DNA from: Conexivisphaerales archaeon
Lineage (GTDB): Archaea > Thermoproteota > Nitrososphaeria > Conexivisphaerales > UBA164
DNA: 42,978 nt
NCBI GenBank assembly: GCA_030756715.1
Contig: JAVBJD010000004.1
Coordinates: 8,728 to 51,705 of the forward strand
Direction of reading: 5' to 3'
The notes below the pieces were generated by a model that was not told where the DNA came from, did not search any database, and saw only the letters and a list, made by a program, of their open reading frames with translations. Numbering within the stretch: the stretch's first letter is position 1; every line of letters begins with the position of its first letter. Positions 1 through 42,978 of the stretch are shown here, piece by piece. A program made the translations under genes and the position numbers.

Positions 1-713
1 TGTTAGCCAAGGCGGTCGCAACGGAGAGTGAAGCCAACTTCATAAGCGTCAGGGGTCCAGAGCTTTTGAGCAAATGGGTTGGAGAATCAGAAAAAGCTGT
101 TCGTGAAATATTCAGAAAAGCGAGACAGGCAGCACCCTGCATAATATTCTTCGACGAAATAGACGCTCTCGCGCCAGTAAGGGGTTACGCAACTGACAGC
201 GGAGTAACTGAAAGGGTTGTGTCTCAGCTTCTTACTGAGCTTGATGGAATTCAGCCTTTACATGGGGTTGTAGTTGTAGCATCAACAAACAGGATAGATA
301 TGATCGACCCTGCGCTCCTCAGGGCCGGCAGGTTTGACAAACTGATATACGTCCCGATGCCAGACAAACAGGCAAGGCTCGAGATACTAAAGATCCATGT
401 AAGGGGCGTGCCTCTTTGCACACAGAACGAAGCTGCGAATGGCCTGTGCAGCGAAAGCGACATTGTTAACTTAGAGAAAATAGCAGAAGCTACAGATGGT
501 TTCAGCGGAGCCGACATCGAGTCTGTAGTAAACACAGCTATTTCCATAGTCTTGCAGGAGTACTTGAAAGTGCATCAGAACGACGAAGATTACAAAAAAG
601 ACCTTGAAAAGGTCTTCATACTGCAGCAGCACTTTGATGAAGCGATAAAGAGGGTAAGGGCTTCAAGAGAAGGTAAAGTAATGGAGAAGGCTCCCGTGCC
701 ATATTACAGGTAA
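1..713 (+). CDS. CDC48/VCP-like AAA+ ATPase, C-terminal part (5' truncated by window edge)
   Basis: The reading frame is already open at base 3 and runs to the TAA at 711-713, so the gene begins upstream of the window. What is visible is the end of a second AAA+ domain: [15 protein letters not shown], Walker B IIFFDEID, sensor-1 region ASTNR, and the arginine-finger stretch [11 protein letters not shown], then the helical lid ([11 protein letters not shown]). This order and wording is typical of archaeal CDC48/VAT, a hexameric ATP-driven unfoldase that feeds the proteasome. The first Met-like codon (TTG at 66) lies inside the conserved core and is not the start. It ends about 50 bp before lysS on the same strand. 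The N-terminal domains and the first AAA domain cannot be seen, so another AAA family member with the same D2 domain is possible but less likely. Confidence 0.9.
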
Positions 714-764
714 GCAAAAGTTATTTCAGAACAGCTTAAATTTTATTTATCATTACCTTTAGCC

Positions 765-2327
765 GTGATAATAGGCAGAGGAACCTGGCTGGACAAAGTC
801 GCTCATCATGTTATAGAAAGAGAAAGATCCCTTGGAAGAGACATGAGTTTGGTTCGGGTTGAGAGCGGTCTCGGGGCTTCAGGTATTCCGCATCTTGGAA
901 GCTTTTCAGATGTTGCGAGAGCGTACGGCATTAAGATGGCTCTTGAAACACAGGGATTTAAGAGCGAGTTGATTTCATTTGCCGATGATATGGACGGGCT
1001 GAGAAAGGTGCCGGTTGGATTTCCAGACTGGCTCAATGACCACCTTGCTGAGCCAGTTTCAAGGATAAAGGATCCTTTTGGTTGTCACGATAGTTTTGGA
1101 GCTCACATAGGATCCTTGCTTACTGAATCCCTAGACAAAGTTGGCATTGAATATAAGTACATGAGGGGGTCTGAAGCCTATAAAAAAGGGCTGCTGGTTG
1201 AGCAGATAAGGAAGGTTCTCGTTAATTCTGATAAAATAGGGAGCAAATTAAAAGAAACGCTCGGCCAGGAGAAGTTTACAAAAGCGTTGCCTTATTTTGT
1301 AATCTGCCCAAATTGCGGAAGAATATACACTACTGAAGCCCTTTCATACGACCCAAAGACAGACAAGGTACACTTTAAATGCAAGGGAACAAAGATCAAG
1401 GGGAAGCTTATTCCCGGTTGTGGTTATGAAGGGGACATAGACATTAAAGAAGGGGAAGGCAAACTGAGCTGGAAGGTAGAGCTTGCTTCTAGATGGGCAG
1501 CTTTGGGTATAAGGTTTGAAGCTTATGGAAAAGACATCGCAGATTCGGTAAAGTTTAACGATTGGGTAGCTGACGAAATACTCGGATACCCGCATCCCTA
1601 CCACGTAAGGTACGAAATGTTCCTCGACAAAGGGGGGAAGAAGCTGTCAAAGTCTTCTGGAAACGTGATAACGCCACAGTCATGGTTAAGATACGGGACA
1701 AAACAAAGTCTAATGCTTCTGATGTACAAAAGAATAAAAGGAGCTAGAGAGGTTTCGATTGAAGATGTGCCGCTTTATATGGAAGAATACGACAGGCTCG
1801 AGGAGGGGTACTTTAAAAAATCGTTGCCCCCGAAGCTCAAGGGCCTTTATGAGTACGTAAACCTTTTAAAGGTGCCGGAAAAGATGCCGGTACACGTTCC
1901 TTACAGGTTACTTGTCCAGCTGGCTTCAATAGCTCCAGAAGAGGGCTATGTGGATTTTATAATAAAGAGGCTTACAGCATACGGTTATAAAGAAATAGAC
2001 GATTTTCTTATCGAGAAAATAAAACTAGCTCATAACATGGCAAAGGATCGCGTAACTGTTGTCCAGGTCCAGGTTCAACTCAACGATCAGGAAAAAGAAG
2101 CCGTAAAGAAGCTTATTGAAGTTTTAAAAACAAACAGGGACGGTACTTCGATACAGAATTCAATATACGAAATAGCTAAATCGTCTGGTCTGAAGCCTTC
2201 AGACTTCTTTAAAAAACTTTACCAGATAATTTTCGGTTCTGATAACGGGCCCAGGCTCGGTTATTATATAGCAGACGTTGGTCCTGAAAAAATAACAGAC
2301 ATATTGCAGAAATCTCTAGGGAGCTAA
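765..2327 (+). CDS. lysS: Lysyl-tRNA synthetase, class I (archaeal type)
   Basis: Charges tRNA-Lys with lysine in the cytoplasm. The 520-residue protein has the class I signatures: a HIGH-type motif PHLGS at residues 42-46 after GLGASGI, and a KMSKS-type motif KKLSKSSGN near residues 291-299. A Zn-binding segment (CPNCGRIY with later Cys in GCGYEG) sits near residue 180-220. This is the archaeal class I enzyme, not the class II LysRS of most bacteria. GTG at 765 is the chosen start because the N-terminus (GRGTWLDKVAHHVIERE) fits the family, and an A/T-rich box (TTTTATTTAT, 741-750) lies about 20 nt upstream, suggesting a leaderless mRNA. The 3' end overlaps the convergent aldo/keto reductase by 12 bp. 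Confidence 0.95.
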   Translation: MIIGRGTWLDKVAHHVIERERSLGRDMSLVRVESGLGASGIPHLGSFSDVARAYGIKMALETQGFKSELISFADDMDGLRKVPVGFPDWLNDHLAEPVSRIKDPFGCHDSFGAHIGSLLTESLDKVGIEYKYMRGSEAYKKGLLVEQIRKVLVNSDKIGSKLKETLGQEKFTKALPYFVICPNCGRIYTTEALSYDPKTDKVHFKCKGTKIKGKLIPGCGYEGDIDIKEGEGKLSWKVELASRWAALGIRFEAYGKDIADSVKFNDWVADEILGYPHPYHVRYEMFLDKGGKKLSKSSGNVITPQSWLRYGTKQSLMLLMYKRIKGAREVSIEDVPLYMEEYDRLEEGYFKKSLPPKLKGLYEYVNLLKVPEKMPVHVPYRLLVQLASIAPEEGYVDFIIKRLTAYGYKEIDDFLIEKIKLAHNMAKDRVTVVQVQVQLNDQEKEAVKKLIEVLKTNRDGTSIQNSIYEIAKSSGLKPSDFFKKLYQIIFGSDNGPRLGYYIADVGPEKITDILQKSLGS

Positions 2328-3305
2328 GGGTGACCTGGTGGGTCCCATCAGCTCATGGGGCCTGTAAGGTTTTTCTAACAGTTTCATTTCTTCATCCGTC
2401 AGCTTAATATCCAGCGCTTGCATGGCGTCGTCCAGATGCTCGGGCTTTGTGGCTCCAAGCAGAATTGTAGTTATATAGGGTTTGTTAAAAAGCCAGGCCA
2501 GCGCAAGGACAGCTGGTTTTACCCCTTTCTGTTTGGATATTTCCTCTAAGTTTTCCACAACGTCAAAATCTTCGGGTTTAAAATAACCTGTAGGAAGATA
2601 CCTGTCGGTTAAGTACCTTACTGTATTGGGCGCTTCGTTTCTCTTGTATTTCCCAGTTAAAAACCCTCTAGCGAGAGGGCTGTATGGGGCTATAGCTATG
2701 TTCAGCTCCCTGCACAGAGGTATTGATTCTCTTTCTTCTTCTCTGTAGGCTAAGTTATATCTTGGTGAGTAGTAAACGAGCTTCTCGTATCCCTTATAAA
2801 CTGCAACGTCCCAGAGCCTCTGAATCTGGAAAGCGTATAAAGACGTTGCGCCAAGATACCTTACTTTTCCTTCTTTAATGAACTGGGTCAGCGTTGAAAG
2901 GACTTCATCCAGATCAGTGTTGTAGTCCCATCTGTGAATCTGGTATATGTCTATGTAATCTGTATTTAACCTCTGTAAAGAACCACTCAGCTGTGAGTGC
3001 AACCTTTTTCTCGATAAACCGCTGTTGTTGACCCCCTTTCCGAATTCAAGGCCAACCTTGCTGCCTATGATTATTTCTTCCCTGTCATAACCTCTTATCG
3101 CTTCTCCTATTATCTTTTCCGACTCTCCATCAGAATAAACATCGGCTGTATCTATGAAGTTTATGCCAAGGTCAAAACCTTTTTTTATGATCTTTAAAGC
3201 GCTGTCTCTTTGAGCCATCCAGGGCTCTTTGCTTCCGTATGACATTCCGCCCAAGGCAATTCTGGATATTTTTACGTTGCTCCATCCTAGCTTTGCGTAC
3301 TGCAT
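2316..3305 (-). CDS. Aldo/keto reductase family oxidoreductase
   Basis: A 329-residue NAD(P)H-dependent TIM-barrel oxidoreductase. The family's catalytic tetrad is visible: Asp and Tyr in FIDTADVYSDGESE, Lys in IIIGSKVG and His in IYQIHRWD. The C-terminal cofactor-binding region reads ILLGATKPEHLDDAM. Length is normal for the family. The protein resembles the group of bacterial and archaeal AKRs annotated as general stress or sugar-aldehyde reductases; the substrate cannot be told from sequence. It converges with lysS (12-bp overlap) and is divergent from eS17. An A/T-rich box at about 3329-3346 on the minus strand lies in the right place for its promoter. Confidence 0.9.
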   Translation of the reverse strand: MQYAKLGWSNVKISRIALGGMSYGSKEPWMAQRDSALKIIKKGFDLGINFIDTADVYSDGESEKIIGEAIRGYDREEIIIGSKVGLEFGKGVNNSGLSRKRLHSQLSGSLQRLNTDYIDIYQIHRWDYNTDLDEVLSTLTQFIKEGKVRYLGATSLYAFQIQRLWDVAVYKGYEKLVYYSPRYNLAYREEERESIPLCRELNIAIAPYSPLARGFLTGKYKRNEAPNTVRYLTDRYLPTGYFKPEDFDVVENLEEISKQKGVKPAVLALAWLFNKPYITTILLGATKPEHLDDAMQALDIKLTDEEMKLLEKPYRPHELMGPTRSPLAP

Positions 3306-3466
3306 AGGAATTATATTTTACGCATGGCATATTTAACTTTATTTAAGAAAGAAAAAGGCGTTCTGCGATACCGGGTTAGCTTTCGCTTTTTAGCGCTTTA
3401 AAAAATTGTTGGCATGCTTCCTTTTTTAGAAAAAATTTAAAACCTTAAGCAATAAGGAGATATAGA

Positions 3467-3661
3467 ATGAACAGGATAAGAAAAATCGCGGAAGAGCTTT
3501 TAGAAAAATACCCTGATAAGTTTACCAATAATTTTGAAGAGAACAAGAGAATCTTGAACGATATGGCTGAGGTTAAATCTAAATTCTTAAGAAATAAAAT
3601 TGCAGGCTACATAACGAGGATGGTAATTAGGTCTAAGGTGGCAGAAAAGGTTGAGCAGTAA
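3467..3661 (+). CDS. rps17e: Small ribosomal subunit protein eS17
   Basis: A 64-residue basic protein matching the archaeal eS17 core: RKIAEELLEKYPDKFT, then FEENKRILNDMAEV and KFLRNKIAGYITRMV. It is a component of the 30S subunit shared by archaea and eukaryotes but absent from bacteria. ATG at 3467 is preceded by a clear Shine-Dalgarno AAGGAGA (3454-3460, 6-nt spacer), unlike many genes here that appear leaderless. Its last 11 bases overlap the SerK-like gene, so the two are probably cotranscribed. Confidence 0.9.
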   Translation: MNRIRKIAEELLEKYPDKFTNNFEENKRILNDMAEVKSKFLRNKIAGYITRMVIRSKVAEKVEQ

Positions 3662-4481
3662 CGGCTGGACGGATCAGCTATCGTTTACGATTACTTTTTT
3701 GAAAATTTCTGATGTAAAACCCCATGAAGAAATAATTGAAAAGAACACCTCTGAGCTGGTAAAGGCAATAAAAAAGGACGGCGTTCAGATAGATCCTGTT
3801 ATAGTAGACAAAAACACGAACGTGGCTCTGGACGGAATGCACAGGATTTCAGCTTTGAAAGCTCTAGAAGCCAAAAGGATAATGGTTGCCAAGGTTGATT
3901 ATTTCGATGAAAAGATAAAGGTGTACAGGTGGCTCAGGGCAGTTAAAAATTACTCATCTGCCCTTCTGGATGAATTAAAGGTCGTCTTGGAACTGAGGAA
4001 AGTCCCAAACCAGCTAGAAGCTATGAGATCAGTAGACAGCGGAAAATCACCACTTGCTATCTTGGAGGGTACGACGGGTTATGTTTCAACTTTAAGCTTG
4101 ACAGGTCTTGAAAGGTTCAATTTAATACGAGAGTTCGATAAGAGGACAAAGGAGCACGCTGAAATAATGGACAAAGAATTAGATCAGTACCTCAGAAACG
4201 GTTACATGGTACTGTACGTTAAAAAGCCAGATAAAGAAGAGGTTCTAAAAGCCGGCCTGTCTGGAATTCTCTTTCCCCCAAAATCGACCAGACACATAAT
4301 ACCTTTCAGGCCCGTTAATCTGAGGTGTCCTTTGGATCTTCTTTTAGGAAAGCTCAACGATCAGGAGGCCTCTGAAGTTCTAGCCCGCATGATCGAATCT
4401 ATGCCCAAAAAAATCCTCCCGCCTAACAGCGTGTATGCGGGAAGGGTTTATGAAGAAGAGCTCGTTCTTTATAATCCATAA
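3651..4481 (+). CDS. serK: SerK-type free L-serine kinase (ParB/Srx fold)
   Basis: A 276-residue member of the ParB/Srx superfamily. It matches the ADP-dependent serine kinase SerK described from Thermococcus kodakarensis at several points: VKPHEE (residues 22-27, carrying the catalytic-type Glu), LDGMHRISALKAL (60-72), DYFDEKIKVYRW (83-94) and PPKSTRHIIPF (209-219). SerK makes O-phospho-L-serine, a precursor of cysteine in some archaea. The second motif is DGMHR rather than DGHHR. The N-terminus is uncertain: TTG at 3651 overlaps the end of eS17 by 11 bp, and a TTG further in would also keep the fold. No other cysteine-biosynthesis gene is in view. A ParB-like DNA-binding role is less likely because the C-terminal TRHIIPF segment is SerK-specific and no HTH is visible. 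Confidence 0.75.
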   Translation: MSSNGWTDQLSFTITFLKISDVKPHEEIIEKNTSELVKAIKKDGVQIDPVIVDKNTNVALDGMHRISALKALEAKRIMVAKVDYFDEKIKVYRWLRAVKNYSSALLDELKVVLELRKVPNQLEAMRSVDSGKSPLAILEGTTGYVSTLSLTGLERFNLIREFDKRTKEHAEIMDKELDQYLRNGYMVLYVKKPDKEEVLKAGLSGILFPPKSTRHIIPFRPVNLRCPLDLLLGKLNDQEASEVLARMIESMPKKILPPNSVYAGRVYEEELVLYNP

Positions 4482-4497
4482 TTTTAATCAAAAATAA

Positions 4498-4510
4498 TTA
4501 TATATTTTTA
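4498..4510 (+). promoter_or_regulatory. Box A (TATA) for the ABC transporter operon
   Basis: TTATATATTTTTA is a strong archaeal box A. Transcription would be expected to begin about 25 nt downstream, near 4530. An ATG stands at 4531 but opens only four codons (MQYC, then TGA), one base out of frame with the ATPase gene. Confidence 0.6.
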
Positions 4511-4555
4511 GCATAAAAGAGTATAAGGCGATGCAGTATTGCTGAAATATTAAGC

Positions 4556-5290
4556 GTGGTGGATGTAAGTTATAGGTTTCCAACAGGAAAGGAGGTGTTT
4601 AAAGATATTACTTTCACAACTAATGAAAACGAGTTCGTTTCCATAGTAGGCCCTTCAGGTATTGGAAAAAGCACTCTCCTGCGCGTTATAAGCCGCCTAA
4701 TACCTCCAACTACGGGCAGGATATTTCTTATGGGCCAAGAAGTTTTAAAGCCTACCTCCAAGATAGCGCTCATACACCAGTCCATAGCCACGTTCCCATG
4801 GATGACAGCTCTCGAAAACGTAAAGCTAGGGCTCATAAACAGGAAGCTCAGCAAGGAAGAGATAAATTACAAAGCAATGAAGGCTCTTGAAGTTGTTGGT
4901 TTGAAGGGCGCTGAGAACCTTTATCCGAAAGAGATGAGCGGTGGAATGAGACAGAGGATAGCAATAGCAAGGGCTCTTGCGGCAGACCCGCTTGTGCTGC
5001 TTATGGATGAACCTTTTGTACATCTTGATGAGCTAACTGCGGAGGGTTTAAGACACGAAATATATGACATGCTTTTTAACCCCGATACAACTCTAAAGAC
5101 TGTAATACTGGTTTCACATAATTTAAATGAAGTCCTTGAACTTTCAGACAGGGTGCTTGTGATGAACGGTTCTCCTGCCAGAATAGTTGACGACATGATC
5201 GTAGATATGCCCAGACCTAGAAGCGCAAAGGATCCGAATTTTGACAGATATTTGGACAAAATTTATTCTTCTTTAACGCCAATAAGATGA
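4556..5290 (+). CDS. ABC transporter ATP-binding protein, NitT/TauT-like
   Basis: Cytoplasmic ATPase of an importer. Walker A is GPSGIGKST (residues 32-40), the Q-loop is HQSIATFPWMTALENV, the signature is SGGMRQR (about 127-133), Walker B is LVLLMDEPFVHLDE and the H-loop is VSHNLNEV. The wording resembles the nitrate/taurine/sulfonate and ThiZ-type importers. The ATG of the permease overlaps this gene's TGA (ATGA), so the two form an operon. The start is doubtful: GTG 4556 is the first standard start, but the frame stays open upstream as IAEILS, which looks like the usual N-terminal beta-strand of these ATPases. The true start may be ATT at 4538, or there may be an indel near the out-of-frame ATG at 4531. 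Confidence 0.9.
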   Translation: MVDVSYRFPTGKEVFKDITFTTNENEFVSIVGPSGIGKSTLLRVISRLIPPTTGRIFLMGQEVLKPTSKIALIHQSIATFPWMTALENVKLGLINRKLSKEEINYKAMKALEVVGLKGAENLYPKEMSGGMRQRIAIARALAADPLVLLMDEPFVHLDELTAEGLRHEIYDMLFNPDTTLKTVILVSHNLNEVLELSDRVLVMNGSPARIVDDMIVDMPRPRSAKDPNFDRYLDKIYSSLTPIR

Positions 5291-6918
5291 CCAGAATGAA
5301 TCAGGTGCTAATAATACAGCTCGCGACGCTCGCTACAATAGGAAGGGTTTTGGGGATCATACTGGTATCAATCATTCTTGGATGGTTCCTCGCTTATGCC
5401 TCAATAAAAAGCAAAATTTTTGAAACGATATACATACCGATCATAGCTGCTATGGAATCTGTTCCTGTAATAACGTTCTTCCCTGTTGTTCTTGTAGTGT
5501 TTGTTTACAGAATAGGAGGAGTTCTGGGAACTGAGCTCGCTGCAGACTTTCTGGTTTTTACAGCGGTTGTCTGGAACATATGGGTAGCTCAGTATCAGTC
5601 TTTTAAAACTGTCCCGCAAGACCTGCTCGAAGTTTCTGAAAACTATGGGTTTGGATTTTTTAAAAAGCTCAGGCATCTTTACGTACCTTTTTCGCTTCCA
5701 AAGATAGCCGCGAACCTTTTCCCTAGCTTTGCAGACGCGCTTTTCTACATAACTGTAAGTGAAGTATTTACTGTTGGTACCACATCCTTTCATGTTTTTG
5801 GTATAGGTTACGTCCTGCCGTCGCTCATAGCTGAGGGAAAATGGGATCTTGTTTACATAGGTTTGGCAACTCTTGCTGTATGGGTAGCAATCTTAACCTT
5901 TGCCTTCAGGTTCTATTCAAGGTATTCTGTTGCTAAATACGGGCTGGACACTATGATGCCAGTAAGGAGGAGGGGAAGGATAAACCTCATGAGAAGCTCT
6001 GAAAGATGGAACTCATTAACCGGACCTATGAAGAGGTTATCAAGGTTTTTCGTCAGCCTTGCTAAAGTGCCTTTGCCCGTTACTCAGCCAGTTAGCAAAA
6101 GGTGGGAAAGGTTAAGGAAAAGCACGAAATACCTGATAATGTCTGTAAGCGGCGCAATACTCGTTATTTTTAGCTGGGAGGTAGCTATTTTTATAGCTTC
6201 GATACCATTGAGCTACTGGTCTTTTCTCATATATCACACTCCTTCTATACTTTATAATTTGGGCATAGATTACATCAGGGTAGCTATAATAGCAGCTGTT
6301 TCTCTTGCCCTTTCAGTAACCGTAGGTTATATTTTAGCCGTCAGACAAAGGGCTGCGTCTTTTTTGCTCCCGATAATTCAGATAATCTCCGCGTTTCCAG
6401 CTCCAATATATTTTCCCATAGTGTTCTTTTTAACTTACAGATACGTCCTCAGCAGCCCCATAGGCCCTGAGCTTTACATACTGTTCCTCGGCTTCGTAAG
6501 CACGTTCTATTATGTGTTTTACAGCTTCTGGATGGGCGTTCAGGCTATACCAGTTGAATTCTGGGAAATAATGAATAATTACGAAATGGGATTTTTCACA
6601 AAAATGAGAAAGGTAATACTGCCAGCTACGTTTCCCTACCTCATAGCCGGTCTTTCCAGCACGATCAACAGCGCATGGGGAGGCCTTATGATAGGGGAGT
6701 ACTGGCCTCAAATTTATGACGGGGAGAGCCTTATCGCAAAGTACGGCCTCATGAAAATGTTAGACATTTACACATATGAAGGAAGGATAGGGCTTGCGGC
6801 ATGGTCCTCTTTTGTTTTTGCAATAATAGTTGTTCTGTTCAGCATATTCTTCACGACTAAGATGATGAGCCTAGCACGCGAGAAATATATAATAGAAGAA
6901 GGCGTTTTTGCAGCTTAA
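5287..6918 (+). CDS. ABC transporter permease, two fused permease domains
   Basis: A 543-residue membrane protein with about twelve hydrophobic segments, roughly twice the length of a usual binding-protein-dependent permease. Each half has its own EAA-type coupling loop: near residues 115-135 (LLEVSENYGFGFFKKLRHL) and near 420-440 (FWEIMNNYEMGFFTKMRKV). The basic linker (about 215-280) joins the halves. One polypeptide can thus supply both transmembrane units for the adjacent ATPase. The family is NitT/TauT/ThiX-like. No substrate-binding protein lies in the window. It ends 5 bp from the convergent PurM-like/ThiN gene; since ThiXYZ transporters of thiamine precursors belong to this ABC class, a thiamine-precursor substrate is a reasonable but unproved guess. 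Confidence 0.9.
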   Translation: MTRMNQVLIIQLATLATIGRVLGIILVSIILGWFLAYASIKSKIFETIYIPIIAAMESVPVITFFPVVLVVFVYRIGGVLGTELAADFLVFTAVVWNIWVAQYQSFKTVPQDLLEVSENYGFGFFKKLRHLYVPFSLPKIAANLFPSFADALFYITVSEVFTVGTTSFHVFGIGYVLPSLIAEGKWDLVYIGLATLAVWVAILTFAFRFYSRYSVAKYGLDTMMPVRRRGRINLMRSSERWNSLTGPMKRLSRFFVSLAKVPLPVTQPVSKRWERLRKSTKYLIMSVSGAILVIFSWEVAIFIASIPLSYWSFLIYHTPSILYNLGIDYIRVAIIAAVSLALSVTVGYILAVRQRAASFLLPIIQIISAFPAPIYFPIVFFLTYRYVLSSPIGPELYILFLGFVSTFYYVFYSFWMGVQAIPVEFWEIMNNYEMGFFTKMRKVILPATFPYLIAGLSSTINSAWGGLMIGEYWPQIYDGESLIAKYGLMKMLDIYTYEGRIGLAAWSSFVFAIIVVLFSIFFTTKMMSLAREKYIIEEGVFAA

Positions 6919-6923
6919 AAAAT

Positions 6924-8258
6924 TTAAGAGCTTAGATCACGCAGCTCTCCGCATATTTTCTGTATCAGTTTTAAAAGCTCATCCAGATCTTTCGAAAACA
7001 AAACTATGTTTCCTTCCAGTCCATAACCAGGAGGTTCAGCAAGCGCCCATGATTTTAATCCCTTCTGTTTAATTTCTTCCCAAACCGGGCAGAAAGAGTC
7101 TGTGCTTTTTATTTCCTGCAATTCATAGCCCATGTTTTTCAGTATTTTTACCACCCCTTCGTGTAACCTTATGTTTATGGCAGCTCTTATGCTTTCATCA
7201 TTCCTCATAGCTTCCTTAAGAACTAGTGCCATGTGCCTTGAAGCCCCGTAAGCTGGTTTTCCAACCCTCACGCCTTTAACGCTTCTGACTATCCTTCCGT
7301 CAACCCCGGCTATTTTTTCAATGGGATCCCCCGGGGATTCAGCTATGACCACGTTTGTTCCAACTTCGGGCACAAGCTCGCTTAAACAATTTACGCTTTT
7401 AATTTTCTTTAAAAAGACGCCTAGCCTGTTGAGCTTAACGTCCCAGCTGCTAACAGCTCCATAAAGTTCTACAAGATCTGACTTGAATGAAGCGGTTAGC
7501 CCGTCCTCCGGCTTTGTTACTTCGCCTATGATCGTGCAATCTTCTAACTTGTTGCACAAACGTTCATATGAGTTCTTATCGACAACAGCTAAAACTGTAC
7601 CGTAAGAAGGGTCTGCAGGAGATCTTCCCCCGAGAATTTTGTAAAAGTTTTCGTCCAGCTTTATCCCTAAGCCCTGGCTTTCCTGTATTTCCAAAAGGGA
7701 GCCCCAGATGCCCCCTTCTGAAACATCGTGCAGGATTTTTATTTTTTGGTTTTTGTACAGCGACCTGAGAACCTTAACTGGAGTTATTTCCCTCCAGTCT
7801 ATCTCTTTATAGCTTTTGCCTGCAAGGTACTCAAGCCATTCAGATTCTAAAAAAGGCTTACCGAAAAGGAAGACGCTGTCGCCCAAAGATGGTTTTTTAC
7901 GCTCTACTTTTACCCTTTTTCCAACAGCGTTTGTTACTATTAGAGGAAGCTCTATGCCTTCATAGCATCCTGTATGCCCTCCTATCACTTTGACGCCAAA
8001 TTTTTTTGCTTCTTCTAAGTAAAGCCCGTAAGCTTCTTTGGCGTTTATGCATCCGTCAGGAGGGAAAAGTATTTCATCAAAAACATAAAGCGGTTCTGAG
8101 AAAGAGGCATAAACGTTTCCTAGCGCATATGATAAAGAGAAAAAAGGGAGAGTGTCTTCTGGCAGACCTATCGCTGGGGCCGTTGCGTATGTATAATTTT
8201 CAGAATAAAAACCGTCAAGAGAGCTGCCAAACCTGACCTTACCTAAGCGGCTTTCCAT
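6924..8258 (-). CDS. PurM/AIR-synthase-like domain fused to ThiN (thiamine-phosphate synthase) domain
   Basis: A 444-residue fusion. Residues 1-270 look like the PurM/HypE/ThiL superfamily: VIGGHTGCYEG (92-102) and LHDVSEGGIWGSLLEI (176-191) are the two best matches. Residues 275-440 look like ThiN, the archaeal thiamine-phosphate synthase domain: LVPEVGTNV (295-303), VDGRIVR (319-325), YGASRHMALVLKEAMRND (337-354) and INIRLHEGVVKIL (361-373). ThiN usually occurs fused to ThiD or to an HTH (ThiR). Here the partner belongs to the superfamily of ThiL, thiamine-monophosphate kinase, so one protein might make and then phosphorylate thiamine phosphate. In the PurM-like half the usual metal-binding Asp of the ND(L/I) motif appears to be Asn (YALGNVYASF). 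The product could instead be a HypE-like or regulatory protein. ATG at 8258 sits about 26 nt from a box A shared with proS. Confidence 0.75.
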   Translation of the reverse strand: MESRLGKVRFGSSLDGFYSENYTYATAPAIGLPEDTLPFFSLSYALGNVYASFSEPLYVFDEILFPPDGCINAKEAYGLYLEEAKKFGVKVIGGHTGCYEGIELPLIVTNAVGKRVKVERKKPSLGDSVFLFGKPFLESEWLEYLAGKSYKEIDWREITPVKVLRSLYKNQKIKILHDVSEGGIWGSLLEIQESQGLGIKLDENFYKILGGRSPADPSYGTVLAVVDKNSYERLCNKLEDCTIIGEVTKPEDGLTASFKSDLVELYGAVSSWDVKLNRLGVFLKKIKSVNCLSELVPEVGTNVVIAESPGDPIEKIAGVDGRIVRSVKGVRVGKPAYGASRHMALVLKEAMRNDESIRAAINIRLHEGVVKILKNMGYELQEIKSTDSFCPVWEEIKQKGLKSWALAEPPGYGLEGNIVLFSKDLDELLKLIQKICGELRDLSS

Positions 8259-8277
8259 ACAGATAATGATTAAACGC

Positions 8278-8289
8278 TTATATTTAAAT
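8278..8289. promoter_or_regulatory. Symmetric box A shared by divergent proS and PurM-like/ThiN genes
   Basis: TTATATTTAAAT reads as a box A on both strands (ATTTAAATATAA on the minus). Its centre lies about 23 nt from the proS ATG (8307) and about 26 nt from the ATG of the divergent gene (8258). Both genes would then have leaderless or nearly leaderless transcripts driven from one TBP site. Confidence 0.55.
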
Positions 8290-8306
8290 CAGAATTTAGA
8301 AAGTGC

Positions 8307-9725
8307 ATGCAGGCAAGACCAAACAAGAAAGACTTTAGCCAGTGGTACGATTATGTAATATACAATGCAGATTTAATTGACATAAGGTACGGAGTAAAGG
8401 GGACCGTTGTATACAAGCCCGAAGCCATGGATATAATAGATTCGCTTTACTCTTTGTTTGAATCTAAGCTAAAAGAAAGGGGGCACAAGAAATACCTCTT
8501 TCCTCTTTTTATAAATTACAGTTCCTTTAAAAAGGAAGCCGATCACATTAAGGGTTTTGAAGAAGAAGTCTTTATGGTTAACAGGGCTGGAGGGAAGGAC
8601 CTAGAAGAACCCTTGATAATAAGGCCTACATCTGAAACGGCTTTCTATCCCATGTTTTCTATCTGGATAAAGAGCTACAGGGACCTGCCCATGAAGACCT
8701 ACCAGTCAGTAGCAGTTTACAGGTATGAAACAAAGGCCACGAGGCCACTTTTCAGGGGAAGGGAGTTCCTCTGGATAGAAACCCACAACGTGTTCCCGAG
8801 CGAAGAAGAAGCAAAAAGGCACGTTGAAGAGGACATAAGCATGATGAGCGAACAGCTTAAGGACCTGGGGATTCCATATCTGATAGTTAAAAGGGAGCCT
8901 TTTGACAGGTTTCCAGGGGCTGACGAGAGCTACGCTTACGACGCTATAATGCCAAACGGGGAAGTCCTTCAGGTCGCCACGACTCATTATTTAGGGCAGA
9001 ACTTTACTAAACCTTTTGAAGTAAAGTACCTGGATCAGGACGGCAGCTACAGAATACCATACAGCACGACTCTTGGAATAGGAATCACGAGAATACTTGC
9101 CGCCATAATTTCTGTCCACGGGGACGATTACGGGCTATACATACCTCCACAGCTTTCTTCGGTAAAGGGCATCATAGTCCCAATACTTTATGGAAGCTCA
9201 GGCGATGAAGTTAAAAAATACATGCAGCATGTTATAGAAAACGCAAAGCCATACGTTTTCATACCCGATACCGGAGAAGAAACTCCAGGAGAAAAGTTCT
9301 ACAGAAGCGAGCTTTACGGCTTCCCGTTAAGGATAGAAGTTGGTAGAAAAGAAGTAGAAAACAGCACCGTTACGGTTTACAGGAGGGACACAAGGAAAAA
9401 GGTCGTTGTTAATTTAAAAGACCTGAAGGTTAAGTTAGATGAAATAATCGAAGACATGAAGAAAAACCTGAAAAACAAGTCTGAAAGCCTAAAGGATATT
9501 CCAGAAGCGAAGAACAGGGAAGAAGTGTTAAAATTGCTCAAACAGCACCCGATAATAAAGATGGACTTCTGCGGAAGGGCGGAATGCGCCATGGACCTGA
9601 AGAAGGCAACTGAGGGCTATGAAGTGAGGGGCGAACTTGTTGAAGCTAAAGAAAAGGCCGGAGAAAGGTGCGCCTGGTGTGGCGAAAAGGCCCTAAGAAA
9701 GGTAATAGTGGCCAAGTCTTTCTAG
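8307..9725 (+). CDS. proS: Prolyl-tRNA synthetase (archaeal/eukaryotic type)
   Basis: Charges tRNA-Pro. The 472-residue class II enzyme shows motif 2 around RYETKATRPLFRGREFLW and a motif 3 region TTLGIGITRILAAII. It ends in the extra Zn-binding domain typical of the archaeal/eukaryotic ProRS: Cys pairs in DFCGRAECAMD and RCAWCGEKA. There is no bacterial editing (INS) insertion, consistent with that class. ATG 8307 follows box A 8278-8289 at leaderless distance. A T-run (about 9741-9750) follows the stop and may end transcription before the aspartokinase gene. Confidence 0.96.
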   Translation: MQARPNKKDFSQWYDYVIYNADLIDIRYGVKGTVVYKPEAMDIIDSLYSLFESKLKERGHKKYLFPLFINYSSFKKEADHIKGFEEEVFMVNRAGGKDLEEPLIIRPTSETAFYPMFSIWIKSYRDLPMKTYQSVAVYRYETKATRPLFRGREFLWIETHNVFPSEEEAKRHVEEDISMMSEQLKDLGIPYLIVKREPFDRFPGADESYAYDAIMPNGEVLQVATTHYLGQNFTKPFEVKYLDQDGSYRIPYSTTLGIGITRILAAIISVHGDDYGLYIPPQLSSVKGIIVPILYGSSGDEVKKYMQHVIENAKPYVFIPDTGEETPGEKFYRSELYGFPLRIEVGRKEVENSTVTVYRRDTRKKVVVNLKDLKVKLDEIIEDMKKNLKNKSESLKDIPEAKNREEVLKLLKQHPIIKMDFCGRAECAMDLKKATEGYEVRGELVEAKEKAGERCAWCGEKALRKVIVAKSF

Positions 9726-9819
9726 CGTTTTTCGAACGTCAAATTTTTTTAAGAATCATGATCCATAACGCTTTAATATGACATCATCATAGCAGTTGCG
9801 AGGGGAAAAATGGTGGAAG

Positions 9820-11010
9820 GTGATTTACTTTATATACGTCCTGAAGATGGGAGGATCCGTCCTTACTGACCCCGATCAAATAAAAAAGACAATTTCTACA
9901 ATACAAAAAATCGTTTCTGAGGGAAAAAGCGTCGTTGTTGTTGTTTCAGCTCTCAAAGGGGAAACCAACAAGCTGGATGAAATCGCTAGCAAGCTTCAGA
10001 TAGAGGACAAAGCGGACAGGGCAGAAATAATTTCTATGGGAGAAAGGGTTAGCGCAAGGATAATGGTCGGAGCGCTGAGGGCTAACGGGATAGACGCTGT
10101 TCTGGTTGACCCTCAGGATGAGCTCTGGCCTGTACATAGCTCCGGAGATTACCTGAACGCCGACGTTGAGATGGACAAAACCAGAGAAGACGTTCAGAAG
10201 AAGCTGCTGCCTCTGTTAAAGGAAGGAAAAGTGCCAGTTGTGTGCGGCTTCATAGGATTAAACGAAGAAAAGAAGATCCAGACTCTAGGAAGAGGGGGAA
10301 GCGATACAACTGCCGTTGTCCTTGGAAACGCGCTTAACGCGAGGGAAGTGGTCCTTTTTAAAGACGTGGGCATAGCTTTTTCCGGAGACCCTAAAAAGGC
10401 GCAGAACGTGAAAGCTCTGGATGAACTTGACATTGACGAAGCCCTGGCTTTATCAGCAGGGGGTTCTGGCCTCATTCATTACAAGGCTTTCAAATACCTT
10501 AACACGGTGCTGAGAATAACGAGCCTAGAAGCAGGTCTTTCGAGCGGTACCATAGTAAACCCAACAAACGGCATAGGAGTTTCTATAACTGCAAATGATG
10601 TAAGCATGGTAACAATAATACCTGATAACGAAAGCTCTGAACTGCTCCAAAAGGTTGCCAGCGTTATAAACTCGATAGGTTCCCAGATTTATGGAATGTT
10701 CATAGGCTCCAAGGCTGTATTGCTTTACGTTTCAGAGAGACCAGACCTTTATCAGAAGATACACGAAAGCCTCGTTAACAGCGGGGGCGCAAAAGCCGTC
10801 AGCGTGATGCCCTCTCTTTCAGAAATAACCGTAAAATCGTTTGACTTGGAAGCAACTCCAGGGTACCTGAACATGGTCGTTTCGCCTTTGGCAGAAAAGG
10901 GAATAAACATATACGGGATAACAACAGCTACAAGTTCGATAAAGGTCTATGTCAGCACAAGCAGCGCCGACGAAGCGTTAAACCTTATAAAGCAAAGGGT
11001 GGAGATGTAA
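9820..11010 (+). CDS. lysC: Aspartate kinase
   Basis: Phosphorylates L-aspartate, the first step towards aspartate semialdehyde. The kinase domain shows LKMGGSVLTD at the N-terminus and GRGGSDTTAVVLGNAL further in. Two ACT domains follow (about residues 255-320 and 335-395), the usual site of amino acid feedback control. The open frame extends to TTG 9796, but GTG 9820 gives the normal family N-terminus (strand then KxGGS) and has GGTGG just upstream, so I prefer it. It is followed after 4 bp by asd. In this organism the aspartate semialdehyde probably feeds the adjacent ADH synthase for aromatic synthesis as well as Thr/Met/Lys. Confidence 0.93.
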   Translation: MIYFIYVLKMGGSVLTDPDQIKKTISTIQKIVSEGKSVVVVVSALKGETNKLDEIASKLQIEDKADRAEIISMGERVSARIMVGALRANGIDAVLVDPQDELWPVHSSGDYLNADVEMDKTREDVQKKLLPLLKEGKVPVVCGFIGLNEEKKIQTLGRGGSDTTAVVLGNALNAREVVLFKDVGIAFSGDPKKAQNVKALDELDIDEALALSAGGSGLIHYKAFKYLNTVLRITSLEAGLSSGTIVNPTNGIGVSITANDVSMVTIIPDNESSELLQKVASVINSIGSQIYGMFIGSKAVLLYVSERPDLYQKIHESLVNSGGAKAVSVMPSLSEITVKSFDLEATPGYLNMVVSPLAEKGINIYGITTATSSIKVYVSTSSADEALNLIKQRVEM

Positions 11011-11014
11011 AGAA

Positions 11015-12085
11015 ATGAAAGAAAAATTAGAAGTTGGAATACTGGGAGCTACAGGGATGGTTGGAGCAGAATACGTCAGGATGCTTGCAGACCATCCGTG
11101 GTTTAAGGTAAAGTACGTAGTGGGTAAAAAATCAGCTGGGAAGAAGTTTAAAGAAGCAAAGGCAGGGGAATGGGTTACATCTTACGAACCACCGAAGGAA
11201 ATAGCTGAGATGATGGTCCAGGAAGCAGACCCTGAGCATCAAAGCGCTGATATGTTCTTCAGCTGTCTCCCGACTGATGCCGCCAGGGAGCTGGAACCGC
11301 TTTACGCAAAGTACTTCCCTACTTACAGTGACGCTTCGGCCTACAGAATGGAGCCGGACGTTCCTCTGCTCATTCCCGAAATAAACCCTGAACAGTGGGT
11401 ACTTATAAAGGAACAGGGAAAAAGAGGATGGAAGGGATTTCTGACGACAGGGCCAAACTGCACATCCATAGGTTTAAACCTAACGTTGAAGCCCCTTCAC
11501 GAAGACTTCAAAATAAAAAAGATAGTGGTTTCAACGATGCAGGCGGTAAGCGGGGCAGGATTCCCCGGAGTAGCAAGCATGAGCATACTCGATAACGTCA
11601 TACCCTACATAAAGGACGAAGAAGAAAAGGTGTTCATAGAAACAAACAAGATACTTGGCAAAGTGGTGGAAAACCGCGTAGAGTTCGCAAACATAGATGT
11701 GGCTGCTATGTGCCACAGGGTTCCCACTATAGACGGGCACATGGAAAGCGTGTACATGGAAACTGAAAAGAAGATCACTCCAGAAGACGCAGCAGACTCT
11801 CTTAAAAAGTTCAGGGGTTTACCCCAGGAGCTCAAGCTCCCGACAGCCCCGGACCAGCCGATAATTGTGAGGGAAGAACCAGACAGGCCACAGACAAGGC
11901 TTGACAGGTACGCGGGTTCTGTCCCCGGAATGAGCGTCGTGGTGGGAAGGATAAGAAAGGGTCTTGACGATCACTCGATAAGGTACACGCTTTTATCCCA
12001 TAACACTGTCAGGGGCGCAGCAGGGAACACGATACTCACAGCCGAGATGTTCCACAAAGAGGGTTGGATGTATGAGTACAGGTAA
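11015..12085 (+). CDS. asd: Aspartate-semialdehyde dehydrogenase (archaeal/fungal type)
   Basis: Reduces aspartyl phosphate to aspartate semialdehyde with NADPH. The 356-residue protein starts with the Rossmann motif GILGATGMVG. The catalytic Cys is C149 in GPNCTSIGL, and the substrate-binding His-Arg stretch is MCHRVPTIDGHM. These match the archaeal/fungal branch rather than the bacterial E. coli type. It lies 4 bp after aspartokinase, and its last 14 bp overlap the ADH synthase gene, so the product is made alongside its consumer. Confidence 0.95.
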   Translation: MKEKLEVGILGATGMVGAEYVRMLADHPWFKVKYVVGKKSAGKKFKEAKAGEWVTSYEPPKEIAEMMVQEADPEHQSADMFFSCLPTDAARELEPLYAKYFPTYSDASAYRMEPDVPLLIPEINPEQWVLIKEQGKRGWKGFLTTGPNCTSIGLNLTLKPLHEDFKIKKIVVSTMQAVSGAGFPGVASMSILDNVIPYIKDEEEKVFIETNKILGKVVENRVEFANIDVAAMCHRVPTIDGHMESVYMETEKKITPEDAADSLKKFRGLPQELKLPTAPDQPIIVREEPDRPQTRLDRYAGSVPGMSVVVGRIRKGLDDHSIRYTLLSHNTVRGAAGNTILTAEMFHKEGWMYEYR

Positions 12086-12869
12086 GGTAAGAAGGCTTTC
12101 AAGGATCTTAAAAGACGGCAAAATACTCTGCGTTCCTATGGACCACGGAGTTAGCGACGGACCTGTAAAAGGGCTCGAAGACATAAATTATATAGTTAAA
12201 CAGGTTGATGAGGGAGGAGCAACATCAGTAATACTTCATAAGGGTTCCATAAAGGCTCTCAAGGATCAGCCGAACCTTGGCATCATAATGCACGCTTCAG
12301 CCAGCACGAGCTACGGGCCAACGCCGTACCACAAGGTTCTCGTTTCAAGTGTTGAAGAAGCAATAGCTCTCGGAGCAGATGCCATATCGCTGCACATAAA
12401 CGTAGGAGCTAACATGGAAAACGACATGCTCAGCAAGCTAGGAAAGGTTGCTGACGAAGCAGACAGATGGGGGATGCCTCTCATAGCCATGATGTACGTC
12501 AGAGGCGAAAACGTGAAGAATCAGTACGATCCGGAACTTATAAAAAAGGCCGTGAGGCTCGGAGGAGAGCTTGGCGCAGATATAGTAAAGGCGCCGTTTA
12601 CTGGAAGCGTGGAAACTTTTAAAGATGTGGTCAGAGGCTCTCTTGTCCCAGTTGCTATAGCGGGAGGGCCAAAGCTTGATAGCGTCAGAGATGTTCTGCA
12701 GATGGCAAAGAACGCGCTGGAAGCTGGAGCTATAGGGGTTACCTTTGGCAGAAACATCTTTCAGGACAAAAGCCCGAAAGCTGTCGTAAAGGCTCTGGGA
12801 AAAATTATATTTAAAAACGCTGATGTAGATGATGCGGTAAGGGCATACAATGAAGAAAGTAATAGTTAA
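12072..12869 (+). CDS. aroA': 2-amino-3,7-dideoxy-D-threo-hept-6-ulosonate (ADH) synthase, class I aldolase family
   Basis: A 265-residue DhnA-type aldolase. In the archaeal pathway it condenses aspartate semialdehyde with a deoxyketohexose phosphate to give ADH, replacing DAHP synthase. Visible marks are VPMDHGVSDGPVKGLEDI at the N-terminus, the Schiff-base region IVKAPFTGS and the phosphate-binding end GVTFGRNIFQ. Aldolases of glycolysis look similar; the position between asd and DHQ synthase II, in an otherwise complete aromatic operon, decides the assignment. Its end overlaps the next gene by 20 bp. Confidence 0.88.
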   Translation: MSTGKVRRLSRILKDGKILCVPMDHGVSDGPVKGLEDINYIVKQVDEGGATSVILHKGSIKALKDQPNLGIIMHASASTSYGPTPYHKVLVSSVEEAIALGADAISLHINVGANMENDMLSKLGKVADEADRWGMPLIAMMYVRGENVKNQYDPELIKKAVRLGGELGADIVKAPFTGSVETFKDVVRGSLVPVAIAGGPKLDSVRDVLQMAKNALEAGAIGVTFGRNIFQDKSPKAVVKALGKIIFKNADVDDAVRAYNEESNS

Positions 12870-13803
12870 GCTCCCTGAAGACCCGAAGAAATCAAAAGAG
12901 ATAGAGGAAGCTTTAAAACAGTATGGCTTGGATGTTTTTATAAAATCTTATGATGATATAGCCGGCCTGCAAAAGGTAAAAATAGAATCTCAAAAGGACA
13001 TCGAATCTCTCAAAGGATTATCAGAAAAAACGAAAGGCGTTCTGATAGATACATCTGACTGGAGGGTAATACCCTTTGAGAACATAATAGCTAGCGTTTC
13101 GGGAAAGCTTGATGTATACGCTGAAGCAAAAGGGGTGCAGGACGCAATAGCTTTAAAGGGCGTCCTTGAAAGAGGCGTTGATTACGTTATAATTTCTCCC
13201 AAAAACGTTGACGAAGCTCTATCGTACGTTGAAGCCCTTAACATAGGCAGCAAAAAAATCGTTTTAAAAACGGCTGTAGTCAAGGGCATTAAGCTCGTGG
13301 GCGAAGGATCACGCGTATGCGTTGATACGATTGAAATGCTTAACCCCGGTGAAGGGATGTTCGTTGGCTCATTTTCATCTTTCCTTTTTTTGGTTCACGC
13401 AGAGGTTTATTCTTCAAAGTTCACGTCTCCAAGGCCTTTCAGGGTCAATGCGGGTGCTGTTCACAGTTACATTCTCGTTGACGAAGAAAAAACAAAATAC
13501 CTTTCAGAAATAAAATCCGGGGATAAAGTTTTGGTTTCAGATTTTAACGGAAACGCCAGAATAGTATTCGTGGGAAGGTCCAAGCTGGAAAGGAGGCCCA
13601 TGATTCTTATCATGGCTGAAAGTGAAGGGCGTTTTGGAACCGTCATACTCCAATACGCTGAAACGGTTTCTCTTGTAGGAGAAAACGGCAAGCCTATTGC
13701 AGTAACGGAAATAAAGGAGGGTGATAAAATATTGGCCATGGTAAGCGAGCCGACAGGAAGGCATTTTGGTCTGAAAGTCGAAGAGGAGATCAAGGAGAGC
13801 TGA
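12850..13803 (+). CDS. aroB': 3-dehydroquinate synthase II
   Basis: Oxidatively deaminates and cyclises ADH to 3-dehydroquinate, using NAD. The 317-residue sequence matches the archaeal DHQS II family, unrelated to bacterial AroB: VCVDTIEMLNPGEGMFVGSF near residues 157-176 and HAEV, FRVNAGAVHSYI (about 197-208) just after. The C-terminal half is a beta-rich domain (GDKVLVSDFNGNARIVFVGR). It starts within the preceding gene (20-bp overlap) and is followed 6 bp later by aroD, so it is translationally tied to the pathway. Confidence 0.93.
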   Translation: MKKVIVKLPEDPKKSKEIEEALKQYGLDVFIKSYDDIAGLQKVKIESQKDIESLKGLSEKTKGVLIDTSDWRVIPFENIIASVSGKLDVYAEAKGVQDAIALKGVLERGVDYVIISPKNVDEALSYVEALNIGSKKIVLKTAVVKGIKLVGEGSRVCVDTIEMLNPGEGMFVGSFSSFLFLVHAEVYSSKFTSPRPFRVNAGAVHSYILVDEEKTKYLSEIKSGDKVLVSDFNGNARIVFVGRSKLERRPMILIMAESEGRFGTVILQYAETVSLVGENGKPIAVTEIKEGDKILAMVSEPTGRHFGLKVEEEIKES

Positions 13804-13809
13804 TCTAAA

Positions 13810-14490
13810 ATGGTGAGCATAGTTGTTTCCCTTTTAGGAAACACAATAGAAGAAATGTACAAGAAAGTCAGCAGAATTGATGAAAGAAGCCTGATCGAGC
13901 TGAGGCTTGATTCAATAAAGAGCCTTAACCCAAAGGACGTGCCATCGTACTTTAGCTCTGTAATGGACAGGTGCATAATCACATACAGGAGCCCAAACGA
14001 AGGAGGCATGAGCAAAGACTACAAGATAGCAAACCTCATGCAGCTCATCGAACTAATGAAGGATTATCACCCATACCTCTTTGACATAGAGGCTGAAAGC
14101 TTAAAGAGGATCTCTAACAACGTAGACGTTAGCGGGCTCAACCTCATCATTTCCGCTCACTATGTATTTACGAAGCCAACGCAGCAGGAGCTCGCGTCCT
14201 TTGTTTCCGAATTTAAGGACAAAGCAAAATACCTTAAGGTTGTAAACAGCCCTGACAGCATTACGGATGCCCTTATGGTTCTTTCTCTTTACTCGTCGGT
14301 AGAAAAAGGCAAGTTGATAGCTTTTTCAGCAGGCGATAGGTGGACGTTTACAAGGTACCTTTCCGTGGTCCTTGGTGCCCCGCTCATGTACACTCACCTG
14401 AAGAACGAAAGGGTAGTAGAAGGCATGCCCGAAGAATATGAAGCATACGAATTTGTAAAGTTCTTGAAAAATTGGCCCTCTACGGTCTGA
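13810..14490 (+). CDS. aroD: 3-dehydroquinate dehydratase, type I
   Basis: Converts 3-dehydroquinate to 3-dehydroshikimate by a Schiff-base mechanism. The 226-residue protein shows the type I residues: E30 in IELRLDS, E94 in FDIEAES, H117 in ISAHY and the Schiff-base lysine K143 in KYLKVVNS. Length is normal for archaeal type I enzymes. The ATG lies 6 bp after the DHQS II stop, and the end overlaps aroE by 19 bp. Confidence 0.94.
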   Translation: MVSIVVSLLGNTIEEMYKKVSRIDERSLIELRLDSIKSLNPKDVPSYFSSVMDRCIITYRSPNEGGMSKDYKIANLMQLIELMKDYHPYLFDIEAESLKRISNNVDVSGLNLIISAHYVFTKPTQQELASFVSEFKDKAKYLKVVNSPDSITDALMVLSLYSSVEKGKLIAFSAGDRWTFTRYLSVVLGAPLMYTHLKNERVVEGMPEEYEAYEFVKFLKNWPSTV

Positions 14491-15245
14491 TAGGTTTCCC
14501 TTTATCCCATTCACTTTCTTATAAGATAAACAACGCTGTCTTAAAAAGGTACGGAGACCATTATGTTATATTTGAAACAAAGCCGGAAGAGCTTTTTTCC
14601 ACCGTGATGGGGCTTAAAGTCCTTTCCAGAGGCTTTAACGTAACAATACCGCATAAAAAATCGATAATTTTATACCTTGATCATTTGTCTGAAGACGCTG
14701 AGAGAATAGGCGCCGTAAACGCTGTAAAAGTTGAGCAAAGAACAGCGACTGGCTACAACACTGACTACCTGAGCATATTGAACCTGATGAATGGAAGAAA
14801 CGTTCAAACAGCGATGATCTTTGGTGCAGGGGGAGGAGCCAGAGCAACGGCTTATGCCCTTTTCAGGCTTGGGTGCAATCGCTTTTTTATCTATAACAGG
14901 ACAAAGGAAAACGCGCTATCGCTGAAATCAAAGATCGAAGGCTGGGGTGCTAAAGCAGAGGTTACAGAAGATCCAAAAAGCGCTGACGTTTTTGTCAACG
15001 CGACTCCAATGGGAATGTACGCAAATGACGAGGCGCTTATTGAATTTTACTTAAAAGGAAACTACAGAACTGTTATAGATCTAGCTTATGACCTTAAAGG
15101 AACTTCTCTTTCAAAGTTAGCCAAAGATTACATTTCTGGAATAGAGATACTTATAGAGCAGGCTGCGCTTTCTATCGAAATTTGGAAAGGGATAAAAGTT
15201 GACAGAAAAGAAATGAGGTCAGCTCTTCATGAAAATAAGGGTTAG
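14472..15245 (+). CDS. aroE: Shikimate dehydrogenase
   Basis: NADP-dependent reduction of 3-dehydroshikimate to shikimate. The substrate domain shows LIGFPLSHSLSYKINN, NVTIPHKK with the catalytic Lys, and TGYNTDY with the catalytic Asp. The cofactor domain shows IFGAGGGARATAYALF and VNATPMGMY. 257 residues is a little short but complete. Start is TTG 14472, inside the aroD gene; the frame gives ALYGLIGFP, the normal N-terminus. Confidence 0.95.
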   Translation: MALYGLIGFPLSHSLSYKINNAVLKRYGDHYVIFETKPEELFSTVMGLKVLSRGFNVTIPHKKSIILYLDHLSEDAERIGAVNAVKVEQRTATGYNTDYLSILNLMNGRNVQTAMIFGAGGGARATAYALFRLGCNRFFIYNRTKENALSLKSKIEGWGAKAEVTEDPKSADVFVNATPMGMYANDEALIEFYLKGNYRTVIDLAYDLKGTSLSKLAKDYISGIEILIEQAALSIEIWKGIKVDRKEMRSALHENKG

Positions 15246-16023
15246 GGTCTGGGGTGGCGTAAGCTTTCTTAACGCTCTGATAAGCGGGTTTGGATCAGCC
15301 ATGGCTGTTAAGCTGCCGCTTGAAGTTGAAATAAAGAAAAGCATGGAATGGGACTGCGATGATATAGCAAGGGAAATATTCAAAGCTTCGGGGTTAGAAG
15401 GCCGTTACTCTGTTTCAACATTTTCAAAGATACCTGTAGGTATGGGGCTCAAGAGTTCTAGCGCCTACACCGCGGCTATTGCCATAGGAGCTCAAGCGAT
15501 AAAGGGTCACGTAGAACCGGAAATAGCTGTAAGCGTTTCCGCAAAAGTTAGCAAAAAGATGGGAATCTCTTACACTGGAGCCTATGATGACGCTTATGCC
15601 GCAGTATATGGAGGCATAGTCATATCTGATAACATAAAAGGTTCTTTATTAAAGAGAAATGAAGCCCCTCAGAACTGGCTCATAACTATAGGGTTAAAGG
15701 AAGGAGCGAAAAAGGCAGTTAACTGGAAAGCATTGAGCTCGTTTTCTGAACTCGGCAAAGTTGTCCTTAAGCATCTGGAAAAGGGGGATTACTATTTTGC
15801 TTCCACGCTGAACTCATTGATAGTTGCATCAGCCAGTGGCTATCCTGCAGATCCCATAGTAAACGCCGCAAAAGCTGGATTAATTGCGGGAATTTCAGGA
15901 AATGGGCCCGCTTACTTTGCGATTTCCGAAGGTTCAAATTATAGATTCAATGGTATGAAAAACATTTTTACCGAACCAGCTAACGAAAAATACAGCGTAG
16001 AAGTTTTGAGTGATGGCTCATGA
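15229..16023 (+). CDS. aroK: Shikimate kinase, archaeal GHMP type
   Basis: Phosphorylates shikimate. It is a 264-residue GHMP-superfamily kinase, not the P-loop AroK of bacteria. The nucleotide loop reads VGMGLKSSSAYTAAIAIGA near residues 70-88; a second conserved block is YTGAYDDAYAAVYGG; and the C-terminal block is GISGNGPAYFAI. Start ATG 15229 lies 17 bp inside aroE; the stop overlaps the aroA ATG (ATGA). This type is the normal archaeal solution for this step. Confidence 0.93.
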   Translation: MKIRVRVWGGVSFLNALISGFGSAMAVKLPLEVEIKKSMEWDCDDIAREIFKASGLEGRYSVSTFSKIPVGMGLKSSSAYTAAIAIGAQAIKGHVEPEIAVSVSAKVSKKMGISYTGAYDDAYAAVYGGIVISDNIKGSLLKRNEAPQNWLITIGLKEGAKKAVNWKALSSFSELGKVVLKHLEKGDYYFASTLNSLIVASASGYPADPIVNAAKAGLIAGISGNGPAYFAISEGSNYRFNGMKNIFTEPANEKYSVEVLSDGS

Positions 16024-17291
16024 AGTTTAAGCTTAAAGGTTCAATCGCTGAAAAATTAAAGGTCAGTTTGCCTCCTAGCAAGAGCTATGCTCAAAGGGCT
16101 CTCATTGCTGCTTCGCTTGCTGAAGGGGAGAGCAGAGTAGTGATGAACAAACCCCTTCCGGAAGACGTCGTACTTATGATAAGGGCGCTCAGGAAGATGG
16201 GGATTAAAATAAGAGGCGATTCAGTTCACGGAGCGCGTCCAAAACCCCCATCAAACGTGCTGAGCATGGGGGCATCCGGAACAGGGCTAAGGTTTATGAC
16301 AGCCTTTTCGACTCTGGCTGAAGATGGTTATACAGTTCTCACAGGCAATACAAGCCTGCTCAAGAGGCCCATAGGCCCTCTTGTAGAAGCGATAAACCTG
16401 CTCGGGGGTTATGCTATATCAGCGGGAGAAAACGGCAGACCGCCTGTTATAGTTAAGGGAAAAAGGATGAAAGGAGGAAGTACAGAAGTAAAATCTTCGG
16501 AATCGTCTCAGTACATAAGCGCTCTTCTGCTGGTTTCGCCTAAAAATGAGGCAGAAACAAGGATATACTGGAAGAATAAAGTTTCAGAATACTACGTAAG
16601 GATGACGGAATACGTAATGAACGCGTTTGGGGTAGAAGTTCATGAAGAAGAAAGCTCTTATTTTATCAGCCCTTCAGATTACAGGTCAGTTAGCTTTAAA
16701 GTGCCTCCGGACGCTTCATCGGCATCTTTTTTCATAGTTTTGGCGATGCTTGCTGAAAGGCAGATAGAGATTGCTGAGCTTAAAAGGGAACCGATTCAAG
16801 CAGACCTTGAAGAACTAGTAAACGTTCTTGAAGCCATGGAAATAAAATACTCCTTTGACGGTAACGGAATGCGCGTTTACGGCAATGTTCCCGATAAGCC
16901 TCTAAAGATAGACCTGAGGAACGCGCCGGACCTCTTACCGCCACTATCCGTGCTTGGTTGCAGAGTTCCTGTGGAGATATACGGGATTTCACACGTGAAG
17001 TTTAAAGAGAGCAACAGGCTGCTCTCCATGGGTTCTGAGCTCTCAAAACTCGGATGTAAGGTAGACTTAGGGCAAGACGAAATAACTATAAGCCCCTCGG
17101 GCACAGTAAACAAAGGCGTATCGTTAAAAGGCTGGAAAGATCACAGGGTTGTCATGGCGCTTTCCGTTTTATGTGCTGCGCTGGGCATAAGCTGCACGAT
17201 AGATGGCTACGAGACGGTAAAGAAATCATACCCGACGTTTTTTGAAGAAATGGAGAAAAACGGTTTTGAGGTGAAGATTTTTGAGCGATAA
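16020..17291 (+). CDS. aroA: 3-phosphoshikimate 1-carboxyvinyltransferase (EPSP synthase)
   Basis: Joins PEP to shikimate 3-phosphate. The 423-residue protein carries LPPSKSYAQRALIAASLA at the N-terminus, GASGTGLRFMTAF (the glycine-rich loop, with ASGTG where NSGTT is common), the middle catalytic region PPDASSASFF, KESNRLLSMGSEL, and GWKDHRVVMALSV near the C-terminus. The ASGTG variant of the loop resembles class II or glyphosate-tolerant enzymes at this position, but that is only a motif reading. The start overlaps the aroK stop by 4 bp. Confidence 0.95.
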   Translation: MKFKLKGSIAEKLKVSLPPSKSYAQRALIAASLAEGESRVVMNKPLPEDVVLMIRALRKMGIKIRGDSVHGARPKPPSNVLSMGASGTGLRFMTAFSTLAEDGYTVLTGNTSLLKRPIGPLVEAINLLGGYAISAGENGRPPVIVKGKRMKGGSTEVKSSESSQYISALLLVSPKNEAETRIYWKNKVSEYYVRMTEYVMNAFGVEVHEEESSYFISPSDYRSVSFKVPPDASSASFFIVLAMLAERQIEIAELKREPIQADLEELVNVLEAMEIKYSFDGNGMRVYGNVPDKPLKIDLRNAPDLLPPLSVLGCRVPVEIYGISHVKFKESNRLLSMGSELSKLGCKVDLGQDEITISPSGTVNKGVSLKGWKDHRVVMALSVLCAALGISCTIDGYETVKKSYPTFFEEMEKNGFEVKIFER

Positions 17292-18369
17292 CTCTTTTGG
17301 CAGGTCGCTCGTCATGGTAAGCTTTGGAGAGAGCCATGGAGAAGCTGTTGGGGTGCTTATCGAAGGCATACCCTCTGGAACCGTAATAGAAGAAAAAAGG
17401 ATAAACGAATGGTTAGCCAGGAGGAAGCCAAACTCTTCTGTTGCCTCCACAAAAAGGAAAGAGGAAGATACCGTAGAGATACTGTCAGGCGTTTACAGGG
17501 GGAGGGCAACTGGAGCTCCTTTTGTAGCGATCGTCAGGAACAAAGGTTCAGTTGACGAATTTTATGAATTTTCAGAAGAGGGCTGGGTGAGACCAGGCCA
17601 TGCGGATTATCCGGCTTATATCAAATACAAGGGGTTCAACGATCCTCGGGGCGGCGGCAGGTTTTCCGCAAGGATAACAGTTGGCTTTGTAATAGCTGGG
17701 GCTATAGCTGAAAAAATGCTTGAACCCCTTAACGTAGAAGTAATAGGGTATACAAAAAGCATAGGGCCAGTGGAGTGCCCAGATCTTGAGCTTGATACAG
17801 CGAGAAAAAGGTATGACTACGAGACAAGGTGTCCATCTTCAGAACATGACACTTTGATGAAAGAAGAAATACTCAAGGCAAAGAAGGATGGGGATAGCTT
17901 GGGTGGAACTGTAAGGATAATGACGGGGAAGCTTCCTGTCGGGCTGGGACAGCCAGTATTTTCTTCAATAGATTCAGAGCTCGCAAAGGCCTATTTTTCA
18001 ATACCCGCCGTAAAAGGGGTTGAAATAGGCGCTGGCTTCGCCGCTTCAAAGCTCAGGGGTTCGCAGAACAACGATGCATACACTATAAAAAACGGAGAAA
18101 TAACCACTCTTACAAACAACGCAGGAGGCATTCTTGGAGGTATGACAAACGGCCAGCCTCTGATAGCCACGATAGCTTTTAAGCCCGTTTCATCTATATA
18201 CAGGCCTCAAAGAACTGTAAACGTGAAAGAAATGAAAGAAGGAACATTGCAGCTTAAAGGGCTTCACGACGCATGCGTCGTGCCAAGGGCAGTTCCGATC
18301 GCAGAAGCTTTAACATACTTTGTACTAGCTGATATGGCCCTCAGAGGAGGGTTTATAAGTGAAAGATAA
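17281..18369 (+). CDS. aroC: Chorismate synthase
   Basis: FMN-dependent elimination of phosphate from EPSP to give chorismate. The 362-residue sequence has the family signatures VSFGESHGEAVGVLIEG at the start, RPGHADYPAYIKY, the arginine-rich DPRGGGRFSARITVGFVIAG and GGILGGMTNGQPL. Start TTG 17281 lies 11 bp inside aroA. The end overlaps the chorismate mutase gene by 11 bp. Confidence 0.96.
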   Translation: MSDNSFGRSLVMVSFGESHGEAVGVLIEGIPSGTVIEEKRINEWLARRKPNSSVASTKRKEEDTVEILSGVYRGRATGAPFVAIVRNKGSVDEFYEFSEEGWVRPGHADYPAYIKYKGFNDPRGGGRFSARITVGFVIAGAIAEKMLEPLNVEVIGYTKSIGPVECPDLELDTARKRYDYETRCPSSEHDTLMKEEILKAKKDGDSLGGTVRIMTGKLPVGLGQPVFSSIDSELAKAYFSIPAVKGVEIGAGFAASKLRGSQNNDAYTIKNGEITTLTNNAGGILGGMTNGQPLIATIAFKPVSSIYRPQRTVNVKEMKEGTLQLKGLHDACVVPRAVPIAEALTYFVLADMALRGGFISER

Positions 18370-19315
18370 AGAACTTTCTGAAAAAAGAGAAGAGGCCTTT
18401 GAAATTTTATACAGAGCAATAAAATTGCTCAAAAAAAGGAGAATCCTGGTTAAAAAGATAGGGGAAATAAAGAAAACCGAAGGTTTTAAAGTAGAAGACT
18501 ACAGCAGAGAGTCAGAGATATTTGAAAAATTAAAACCGAACAAATCAGAAGAAAGCTTGCTGAACACTTTTTTGCTGGATTCTCTGAAGGTTCAGGGCTG
18601 GTCCTTAGGCAGTTATCAGGATTCAGAAAATGAAATTATAAAGTTAAAAGCCGAACTAAAGCCTTTAAGCGTGGAAGATCTTAAGGCTTTGCACAGTGCC
18701 GATTACATAACTGTAATGGGGAGCAGGAAGCAGGTATTTATTGCATGGTTGCTTTCTTTGAAGAATAAAAGAATAGAACTTTTAGATCCCGTTGGCAGGT
18801 CGTGGGAGAATATTGCATGGTCAATGCTCATCAGGCCCTACAGGATAAAAGATGGCAACGTCAACAAACTGCCGGCCTTTGCTCAGTACCCAAACAGGTT
18901 CGGGACCAGGGCAAAATCAGTTTTTGAACTCAAGAGCTACTCGCTGGTCGATCTTACTTTTTCATCTGAAAAGAAGGCTCTTGGTGAATCAGTTTACATG
19001 TATTCACCTGCGTGTGTTGCAGGAAAGGTTGATGAACGTACAATTGTGTTTTCCAACAACAAGAAGTCTTTTGATGACTTAACTAAAACGTACAGAAAAT
19101 CTTTCGGTGCTACCGAAAGCCTTGTCGATCTATGTGACGAAAAAGCTTTAAGGAAAGAATGCGAAAAAGCTGAGCCTTTATACAGAGAATTTGAAGCAGT
19201 TAAATGGGAAGACGGGCCGTTCATAGCTTTAAGCAAAAAAGTAAAGGGAAGCATAAATGCATCATCTTATGGTAATTACAGCGGAATTTACGTTCTGAAC
19301 ATGCTCAGGCCCTGA
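18359..19315 (+). CDS. Chorismate mutase (AroQ) fused to an aminotransferase-like C-terminal domain
   Basis: Residues 8-80 form an AroQ chorismate mutase: basic RR at 27-28, K38/K39 in EIKKTEG, D47, R50 and E51 in VEDYSRESE, and S75 and Q79 in SLKVQ, matching the spacing of the E. coli enzyme's active-site residues. It converts chorismate to prephenate. The remaining 235 residues are not a prephenate dehydrogenase (no GxGxxG) or dehydratase that I recognise. Stretches resemble a shortened fold-type I aminotransferase: DYITVMGSRKQVFIAWLL (115-132) like the usual VTxGSxxAxxxxxxxL, ELLDPVGRSWENIAW (140-154), and ERTIVFSNNKKSFDD (226-240), which would place K235/K236 near the PLP lysine. That reading is tentative. 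Start GTG 18359 overlaps aroC. Confidence 0.7.
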   Translation: MKDKELSEKREEAFEILYRAIKLLKKRRILVKKIGEIKKTEGFKVEDYSRESEIFEKLKPNKSEESLLNTFLLDSLKVQGWSLGSYQDSENEIIKLKAELKPLSVEDLKALHSADYITVMGSRKQVFIAWLLSLKNKRIELLDPVGRSWENIAWSMLIRPYRIKDGNVNKLPAFAQYPNRFGTRAKSVFELKSYSLVDLTFSSEKKALGESVYMYSPACVAGKVDERTIVFSNNKKSFDDLTKTYRKSFGATESLVDLCDEKALRKECEKAEPLYREFEAVKWEDGPFIALSKKVKGSINASSYGNYSGIYVLNMLRP

Positions 19316-19362
19316 GCTTTCCTATTATGCCAATTATGATTTAAAAAGATGTCCAAGCGCTC

Positions 19363-19893
19363 TCAAAAATCTACGCCTATTTTAGCTAGGTAGCCTTGGT
19401 CGTATATGTGCTTAACTTTTACCATCTCGGTTACTATATCAGCAATCTCAATAAGCTTTTCCGGCGCGGTGCATCCGGTAAGAACTACGTTAACGTTTTC
19501 TTTTCTTGATCGTATAACATCGATAACATCATCCAAGTTAAGCAGACCCAAGCCTAGAGCGCAGTTTATCTCATCAAGTACAACAATATAGTAATCTTCT
19601 TTCAGGATTTTCCTTGCAAATTCAAGCGTTTCAAGAGCTTTTTTCCTGTGCTCGTCCAGAGACTTTTTGTCGCCCATTATACCGACGAAACCAAGCCCTC
19701 CTGAATAAAAGAGGACACCTGAAGTCCTGGACAAAAACTTTGTCTCGCCGCTTACAGAGCTTTTCAAAAATTGCACATAAGCAACTTTATAACCGTGTCC
19801 CAGCGCTCTGACGAGCATCCCTATTGCAGCCGTTGTTTTTCCTTTACCGTTACCGTGGTAAACAATAACCATTCCCCGTTTTAGCGGTTTCAT
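19363..19893 (-). CDS. cobO: Cob(I)yrinic acid a,c-diamide / cobalamin adenosyltransferase (CobA/BtuR type)
   Basis: Transfers the adenosyl group from ATP to the cobalt of a corrinoid. A 176-residue P-loop protein with the CobA signature VYHGNGKGKTTAAIGMLVRA at the N-terminus, YVQFLKSS after the first helix, Walker B-like VVLDEINCALGLGLL, and VVLTGCTAPEKLIEIADIVTEM near the end. It is a single gene read against its neighbours; no other cobalamin genes are near, so it may serve salvage. Its ATG (19893) opens onto the A/T-rich gap shared with the ATP synthase operon. Confidence 0.93.
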   Translation of the reverse strand: MKPLKRGMVIVYHGNGKGKTTAAIGMLVRALGHGYKVAYVQFLKSSVSGETKFLSRTSGVLFYSGGLGFVGIMGDKKSLDEHRKKALETLEFARKILKEDYYIVVLDEINCALGLGLLNLDDVIDVIRSRKENVNVVLTGCTAPEKLIEIADIVTEMVKVKHIYDQGYLAKIGVDF

Positions 19894-20189
19894 AGGTTTT
19901 GATTGTCAAACCGTTTTTAAAACTTTTGGATATTATGTTCAGGATACGCGTATACTTTTAAACCTCAGACAGTGTACATAATATAATATATTATGATAAT
20001 TTTGTTTTAAATGTACAATTAAGTCGGATAAGATCATAACAGCTCGCGGTTTTAAAAAACGAAAAATTATAAAAAATTTTGATTATGAACAGTACAATTT
20101 TAACATTTTTTGATTGTGATTTAAATATATTTTATTATTGTTTATCAGTAAAAAATAAAAAGAGTGTGTGACTAATATAAACTTAAGGA
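19894..20189. other. A/T-rich divergent intergenic region upstream of the ATP synthase operon
   Basis: The 296-bp gap holds no ORF I can support. It contains several box A-like runs, including TTTAAATATATTTTA at 20120-20134, which could drive the ATP synthase operon. A perfect 12-bp palindrome ATAATATATTAT lies at 19983-19994. Two TGTACA palindromes lie at 19973-19978 and 20012-20017, flanking it. GTACAATT occurs at 20013-20020 and 20092-20099. These may be operators, but base composition alone could produce some of them. Confidence 0.5.
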
Positions 20190-20483
20190 TTGAAAGTTTT
20201 AGCTATTGGTTCTGAAAAGTTCGTTACATTCTTTAGACTACTTGGTTTTGTAGGCGTTGAGAGCGAAGACAAAAACGAAGTTTTTAATCGAATAAAGTCA
20301 AGCGCTTCTAGCTACGGTTTGATAGTTATTGACAGGTCGGTTGTTAAAGGTATAGAAAACGAAATCAACGAACTTTCTATGAGGGTTGAACCCCCCATAC
20401 TTGTTCTGGACCCGCCGTACAAAGTTTATGAGACAGCTGCAAGCGTTGAAAGTGAAGTTAAGAGGGTTATGAAGGTCTTCTGA
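20190..20483 (+). CDS. atpF: A-type ATP synthase subunit F
   Basis: A 97-residue subunit of the central rotor stalk. The N-terminal strand and loop (VLAIGSEKFVTFFRLLGF), then a helix and IVIDRSVVKGI, then PPILVLDPP followed by the amphipathic C-terminal helix, fit archaeal subunit F. The start is TTG 20190; an in-frame stop just upstream excludes a longer product. It is the first gene of the operon in this window and ends 1 bp before atpE. Confidence 0.88.
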   Translation: MKVLAIGSEKFVTFFRLLGFVGVESEDKNEVFNRIKSSASSYGLIVIDRSVVKGIENEINELSMRVEPPILVLDPPYKVYETAASVESEVKRVMKVF

Positions 20484-20484
20484 A

Positions 20485-21048
20485 ATGGAGAGCATAAATT
20501 CTGTTATTGAAAGGGAAAAAAACGCAGCTCTGGAAACGCTCAACAAAGCCCTTGATGAATCTTTAAAGATAATTGACCAAGAGAAAAATGCTGCAATAAG
20601 CGAAGGAGAAAAAATAATCAACGATGCAAAAAAGACGGCTGAAAAAGAGAGGCTTGTCAGGACTTCCCAGCAGGAACTCGAAGGCAAAAGGGTTCTGAGC
20701 GTAAAAGAGGACGAACTCTTAGAGAAGCTTATTTCTGAAGCTTATAAGGAATTTCTGGAAAGCGACAAATATACAATGATCCTTGAAAAGCTGTTTTCTA
20801 ACGGCTTGAAAAACGCTGGGGAAGGTTTTGAAGTCTACGCTGGAAAGCTAGATCAGGATAACCTCAAGAAGATCGCAAAGAAATACAAGGTAAAGATAAG
20901 CGGAGCAGCAGATTTTGACAGGGGTTTTGTGTTTAAAAAAGGCGAAGAAAACATAACTTATGACCTGGAAAGAATGCTTAACGATATCAAAAGAGAATTA
21001 AAGAGGGTTGTGCTAAATAAGGTGAGCGAGATTGAAAGTAAAGGGTAA
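20485..21048 (+). CDS. atpE: A-type ATP synthase subunit E
   Basis: A 187-residue peripheral-stalk subunit. The first 75 residues are a long charged coiled coil rich in Ala, Glu and Lys (EREKNAALETLNKAL, KIINDAKKTAEKERL). A globular C-terminal part follows, with ISEAYKEFLESDKYTMILEKL and FDRGFVFKKGEENITYDLERML, as is usual in subunit E. It starts immediately after atpF and overlaps atpA by 17 bp. In the complex it would pair with a short helical subunit (H/G), for which the 43-codon ORF at 24717 is a candidate. Confidence 0.87.
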   Translation: MESINSVIEREKNAALETLNKALDESLKIIDQEKNAAISEGEKIINDAKKTAEKERLVRTSQQELEGKRVLSVKEDELLEKLISEAYKEFLESDKYTMILEKLFSNGLKNAGEGFEVYAGKLDQDNLKKIAKKYKVKISGAADFDRGFVFKKGEENITYDLERMLNDIKRELKRVVLNKVSEIESKG

Positions 21049-22750
21049 GATAACAGAAGTAAAGGGTACTGTAGTAAAGGCTTCAAACGTATCAGGGATT
21101 CAGATGAACGAGATGGTCAGGGTCGGGGAGCTTGGACTTGTCGGGGAAGTTGTACGGGTTGAAGGTGACAGCGCTTACGTTCAGGTATACGAGTTCACGA
21201 CAGGGCTAAAACCTGGAGAACCAGTTGAAGGCCTTGGATCTCCTCTTTCAGTTACGCTTGCTCCAGGAATAGTCGGGAATATCTACGATGGTCTGCAGAG
21301 ACCTTTGAGCACAATTGAAGGTTATAGTATATTCAGGGGCTATACTGCTGAAGCCGTTGATGTTAATAAAGCATGGCATTTCTTCCCGGTAATAAAACCC
21401 GGGGTTAAGGTTGAAGGCGGAGAAAAAATAGGTTATGTGGAGGAAACGGAGCTCATCAGGCATTATATTATGGTTCCTCCTGGCGTAAAGGGAAATCTTA
21501 CTTATGTGGCTCCAGAAGGAGAATACAAGGTAAACGATTCTGTTGCAGAAGTTCAGAACGGGGAAAAGCAAAGCATATCTATGCTTCAAAAGTGGTCAGT
21601 CAGAGTGCCAAGGCCTATAAAGAGAAGGCTGGTGGCTTCTGAACCCCTTATAACAGGGCAAAGGGTTATAGACGCGTTTTTCCCTCTTGCAAAAGGTGGT
21701 TCCGCAGCTGTCCCTGGAGGTTTCGGTACTGGGAAAACAGTTCTTCTGCACCAGATGGCATCTTGGGCAAACTCAAGGGTTGTTGTTTACGTTGGATGCG
21801 GTGAAAGGGGGAACGAGATGGTAGAGCTGTTAAAGACGTTTCCCAAGCTTAACGACCCTATAAGCGGCAAACCGATCATGCAGAAATCCATAATGATAGC
21901 GAACACAAGCAACATGCCTGTTGCGGCAAGAGAAGCTAGCGTTTATGTGGGAATAACGTTGGCGGAATATTACAGGGATATGGGATACGATTCTCTAATG
22001 CTGGCCGACTCAACCAGCAGGTGGGCTGAGGCTTTAAGGGAGATCAGCGGAAGGCTGGAAGAAATACCAGCTGAAGAAGGCTATCCATCTTATTTGGCTT
22101 CCAGGATAGCGTCTTTCTATGAAAGGGCGGGTTATGTGGAAACTCTCTCAGGAGATTACGGAAGCGTGTCGATAATAGGTGCTGTTTCGCCTCCGGGAGG
22201 AGACTTTACAGAACCCGTAACAACTCATACGCTAAGGTACGTTAAGGCTTTCTGGCTGCTCGATCCTAACCTGGCATATTCAAGGCACTACCCGGCTGTG
22301 AACTGGATTTCCAGCTACTCATCTTATGTTGAACCGCTTTCTGACTGGTGGGGCTTTAATGTATCAAAAGAGTTCGAAACCATGAGAAGGCAGGCACTTG
22401 ACATACTGTTCAAAGAGGAAAGCCTGAGGAACATCGTCAGGCTTCTAGGTCCTGAAGTCCTCCCAGAAGATGAAAAGCTTTTACTTGAAGCAGCTAACAT
22501 GCTAAGGGAGGGCTTCTTAAAACAGAGCGCTTACCATGAAGTTGACAGGTACACGCCTCCTCTAATACAGTATTATCTCCTCAAGCTTATACTGACGTTC
22601 TATGAAAGAGCAAAAGAAAAGCTGAAGGGAGGAGCCACGGTCGAAGAAATCAGGTCAAGCCCGCTTTACCTTGAAGTTATAAGGGCTAGGTTTAACGTAA
22701 AGAGTAAGGAGGACTTCGAGGCTTTGATGAAGAAGGTGATGGAGTTTTGA
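21032..22750 (+). CDS. atpA: A-type ATP synthase catalytic subunit A
   Basis: Catalytic subunit of the A1 head. The 572-residue protein has the non-homologous insertion region typical of A/V-type A subunits (about residues 115-190), a P-loop [13 protein letters not shown] (about 231-243; PFGSGKT is commoner), the GERGNEM segment and the [19 protein letters not shown] block. Start is TTG 21032 inside atpE; the stop overlaps the atpB start (TTGA). No intein is present, unlike some archaeal atpA genes. Confidence 0.96.
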
Positions 22751-24138
22751 GCGGTAGCATAACTTTCAGCAGCGTCCAGAGCATAAGGGGCTCGCTCATG
22801 GTTATAAGGACAAACGGAAAGCTGGGCTATGAAGAACTTGTTGAGATTGAGCTGGAAAACGGCGAAAAGAGGCTTGGAAGGTCGTTGCAGGTGAGCGAAG
22901 ACATAGCGGTTGTTGAAGTTTTTGAAGGGACGCAGGGACTATCACCGCGCGACGTAAAGGTGAGGTTCCTTGGAAGGCCCCTGGAGCTGCCCGTTTCGAA
23001 CGAACTCCTTGGAAGGATATTTGACGGCCTCGGGAGGCCCATAGACGGGATGCCCGAACCGGTCGGAGTTGAAGAGCTGGACATAAACGGCAAGATACTG
23101 AACCCATATAAGAGAGAGTACCCCGATGAATTCATACAGACCGGTGTTTCGGTGATTGATGGAATGCTGAGCATGGTAAGGGGACAGAAGCTGCCAATAT
23201 TTTCAGGTTCAGGCCTGCCTCACGACATGCTTGCAGCTCAGATAGCAAGACAGGCGACGATAGCTAAGGGCGAAGAGTTCGCTGTAGTTTTTGCCGCAAT
23301 AGGGGTTCCAGCCGATACTGCTATGTTCTTCAGGAGAGAGCTCGAGGAATCAGGGGCTTTAAAGAGGAGCGTACTGTTCCTCAATTTAGCTGAAGACCCA
23401 GCTGTTGAAAGGATAGTAACTCCGAGGGTTGCGCTCACTGCAGCTGAATATCTGGCTTTTGAAGAAGGCTACCACGTTCTGGCCATACTTACAGATATGA
23501 CAAACTACGGCGAAGCTCTCAGGGAGATAAGCATGATGAGAGAAGAAGTGCCTAGCAGAAGGGGCTATCCCGGATATCTTTATACTGACCTAGCGACAAT
23601 TTTTGAAAGGTCGGGGAGGATCACGGGAAGAAAAGGGAGCCTGACCCAGCTTCCGATTCTCTCTATGCCGGCTGACGACATCACGCATCCTATACCGGAC
23701 CTTACGGCATACATAACTGAAGGGCAGATAGTCCTGAGCAAAGATCTTTACCATAAAGGCGTTTACCCCCCTGTTAACGTTCTTATGAGCCTGAGCAGGC
23801 TGATGAAAGACGGCGTCGGTGAAGGAAAGACAAGGGCAGACCACAAAGAGCTGAGCGATCAGCTGTACAATTCTTATTCAAAAGCCATGGACGTCAGGTC
23901 GCTTGCGGAGATAGTCGGAGAAGAAGGCATACCAGAATCTTCTAAGAAGTACCTGCAGTTTGCCGATGCTTTTGAGAATAAATTTATGAAACAGGATCCA
24001 TACGAAAACAGAGACATAGACACAACGCTCAACCTTGCGTGGGATGTCCTCTCCATACTGCCTGAAAGCGCGTGGACTAACATAAGCGAAAAGAGCAAGA
24101 AGGTGTACCTGAGTGTCGTTCAGAAACGTAGTATCTAA
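22747..24138 (+). CDS. atpB: A-type ATP synthase subunit B
   Basis: Non-catalytic nucleotide-binding subunit of the A1 head, 463 residues. It carries [20 protein letters not shown] and [19 protein letters not shown] in place of a true Walker A, then [19 protein letters not shown] and [19 protein letters not shown]. These match archaeal subunit B closely. Start TTG 22747 overlaps the atpA stop by 4 bp, and its end overlaps atpD by 26 bp. Confidence 0.96.
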
Positions 24139-24733
24139 ATCCGAGCTTTTAAGGCAGAAGAGAGAGCTTCAGGCTACAAAGGACGTCGATAAGATACTTT
24201 CGACAAAAAAGGACGTCATCTTACAGAAGGTTTCAGAAGTAGGCCCCCAGGTCTCTTCGGTCCTTGGCAGGTTTCTGGACGAGCTCAAAACAGCCTACGA
24301 GGATTATGCGGTGCTTGTTGCAGGCATGAGCTATGAAGAGCTTGTGGCTCTTTCGAAATTTCTCGAAGGTGGTCTAGAAGTCGATCTCAAAAGGGACAGA
24401 TACATGGACGTTCATTACTGGATACCGGCTATCGTTTCTAAAAGAGCTGTTACGCCTACAACCATGGCACAGTACAGCTTCTTCCAAGACGGGGACAAAC
24501 TCATAAATTACCTCATCGATGCAGCCTGGTTGAAGTCTTTTATTCTAAAGCTGATAAAGGACCTGAGGGACACTGACAAGCTGATCAACGCGCTCGAGAA
24601 GGTGGTAATACCAGAGACTGAACAGAAGATAACATCTATATCGATAACGCTTGAAGAAAGGGACAGGGAAGAGCTTAATAGGATAAAGAAGGTAAGGGAT
24701 AAATTGGTGAAGGCTGTTGGAAGCGTTCGATGA
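24113..24733 (+). CDS. atpD: A-type ATP synthase subunit D
   Basis: Central rotor shaft, 206 residues. Two long helices at the ends ([20 protein letters not shown] at the N-terminus and a charged C-terminal helix ending LVKAVGSVR) flank a short middle, as in other D subunits; the region [19 protein letters not shown]-like near residue 170 includes the usual EQKITSI turn. Start GTG 24113 lies within atpB. The last 17 bp overlap the next short ORF. Confidence 0.93.
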
Positions 24734-24848
24734 AGCTAAAGAGCAGGTAAAAAAGAAGCACCAGGAATACAGCAAAAACCTGGAAGACGAATACGAAAAG
24801 TTAAAGGATGAATACATAAAAAAGCTTAAAACCGCGGGTGAGAAATAA
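24717..24848 (+). CDS. Short ATP synthase subunit (epsilon/G-like, peripheral stalk)
   Basis: A 43-codon ORF between atpD and atpK. It encodes a highly charged, wholly helical peptide with many Lys, Glu and Tyr ([13 protein letters not shown], then LEDEYEKLKDEYIKKLK). TTG 24717 is the first start after an in-frame stop at 24708 and has GGTGA at 24706-24710, a suitable ribosome-binding site. It overlaps atpD by 17 bp and ends directly before the atpK start. In Sulfolobus a small epsilon/G gene holds the same place, between D and the proteolipid gene; I infer the same role. It is shorter than typical H/G subunits (about 60-100 residues), so function is uncertain. Confidence 0.6.
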   Translation: MEAFDEAKEQVKKKHQEYSKNLEDEYEKLKDEYIKKLKTAGEK

Positions 24849-25124
24849 TTGATGACAGGAGAATTGATACTGCCATTTATATTAATGATCTATCAATCGC
24901 TCAGCACTCTGGGCAACACAGTTGGCGCAGGTATAGCTTTCGGCTTAGCCGCTCTTGGCGCAGGAATAGCAATCGGAGGAGCAGGCGCGGCTGCGACTGC
25001 AGCTGTTGCTGAACACCCGGAAAGGCCTGAAGTCAGGTCTTTCTCGCTTATCATGGTAGCGCTGGGAGAAGCAGTAGCTATCTACGGCATAGTGATAGCG
25101 ATACTGATTCTAAGCCATACCTAA
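24849..25124 (+). CDS. atpK: A-type ATP synthase proteolipid subunit K (c ring)
   Basis: A 91-residue membrane protein that forms the rotating c ring. The glycine/alanine-rich first hairpin helix is AFGLAALGAGIAIGGAGAA and the second carries the ion-binding carboxylate in ALGEAVAIYGIVIAIL. There is one hairpin only, so it is not a fused multi-hairpin form. The hydrophobic N-terminal segment before GNTVGAG may be a leader. Start is TTG 24849 or ATG 24852. It overlaps the convergent UPRTase-like gene by 15 bp and is the last ATP synthase gene seen. Confidence 0.93.
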   Translation: MMTGELILPFILMIYQSLSTLGNTVGAGIAFGLAALGAGIAIGGAGAAATAAVAEHPERPEVRSFSLIMVALGEAVAIYGIVIAILILSHT

Positions 25125-26114
25125 AATTTTTAAAAGATCTCCTTTTATTTTATTGTAAACATTCTCGTGAATCTGATCGTACCAGACCTCCCCCTTGCTT
25201 ATTTCCCTCAGCTTTTCAAGGACCGTTAAGCTCCTCTGGGCGTGCACCTTTGGGTCAACTTCTTTCCATTCTTTGCCGTCAAAAAGCCTAACCTGTCTTT
25301 CAGACCAGTCTCCCGGCTGATCCATACCGGGATAATAGCACTCGAGCATTTTGTCTAAAACTTCTTCTGGGACAGATGCTGAAAGTTTTACCTTAGATCC
25401 ATCTTTCTCGTAGCGCGATTCATCCAAGCCATAAAGTGGCATGTCGTAACCGTTTTCGGCCAGCGGCGTTATGTTTTCAATAGCATAATAGACCCCTTCA
25501 ACCTGGTTTTTGTGCAGATAGTCTTCCAGGACTTTTATGGCTTTGTCAGAAATGAACCCGTAAAAAACAACCTTCTTAACTCTGCACCCGCTCAGAGCGC
25601 ACTTTTTAAAAAGGTTGTCAAGAACAAAAAGAGAAGTATTGCCAGTAGCTTCTGTATCGGGCTTTAAAACCACGTATTCTCCAGGGGGCAGCCGTTGCGG
25701 CTCATCGTAAGTCATAGTAAGCTCCCTCTGGACGTGTTTCCTGAACGACACGTATTTATAAAGAGGCCTTGACCACGAGTTTATGAAGCTTACCCCCTTC
25801 TCTCTTAAAGCGTCGTAGACCTTGTACCCAAGAGAAGCCCTCAGCACGTGTTGCATCAATATCTTTTCAGAAAAAAGAGACTCCCTTTCGAGGAAATCAA
25901 CAAACCTTTTAGCGAGTTTGTAGTTTAACAATTCGAACTTTTCTCCCAAAATCTGCGGATAGCACGCTATCTCTCTTCCTTCCTGCGAATCAACTACGAA
26001 CTGATTATCAGAACGCCTGTATACCTTAAAACCATTTGAGGCGTAATAGCTCGTGAAAGACGTTGAAAAATCAAACGATCCAGAAACTTTATCTTTAAGC
26101 GAATCAGACGCCAT
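25110..26114 (-). CDS. UPRTase-like phosphoribosyltransferase with N- and C-terminal extensions
   Basis: A 334-residue protein, not closely matched to a named family. The centre resembles uracil phosphoribosyltransferase: a hydrophobic strand and loop VVLKPDTEATGNTSLFVLDN (about 148-167), comparable to the UPRTase PRPP loop (DPMLATGGT), then GCRVKKVVFYGFISDKAIKVLE like the strand-helix after it, and later LAENGYDMPLYGLDESRY, comparable to UPRTase's uracil-binding LNENGYIVPGLGDAGDR. Known UPRTases are about 210 residues, so about 95 N-terminal and 80 C-terminal residues are extra. It is divergent from uridine phosphorylase 123 bp away, which supports pyrimidine salvage. Loss of the acidic pair in the PRPP loop (KPD instead of VDP) leaves activity open. 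Confidence 0.55.
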   Translation of the reverse strand: MASDSLKDKVSGSFDFSTSFTSYYASNGFKVYRRSDNQFVVDSQEGREIACYPQILGEKFELLNYKLAKRFVDFLERESLFSEKILMQHVLRASLGYKVYDALREKGVSFINSWSRPLYKYVSFRKHVQRELTMTYDEPQRLPPGEYVVLKPDTEATGNTSLFVLDNLFKKCALSGCRVKKVVFYGFISDKAIKVLEDYLHKNQVEGVYYAIENITPLAENGYDMPLYGLDESRYEKDGSKVKLSASVPEEVLDKMLECYYPGMDQPGDWSERQVRLFDGKEWKEVDPKVHAQRSLTVLEKLREISKGEVWYDQIHENVYNKIKGDLLKILGMA

Positions 26115-26237
26115 CGCATTTTATGCGTTTTGCCTTTTAATAAAACTTTTTTATGCTGCCCAGAAAGTTGAATTGATTTAACGTCATGCTTTTTTGTTCA
26201 GCAAAAAATATTACCTAGGGAAAGCGTTAACATTTGC

Positions 26238-27149
26238 ATGAGCTTGTTTGAAGGGACGTTTAGGGACAGCTCTGGCAGGTCCTACCACATAAAAGCAAAG
26301 GAGGGAACTCTAAGCCCATTTTCGATAAACGCGGGAAGCCCTGAAAGAGTTGAAAGTTCAGCGTCTCTTTTAAAGAACGCAGAGCTTGTAAGCAAAAACA
26401 GGGGGCTCTACGTTTACAACGGTAAATATGGAGAACTCCCGGTAACTATTTTCTGCACGGGTATGGGGCCAGGTTCTGCTGAAATAGTTTTTACTGAGTA
26501 TCTTGCAAACGTTGATTACAATCTATCAAAAAGAGTGTACAGCATTAGGGTAGGCACGGCTGGAAGCTGGGCAAGCTTCGTTAAGCCTGGAGAATTCGTA
26601 GCAGAAACCGGGATAGTCAGAAACGAAGGGGCATCCGGTAAAATTGCACCTCTTGAATGGCCTGCAAGGTCCGACACTCTTACTTTGCTTACTATAGCTG
26701 AAGCTGTTGGGAAGCTGAAGCTTGAAAAAAAGTTCTGGTTTGGTCCTGGAATAACGAAGGACACGCTTTATGCTGATGAAGACCCAGAAAGGAGATCTTC
26801 TCAGCCCTGGGTTATAGAAGCCAAAGCCAAGTCTTATGAAGACATGGGAGCGGTATCAACGTCTATGGAATCTTCCGTTATGGCTCTGCTGAGCGAGTTC
26901 TATTCAAGAAGGCTAAGGAGCAAAGGCATAAGGATAGGTTTCGGCAGCATCCTTTTGATAGTTTCCCCGTATTATGGGGAAGAAAAGCAGGTCGAGTTCA
27001 AGGTCAGCGAAGATGATGAGCTGCTGGGAGTTAAGGTAGCGCTTAAGGCATTAGAGGTTGCAAACGAGATGCAAAAGGCTGTAAACTCAGGTAAAAAGAC
27101 AACTTTGGAAGAAGCTTTTTCTGTTCTCCATTCAAGGCTACTTTATTGA
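26238..27149 (+). CDS. udp: Uridine phosphorylase / nucleoside phosphorylase family
   Basis: Phosphorolysis of a nucleoside to a base and ribose 1-phosphate. The 303-residue protein follows the PNP/UDP family: CTGMGPGSAEIVFTEYL (about 74-90), RVGTAGSWASFVKPGEFV, GASGKIAPLEWPAR (the segment also found in E. coli Udp as GASxHFAPLEFPA), and SMESSVMALLSEF with the ribose-binding Met-Glu-Ser. The wording is nearest to uridine phosphorylases. The neighbour on the opposite strand looks like a UPRTase, and together they could convert uridine to UMP. Confidence 0.85.
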   Translation: MSLFEGTFRDSSGRSYHIKAKEGTLSPFSINAGSPERVESSASLLKNAELVSKNRGLYVYNGKYGELPVTIFCTGMGPGSAEIVFTEYLANVDYNLSKRVYSIRVGTAGSWASFVKPGEFVAETGIVRNEGASGKIAPLEWPARSDTLTLLTIAEAVGKLKLEKKFWFGPGITKDTLYADEDPERRSSQPWVIEAKAKSYEDMGAVSTSMESSVMALLSEFYSRRLRSKGIRIGFGSILLIVSPYYGEEKQVEFKVSEDDELLGVKVALKALEVANEMQKAVNSGKKTTLEEAFSVLHSRLLY

Positions 27150-27162
27150 TGGTTTTTAAAAG

Positions 27163-27168
27163 TTTATA
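27163..27168 (+). promoter_or_regulatory. Box A for reverse gyrase
   Basis: TTTATA lies 27 nt (centre to codon) before the GTG at 27193, the spacing expected for a leaderless archaeal transcript. No Shine-Dalgarno is visible in between. Confidence 0.5.
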
Positions 27169-27192
27169 ACTTGAGGTTCATGTAAATTATGT

Positions 27193-30100
27193 GTGAAATC
27201 AGAAGAGCTCAAAGCCGTCTTTGACGCGTCATGTCCTAACTGTGGGGGCCCAATAGATGTTGAAAGGTTAAAGAAAGGACTCGTTTGCTCAAGATGCCTT
27301 CCTCAGGAAAAGGACTATACATACGAAGAAATGCTCGAAGAAATGAAAAGATTGGGCACCCTGAAGTTCTTAAAGGAAGATTATGACGTTATCAGAGGTT
27401 TAAGGGATTTTTCTGAATTTTTTCGTAAGGCTGTTGGCTCAAAGATATCCGGGGCGCAGAGGCTCTGGACGATAAGGCTGCTCAGGAACGAAAATTTTGC
27501 AATTACGTCGCCTCCGGGAGCAGGTAAGACAACCTTTGGCATAGTGGTATCTCTTTACATGTTAAAGAAGAAGAAAAAATCCCTCATAGTGGTCCCTACA
27601 AGGACCCTTGCTTCTCAGTCTGTTCAGAGGATTCTCGAGTACGGCAAAAAGCTAGGTATAAACCCCAGGGTATTCACATACAGCACTAAGGACATAAAAA
27701 TAAGCGAAGCAGACATAGCAGTTGTTACCTCAAAATACCTGTTTATGCACTATGAAGATGTAGAATCATCTGACTTTAAGTTCGTCTTTGTAGACGACGT
27801 TGACGCTGCCTTAAAGTCAAACAAGAGCATAAGGCTGGTCCTGAGGTTAGCTGGTTTCAGCGAAGAAGAGATAGACAAAGCTAAGAACGCGATGTTTGCT
27901 GAAAAAAGGGTTGACCTTCAGAAGCTCTTTGAAATAAGAAAAAAAGTGATCAAGAGGAACATGATATTCTCCTCAGGCACGATAACGCGCTCAAGCCCTC
28001 TTTTTCTCGTCCTCATGGGTTTCAGACCTGGCTCGCCTGGCTCTTACCCCAGAAACGTGATAGACCTTTACGAGGACATGCCTCAGGACCTCCTTCAATC
28101 TCTTAAGAAGAGGATAAGCGAACTGGGCGAAGGGGGTCTTATCTTTGTAACCCCCGATCTTGGAAGCGATTATGCAGAAGAGCTCAGTTCAAAGCTGAAC
28201 GAAATGGGCATCAAGAGCGCTGTCGTGAGCGGTAAAAACGTAAAGGTTCTTGAAGAGTTCAAGAAGGGCAATTACTCAATACTTATAGGCGTAGCAACCC
28301 ACTACGGGACTCTTGTAAGGGGAATAGACATTCCGGAAAAGATAAGGTACGCAATATTCATAGGGATTCCAAGGTTCAAGTTCACTATAGGCGAAAGGAT
28401 GCATCCCGTTCTGATGACCCGTATACTTACATCTTACGCCCTTTACGTAAACAAACCAGATATAAACAGGCTGGCATCGATAATAAGGAGGAAGATAACA
28501 AGGCTGAGCCCCGCAGCGCTTCAGATGCTCGCAAAGAATATAAAAGAGGGAGAAATAGAAGATCAGTACATACTTTCAGCTTACAACGTTGTAAACGAAG
28601 CTCTGAAGGATAAGAACTTCCTTGAAAAGCTCGGGTCTACTATCGGTGCAGTTGTAAAGAACGGAAGCATCTACGTCCCAGATATAATAACTTACATACA
28701 GGCCAGCGGAAGGACATCAAGGATGAGATCTTGGGGGAACACCCTTGGATTAAGCCTTCTTTACGTTGACGATCAGAATCTGTTTCAGCTTTTCAAGAAG
28801 ATATCCTCAATCACTTTTGGAATTGAATGGAAAAGGCCCGACGAGGTTGACATAAAAAAGGTACTGAAACGTATAGACATGGACAGGAGCGAAGTAATTG
28901 TTGAAGAACAAGCAGTAGCTTCTGAAGAGACCTCAAAGTTCTCCTCAACCCTCATGATAGTGGAATCTCCTCACAAGGCAAAGACTATAGCCAACTTTTT
29001 CTCAAGGCCTGCCATAACGATAAGGGAAGGGATTGTAGTTTTTGAAACCGTTGTCAGCGGGAACCTGCTGAACATTGCTTACACAGCAGGGCACGTCATG
29101 GACCTCACTCTCGATAAAGTGGGTTACCATGGGGTTGAAATAAGGGAAAATTCTGAAAGAGAGTACGTACCGCACTACGCCGGCATAAAAGAGTGCGAAA
29201 ACGGTCATCAGGTTACAACCGCAGGAAACACATGCCCGATCTGCGGAGCAAAAATAGTGAGGGACAAGACGAGCATGATAAGCGCTCTCGAAAAGCTTGC
29301 TTTTGCTGTCGATACAGTCCTTATAGGCACAGACCCAGATACCGAAGGGGAGAAGATATCATGGGACATGAACAGCATCCTGAGGCCTTTTAATTCAAAC
29401 ATAAAGAGGGTCGAGTTTCACGAAGTCACAAAGCCAGCGCTGCTGAAAGCAATAAGCGAATCCAGGAACATTAACGAGAACCTTGTAAAGGCTCAGGTAG
29501 TTAGGCGGCTTGACGACAGATGGCTGGGTTTTGAGCTTTCAGCAAGGTTGCAGAACGAGTTCTGGAGATCTTACTGTGAAAAGAGTTACGGCATAGGGTG
29601 CGACAGGCCGAACAGAAACCTGAGCGCAGGAAGGGTTCAGACCCCTGTTCTTGGCTGGATAATAGAAAGGTACAGGCAGTACAACGATAAAAAGAACCTC
29701 GTGAGGGCTTACTCTGCCCATTTAAACGGTCTGCCAATAAGGTTTTACGCTGAGCAGGCCAAGCTTGCAATAGGCGATGAAGTTAAGCTGAGAATAAAAG
29801 ACTCAAAAATTACCGAGGAAAAGATCAACCCGCCTCCGCCTTATACGATGAGCGAAATACTCAGGGATGCGGCCAACATACTCAAGCTCTCTACGAGCGA
29901 GATTTCAGGAACCCTCCAGGATCTTTTTGAAGCCGGGTTCATAACTTACCCCAGAACAGACAGCACCAGAGTCTCAGAAGCAGGTATTGCGGTAGCCAAA
30001 AATTATATAACTCAGATACTGGGTCTGGACGAAAAGCAGTACTTTTACCCGAGAAAATGGGGGGAAGGTGGGGCACATGAAGCGATCAGGCCCACGAAAC

Positions 30101-30780
30101 CCCTTTCATCGCAGGATCTCAAGAACTACCTGCAGCAGGGTTTGATCTACACGCCTATAGCCATAAGCTGGAGGCACTATGCCGTTTACGACATAATATT
30201 CAGAAGGTTTATAGCGAGCCAGATGCCCCCAGCCACAGTTAAAAAGCAGATACTGTCTTTGAGCGCTGAAAAAGATGGCGCAAGTATAACCGTGGACCCT
30301 AACCCTCTAGAAATACCGCTCGAATATGTTTTTGATGGATTTGCAAGGGTTCTCTCTCCATACAGAGAGCTGCACAAGCTGGTTACTGTGAGCGAAGCTA
30401 TTGTAAAGGTAGAGAACTTTTATGAGTTCAGACGCATAGAGCTTTACTCTGAAGGGGATCTGGTAGATGAGATGAAAAGAAAGGGGATCGGCAGGCCCAG
30501 CACCTATTCGACGATAATACAGACCATTCTTATAAGGCGCTATGCAATACTGAGCGGTGAAAGGAAGAAGATAGTTCCAACAAAGCTTGGAATCGCTGCT
30601 TACAGCTTTCTAAGAGATAACTTTGGCGACCTCGTTAACGATGACATAACTTCAAAGCTTGAAGCTAAGATGGACCTGATAGAGAGCGGGAACGTCAGCT
30701 ATAAGTCTGTTTTAGATGAAATACTTAACGAGCTTACAACGAGGTTAAAGATCGAAGTCCCAGTTATCAAAGAAAAGTAA
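27193..30780 (+). CDS. rgy: Reverse gyrase
   Basis: Introduces positive supercoils; the one protein so far associated specifically with thermophily at high temperature. The 1195 residues run: N-terminal Zn finger (CPNCGG, then CSRC), helicase-like half with Walker A SPPGAGKTT (about 106-114), VDDVDAALKSNKSIR in the DEAD position, and QASGRTSRMRSWG as motif VI; then the type IA topoisomerase half from MIVESPHKAKTIANFF (about residue 587), GTDPDTEGEKISWD as the TOPRIM acidic patch, DDRWLGFELS, and the active-site tyrosine Y919 in FITYPRTDSTR. There is no intein. The second Zn finger reads CENGHQ, then CPIC, and appears to lack one of the usual four Cys. Start GTG. Confidence 0.97.
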   Translation: MKSEELKAVFDASCPNCGGPIDVERLKKGLVCSRCLPQEKDYTYEEMLEEMKRLGTLKFLKEDYDVIRGLRDFSEFFRKAVGSKISGAQRLWTIRLLRNENFAITSPPGAGKTTFGIVVSLYMLKKKKKSLIVVPTRTLASQSVQRILEYGKKLGINPRVFTYSTKDIKISEADIAVVTSKYLFMHYEDVESSDFKFVFVDDVDAALKSNKSIRLVLRLAGFSEEEIDKAKNAMFAEKRVDLQKLFEIRKKVIKRNMIFSSGTITRSSPLFLVLMGFRPGSPGSYPRNVIDLYEDMPQDLLQSLKKRISELGEGGLIFVTPDLGSDYAEELSSKLNEMGIKSAVVSGKNVKVLEEFKKGNYSILIGVATHYGTLVRGIDIPEKIRYAIFIGIPRFKFTIGERMHPVLMTRILTSYALYVNKPDINRLASIIRRKITRLSPAALQMLAKNIKEGEIEDQYILSAYNVVNEALKDKNFLEKLGSTIGAVVKNGSIYVPDIITYIQASGRTSRMRSWGNTLGLSLLYVDDQNLFQLFKKISSITFGIEWKRPDEVDIKKVLKRIDMDRSEVIVEEQAVASEETSKFSSTLMIVESPHKAKTIANFFSRPAITIREGIVVFETVVSGNLLNIAYTAGHVMDLTLDKVGYHGVEIRENSEREYVPHYAGIKECENGHQVTTAGNTCPICGAKIVRDKTSMISALEKLAFAVDTVLIGTDPDTEGEKISWDMNSILRPFNSNIKRVEFHEVTKPALLKAISESRNINENLVKAQVVRRLDDRWLGFELSARLQNEFWRSYCEKSYGIGCDRPNRNLSAGRVQTPVLGWIIERYRQYNDKKNLVRAYSAHLNGLPIRFYAEQAKLAIGDEVKLRIKDSKITEEKINPPPPYTMSEILRDAANILKLSTSEISGTLQDLFEAGFITYPRTDSTRVSEAGIAVAKNYITQILGLDEKQYFYPRKWGEGGAHEAIRPTKPLSSQDLKNYLQQGLIYTPIAISWRHYAVYDIIFRRFIASQMPPATVKKQILSLSAEKDGASITVDPNPLEIPLEYVFDGFARVLSPYRELHKLVTVSEAIVKVENFYEFRRIELYSEGDLVDEMKRKGIGRPSTYSTIIQTILIRRYAILSGERKKIVPTKLGIAAYSFLRDNFGDLVNDDITSKLEAKMDLIESGNVSYKSVLDEILNELTTRLKIEVPVIKEK

Positions 30781-30807
30781 AGCTTTAATCTTCAAATTCC
30801 TTTTTAA

Positions 30808-30870
30808 CTTTGATGATGAGTACGAACCCGCTTTGAGCGAAAGCTATGAAGAGGGCTGGCTCCTGATCCT
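30808..30870 (+). ncRNA. Candidate C/D box sRNA
   Basis: In the 102-bp gap after reverse gyrase the boxes of an archaeal C/D guide RNA occur in order: C box ATGATGA (30813-30819), 13-nt guide (30820-30832), D' box TTGA (30833-30836), a spacer forming AGC-GAAA-GCT, C' box ATGAAGA (30846-30852), 10-nt guide (30853-30862) and D box CTGA (30863-30866). Guide lengths and total length (about 60 nt) are those expected for 2'-O-methylation guides. The terminal stem is weak and I could not name the rRNA or tRNA targets. D' and C' each deviate by one base from consensus. Confidence 0.55.
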
Positions 30871-30882
30871 GTAAGCCTAAAG

Positions 30883-31767
30883 CTATAGTTTTAAAGCAAT
30901 TATAAATAAAACCAGAAATAAAATTGAAGAAAAAAGAGTTAAGTTCTTTCCTGCCTTTTCCTCGAACATAATAATAAAGGACTGCAAAACAGTTATTGCT
31001 ATTCCAAGCAATATCGGGAAAGGCACGCTCAGGCTTCCTAAAAGCATGAGCAATCCCGGGTAGATGCTCATTGTAAGCGGTAGCTCCGCTATAAGGGACG
31101 CTATCTGTTCTTTTTCTTTTCTCTTCGAAAAAACGAAGGGCGCGGCAATTTCTGGGGCGCTGCTTATCAAAGGTATGATGAGAAAAGATATAAGCGAAGG
31201 CTGTGCGTTTAAAAGCTGAGCCAGATACACTGTTGAATCGACAACATACTTACCTGTTATGGAAAGGAGAACCAGGCCAGCAGCTGTATAGGCCAGCGGT
31301 TTTTTTCTTATGCTCTGGCATTTTTCTTTCTTGAAAGCTTTCTGCGTTACGTACATGTAAGCTATGAACAGAACTATCATTAAAGCTGAAGCGTACCTAA
31401 AGACGTAGTACGATATGAAAAACAGAGCTGATGTAAGAACAAAAGTTATGAGCGAAGCGTTTGAACCGCTGTCCGTCTTTAAGGGCCTTTTTATCCAAAG
31501 CTTGTAAGCAAAGAGCCCAGCAGTCATAACTATGAAGGGTTCTCCAAGGACTGCCCCAGTTGCCACTTCTGTCCCCGCCCTTCCAGAAAATAAGCCGTAA
31601 ACAAAAACCGTGAGCTCAGGAAACGTTGTAATAAAAGGGAAAAGAAGGTAGATAAAGTGGGTTATCTCCTGATCTTCAAAAGATATATCTATGCCGTAAG
31701 ATAGAAAAAAGCATCCTGTTACAAAAGCAGCAAATGCCAGGACCTGCAAGTAGACCTGCAACAGCAT
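30883..31767 (-). CDS. Ca2+/cation antiporter (CaCA) family membrane protein
   Basis: A 294-residue membrane protein with about ten hydrophobic segments, arranged as two repeats. The alpha motifs are recognisable but altered: FPFITTFPELTVFVYGLFSG then AVLGEPF in the first half, and LIIPLISSAPEIAAPFV then LIAELPLTMSIYPG in the second. In the Na+/Ca2+ exchanger family the PE of each motif carries ion-binding Glu, which are kept here. The usual GSNIFN after them is not. It likely exchanges Ca2+ or another cation with Na+ or H+ across the cytoplasmic membrane. Divergent from the radical SAM gene. Confidence 0.75.
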   Translation of the reverse strand: MLLQVYLQVLAFAAFVTGCFFLSYGIDISFEDQEITHFIYLLFPFITTFPELTVFVYGLFSGRAGTEVATGAVLGEPFIVMTAGLFAYKLWIKRPLKTDSGSNASLITFVLTSALFFISYYVFRYASALMIVLFIAYMYVTQKAFKKEKCQSIRKKPLAYTAAGLVLLSITGKYVVDSTVYLAQLLNAQPSLISFLIIPLISSAPEIAAPFVFSKRKEKEQIASLIAELPLTMSIYPGLLMLLGSLSVPFPILLGIAITVLQSFIIMFEEKAGKNLTLFSSILFLVLFIIALKL

Positions 31768-31856
31768 ATTTGAGGCGATCTAGGTTTAATAATATTTTCA
31801 GCAAAAAGCCATAAAACGTTTTAAACAAAGGCAGCAGTAAATCTTCAGCGCAGACG

Positions 31857-32981
31857 ATGATCAAGATCGAAAAAGGCATAGCCAGCGTAACTGACGGGGA
31901 AAGGGTTCTTGTAGTTGACAGGTCGGGGAGGCTCCTTATCTACAGCAACGGCAGAGAAACTTTCAGAAGGTCTCTTTTCAACCAGTTTCTTAAAGTTGGT
32001 TACAGAGATGGAGAGAGGAATGTAGCTTTGCTGAACGAAAGAGACGCAAAGCTAGTTGCGCTTGAAGCTTACGATTTTTTAAGGGAATTCAAGGCTGACC
32101 TTTCGTTTTTTATCCCAAACATCGATGATCTTGGCTGGGATTTTCTGTTAAAAGATTCCGAGCGGTTATTCAAAATATATAAAAGTCCTGTGCCCATAGT
32201 GCCGCCTGATCAGTATTTTCCTGTTTATATCCAGATAACAGTTGGTTGCGCGTGGAACAGGTGCACTTTTTGCCATCTTTACAGAGATCAGCGGTACAGC
32301 GTTGTAGAAGAAAAAGAGCTGATAGAAATGATAAAAGGGCTGATAGATTATTTTGGTCCTTCTCTGCCATCAAGGAGAAGCGTGTTCATAGGCGATGCAA
32401 ACGCCCTTTTGATAGATCATGAACGGCTTCTCAAGTATTTGAAAATAATAAATAATGTTTTCAATTTGCCGATTTATTCTTTTGTTGATGCTTTCTTAAC
32501 TCCTGAAAAGCTCAGGAACCGTGATCTTGAAACGATTAAAAAGCTTGGAGTTGAAAGGGTTTACTTTGGAGTAGAAAGCGGCAGCGAAAAAGTCCTGAAG
32601 CTGCTTAACAAGCCTATGAAGATAGATGAAGCTGTTGAATTTATAAATTCGTTTAAAAATTCAGGAATGAACGTGGGGCTGATATTTCTTGCCGGAGCAG
32701 GAGGTAAAGAATACTGGGAAGAGCACGTAAAGAAATCTTCAGAGTTCGTAAGCAGGATAGAGCTCGACAGGAAAGACATAATATACGTTTCGCCTTTACA
32801 CGAATACCGCGATCTGCCTTACTGGAATACCTCAGAAAGGCTCGGAAGGCTAAGAGCTCAGGAAAAGCTGAAACAGTTTCGTGAAATGAAACAAAAAATC
32901 AGAGAAGAGTACCTTGAGGTTAACCAGAAAGATCTGCAGGCTCCTGTAGTTCTGTATGACATCACAGAATCAGTATATTGA
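31857..32981 (+). CDS. Radical SAM protein with CX4CX2C cluster motif
   Basis: A 374-residue protein. The cluster-binding motif is GCAWNRCTFC with C131, C136 and C139, a CX4CX2C spacing instead of the usual CX3CX2C; a related GCxWNRCTFC pattern occurs in an uncharacterised group of archaeal and bacterial radical SAM proteins. A glycine-containing strand region with RVYFGVESGSEKVLKLLNKP and later GLIFLAGAGGKEYW fit the rest of the radical SAM barrel. The N-terminal 110 residues form a separate domain (KIEKGIASVTDGERVLVVDR). Substrate is unknown. It converges with DUF1634 at 2 bp and does not share an operon with it. Confidence 0.8.
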   Translation: MIKIEKGIASVTDGERVLVVDRSGRLLIYSNGRETFRRSLFNQFLKVGYRDGERNVALLNERDAKLVALEAYDFLREFKADLSFFIPNIDDLGWDFLLKDSERLFKIYKSPVPIVPPDQYFPVYIQITVGCAWNRCTFCHLYRDQRYSVVEEKELIEMIKGLIDYFGPSLPSRRSVFIGDANALLIDHERLLKYLKIINNVFNLPIYSFVDAFLTPEKLRNRDLETIKKLGVERVYFGVESGSEKVLKLLNKPMKIDEAVEFINSFKNSGMNVGLIFLAGAGGKEYWEEHVKKSSEFVSRIELDRKDIIYVSPLHEYRDLPYWNTSERLGRLRAQEKLKQFREMKQKIREEYLEVNQKDLQAPVVLYDITESVY

Positions 32982-32983
32982 TT

Positions 32984-33367
32984 TTAAGTACGTATCAGGC
33001 TTGGCAGTATAAAGATGGCGAATATAAGGTTGAACAGAACTATAGCGGTTATTATCGAGTAAATATAATCTTTCTCTTTTATGAACTGTGCTAAACCAAG
33101 GGCAACCCTGAGCACAGGTGTAGCTATGAGGATTACCAGCCCGAGGAATATTATCGCTACCGGGTTCAGGGTCATCGTGCCCGTTATTATCGTGTTCGCG
33201 TTGAAGTAGGAGCTGTTAATCATCGATGCGGTGGAAGCTATTTCGTTTATAGAATAATATCCGGCTTTCCCCTTAAAGGTAAGCAGTACAAACCCCAGTA
33301 TCAGCAATGCAGCGCTTATGAGAACTCCAGCTCTAAGGGTGTAAGCTATTACATCGTTAAAATCCAT
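32984..33367 (-). CDS. DUF1634 family membrane protein
   Basis: A 127-residue protein with three hydrophobic helices (about 12-30, 62-88, 105-125). Sequence AYTLRAGVLISAALLILGF and the terminal helix are like DUF1634. In archaea and bacteria this family is often next to TauE/SafE (DUF81) genes, as here: its ATG (33367) lies inside the 3' end of the TauE-like gene, an 11-bp overlap. A joint transport function is suggested by this linkage, but its part is unknown. Confidence 0.75.
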   Translation of the reverse strand: MDFNDVIAYTLRAGVLISAALLILGFVLLTFKGKAGYYSINEIASTASMINSSYFNANTIITGTMTLNPVAIIFLGLVILIATPVLRVALGLAQFIKEKDYIYSIITAIVLFNLIFAIFILPSLIRT

Positions 33368-34217
33368 ATCCTAACCCCCTCATAACCATCTGGACGCCTA
33401 AAATTACGAGTATGACAGAGAAGATGTACCTGATGCTTCTGTTCGTTATCCTTACAAGTATCTTCGTCCCTATATATGCTCCCAGCAGCACTCCTATTGC
33501 CGTTCCTGCGGCTATGAAAGGCTGTATATAGCCGTATATCCAGTATATTGAGCTTCCAGTAGCGGCTGTGACGCCTATCATGAAGTTGCTTGTAGTTGTG
33601 GAAACTTTCATTGGAAGGTTCATCGCCCAGTCCATTCCGAGTACCTTTAATGCTCCAGAACCTATCCCCAGAAGCCCGGAAATGAAACCGGCAAAGAACA
33701 TTATTATTTCTCCCAGCCACCACCTTACTCCATAGTAGTTGACTTCTTTTCCTAACACGACGTCATAATAGCTCCCGTAAAGCTTGAAAAGCTTGGTGCT
33801 CCAGTCGGGCTTCATCTCTTTTGGGAGCTCGTACTTGCTCCTCGTGAGCTGTATGTACACCTGAGAAAGGAGAACCAGGCCAAACACTATGTATATTATA
33901 TACTCTAAGTGATGAGAATACATAAAGGCAACAGTGAGCGCGCCAACTATAGAACCTCCTGTTGTTGCAATTTCGAGCCCCATCCCGAGCTTCACGTTTG
34001 TTATTTTATCTTTTATGTAAGCGCTTCCAGCACCGCTTGAAGTCGCTATTGTTGAGATCAGGCTTGCGCCAGTCGCGTATGCTATCGGTATCCTTAAGTA
34101 TAAAGTGTATATCGGCACAAGAAAAGTTCCTCCCCCAAGCCCAACCAGAGCGCCGAGGATTCCTGATAGAGCGCTTACTACGATCAGGATGAGAAAATAT
34201 AATATGGGCTGTATCAC
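33357..34217 (-). CDS. TauE/SafE (DUF81) family membrane transporter
   Basis: A membrane protein of about 286 residues with two repeat halves, each with the family's glycine-rich loop: GILGALVGLGGGTFLVPIY near the N-terminus and GFISGLLGIGSGALKVLGM in the second half. The family exports sulfite, sulfoacetate or related anions in characterised cases; the substrate here is unknown. The frame is open to TTG 34241, but box A (minus strand) covers 34240-34248, so that TTG would lie in the promoter. GTG 34217 lies 27 nt from it and gives MIQPILYFLI, a sensible start. Linked by overlap to DUF1634. Confidence 0.85.
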   Translation of the reverse strand: MIQPILYFLILIVVSALSGILGALVGLGGGTFLVPIYTLYLRIPIAYATGASLISTIATSSGAGSAYIKDKITNVKLGMGLEIATTGGSIVGALTVAFMYSHHLEYIIYIVFGLVLLSQVYIQLTRSKYELPKEMKPDWSTKLFKLYGSYYDVVLGKEVNYYGVRWWLGEIIMFFAGFISGLLGIGSGALKVLGMDWAMNLPMKVSTTTSNFMIGVTAATGSSIYWIYGYIQPFIAAGTAIGVLLGAYIGTKILVRITNRSIRYIFSVILVILGVQMVMRGLGYGF

Positions 34218-34239
34218 GCTTTTTCCTTTTGGCGCTCTC

Positions 34240-34248
34240 AATATAAAT
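34240..34248 (-). promoter_or_regulatory. Box A for the TauE-DUF1634 pair
   Basis: On the minus strand ATTTATATT lies about 27 nt before GTG 34217. This favours the shorter TauE start and a leaderless transcript. Confidence 0.5.
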
Positions 34249-34417
34249 TTTTTCTGAGCTTAAAAGCTTGAGCTTTAATCGGTCGTAATTTTCAAAAAAC
34301 TTTTATCAAAGGCAACAACTCATCAAAAATTTTTAAACAAATGAACGGTAAAACAAAATAAGTCATAAATTTTAGATATTGTCCTTTGCTTTATACAAAA
34401 ACCATTTTGTACATTTA

Positions 34418-35095
34418 TCATTGGCTCTTGACAGGAATTTTGTATTTGTAAGAGAACAGGTATACAGCTATGAAGTAAACTATGAAAAACGGTATCAGGA
34501 TCAGGTCGTTAACGTTTATAAAGCTTTCAATGTACCAGAAAGTTGAAAAGGAAAGCAGAAGCGCGGAGACAAATATTTTCATATATGCCTGTTTCAGCTT
34601 CCTTACCTGTGTGCGAAGCAGGTAAGTGCCTATTATTACTATCAGGATCCCGACAAACGCTCCGCTTAAAGCTGAGGCAAAGCTTATAGGTATTAAAGCA
34701 ACTAAAACTATAGCTGCTTCAAAAGCCTCCACGACCCCAACCGAGAAACCTGTGCTCATGATACCTTTTTCATAGTGCTCCTCAGCTGCGCTGCTGTTGC
34801 CCGTAATCTTTGCTTGAATAGCCCTTAAAGCGGAACGTCTGGCGCTCCTGCTTAGTCTTAGGCCAAAGTAAAGGAGAAACGTTGCAGCTATTATCCTTAC
34901 CCAAAACACGGGCAAGAGAGCTATTGCCTTTCCTACAAAGACCGTGGGTATAAAAACCACCAGAACCCCGAGCGCAACCCAGAGGAAAGCTTTCGTATCT
35001 TTAGAGTCAGCATAAAGGGCAAGCCCGACAGCGGCAGCCTCCGTAAGTTCAAGCAGTGTTATACCGAGGGCAGCCAGAAATATCCCTGGATCCAT
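34418..35095 (-). CDS. FTR1/COG4280-like integral membrane protein
   Basis: A 225-residue protein with about seven hydrophobic segments. Two Glu-containing motifs repeat: LLELTEAAAVGLAL (about 15-28) and VVEAFEAAIVLVAL (about 126-139), comparable to the REGxEA repeat of FTR1 iron permeases and to COG4280 predicted membrane proteins. The repeat suggests an internal duplication with an ion path. Substrate is unknown, though a metal ion is plausible. It is followed on the same strand by the TauE-DUF1634 pair after about 180 bp of A/T-rich DNA containing its own box A, so probably is not cotranscribed. Confidence 0.65.
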   Translation of the reverse strand: MDPGIFLAALGITLLELTEAAAVGLALYADSKDTKAFLWVALGVLVVFIPTVFVGKAIALLPVFWVRIIAATFLLYFGLRLSRSARRSALRAIQAKITGNSSAAEEHYEKGIMSTGFSVGVVEAFEAAIVLVALIPISFASALSGAFVGILIVIIGTYLLRTQVRKLKQAYMKIFVSALLLSFSTFWYIESFINVNDLILIPFFIVYFIAVYLFSYKYKIPVKSQ

Positions 35096-35426
35096 AATCA
35101 GAGTATTTGAAAAAGGGCATATTTAGATTTTTATATAATTACTTTTTATATATGCAATTTTTATACAAAAAGCCCCATTTGGGTGATTCCCAGTTGATTG
35201 TTATGCTTGCTTATACGCATAAAATGATATGCTGTTTACCTTTTTATCTATCTCTTTTCCAGTAAAACCATACAATCTGTAAAGCTTTTTGGCGCGTTGG
35301 TTTCTCAAGTTCACAAATCAGCTTTTATGTAGAATCTAAATGATTTTTTTAAAAAAGATGATGCTCACTTTTAGGTTAAAAATTTTTAGCTTTCACAATT
35401 ATAACGTTCCTAGCTGTATTTTATTT
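35096..35426. other. A/T-rich divergent intergenic region
   Basis: Between the COG4280-like gene (minus) and the primase-like gene (plus). It holds at least two box A-like runs (TTTTTATATAATTAC near 35130 and TTTTTATATATGC near 35146), a candidate weaker box AATTATAAC at 35397-35405 before GTG 35427, and no further gene that I can support. The frame upstream of 35427 is open to ATG 35340 but is very A/T-rich. Confidence 0.45.
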
Positions 35427-36779
35427 GTGGACTGGACAGATATAAAGAGACATTATGAGAGCGATTACGTAGCTAAAGAGATTATAGATTACTCTAAAAG
35501 CAGATGGGTCGCGCTCGAAGCACCGTCAGAAGGGCAAAGGATATTTATAAGGTACGATAAAGGTGAGCCCTTATCTATAAAGGACAGAGCTGATTATGAT
35601 GGCATACTACAGAGGTTTTCTCACTTAAAACCCAGAACGATCTATGCAACAGCAAACTTGTACAGCGTTTTGAACTTACAGAGCGTAAAAAACGAAACCT
35701 CAATAATAAGAACTACTCCAGCATTTGACGTCGATGGATCTCTGGAAGATTACAAGCTTATCATGAAAGTTGCAGATATTATAGTTCAAGAGCTTGACAG
35801 GTTCAAGGTTTCCAAATCCGTTTACCTAATATGGTCTGGCAGAGGTGTACACGTGCAGATAAACGAGAATGCTTTCTCTGATGATCTGCTGAAAAGGTAC
35901 GGTCCCTTGAGAGTTGCGCGCTCAGTCGTTGAATTTATACTTGCAAGAACTCATGAAGAGATAAAGAAAATAGCTGCAGCTGCAAAGAACAGCGACAGAG
36001 AGCTGAAAGCCGAAAACAAGATGGATGTAGAGAGGGTTTTCACCGTTCCCCTTTCTTTTCATAGGTTTCTTGATTATGTATGTGTGGCTTTCAAACCAAA
36101 TGAGATCAACGATTTTGACATAGCTTGGGCGGATCCCAAAAATTACAGGCACAACGCTTCTTGGAGAGACTGCGTTATCGGTGAAGCTGACGAGCTGGCC
36201 CTTAAAGCTCTGCAAAATCATCCTAAGGCTGAACCTAATGAATACCCGATTAAAAGAGAAACAGATGTGGCGGCCAGAAAAAATGAAGGACTTGGCAGGT
36301 TTCAGGTTATGGGTCTCATGCAGGCAGCAAGGTATTATCTGATAAAAGGAGACATTAAAAAAGCTAAATCCTTCGGTCTTAACAGGGCGATATTCTACGC
36401 ATGGGCGAAGAGGTACGGACCAGTTAAAAAAGGCGGAGTACAGAAGCGTTTAGGGGAAGAAACAACCAAAGAAGAGGTTTATGGCTTTGAAAAAGTAGGA
36501 AACGAAGAAGCCCCGATCGATAAGGGGTCAGGGCTCTTCATGATAGGCAACAAGGTTCAGACGCCAGAAGACTACGATCGCGAGATAGCTATGAGGATAA
36601 ACGCATTTGTGCCCTATGATAAAGCATGGGAAAGAACTTTAAAGTACATGAGCAGATTCCCTAAAGAGTACCTAGAAGATCAGAGGCTTTTCTTTGAAAG
36701 GGTTTACAGACCTGTTCGCGACAGCTTTTTAGAAAAGGTTGTAGAAGAAAAAGAGCTCGATGAAGATCAGGCTTCATAA
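35427..36779 (+). CDS. Archaeo-eukaryotic primase (AEP) superfamily protein with extra C-terminal domain
   Basis: About 450 residues. All three AEP core motifs are visible: metal-binding FDVD (coordinates near 35724), SGRGVHVQI (near 35835, as SGRGxHV in PriS) and VPLSFHR (near 36045, as RxPxSxH in PriS). The DxD pair, His and the second His suggest a competent nucleotidyltransferase. The last 170 residues (ARYYLIKGDIKKAKSFGLNR, then AMRINAFVPYDKAWERTLKY) are a separate helical domain not found in PriS. No primase large subunit is near. GTG 35427 begins VDWTDIKRHYES, the part that looks like AEP; an in-frame ATG at 35340 would add 29 A/T-rich, dubious codons. It may be the organism's PriS or a second, repair-type primase. 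Confidence 0.7.
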   Translation: MDWTDIKRHYESDYVAKEIIDYSKSRWVALEAPSEGQRIFIRYDKGEPLSIKDRADYDGILQRFSHLKPRTIYATANLYSVLNLQSVKNETSIIRTTPAFDVDGSLEDYKLIMKVADIIVQELDRFKVSKSVYLIWSGRGVHVQINENAFSDDLLKRYGPLRVARSVVEFILARTHEEIKKIAAAAKNSDRELKAENKMDVERVFTVPLSFHRFLDYVCVAFKPNEINDFDIAWADPKNYRHNASWRDCVIGEADELALKALQNHPKAEPNEYPIKRETDVAARKNEGLGRFQVMGLMQAARYYLIKGDIKKAKSFGLNRAIFYAWAKRYGPVKKGGVQKRLGEETTKEEVYGFEKVGNEEAPIDKGSGLFMIGNKVQTPEDYDREIAMRINAFVPYDKAWERTLKYMSRFPKEYLEDQRLFFERVYRPVRDSFLEKVVEEKELDEDQAS

Positions 36780-37130
36780 AATTAAGCTTTCAAGATATTC
36801 GATCAAAACTCTTGCGCCGCTGTGCTCGTAGTCCTTCGTTGCGTAAACTATAGTTATCTTTTCTTTCTTAACAATTTCAAGTAAATCCTTGACCTTTTTA
36901 TTGCCCTTCAGCTCTTCTCTGTACTTTAGCCTGAATTCTTCCCATTTTTCAACATCGTGAGAATACCATTTTCTGAGTTCGTTGCTGGGCGCAATTTCCT
37001 TCATCCAGATGTCTATCTTTTCTTTTTTGATGCCCCTCGGCCATAACCTTTCAACAAGGACCCACCTGCCATCTCTTTTGTCCTTTTCCTCATAAACGCT
37101 TTTGTGGTTTATCAATGCAATATGGAGCAC
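36774..37130 (-). CDS. DUF488 family protein
   Basis: A 118-residue protein matching DUF488 (YeaO-like): RWVLVERLWPRGIKKEKID with the conserved RLWPRG, IAPSNELRKWYSHD, WEEFRLKYREEL and a C-terminal ITIVYATKDYEHSGARVL. Members are small soluble proteins without an agreed function. It overlaps the end of the primase-like gene by 6 bp, tail to tail, so the two are not cotranscribed. Confidence 0.88.
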   Translation of the reverse strand: MLHIALINHKSVYEEKDKRDGRWVLVERLWPRGIKKEKIDIWMKEIAPSNELRKWYSHDVEKWEEFRLKYREELKGNKKVKDLLEIVKKEKITIVYATKDYEHSGARVLIEYLESLIL

Positions 37131-37191
37131 ATATTTGAATAAAAATTTTTGTTAAGCTTTTGTCTTACGTTGTTTTTGATCTGAAAAAGTA

Positions 37192-37200
37192 TTTATATAT
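37192..37200 (+). promoter_or_regulatory. Box A for the NCS1-type transporter
   Basis: TTTATATAT lies about 24 nt before ATG 37220 and 18 nt before ATG 37214. This marks the transcript start and rules out the TTG at 37160. Confidence 0.55.
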
Positions 37201-37219
37201 GTTTCATAGAATTATGACG

Positions 37220-38887
37220 ATGTCAGAGGAAAAAAAGAAGCTAGCTGAACAGATAGACAGGGTCGCTATAACAAAGTACTATCCCGATAAAGGCTACGTT
37301 GAGCTCACTAGAGGTTTTCCAGAAGAGAGTTACCTCTGGAACGAAGACTTTCATCCAACTCCAGTTAAATACAGGAACTGGGGAACCCTTACGTACTTTG
37401 CTATCTGGTTCGGGATGTCGATGGAAGTTGAAAGCTGGGCCCTCGTTTCGATAGCTTATTCTTTCGGGCTTAACTGGTTCTGGGGGCTGATGGCTGTTTT
37501 GCTCGGAAACCTTATCATCCTTATCCCGATTCTCATAATCAGTCACGGGGGAGCTAGGTACGGAATCCCAGAAACCATAATAACGAGATCCAGGTGGGGA
37601 GTTTACGGGGCCTGGATCCCTAACATAATAAGGGGGATAATCGGAGCCGGATGGTGGGGAATAGACACCTGGATCATAGCTGAATCTTTCGGTGCTATGT
37701 ACATAGTCGCAACCAATCAGGTTGATAAGCTGCTGCTTCTAGCTCAGCAGTACCCGGCAACTCTTCCTTTCCTTATTTCCACCATAAACCCCATGCTCTT
37801 CTGGACTGTATTCATAATAACTATAATAGCAAGGGTAGTTCTGCTTTATTACTCCCCTCCTAAAACTGGTCAGAGGGTTCTTCAGATGGTAAGCTGGAGC
37901 GTTCCTTTCATAGCTTTTGCTGGATTCTTTATAGCTTTCTTCAGCGTTATGAGAGAAGCAAACTGGCAGTGGACCAGCATATTATCTATACCAACTACTG
38001 TTTCTGGGTCAGCTTTCTGGTTTGCCCTGATAGGACTGATAAACGCTAACGTGGCATTCTGGGCAACTATGGCCCTTAGTATGCCGGATTACAGCAGGTT
38101 CGCAAAAAGCCAGTACGCTCAGAGCTTCGGACAGATCCCCATGCCTCTCTTGATGACAGCAATAGGGGCTTTTGGCCTGATAACAACAGGTGCATCGATA
38201 GCGGTTTTCAAGATACCGATATGGGACCCGATAGTGCTTACAGCCCTTGCCGTATCAAACCCAGCGCTTGCTTTCACCGGCCTTTTCCTGCTAATGCTGG
38301 GAGTTGTAATCGTCAACATATACGCTGATACTGTGGGCCCCGCTTACGATTTTGCAAACCTTTATCCAAAAAAGATAAGCTGGTTCAGAGGGGTAATCAT
38401 CGTTATAGTAATAGCTGCACTGCTTCAGTCCTGGAGCTATTACTTCAGCGCTTTCAGCTATGTAGAAAACTGGCTTTTGACGTACGGGGCTCTGCTCGGG
38501 GGCGTTGAAGGGATAATCTTGTTTGATTACGCAATAGTTAGGAGGTTCAAGTTTGAGCTCCCGGACAACTACCTGACTTACGGCAGGTTCAGGTATTTAA
38601 AGGGAGTTAACCCGGCCGCGGTCATAGCATTTATAGTATCGATGGTGCTCGTCTTTCCTCCCAACACTTACCTGCCAACTTCAATAGCACAGCTCTATCC
38701 ATACCAGGCATGGGTTTTCCAGAACGCCTGGCTGTCTGCAATACTCATAGCAGGGATAGTTTATCTTATTCTTATGAAGTTCTGGGTTATACCTAAATAC
38801 CAGCCTATGCTGAAGGGCGGCCTCCTCAGTGGCTATATAGCTGACGACACAAAGATAATTTTCTCAAAAGAAAGGAACACGAATTGA
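37220..38887 (+). CDS. NCS1 family nucleobase/cation symporter
   Basis: Membrane importer of purines, pyrimidines, hydantoins, allantoin or thiamine in characterised members. About 555 residues with twelve hydrophobic segments. Typical blocks are NLIILIPILIISHGGARYGI (loop after TM2), ARSRWGVYG-like ITRSRWGVYGAWIPNIIRGI, GWWGIDTWI, ANVAFWATMALSMPDYSRFA and ADTVGPAYDFANLYP. ATG 37220 is chosen because box A at 37192-37200 lies inside the extra N-terminus that TTG 37160 would add. A xanthine dehydrogenase-like gene follows on the same strand after about 100 bp, which would suit a purine substrate, although a possible terminator lies between them. Confidence 0.9.
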   Translation: MSEEKKKLAEQIDRVAITKYYPDKGYVELTRGFPEESYLWNEDFHPTPVKYRNWGTLTYFAIWFGMSMEVESWALVSIAYSFGLNWFWGLMAVLLGNLIILIPILIISHGGARYGIPETIITRSRWGVYGAWIPNIIRGIIGAGWWGIDTWIIAESFGAMYIVATNQVDKLLLLAQQYPATLPFLISTINPMLFWTVFIITIIARVVLLYYSPPKTGQRVLQMVSWSVPFIAFAGFFIAFFSVMREANWQWTSILSIPTTVSGSAFWFALIGLINANVAFWATMALSMPDYSRFAKSQYAQSFGQIPMPLLMTAIGAFGLITTGASIAVFKIPIWDPIVLTALAVSNPALAFTGLFLLMLGVVIVNIYADTVGPAYDFANLYPKKISWFRGVIIVIVIAALLQSWSYYFSAFSYVENWLLTYGALLGGVEGIILFDYAIVRRFKFELPDNYLTYGRFRYLKGVNPAAVIAFIVSMVLVFPPNTYLPTSIAQLYPYQAWVFQNAWLSAILIAGIVYLILMKFWVIPKYQPMLKGGLLSGYIADDTKIIFSKERNTN

Positions 38888-38912
38888 GCTTTATTTTTTG
38901 ATTTTTATCCTC

Positions 38913-38936
38913 AAACTCATAAGAGATTGAGTTTTT
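38913..38936 (+). terminator. Hairpin followed by T-run after the NCS1 gene
   Basis: AAACTCA (38913-38919) pairs with TGAGTTT (38928-38934) as a 7-bp stem with an 8-nt loop; T residues follow. It is 25 nt after the transporter's stop. Archaeal termination depends mainly on T-runs, so the hairpin itself may be incidental. Confidence 0.4.
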
Positions 38937-38990
38937 ATTGTCAAATTCCAAAAAGAATAAATCTGACGCAAAACAACCTATCCTTTACCG

Positions 38991-41231
38991 TTGACAGAAC
39001 AAGAATTGATTCCTAAAAATGTGCCCCGCCTTGATTCTTATGAAAAAGTCACGGGGAGATTAAAGTTTTTTGGGGACGTTTACCTCAACGGAATGCTTAC
39101 GGGCTACGTCGTGAGGAGCCCCTTCCCTCACTGCAGCATAAATTCAATCAACGTGGAGAAAGCTCTCAGGGTTCAGGGCGTAAGAGCCGTGCTCACGAGC
39201 AAAGAAATACCCGGGATAAACAGGTACGGGCCCTATGACGATGCCCCGATACTTGCAGATAAAAAAGCAAAATACTACGGAGAAGCCATAGCTTTGATAG
39301 CGGCTGAGAGCATTGAAAGCGCTAAAAAGGCTGAAGAGGAGCTCGACCTCAAGTGCAGCCCTTTACCTGTGGTTGAAAACATCGAGCAATCTGTTGAAGG
39401 AAAGGTTCTTGTGCACGAAAACGGCAACATAGGGGTTCACTTTCACGTTACACGGGGCGACCTCGATTACTATGAAAAGAATTCCGATTTTGTATTTGAA
39501 AGAACTTACAGGACCCAGTTCCAGAAGCACATGTACCTCGAGCCTGAAAGCGGCTATGCTTACATAGACGATCATGGCAGGATAAACGTCTTCTCAAACG
39601 GCCAGAACCCGCACGCGGACAGGAAAATAATCGCCAGGGCTCTCAAGATCCCTGAAGAAAACGTAAGAGTTGTAAGCTACCCAACAGGCGGGAGCTTCGG
39701 AGGCAAAGAGGAGTCCCCGTTTCCTGCTTTTCTCGCCCTTTTGGCGTTTTATTCTCACAGTCCCGTAAGGATTATGTATTCAAGGGAGGAATCCGGAATT
39801 GCGGGCGTGCACAGGCACGCTTCAAAGATAGAGCTGAAAACTGGGGTCATGAAGGACGGTACATTCACATTTAACATCTCACGAGTTTACCTCGATACAG
39901 GGGCTTACATGATCTGGGGGCCAAACGTCCTGGGAACAGCCATGGAGGTTTCAAACGGGCCGTACCGCTTTTACGCTGTTGATGCAGAAGGATTTCTGGT
40001 TTACACGAACAACGGGGTTTCTTCAGCTTTCAGGGGCTTCGGCGCTCCCCAGGGTTCTTTTGCCATGGAATCTCTGATTGACGAAATTTCCAGAGAGCTG
40101 GGCATCGACCCTATAGATTTCAGGCTTAAGAACCTCCTGAAAGACGGCGACACAGCACCTTTCGGAAATAAGGCCAGGGGGCTTGAAGGCGTGAGGAAGG
40201 CTCTGGTCATGTCAAAGGGCTCAAGAATCTTAAGGTCTGCAAAGACAGAAAACGAGTTTTACAAAGAAGGAATAGGGGTCGCGCTTGGCATGAAGGGCAT
40301 AGCTTATGGAAGCGATGAGCCGCCTGTAAACGTTGCTTTGGAGGTTGACCCTAAGGGTTTTGTAAAAGTGTATTTTTCAAACGTTGATTACGGCCAGGGG
40401 ATAATAACTGGAAACGCCCAGCTAGTTTCCATGAAGCTGGGAATACCAGTAGAAACGATAAAAGTTTACAACGCTGATACCGACCTTTCCCCTGATTCAG
40501 GTTCCTCAAACGCTTCCAGAAGCACTGTAACCAGCGGGATGGCTCTGGTAAAGGCCTGCGAGAAGCTTGTAGGAGACATCGCTGTAAAGCTTTCAGAAGC
40601 TCTCGGTATACCGTTGCAGAAAGTCGATTATGCAGGGGGAAAATTCATAACTCCTGAAGGATCATTGAGCTTGTTTCAGGCAGTGAACAAGATAAACGAA
40701 GGGAAGAGCTTTAGAATCGAGTTCACTTACAACCCCCCTGAAGTTGAGAAAAAGATAGAGGGCATGAAAGAAGCTCCAAGGTTCTTCTACACTTATGACG
40801 TCCTGATAACAAAGGTTGACGTAGATACCTTAACGGGCAGGATAAGAGTCAAAGAAATGGAGCACTTTGTAGATGCGGGAAACATAATCAACCCGGTAAT
40901 AGCTGAATCTCAAGTAGAAGGGGCCGCGATACAGGGGCTCGGGCTTGCTCTTTATGAGGAACTCAAGTACAGCAAAGGGATCCCGTTGAACACAAACTAC
41001 ACTACATACATAGTCCCTTCATCAAAGGACATACCAGAAATCAGAACGTATTTTGCAGAATCTTATGAAGATCTGGGGCCTTTTGGAGCTAAAGGGGTTG
41101 GCGAAATAGGGCTGGTTCCCGTTGCCCCGGCTATAGCGAGCGCGATAAGGGACGCCCTGGGAATATCGATCTACGAGCTTCCGCTTACAGCTGAAAAAAT
41201 AGCAAAAGCCATGGAAATTTTAAAAAAGTAA
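38991..41231 (+). CDS. Molybdenum hydroxylase large subunit (xanthine dehydrogenase/CoxL family)
   Basis: The 746-residue Mo-cytosine/molybdopterin-binding subunit. Blocks are VPRLDSYEKVTGRLKFFGDV (N-terminal domain), PTGGSFGGKEE (about 230-240), SSAFRGFGAPQGSFAMES, the SGSSNASRST cofactor contact, and the catalytic glutamate E705 in GAKGVGEIGLVPVAPAI. Family members hydroxylate purines, aldehydes or CO. The FeS and FAD subunits that normally accompany it are not next to it. An NCS1 transporter precedes and a molybdopterin-binding accessory gene follows. Substrate cannot be told; the transporter makes a purine attractive. Start TTG 38991 fits the family's usual N-terminus. No box A is clear. 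Confidence 0.9.
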   Translation: MTEQELIPKNVPRLDSYEKVTGRLKFFGDVYLNGMLTGYVVRSPFPHCSINSINVEKALRVQGVRAVLTSKEIPGINRYGPYDDAPILADKKAKYYGEAIALIAAESIESAKKAEEELDLKCSPLPVVENIEQSVEGKVLVHENGNIGVHFHVTRGDLDYYEKNSDFVFERTYRTQFQKHMYLEPESGYAYIDDHGRINVFSNGQNPHADRKIIARALKIPEENVRVVSYPTGGSFGGKEESPFPAFLALLAFYSHSPVRIMYSREESGIAGVHRHASKIELKTGVMKDGTFTFNISRVYLDTGAYMIWGPNVLGTAMEVSNGPYRFYAVDAEGFLVYTNNGVSSAFRGFGAPQGSFAMESLIDEISRELGIDPIDFRLKNLLKDGDTAPFGNKARGLEGVRKALVMSKGSRILRSAKTENEFYKEGIGVALGMKGIAYGSDEPPVNVALEVDPKGFVKVYFSNVDYGQGIITGNAQLVSMKLGIPVETIKVYNADTDLSPDSGSSNASRSTVTSGMALVKACEKLVGDIAVKLSEALGIPLQKVDYAGGKFITPEGSLSLFQAVNKINEGKSFRIEFTYNPPEVEKKIEGMKEAPRFFYTYDVLITKVDVDTLTGRIRVKEMEHFVDAGNIINPVIAESQVEGAAIQGLGLALYEELKYSKGIPLNTNYTTYIVPSSKDIPEIRTYFAESYEDLGPFGAKGVGEIGLVPVAPAIASAIRDALGISIYELPLTAEKIAKAMEILKK

Positions 41232-41304
41232 GTATTATAAGCTTAAGATCATTTGTTTGATTAAACCAGGCTTCCAAAAAAGTTAAGATTTTTTAAGTTA
41301 AACA

Positions 41305-41316
41305 AATATATTAAAA
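41305..41316 (+). promoter_or_regulatory. Box A for the molybdopterin-binding accessory gene
   Basis: AATATATTAAAA is centred 24 nt before ATG 41334, so the gene has its own promoter and probably a leaderless mRNA. Confidence 0.5.
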
Positions 41317-41333
41317 AATACAGCATTTTAAAC

Positions 41334-42344
41334 ATGGGAGTTAAAATAGTAAAGACCGATGAGGCGATCGGGAAAAAGCTAGCTTACGATACAACTCTTG
41401 TTACAAAGGAAAGGGCCCAGGTTCTTTACGAAAAAGGCACTCTTATAACCGAAGAGGAGGTAAAGAGGCTTAAGGATTCCGGGGTTTACTACGTTTATGT
41501 TAATGATGAAGGAGGGGAAGAGGTTTACTATGAATGGGAAATAAGCGAAGCTGTTTGCAAGAAAGCAATTGACGGAAGGTTCTTAGAGTATAAAGTAGGA
41601 AAGCAGGGGGCTGTCCTAGTATATTCAAAGGTTCCGGGAATAGTACAGGTAAACAGAGAAGCTCTTAAGGTTTTGAACTCATCAGGCACAGCGCTTCTAA
41701 TAAGCAAGGCTTCAGGTACCGCAGTTGGCTCACACGAGCTTGTAGCTGTAATCGACTCTCTGCCGTTGTACGTTGAAAAGGAAAAGTTTGAAAGCATACT
41801 AAAAGATCTCAGACTTGCTCTAACCTTACAGCAGTTTAAGTACAGAAGGGTCGGAACCGTAATAACTGGAACCGAGGTCTACGAAGGAAGAAAAAAGGAC
41901 CTTTACAGCGATATACTGAGCGAAAAGGCAAGAAAATACGGATGGGAAATAGTTAGCAGAGAGATAGTACCCGATGATGAAGATAAAATATCCAAAGCGG
42001 TGGAGAAATCCCTCGAAAACGCAGATGCCGTAATAATAACGGGGGGCATGTCCGTCGACGCTACAGACAGGACGCCCGCAGGAATAAGAAAGGCAGGCGC
42101 AGATGTGATAGCTTACGGAATACCTGTAAAGCCAACCACGATGTCTCTTATAGCTTTTAAGGGAGAGAAGATAATTTTCGGGATTTCCGCAGGCGGAATA
42201 CATTACAGGGATCTTAACTCCATAGATATAATATTCACAAAGCTCATGGCTGGCTGGAGGCCAACTAAAGAAGATATAGCGCTCCTGGGAGACGGTGGCC
42301 TTTTGCCCAACTTTGAAGCTTCTTCAAAGCTACATTCAGAATAA
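41334..42344 (+). CDS. Molybdopterin-binding (MoCF_biosynth) accessory protein of molybdenum hydroxylases
   Basis: A 336-residue protein. The C-terminal half is the MoCF_biosynth fold of MoeA/MogA/CinA: VGTVITGTEVYEGR (about 173-186), ADAVIITGGMSVDATDRTP (about 230-248) and GIPVKPTTMSLIAF. The N-terminus (VKTDEAIGKKLAYDTTLV, then LYEKGTLITEEEVKRLKDSG) resembles a MoeA-type linker and the accessory proteins found next to clostridial molybdenum hydroxylases. It would act in delivery or insertion of the Mo cofactor. The end keeps the IALLGDGGL block but lacks the Cys-rich tail seen in those relatives. Its position right after the hydroxylase subunit supports this. Confidence 0.78.
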   Translation: MGVKIVKTDEAIGKKLAYDTTLVTKERAQVLYEKGTLITEEEVKRLKDSGVYYVYVNDEGGEEVYYEWEISEAVCKKAIDGRFLEYKVGKQGAVLVYSKVPGIVQVNREALKVLNSSGTALLISKASGTAVGSHELVAVIDSLPLYVEKEKFESILKDLRLALTLQQFKYRRVGTVITGTEVYEGRKKDLYSDILSEKARKYGWEIVSREIVPDDEDKISKAVEKSLENADAVIITGGMSVDATDRTPAGIRKAGADVIAYGIPVKPTTMSLIAFKGEKIIFGISAGGIHYRDLNSIDIIFTKLMAGWRPTKEDIALLGDGGLLPNFEASSKLHSE

Positions 42345-42411
42345 CACTTGTGTTTTGAAAAATTAAAAGCAAAAAAGAAAACTTTAGAGTATTTTAAAAT
42401 TCTGTTAAAGC

Positions 42412-42702
42412 TTACTCTTCTTTTACGTGTAGCTCTCCGTACCTGCCAACGTTTAGCCTTTTTACTCCTCTGTATGTATTAACGTATCCGTTCACGACTT
42501 CGACGGTGTCCCCTTCTTTTACCATGTCTATCTGTTCGTTCCAGAGGTTCAGAATTATGCTGCCTGTTTCATCTTCTATAGTTGCTTCTGCAACCCTCGA
42601 TTCACCGCGTGTAGTGTTAACGTTCTTTGGCTCGGATATCTTGCTTACCTTTCCAGTCACCGTTACTTTCCTACTATCTTCCTTTATTTCCGCTATCTTC
42701 AA
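42412..42702 (-). CDS. Single-stranded DNA-binding protein, single OB fold (crenarchaeal SSB type)
   Basis: A 96-residue OB-fold protein: KVTVTGKVSKISEP as strand 1, EATIEDETGSIILNLWNEQ as strands 2-3 with the Trp that stacks on DNA, VKEGDTVEVVNGYVNTYRG and a final strand RLNVGRYGELHV. It matches the N-terminal domain of Sulfolobus SSB and lacks the flexible acidic tail found there, so it may work as a single-domain binder or as part of an RPA-like complex. ATG 42702 lies about 28 nt from box A on the minus strand. Confidence 0.85.
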   Translation of the reverse strand: MKIAEIKEDSRKVTVTGKVSKISEPKNVNTTRGESRVAEATIEDETGSIILNLWNEQIDMVKEGDTVEVVNGYVNTYRGVKRLNVGRYGELHVKEE

Positions 42703-42725
42703 TGTTTTGATATTAAAATATGTAC

Positions 42726-42733
42726 TATAAAAG
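42726..42733 (-). promoter_or_regulatory. Box A for the SSB gene
   Basis: CTTTTATA on the minus strand lies about 28 nt before ATG 42702, consistent with a leaderless transcript. Confidence 0.45.
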
Positions 42734-42768
42734 CTTAATCTATAAACATTACAAAAGACCTAAAGCTC

Positions 42769-42794
42769 GGCCTTCTCAATACGGAGAGAAGGTC
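42769..42794. other. Hairpin between SSB and tRNA-Asp
   Basis: GGCCTTCTC (42769-42777) pairs with GAGAAGGTC (42786-42794) over 9 bp with one G-U pair and an 8-nt loop. It lies between two divergent promoters and is followed by a short T run. It could belong to a small RNA or be a regulatory site for either gene. Confidence 0.35.
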
Positions 42795-42873
42795 AGATTT
42801 TAAGTGTATACAAACGAGAATATACGCTTAGGATTTTTCTGAATGCTTTACGCAAACACAAAAAAGAGAAACG

Positions 42874-42880
42874 TTTAAAA
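42874..42880 (+). promoter_or_regulatory. Box A for tRNA-Asp
   Basis: TTTAAAA is centred about 28 nt upstream of the mature tRNA 5' end, the expected place for an archaeal tRNA promoter. Confidence 0.5.
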
Positions 42881-42904
42881 CTTCTATTTTTATAACTAGA
42901 TTAA

Positions 42905-42977
42905 GCCCTGGTAGTATAGCGGCCCAGTATGCGGCGCTGTCACCGCCGTGACCCGGGTTCAAATCCCGGCCAGGGCG
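42905..42977 (+). tRNA. tRNA-Asp (anticodon GTC)
   Basis: Acceptor stem GCCCTGG (42905-42911) pairs with CCAGGGC (42970-42976). The D arm GTAT...GTAT, the anticodon stem CGGCG/CGCCG around the loop CTGTCAC, and the T arm CCGGG/CCCGG with loop TTCAAAT are all present. The anticodon is GTC and the discriminator base is G, the Asp identity base. No intron. CCA is not encoded before the window ends one base later. Confidence 0.96.
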
Positions 42978-42978
42978 T

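Follow-up and report, generated by a model that had tools for sequence, protein, structure and literature searches.

The window (the whole stretch of DNA analyzed: 42,978 nucleotides of contig JAVBJD010000004.1, from a Conexivisphaerales archaeon) carries a forward-strand gene at 35427 to 36779, described in an initial annotation as a stand-alone primase-superfamily protein with an unassigned C-terminal domain. The gene is a real, open reading frame of 450 codons. A mechanical ORF call starts at an ATG at 35340; the GTG at 35427 is supported as the start because relatives begin there, L003 (73% identity) among them. The features discussed below are as follows:

35427..36779, + strand: AEP and orphan-domain gene, 450 aa, GTG start at 35427 (backed by relatives), stop included
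35427..36224, + strand: AEP catalytic domain, residues 1-266; AlphaFold pLDDT mostly >95, PDB Foldseek E 3e-6, PriS profile match
35727..35735, + strand: motif I, D101-V-D103 (metal binding); does not vary in the first alignment and is present in all members checked except a degenerate Ignicoccus-type pair
35835..35852, + strand: motif II, S137-G-R-G-V-H142; invariant in the first alignment, aligns with PriS SGRGYH
36024..36026, + strand: motif III, D200 in ENKMD; aligns with the PriS motif III Asp, kept in 114 of 122 members
36225..36284, + strand: linker, residues 267-286, predicted disordered (pLDDT <50)
36285..36776, + strand: orphan C-terminal domain "CTD-A", residues 287-450; own fold, found elsewhere as a separate gene of ~160 aa
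36369..36395, + strand: CTD-A signature SFGLNRAIF, where conservation within the domain peaks; across 51 sequences S, G, L, N, R, A and F never vary

As first described, the neighbors are membrane proteins and a DUF488 protein (OFeT_1 iron permease, TauE permease, DUF488-N3 and a cytosine/purine permease), and PriL is not adjacent, being located on another contig (C82). The window also encodes a reverse gyrase (27211-30735, + strand, above the TIGR01054 cut-off), and the organism is therefore a thermophile, as had been proposed.

The AEP catalytic domain

An AlphaFold model of the 450-aa protein (79 aligned sequences, mean pLDDT 90) showed two confident domains joined by the disordered linker at residues 267-286. 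All three AEP motifs expected from the initial annotation were present, with D101/D103, S137-G138-x-G140-x-H142 and D200 invariant in the first alignment. A Foldseek search of the PDB with the model gave 62 matches at E≤0.001, the best one with E 3e-6 and a probability of 1.00, and the leading matches were AEP proteins throughout. Target-normalized TM-scores were 0.58 for Prim-PolC, 0.56 for CAPP, 0.53 to 0.57 for the LigD polymerase domain and 0.55 for the Methanocella nonhomologous end-joining (NHEJ) polymerase, against 0.35 to 0.42 for archaeal PriS, values that are lowered because PriS is larger and its alignments extend into the second domain. The ordering, and with it a closest structural resemblance of the AEP domain to repair Prim-Pols (Prim-PolC, LigD polymerase domain, CAPP), is thus suggestive only.

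What is shared with the repair enzymes is the AEP core. Mycobacterial Prim-PolC, which acts in LigC-associated gap filling (PDB 6sa1, 5op0), gave the highest TM-score, yet identity is only 12 to 14%, a ligase neighbor is absent, and CTD-A, present in or alongside the family, has no PDB match. The LigD polymerase domain and the Methanocella NHEJ polymerase (PDB 5dmu) likewise have the core in common with the family (TM 0.53 to 0.57), but the 450-aa protein lacks a ligase or phosphoesterase domain, the genome lacks Ku and there is no ligase neighbor; the Pfam LigD_Prim-Pol model matched 2 of 13 family members weakly (E 0.011, below every curated cut-off).

A widespread family with three architectures

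Searching the class with the 450-aa protein retrieved full-length relatives as well as relatives of either the first or the second domain only. Profile searches found the AEP domain in 133 of 398 sampled Thermoproteota genomes and CTD-A in 111, and a scan of GTDB contigs yielded 206 relatives, among them Baldr-, Njord- and Odinarchaeota, Bathyarchaeota, Nanopusillus, Nanobsidianus and Aenigmatarchaeota, so that the family extends to Asgard and DPANN archaea. A sequenced Sulfolobales-type genome (G547) encodes one member. The family has no model in Pfam, NCBIfam, PHROGs or PADLOC: single-sequence searches of these collections and of PDB sequences gave nothing, beyond matches of single members to PF01896, LigD_Prim-Pol or TIGR00335 that were weak and far below cut-off, whereas profiles and the predicted fold did match. 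Full-text literature searches found no description of the family; an AEP family survey from 2018 is about mobile elements (PMC5862659), the passages found in a 2015 review mention no such family (PMC4538821), and a 2025 paper on Asgard primases deals with PriS/PriL (PMC12770985). We call the family undescribed only with respect to the literature searched, since the 2005 AEP survey of Iyer et al. and arCOG annotations fell outside this scope.

Three architectures were distinguished. Long forms (about 430 to 510 aa) combine AEP and CTD-A as in the 450-aa protein, mid forms (about 390 to 430 aa) combine AEP with a different C-terminal extension, and short forms (about 290 aa) consist of AEP only. 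The term "stand-alone" is incomplete, since the 450-aa protein represents a single architecture within a widespread family, and CTD-A also exists as a separate gene. The second type of extension, in mid forms such as L131:3995-5254 (+) and L202:2274-3470 (+), among others, carries EDILSHxxLG ... LLSHGPPR in many cases; the L202 protein had no Pfam match. The architectures match the family tree, a quick maximum-likelihood reconstruction with long branches (97 rows, SH-aLRT support) in which short forms fall on a single branch (93), long forms on what is essentially a single branch, and mid forms are paraphyletic; the lone "mid" form inside the long-form branch (L109) is cut by a contig end. The 450-aa protein and its congener group with DPANN sequences (support 99), and its nearest relatives outside the genus are the DPANN sequences L063, L067, L072 and L141, at about 45 to 51% identity. 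This grouping suggests that lateral transfer may have occurred between DPANN archaea and thermophilic Nitrososphaeria, in either direction. Another AEP was observed in two genomes of the same class (L164:1378-2508 and L165:1372-2508, both on the - strand), with a LigD-type Prim-Pol domain (L164) preceded by a sub-threshold MCM_C winged-helix match.

The orphan C-terminal domain and the state of the active site

The C-terminal extension, originally put at 170 helical residues, is real and comprises 164 residues (287-450); it is mostly helical, though a small beta sheet is also present. Folded alone, CTD-A gave a confident structure (pTM 0.82, core pLDDT >95) that matched nothing in the PDB below E 1 and nothing viral in BFVD below E 0.5, and in these libraries the predicted fold is a previously unseen one. 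Across 51 sequences, 20 columns are invariant, clustered in RFxVM...LQAxR and SxGLNRAxF. In one stand-alone CTD-A gene (L027:370-1920, + strand), an intein with a LAGLIDADG domain interrupts the SWGLNRA signature. Inteins usually occupy functionally critical motifs.

CTD-A matched none of the primase accessory domains considered. Identity with PriX or the PriL C-terminal domain was rejected because neither fold nor profile similarity was found (the PriL profile was built from two sequences only), and PriCT was rejected on both fold and profile. Plasmid Prim-Pols of the PolpTN2 and pRN1 types resemble the long form in joining an AEP and a C-terminal accessory domain in one chain, but they are plasmid encoded and their C-terminal domains are related to PriL or PriCT (PMC3973330, PMC5862659), neither of which CTD-A matches in fold or profile. 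Mobile-element Prim-Pols such as PrimPol-PV1 are defined by a PriCT/PriL-like C-terminal domain and location on a mobile element, and the 450-aa protein has neither. Eukaryotic-type PrimPol has a UL52-like C-terminal zinc finger, whereas Cys is absent from the CTD-A of the 450-aa protein.

CTD-A is a separate gene in 15 of 15 mid-form genomes (a 16th has a long paralogue), no separate copy was found in 61 of 64 long-form genomes, and 32 of 37 short-only genomes lack the domain (two of the five exceptions are fragments). Because of these counts, CTD-A is assigned to the long/mid module, which it accompanies in cis or in trans, and not to the module formed by short forms and the RadC1 ATPase (see below).

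The full catalytic set (D101, D103, H142 and D200) is intact in 114 of 122 distinct members, including 82 of 90 long forms and every short and mid form, and catalysis is thus under selection in nearly all lineages. Exceptions are five Desulfurococcales-type long forms with Ala or Asn at D200, one with Glu, and two Ignicoccus-type proteins that have lost the AEP motifs and kept CTD-A (degenerate AEP fused to intact CTD-A; L214:1956-3146, - strand, and L215:1782-2882, + strand). The degenerate pair and the D200 substitutions indicate that catalysis is not always the selected function, and CTD-A may be useful beyond catalysis in a few lineages. These exceptions could be taken further, with CTD-A as the core unit (for instance a DNA-structure or replisome-binding factor) and AEP as its nucleic acid-binding or regulatory module, for which catalysis would be optional. 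Such a reading would accommodate the strong invariance of CTD-A, the intein within its signature and the 11 of 398 genomes with CTD-A and no detected AEP (one being a degenerate fusion). We nevertheless consider it unlikely, given that most long forms and every short or mid form keep the catalytic set, and that short-only genomes mostly do without CTD-A.

Association with RadC1 and with Y-family polymerases

In 14 of 19 loci, the short form immediately follows a RadC1/Sso2452-type KaiC ATPase gene on the same strand, often with a 4-base overlap, compared to none of 93 long-form and none of 12 mid-form loci (flanks of 1.5 to 4 kb; some organisms are counted twice, from two collections). This partner, a KaiC-like RadA paralogue, is an ATPase and not an AEP, and matches Sso2452 (PDB 2w0m, E 6e-100) and TIGR03881. 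A Sulfolobus islandicus radC1 knockout is damage sensitive (PMC4471258), and Sso2452 was one candidate partner of the ssDNA-SSB complex (PMC10003305). One such locus also encodes, upstream of the ATPase and short AEP, a small protein that matches the SWIM zinc finger below threshold (L010:3216-3569, - strand). Inspection of up to 19 kb around each long-form or stand-alone CTD-A locus revealed no shared neighbors beyond synteny at the genus level, and no RadC1 above the curated cut-off was detected in the Conexivisphaerales archaeon genome.

Y-family polymerases (PF00817) were rarer where the AEP family occurs: 14 of 114 genomes with the family had one, against 75 of 165 without it (odds ratio 0.17, Fisher P = 2e-9). 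The sample was apparently 279 genomes of the phylum outside the class of the Conexivisphaerales archaeon, and the test ignores shared ancestry and growth temperature. The pattern is a lead, not proof of replacement. Families f29, f37, f42 and f68 have both the AEP family and a Y-family polymerase, and so does the Conexivisphaerales archaeon itself, in which the Y-family polymerase (G000:C23:107-547) shares a small contig with PriS.

Separation from the replicative primase

The suggestion that the gene encodes a second primase-superfamily enzyme, separate from PriS/PriL, was borne out by both genome content and phylogeny. The genome has its own PriS (G000:C23:6140-6514; PF01896, 333-aa ORF), shorter than the 450-aa protein as anticipated, and PriL on C82. 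PF01896 PriS was present in 23 of 26 family-positive genomes tested and PriL in 11 of 14, all misses being incomplete MAGs; PriS-PriL was found in all near-complete genomes tested. In the AEP phylogeny, PriS forms one clade (support 96) and the family another (99), on opposite sides of a supported branch of length 2.3. The protein does not group with PriS, and a separate PriS exists in the genome, contrary to the outcome that the initial annotation named as refuting a second primase. The two share superfamily, motif order and remote homology (97.3% probability, E 1.9e-11 in profile comparison, with the motifs aligned), but the family is a separate clade and a separate gene in the same genome, lacks a PriL neighbor, and lacks the Cys-rich zinc-knuckle insertion that PriS carries between motifs I and II (profile alignment). 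The AEP domain of the 450-aa protein contains 2 Cys only.

An auxiliary or repriming replication primase, acting with MCM/GINS at the normal fork and not in the repair of damage, would also be in keeping with the AEP fold and with how widely the family is conserved on Thermoproteota chromosomes. This seems improbable to us: PriS-PriL is already there in the near-complete genomes, the zinc-knuckle insertion and PriL-like and PriX-like domains are all absent, and the family is missing from most genomes of the archaeon's own order (Conexivisphaerales) and class. A mobile-element primase or a defense/CRISPR-associated Prim-Pol is a very unlikely identity. Many non-PriS AEPs are encoded by mobile elements (PMC5862659), CAPP is among the Foldseek matches and the spread within the class is patchy, but no relative was found in IMG/VR, phage or plasmid collections, PHROGs and PADLOC gave no match, the neighbors are ordinary metabolic-type genes conserved between two species, the architecture tracks the family tree, and across lineages neither cas genes nor integrases nor plasmid genes were seen linked to the family. 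Finally, that the protein is the ordinary replicative small subunit is scarcely credible, since its remote profile similarity to PriS is set against the canonical PriS and PriL of the same genome, the long supported branch between them and the lack of a match to PF01896 or TIGR00335 above curated cut-off.

Proposed function

We lean towards a second chromosomal primase-polymerase, separate from PriS-PriL and serving DNA damage tolerance or repair, as the somewhat probable identity of the 450-aa protein. A role in repair or lesion bypass is plausible in view of the RadC1 operons of the short form, the nearness to repair Prim-Pols and the Y-family pattern. Because the long form has no conserved neighbor, its link to repair is borrowed from its short paralogue, and two points count against a damage-tolerance reading in this host, namely the presence of a Y-family polymerase and the absence of RadC1 above the curated cut-off. 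In Saccharolobus, PriSL mediates Ku-independent double-strand break repair (PMC12019639).

Under this reading of a second primase-polymerase, the enzyme would most likely fill gaps, bypass lesions or reprime, and the orphan domain would be its DNA or partner adaptor. With two metal ions, the AEP domain would elongate short DNA or RNA, or initiate it de novo, on substrates arising from damage, gaps or recombination, while CTD-A would anchor it on DNA or a partner protein; the short paralogue would be delivered by RadC1 instead of CTD-A. In lineages without Y-family polymerases, the enzyme may serve for bypass or repriming.

A bolder and rather doubtful extension is that thermophilic archaea without Y-family polymerases have in AEP/CTD-A their missing enzyme for translesion synthesis or repriming, that CTD-A is a new kind of accessory domain for polymerases, and that RadC1 runs a sister module. 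If true, this would add a further archaeal route of damage tolerance and address the open question of how damaged DNA is copied in hyperthermophilic archaea that lack Y-family polymerases. The Sulfolobales-type member makes direct expression and testing possible for a Prim-Pol family that occurs in a third of sampled Thermoproteota, has no curated model and is genetically tied to a known recombination/repair ATPase.
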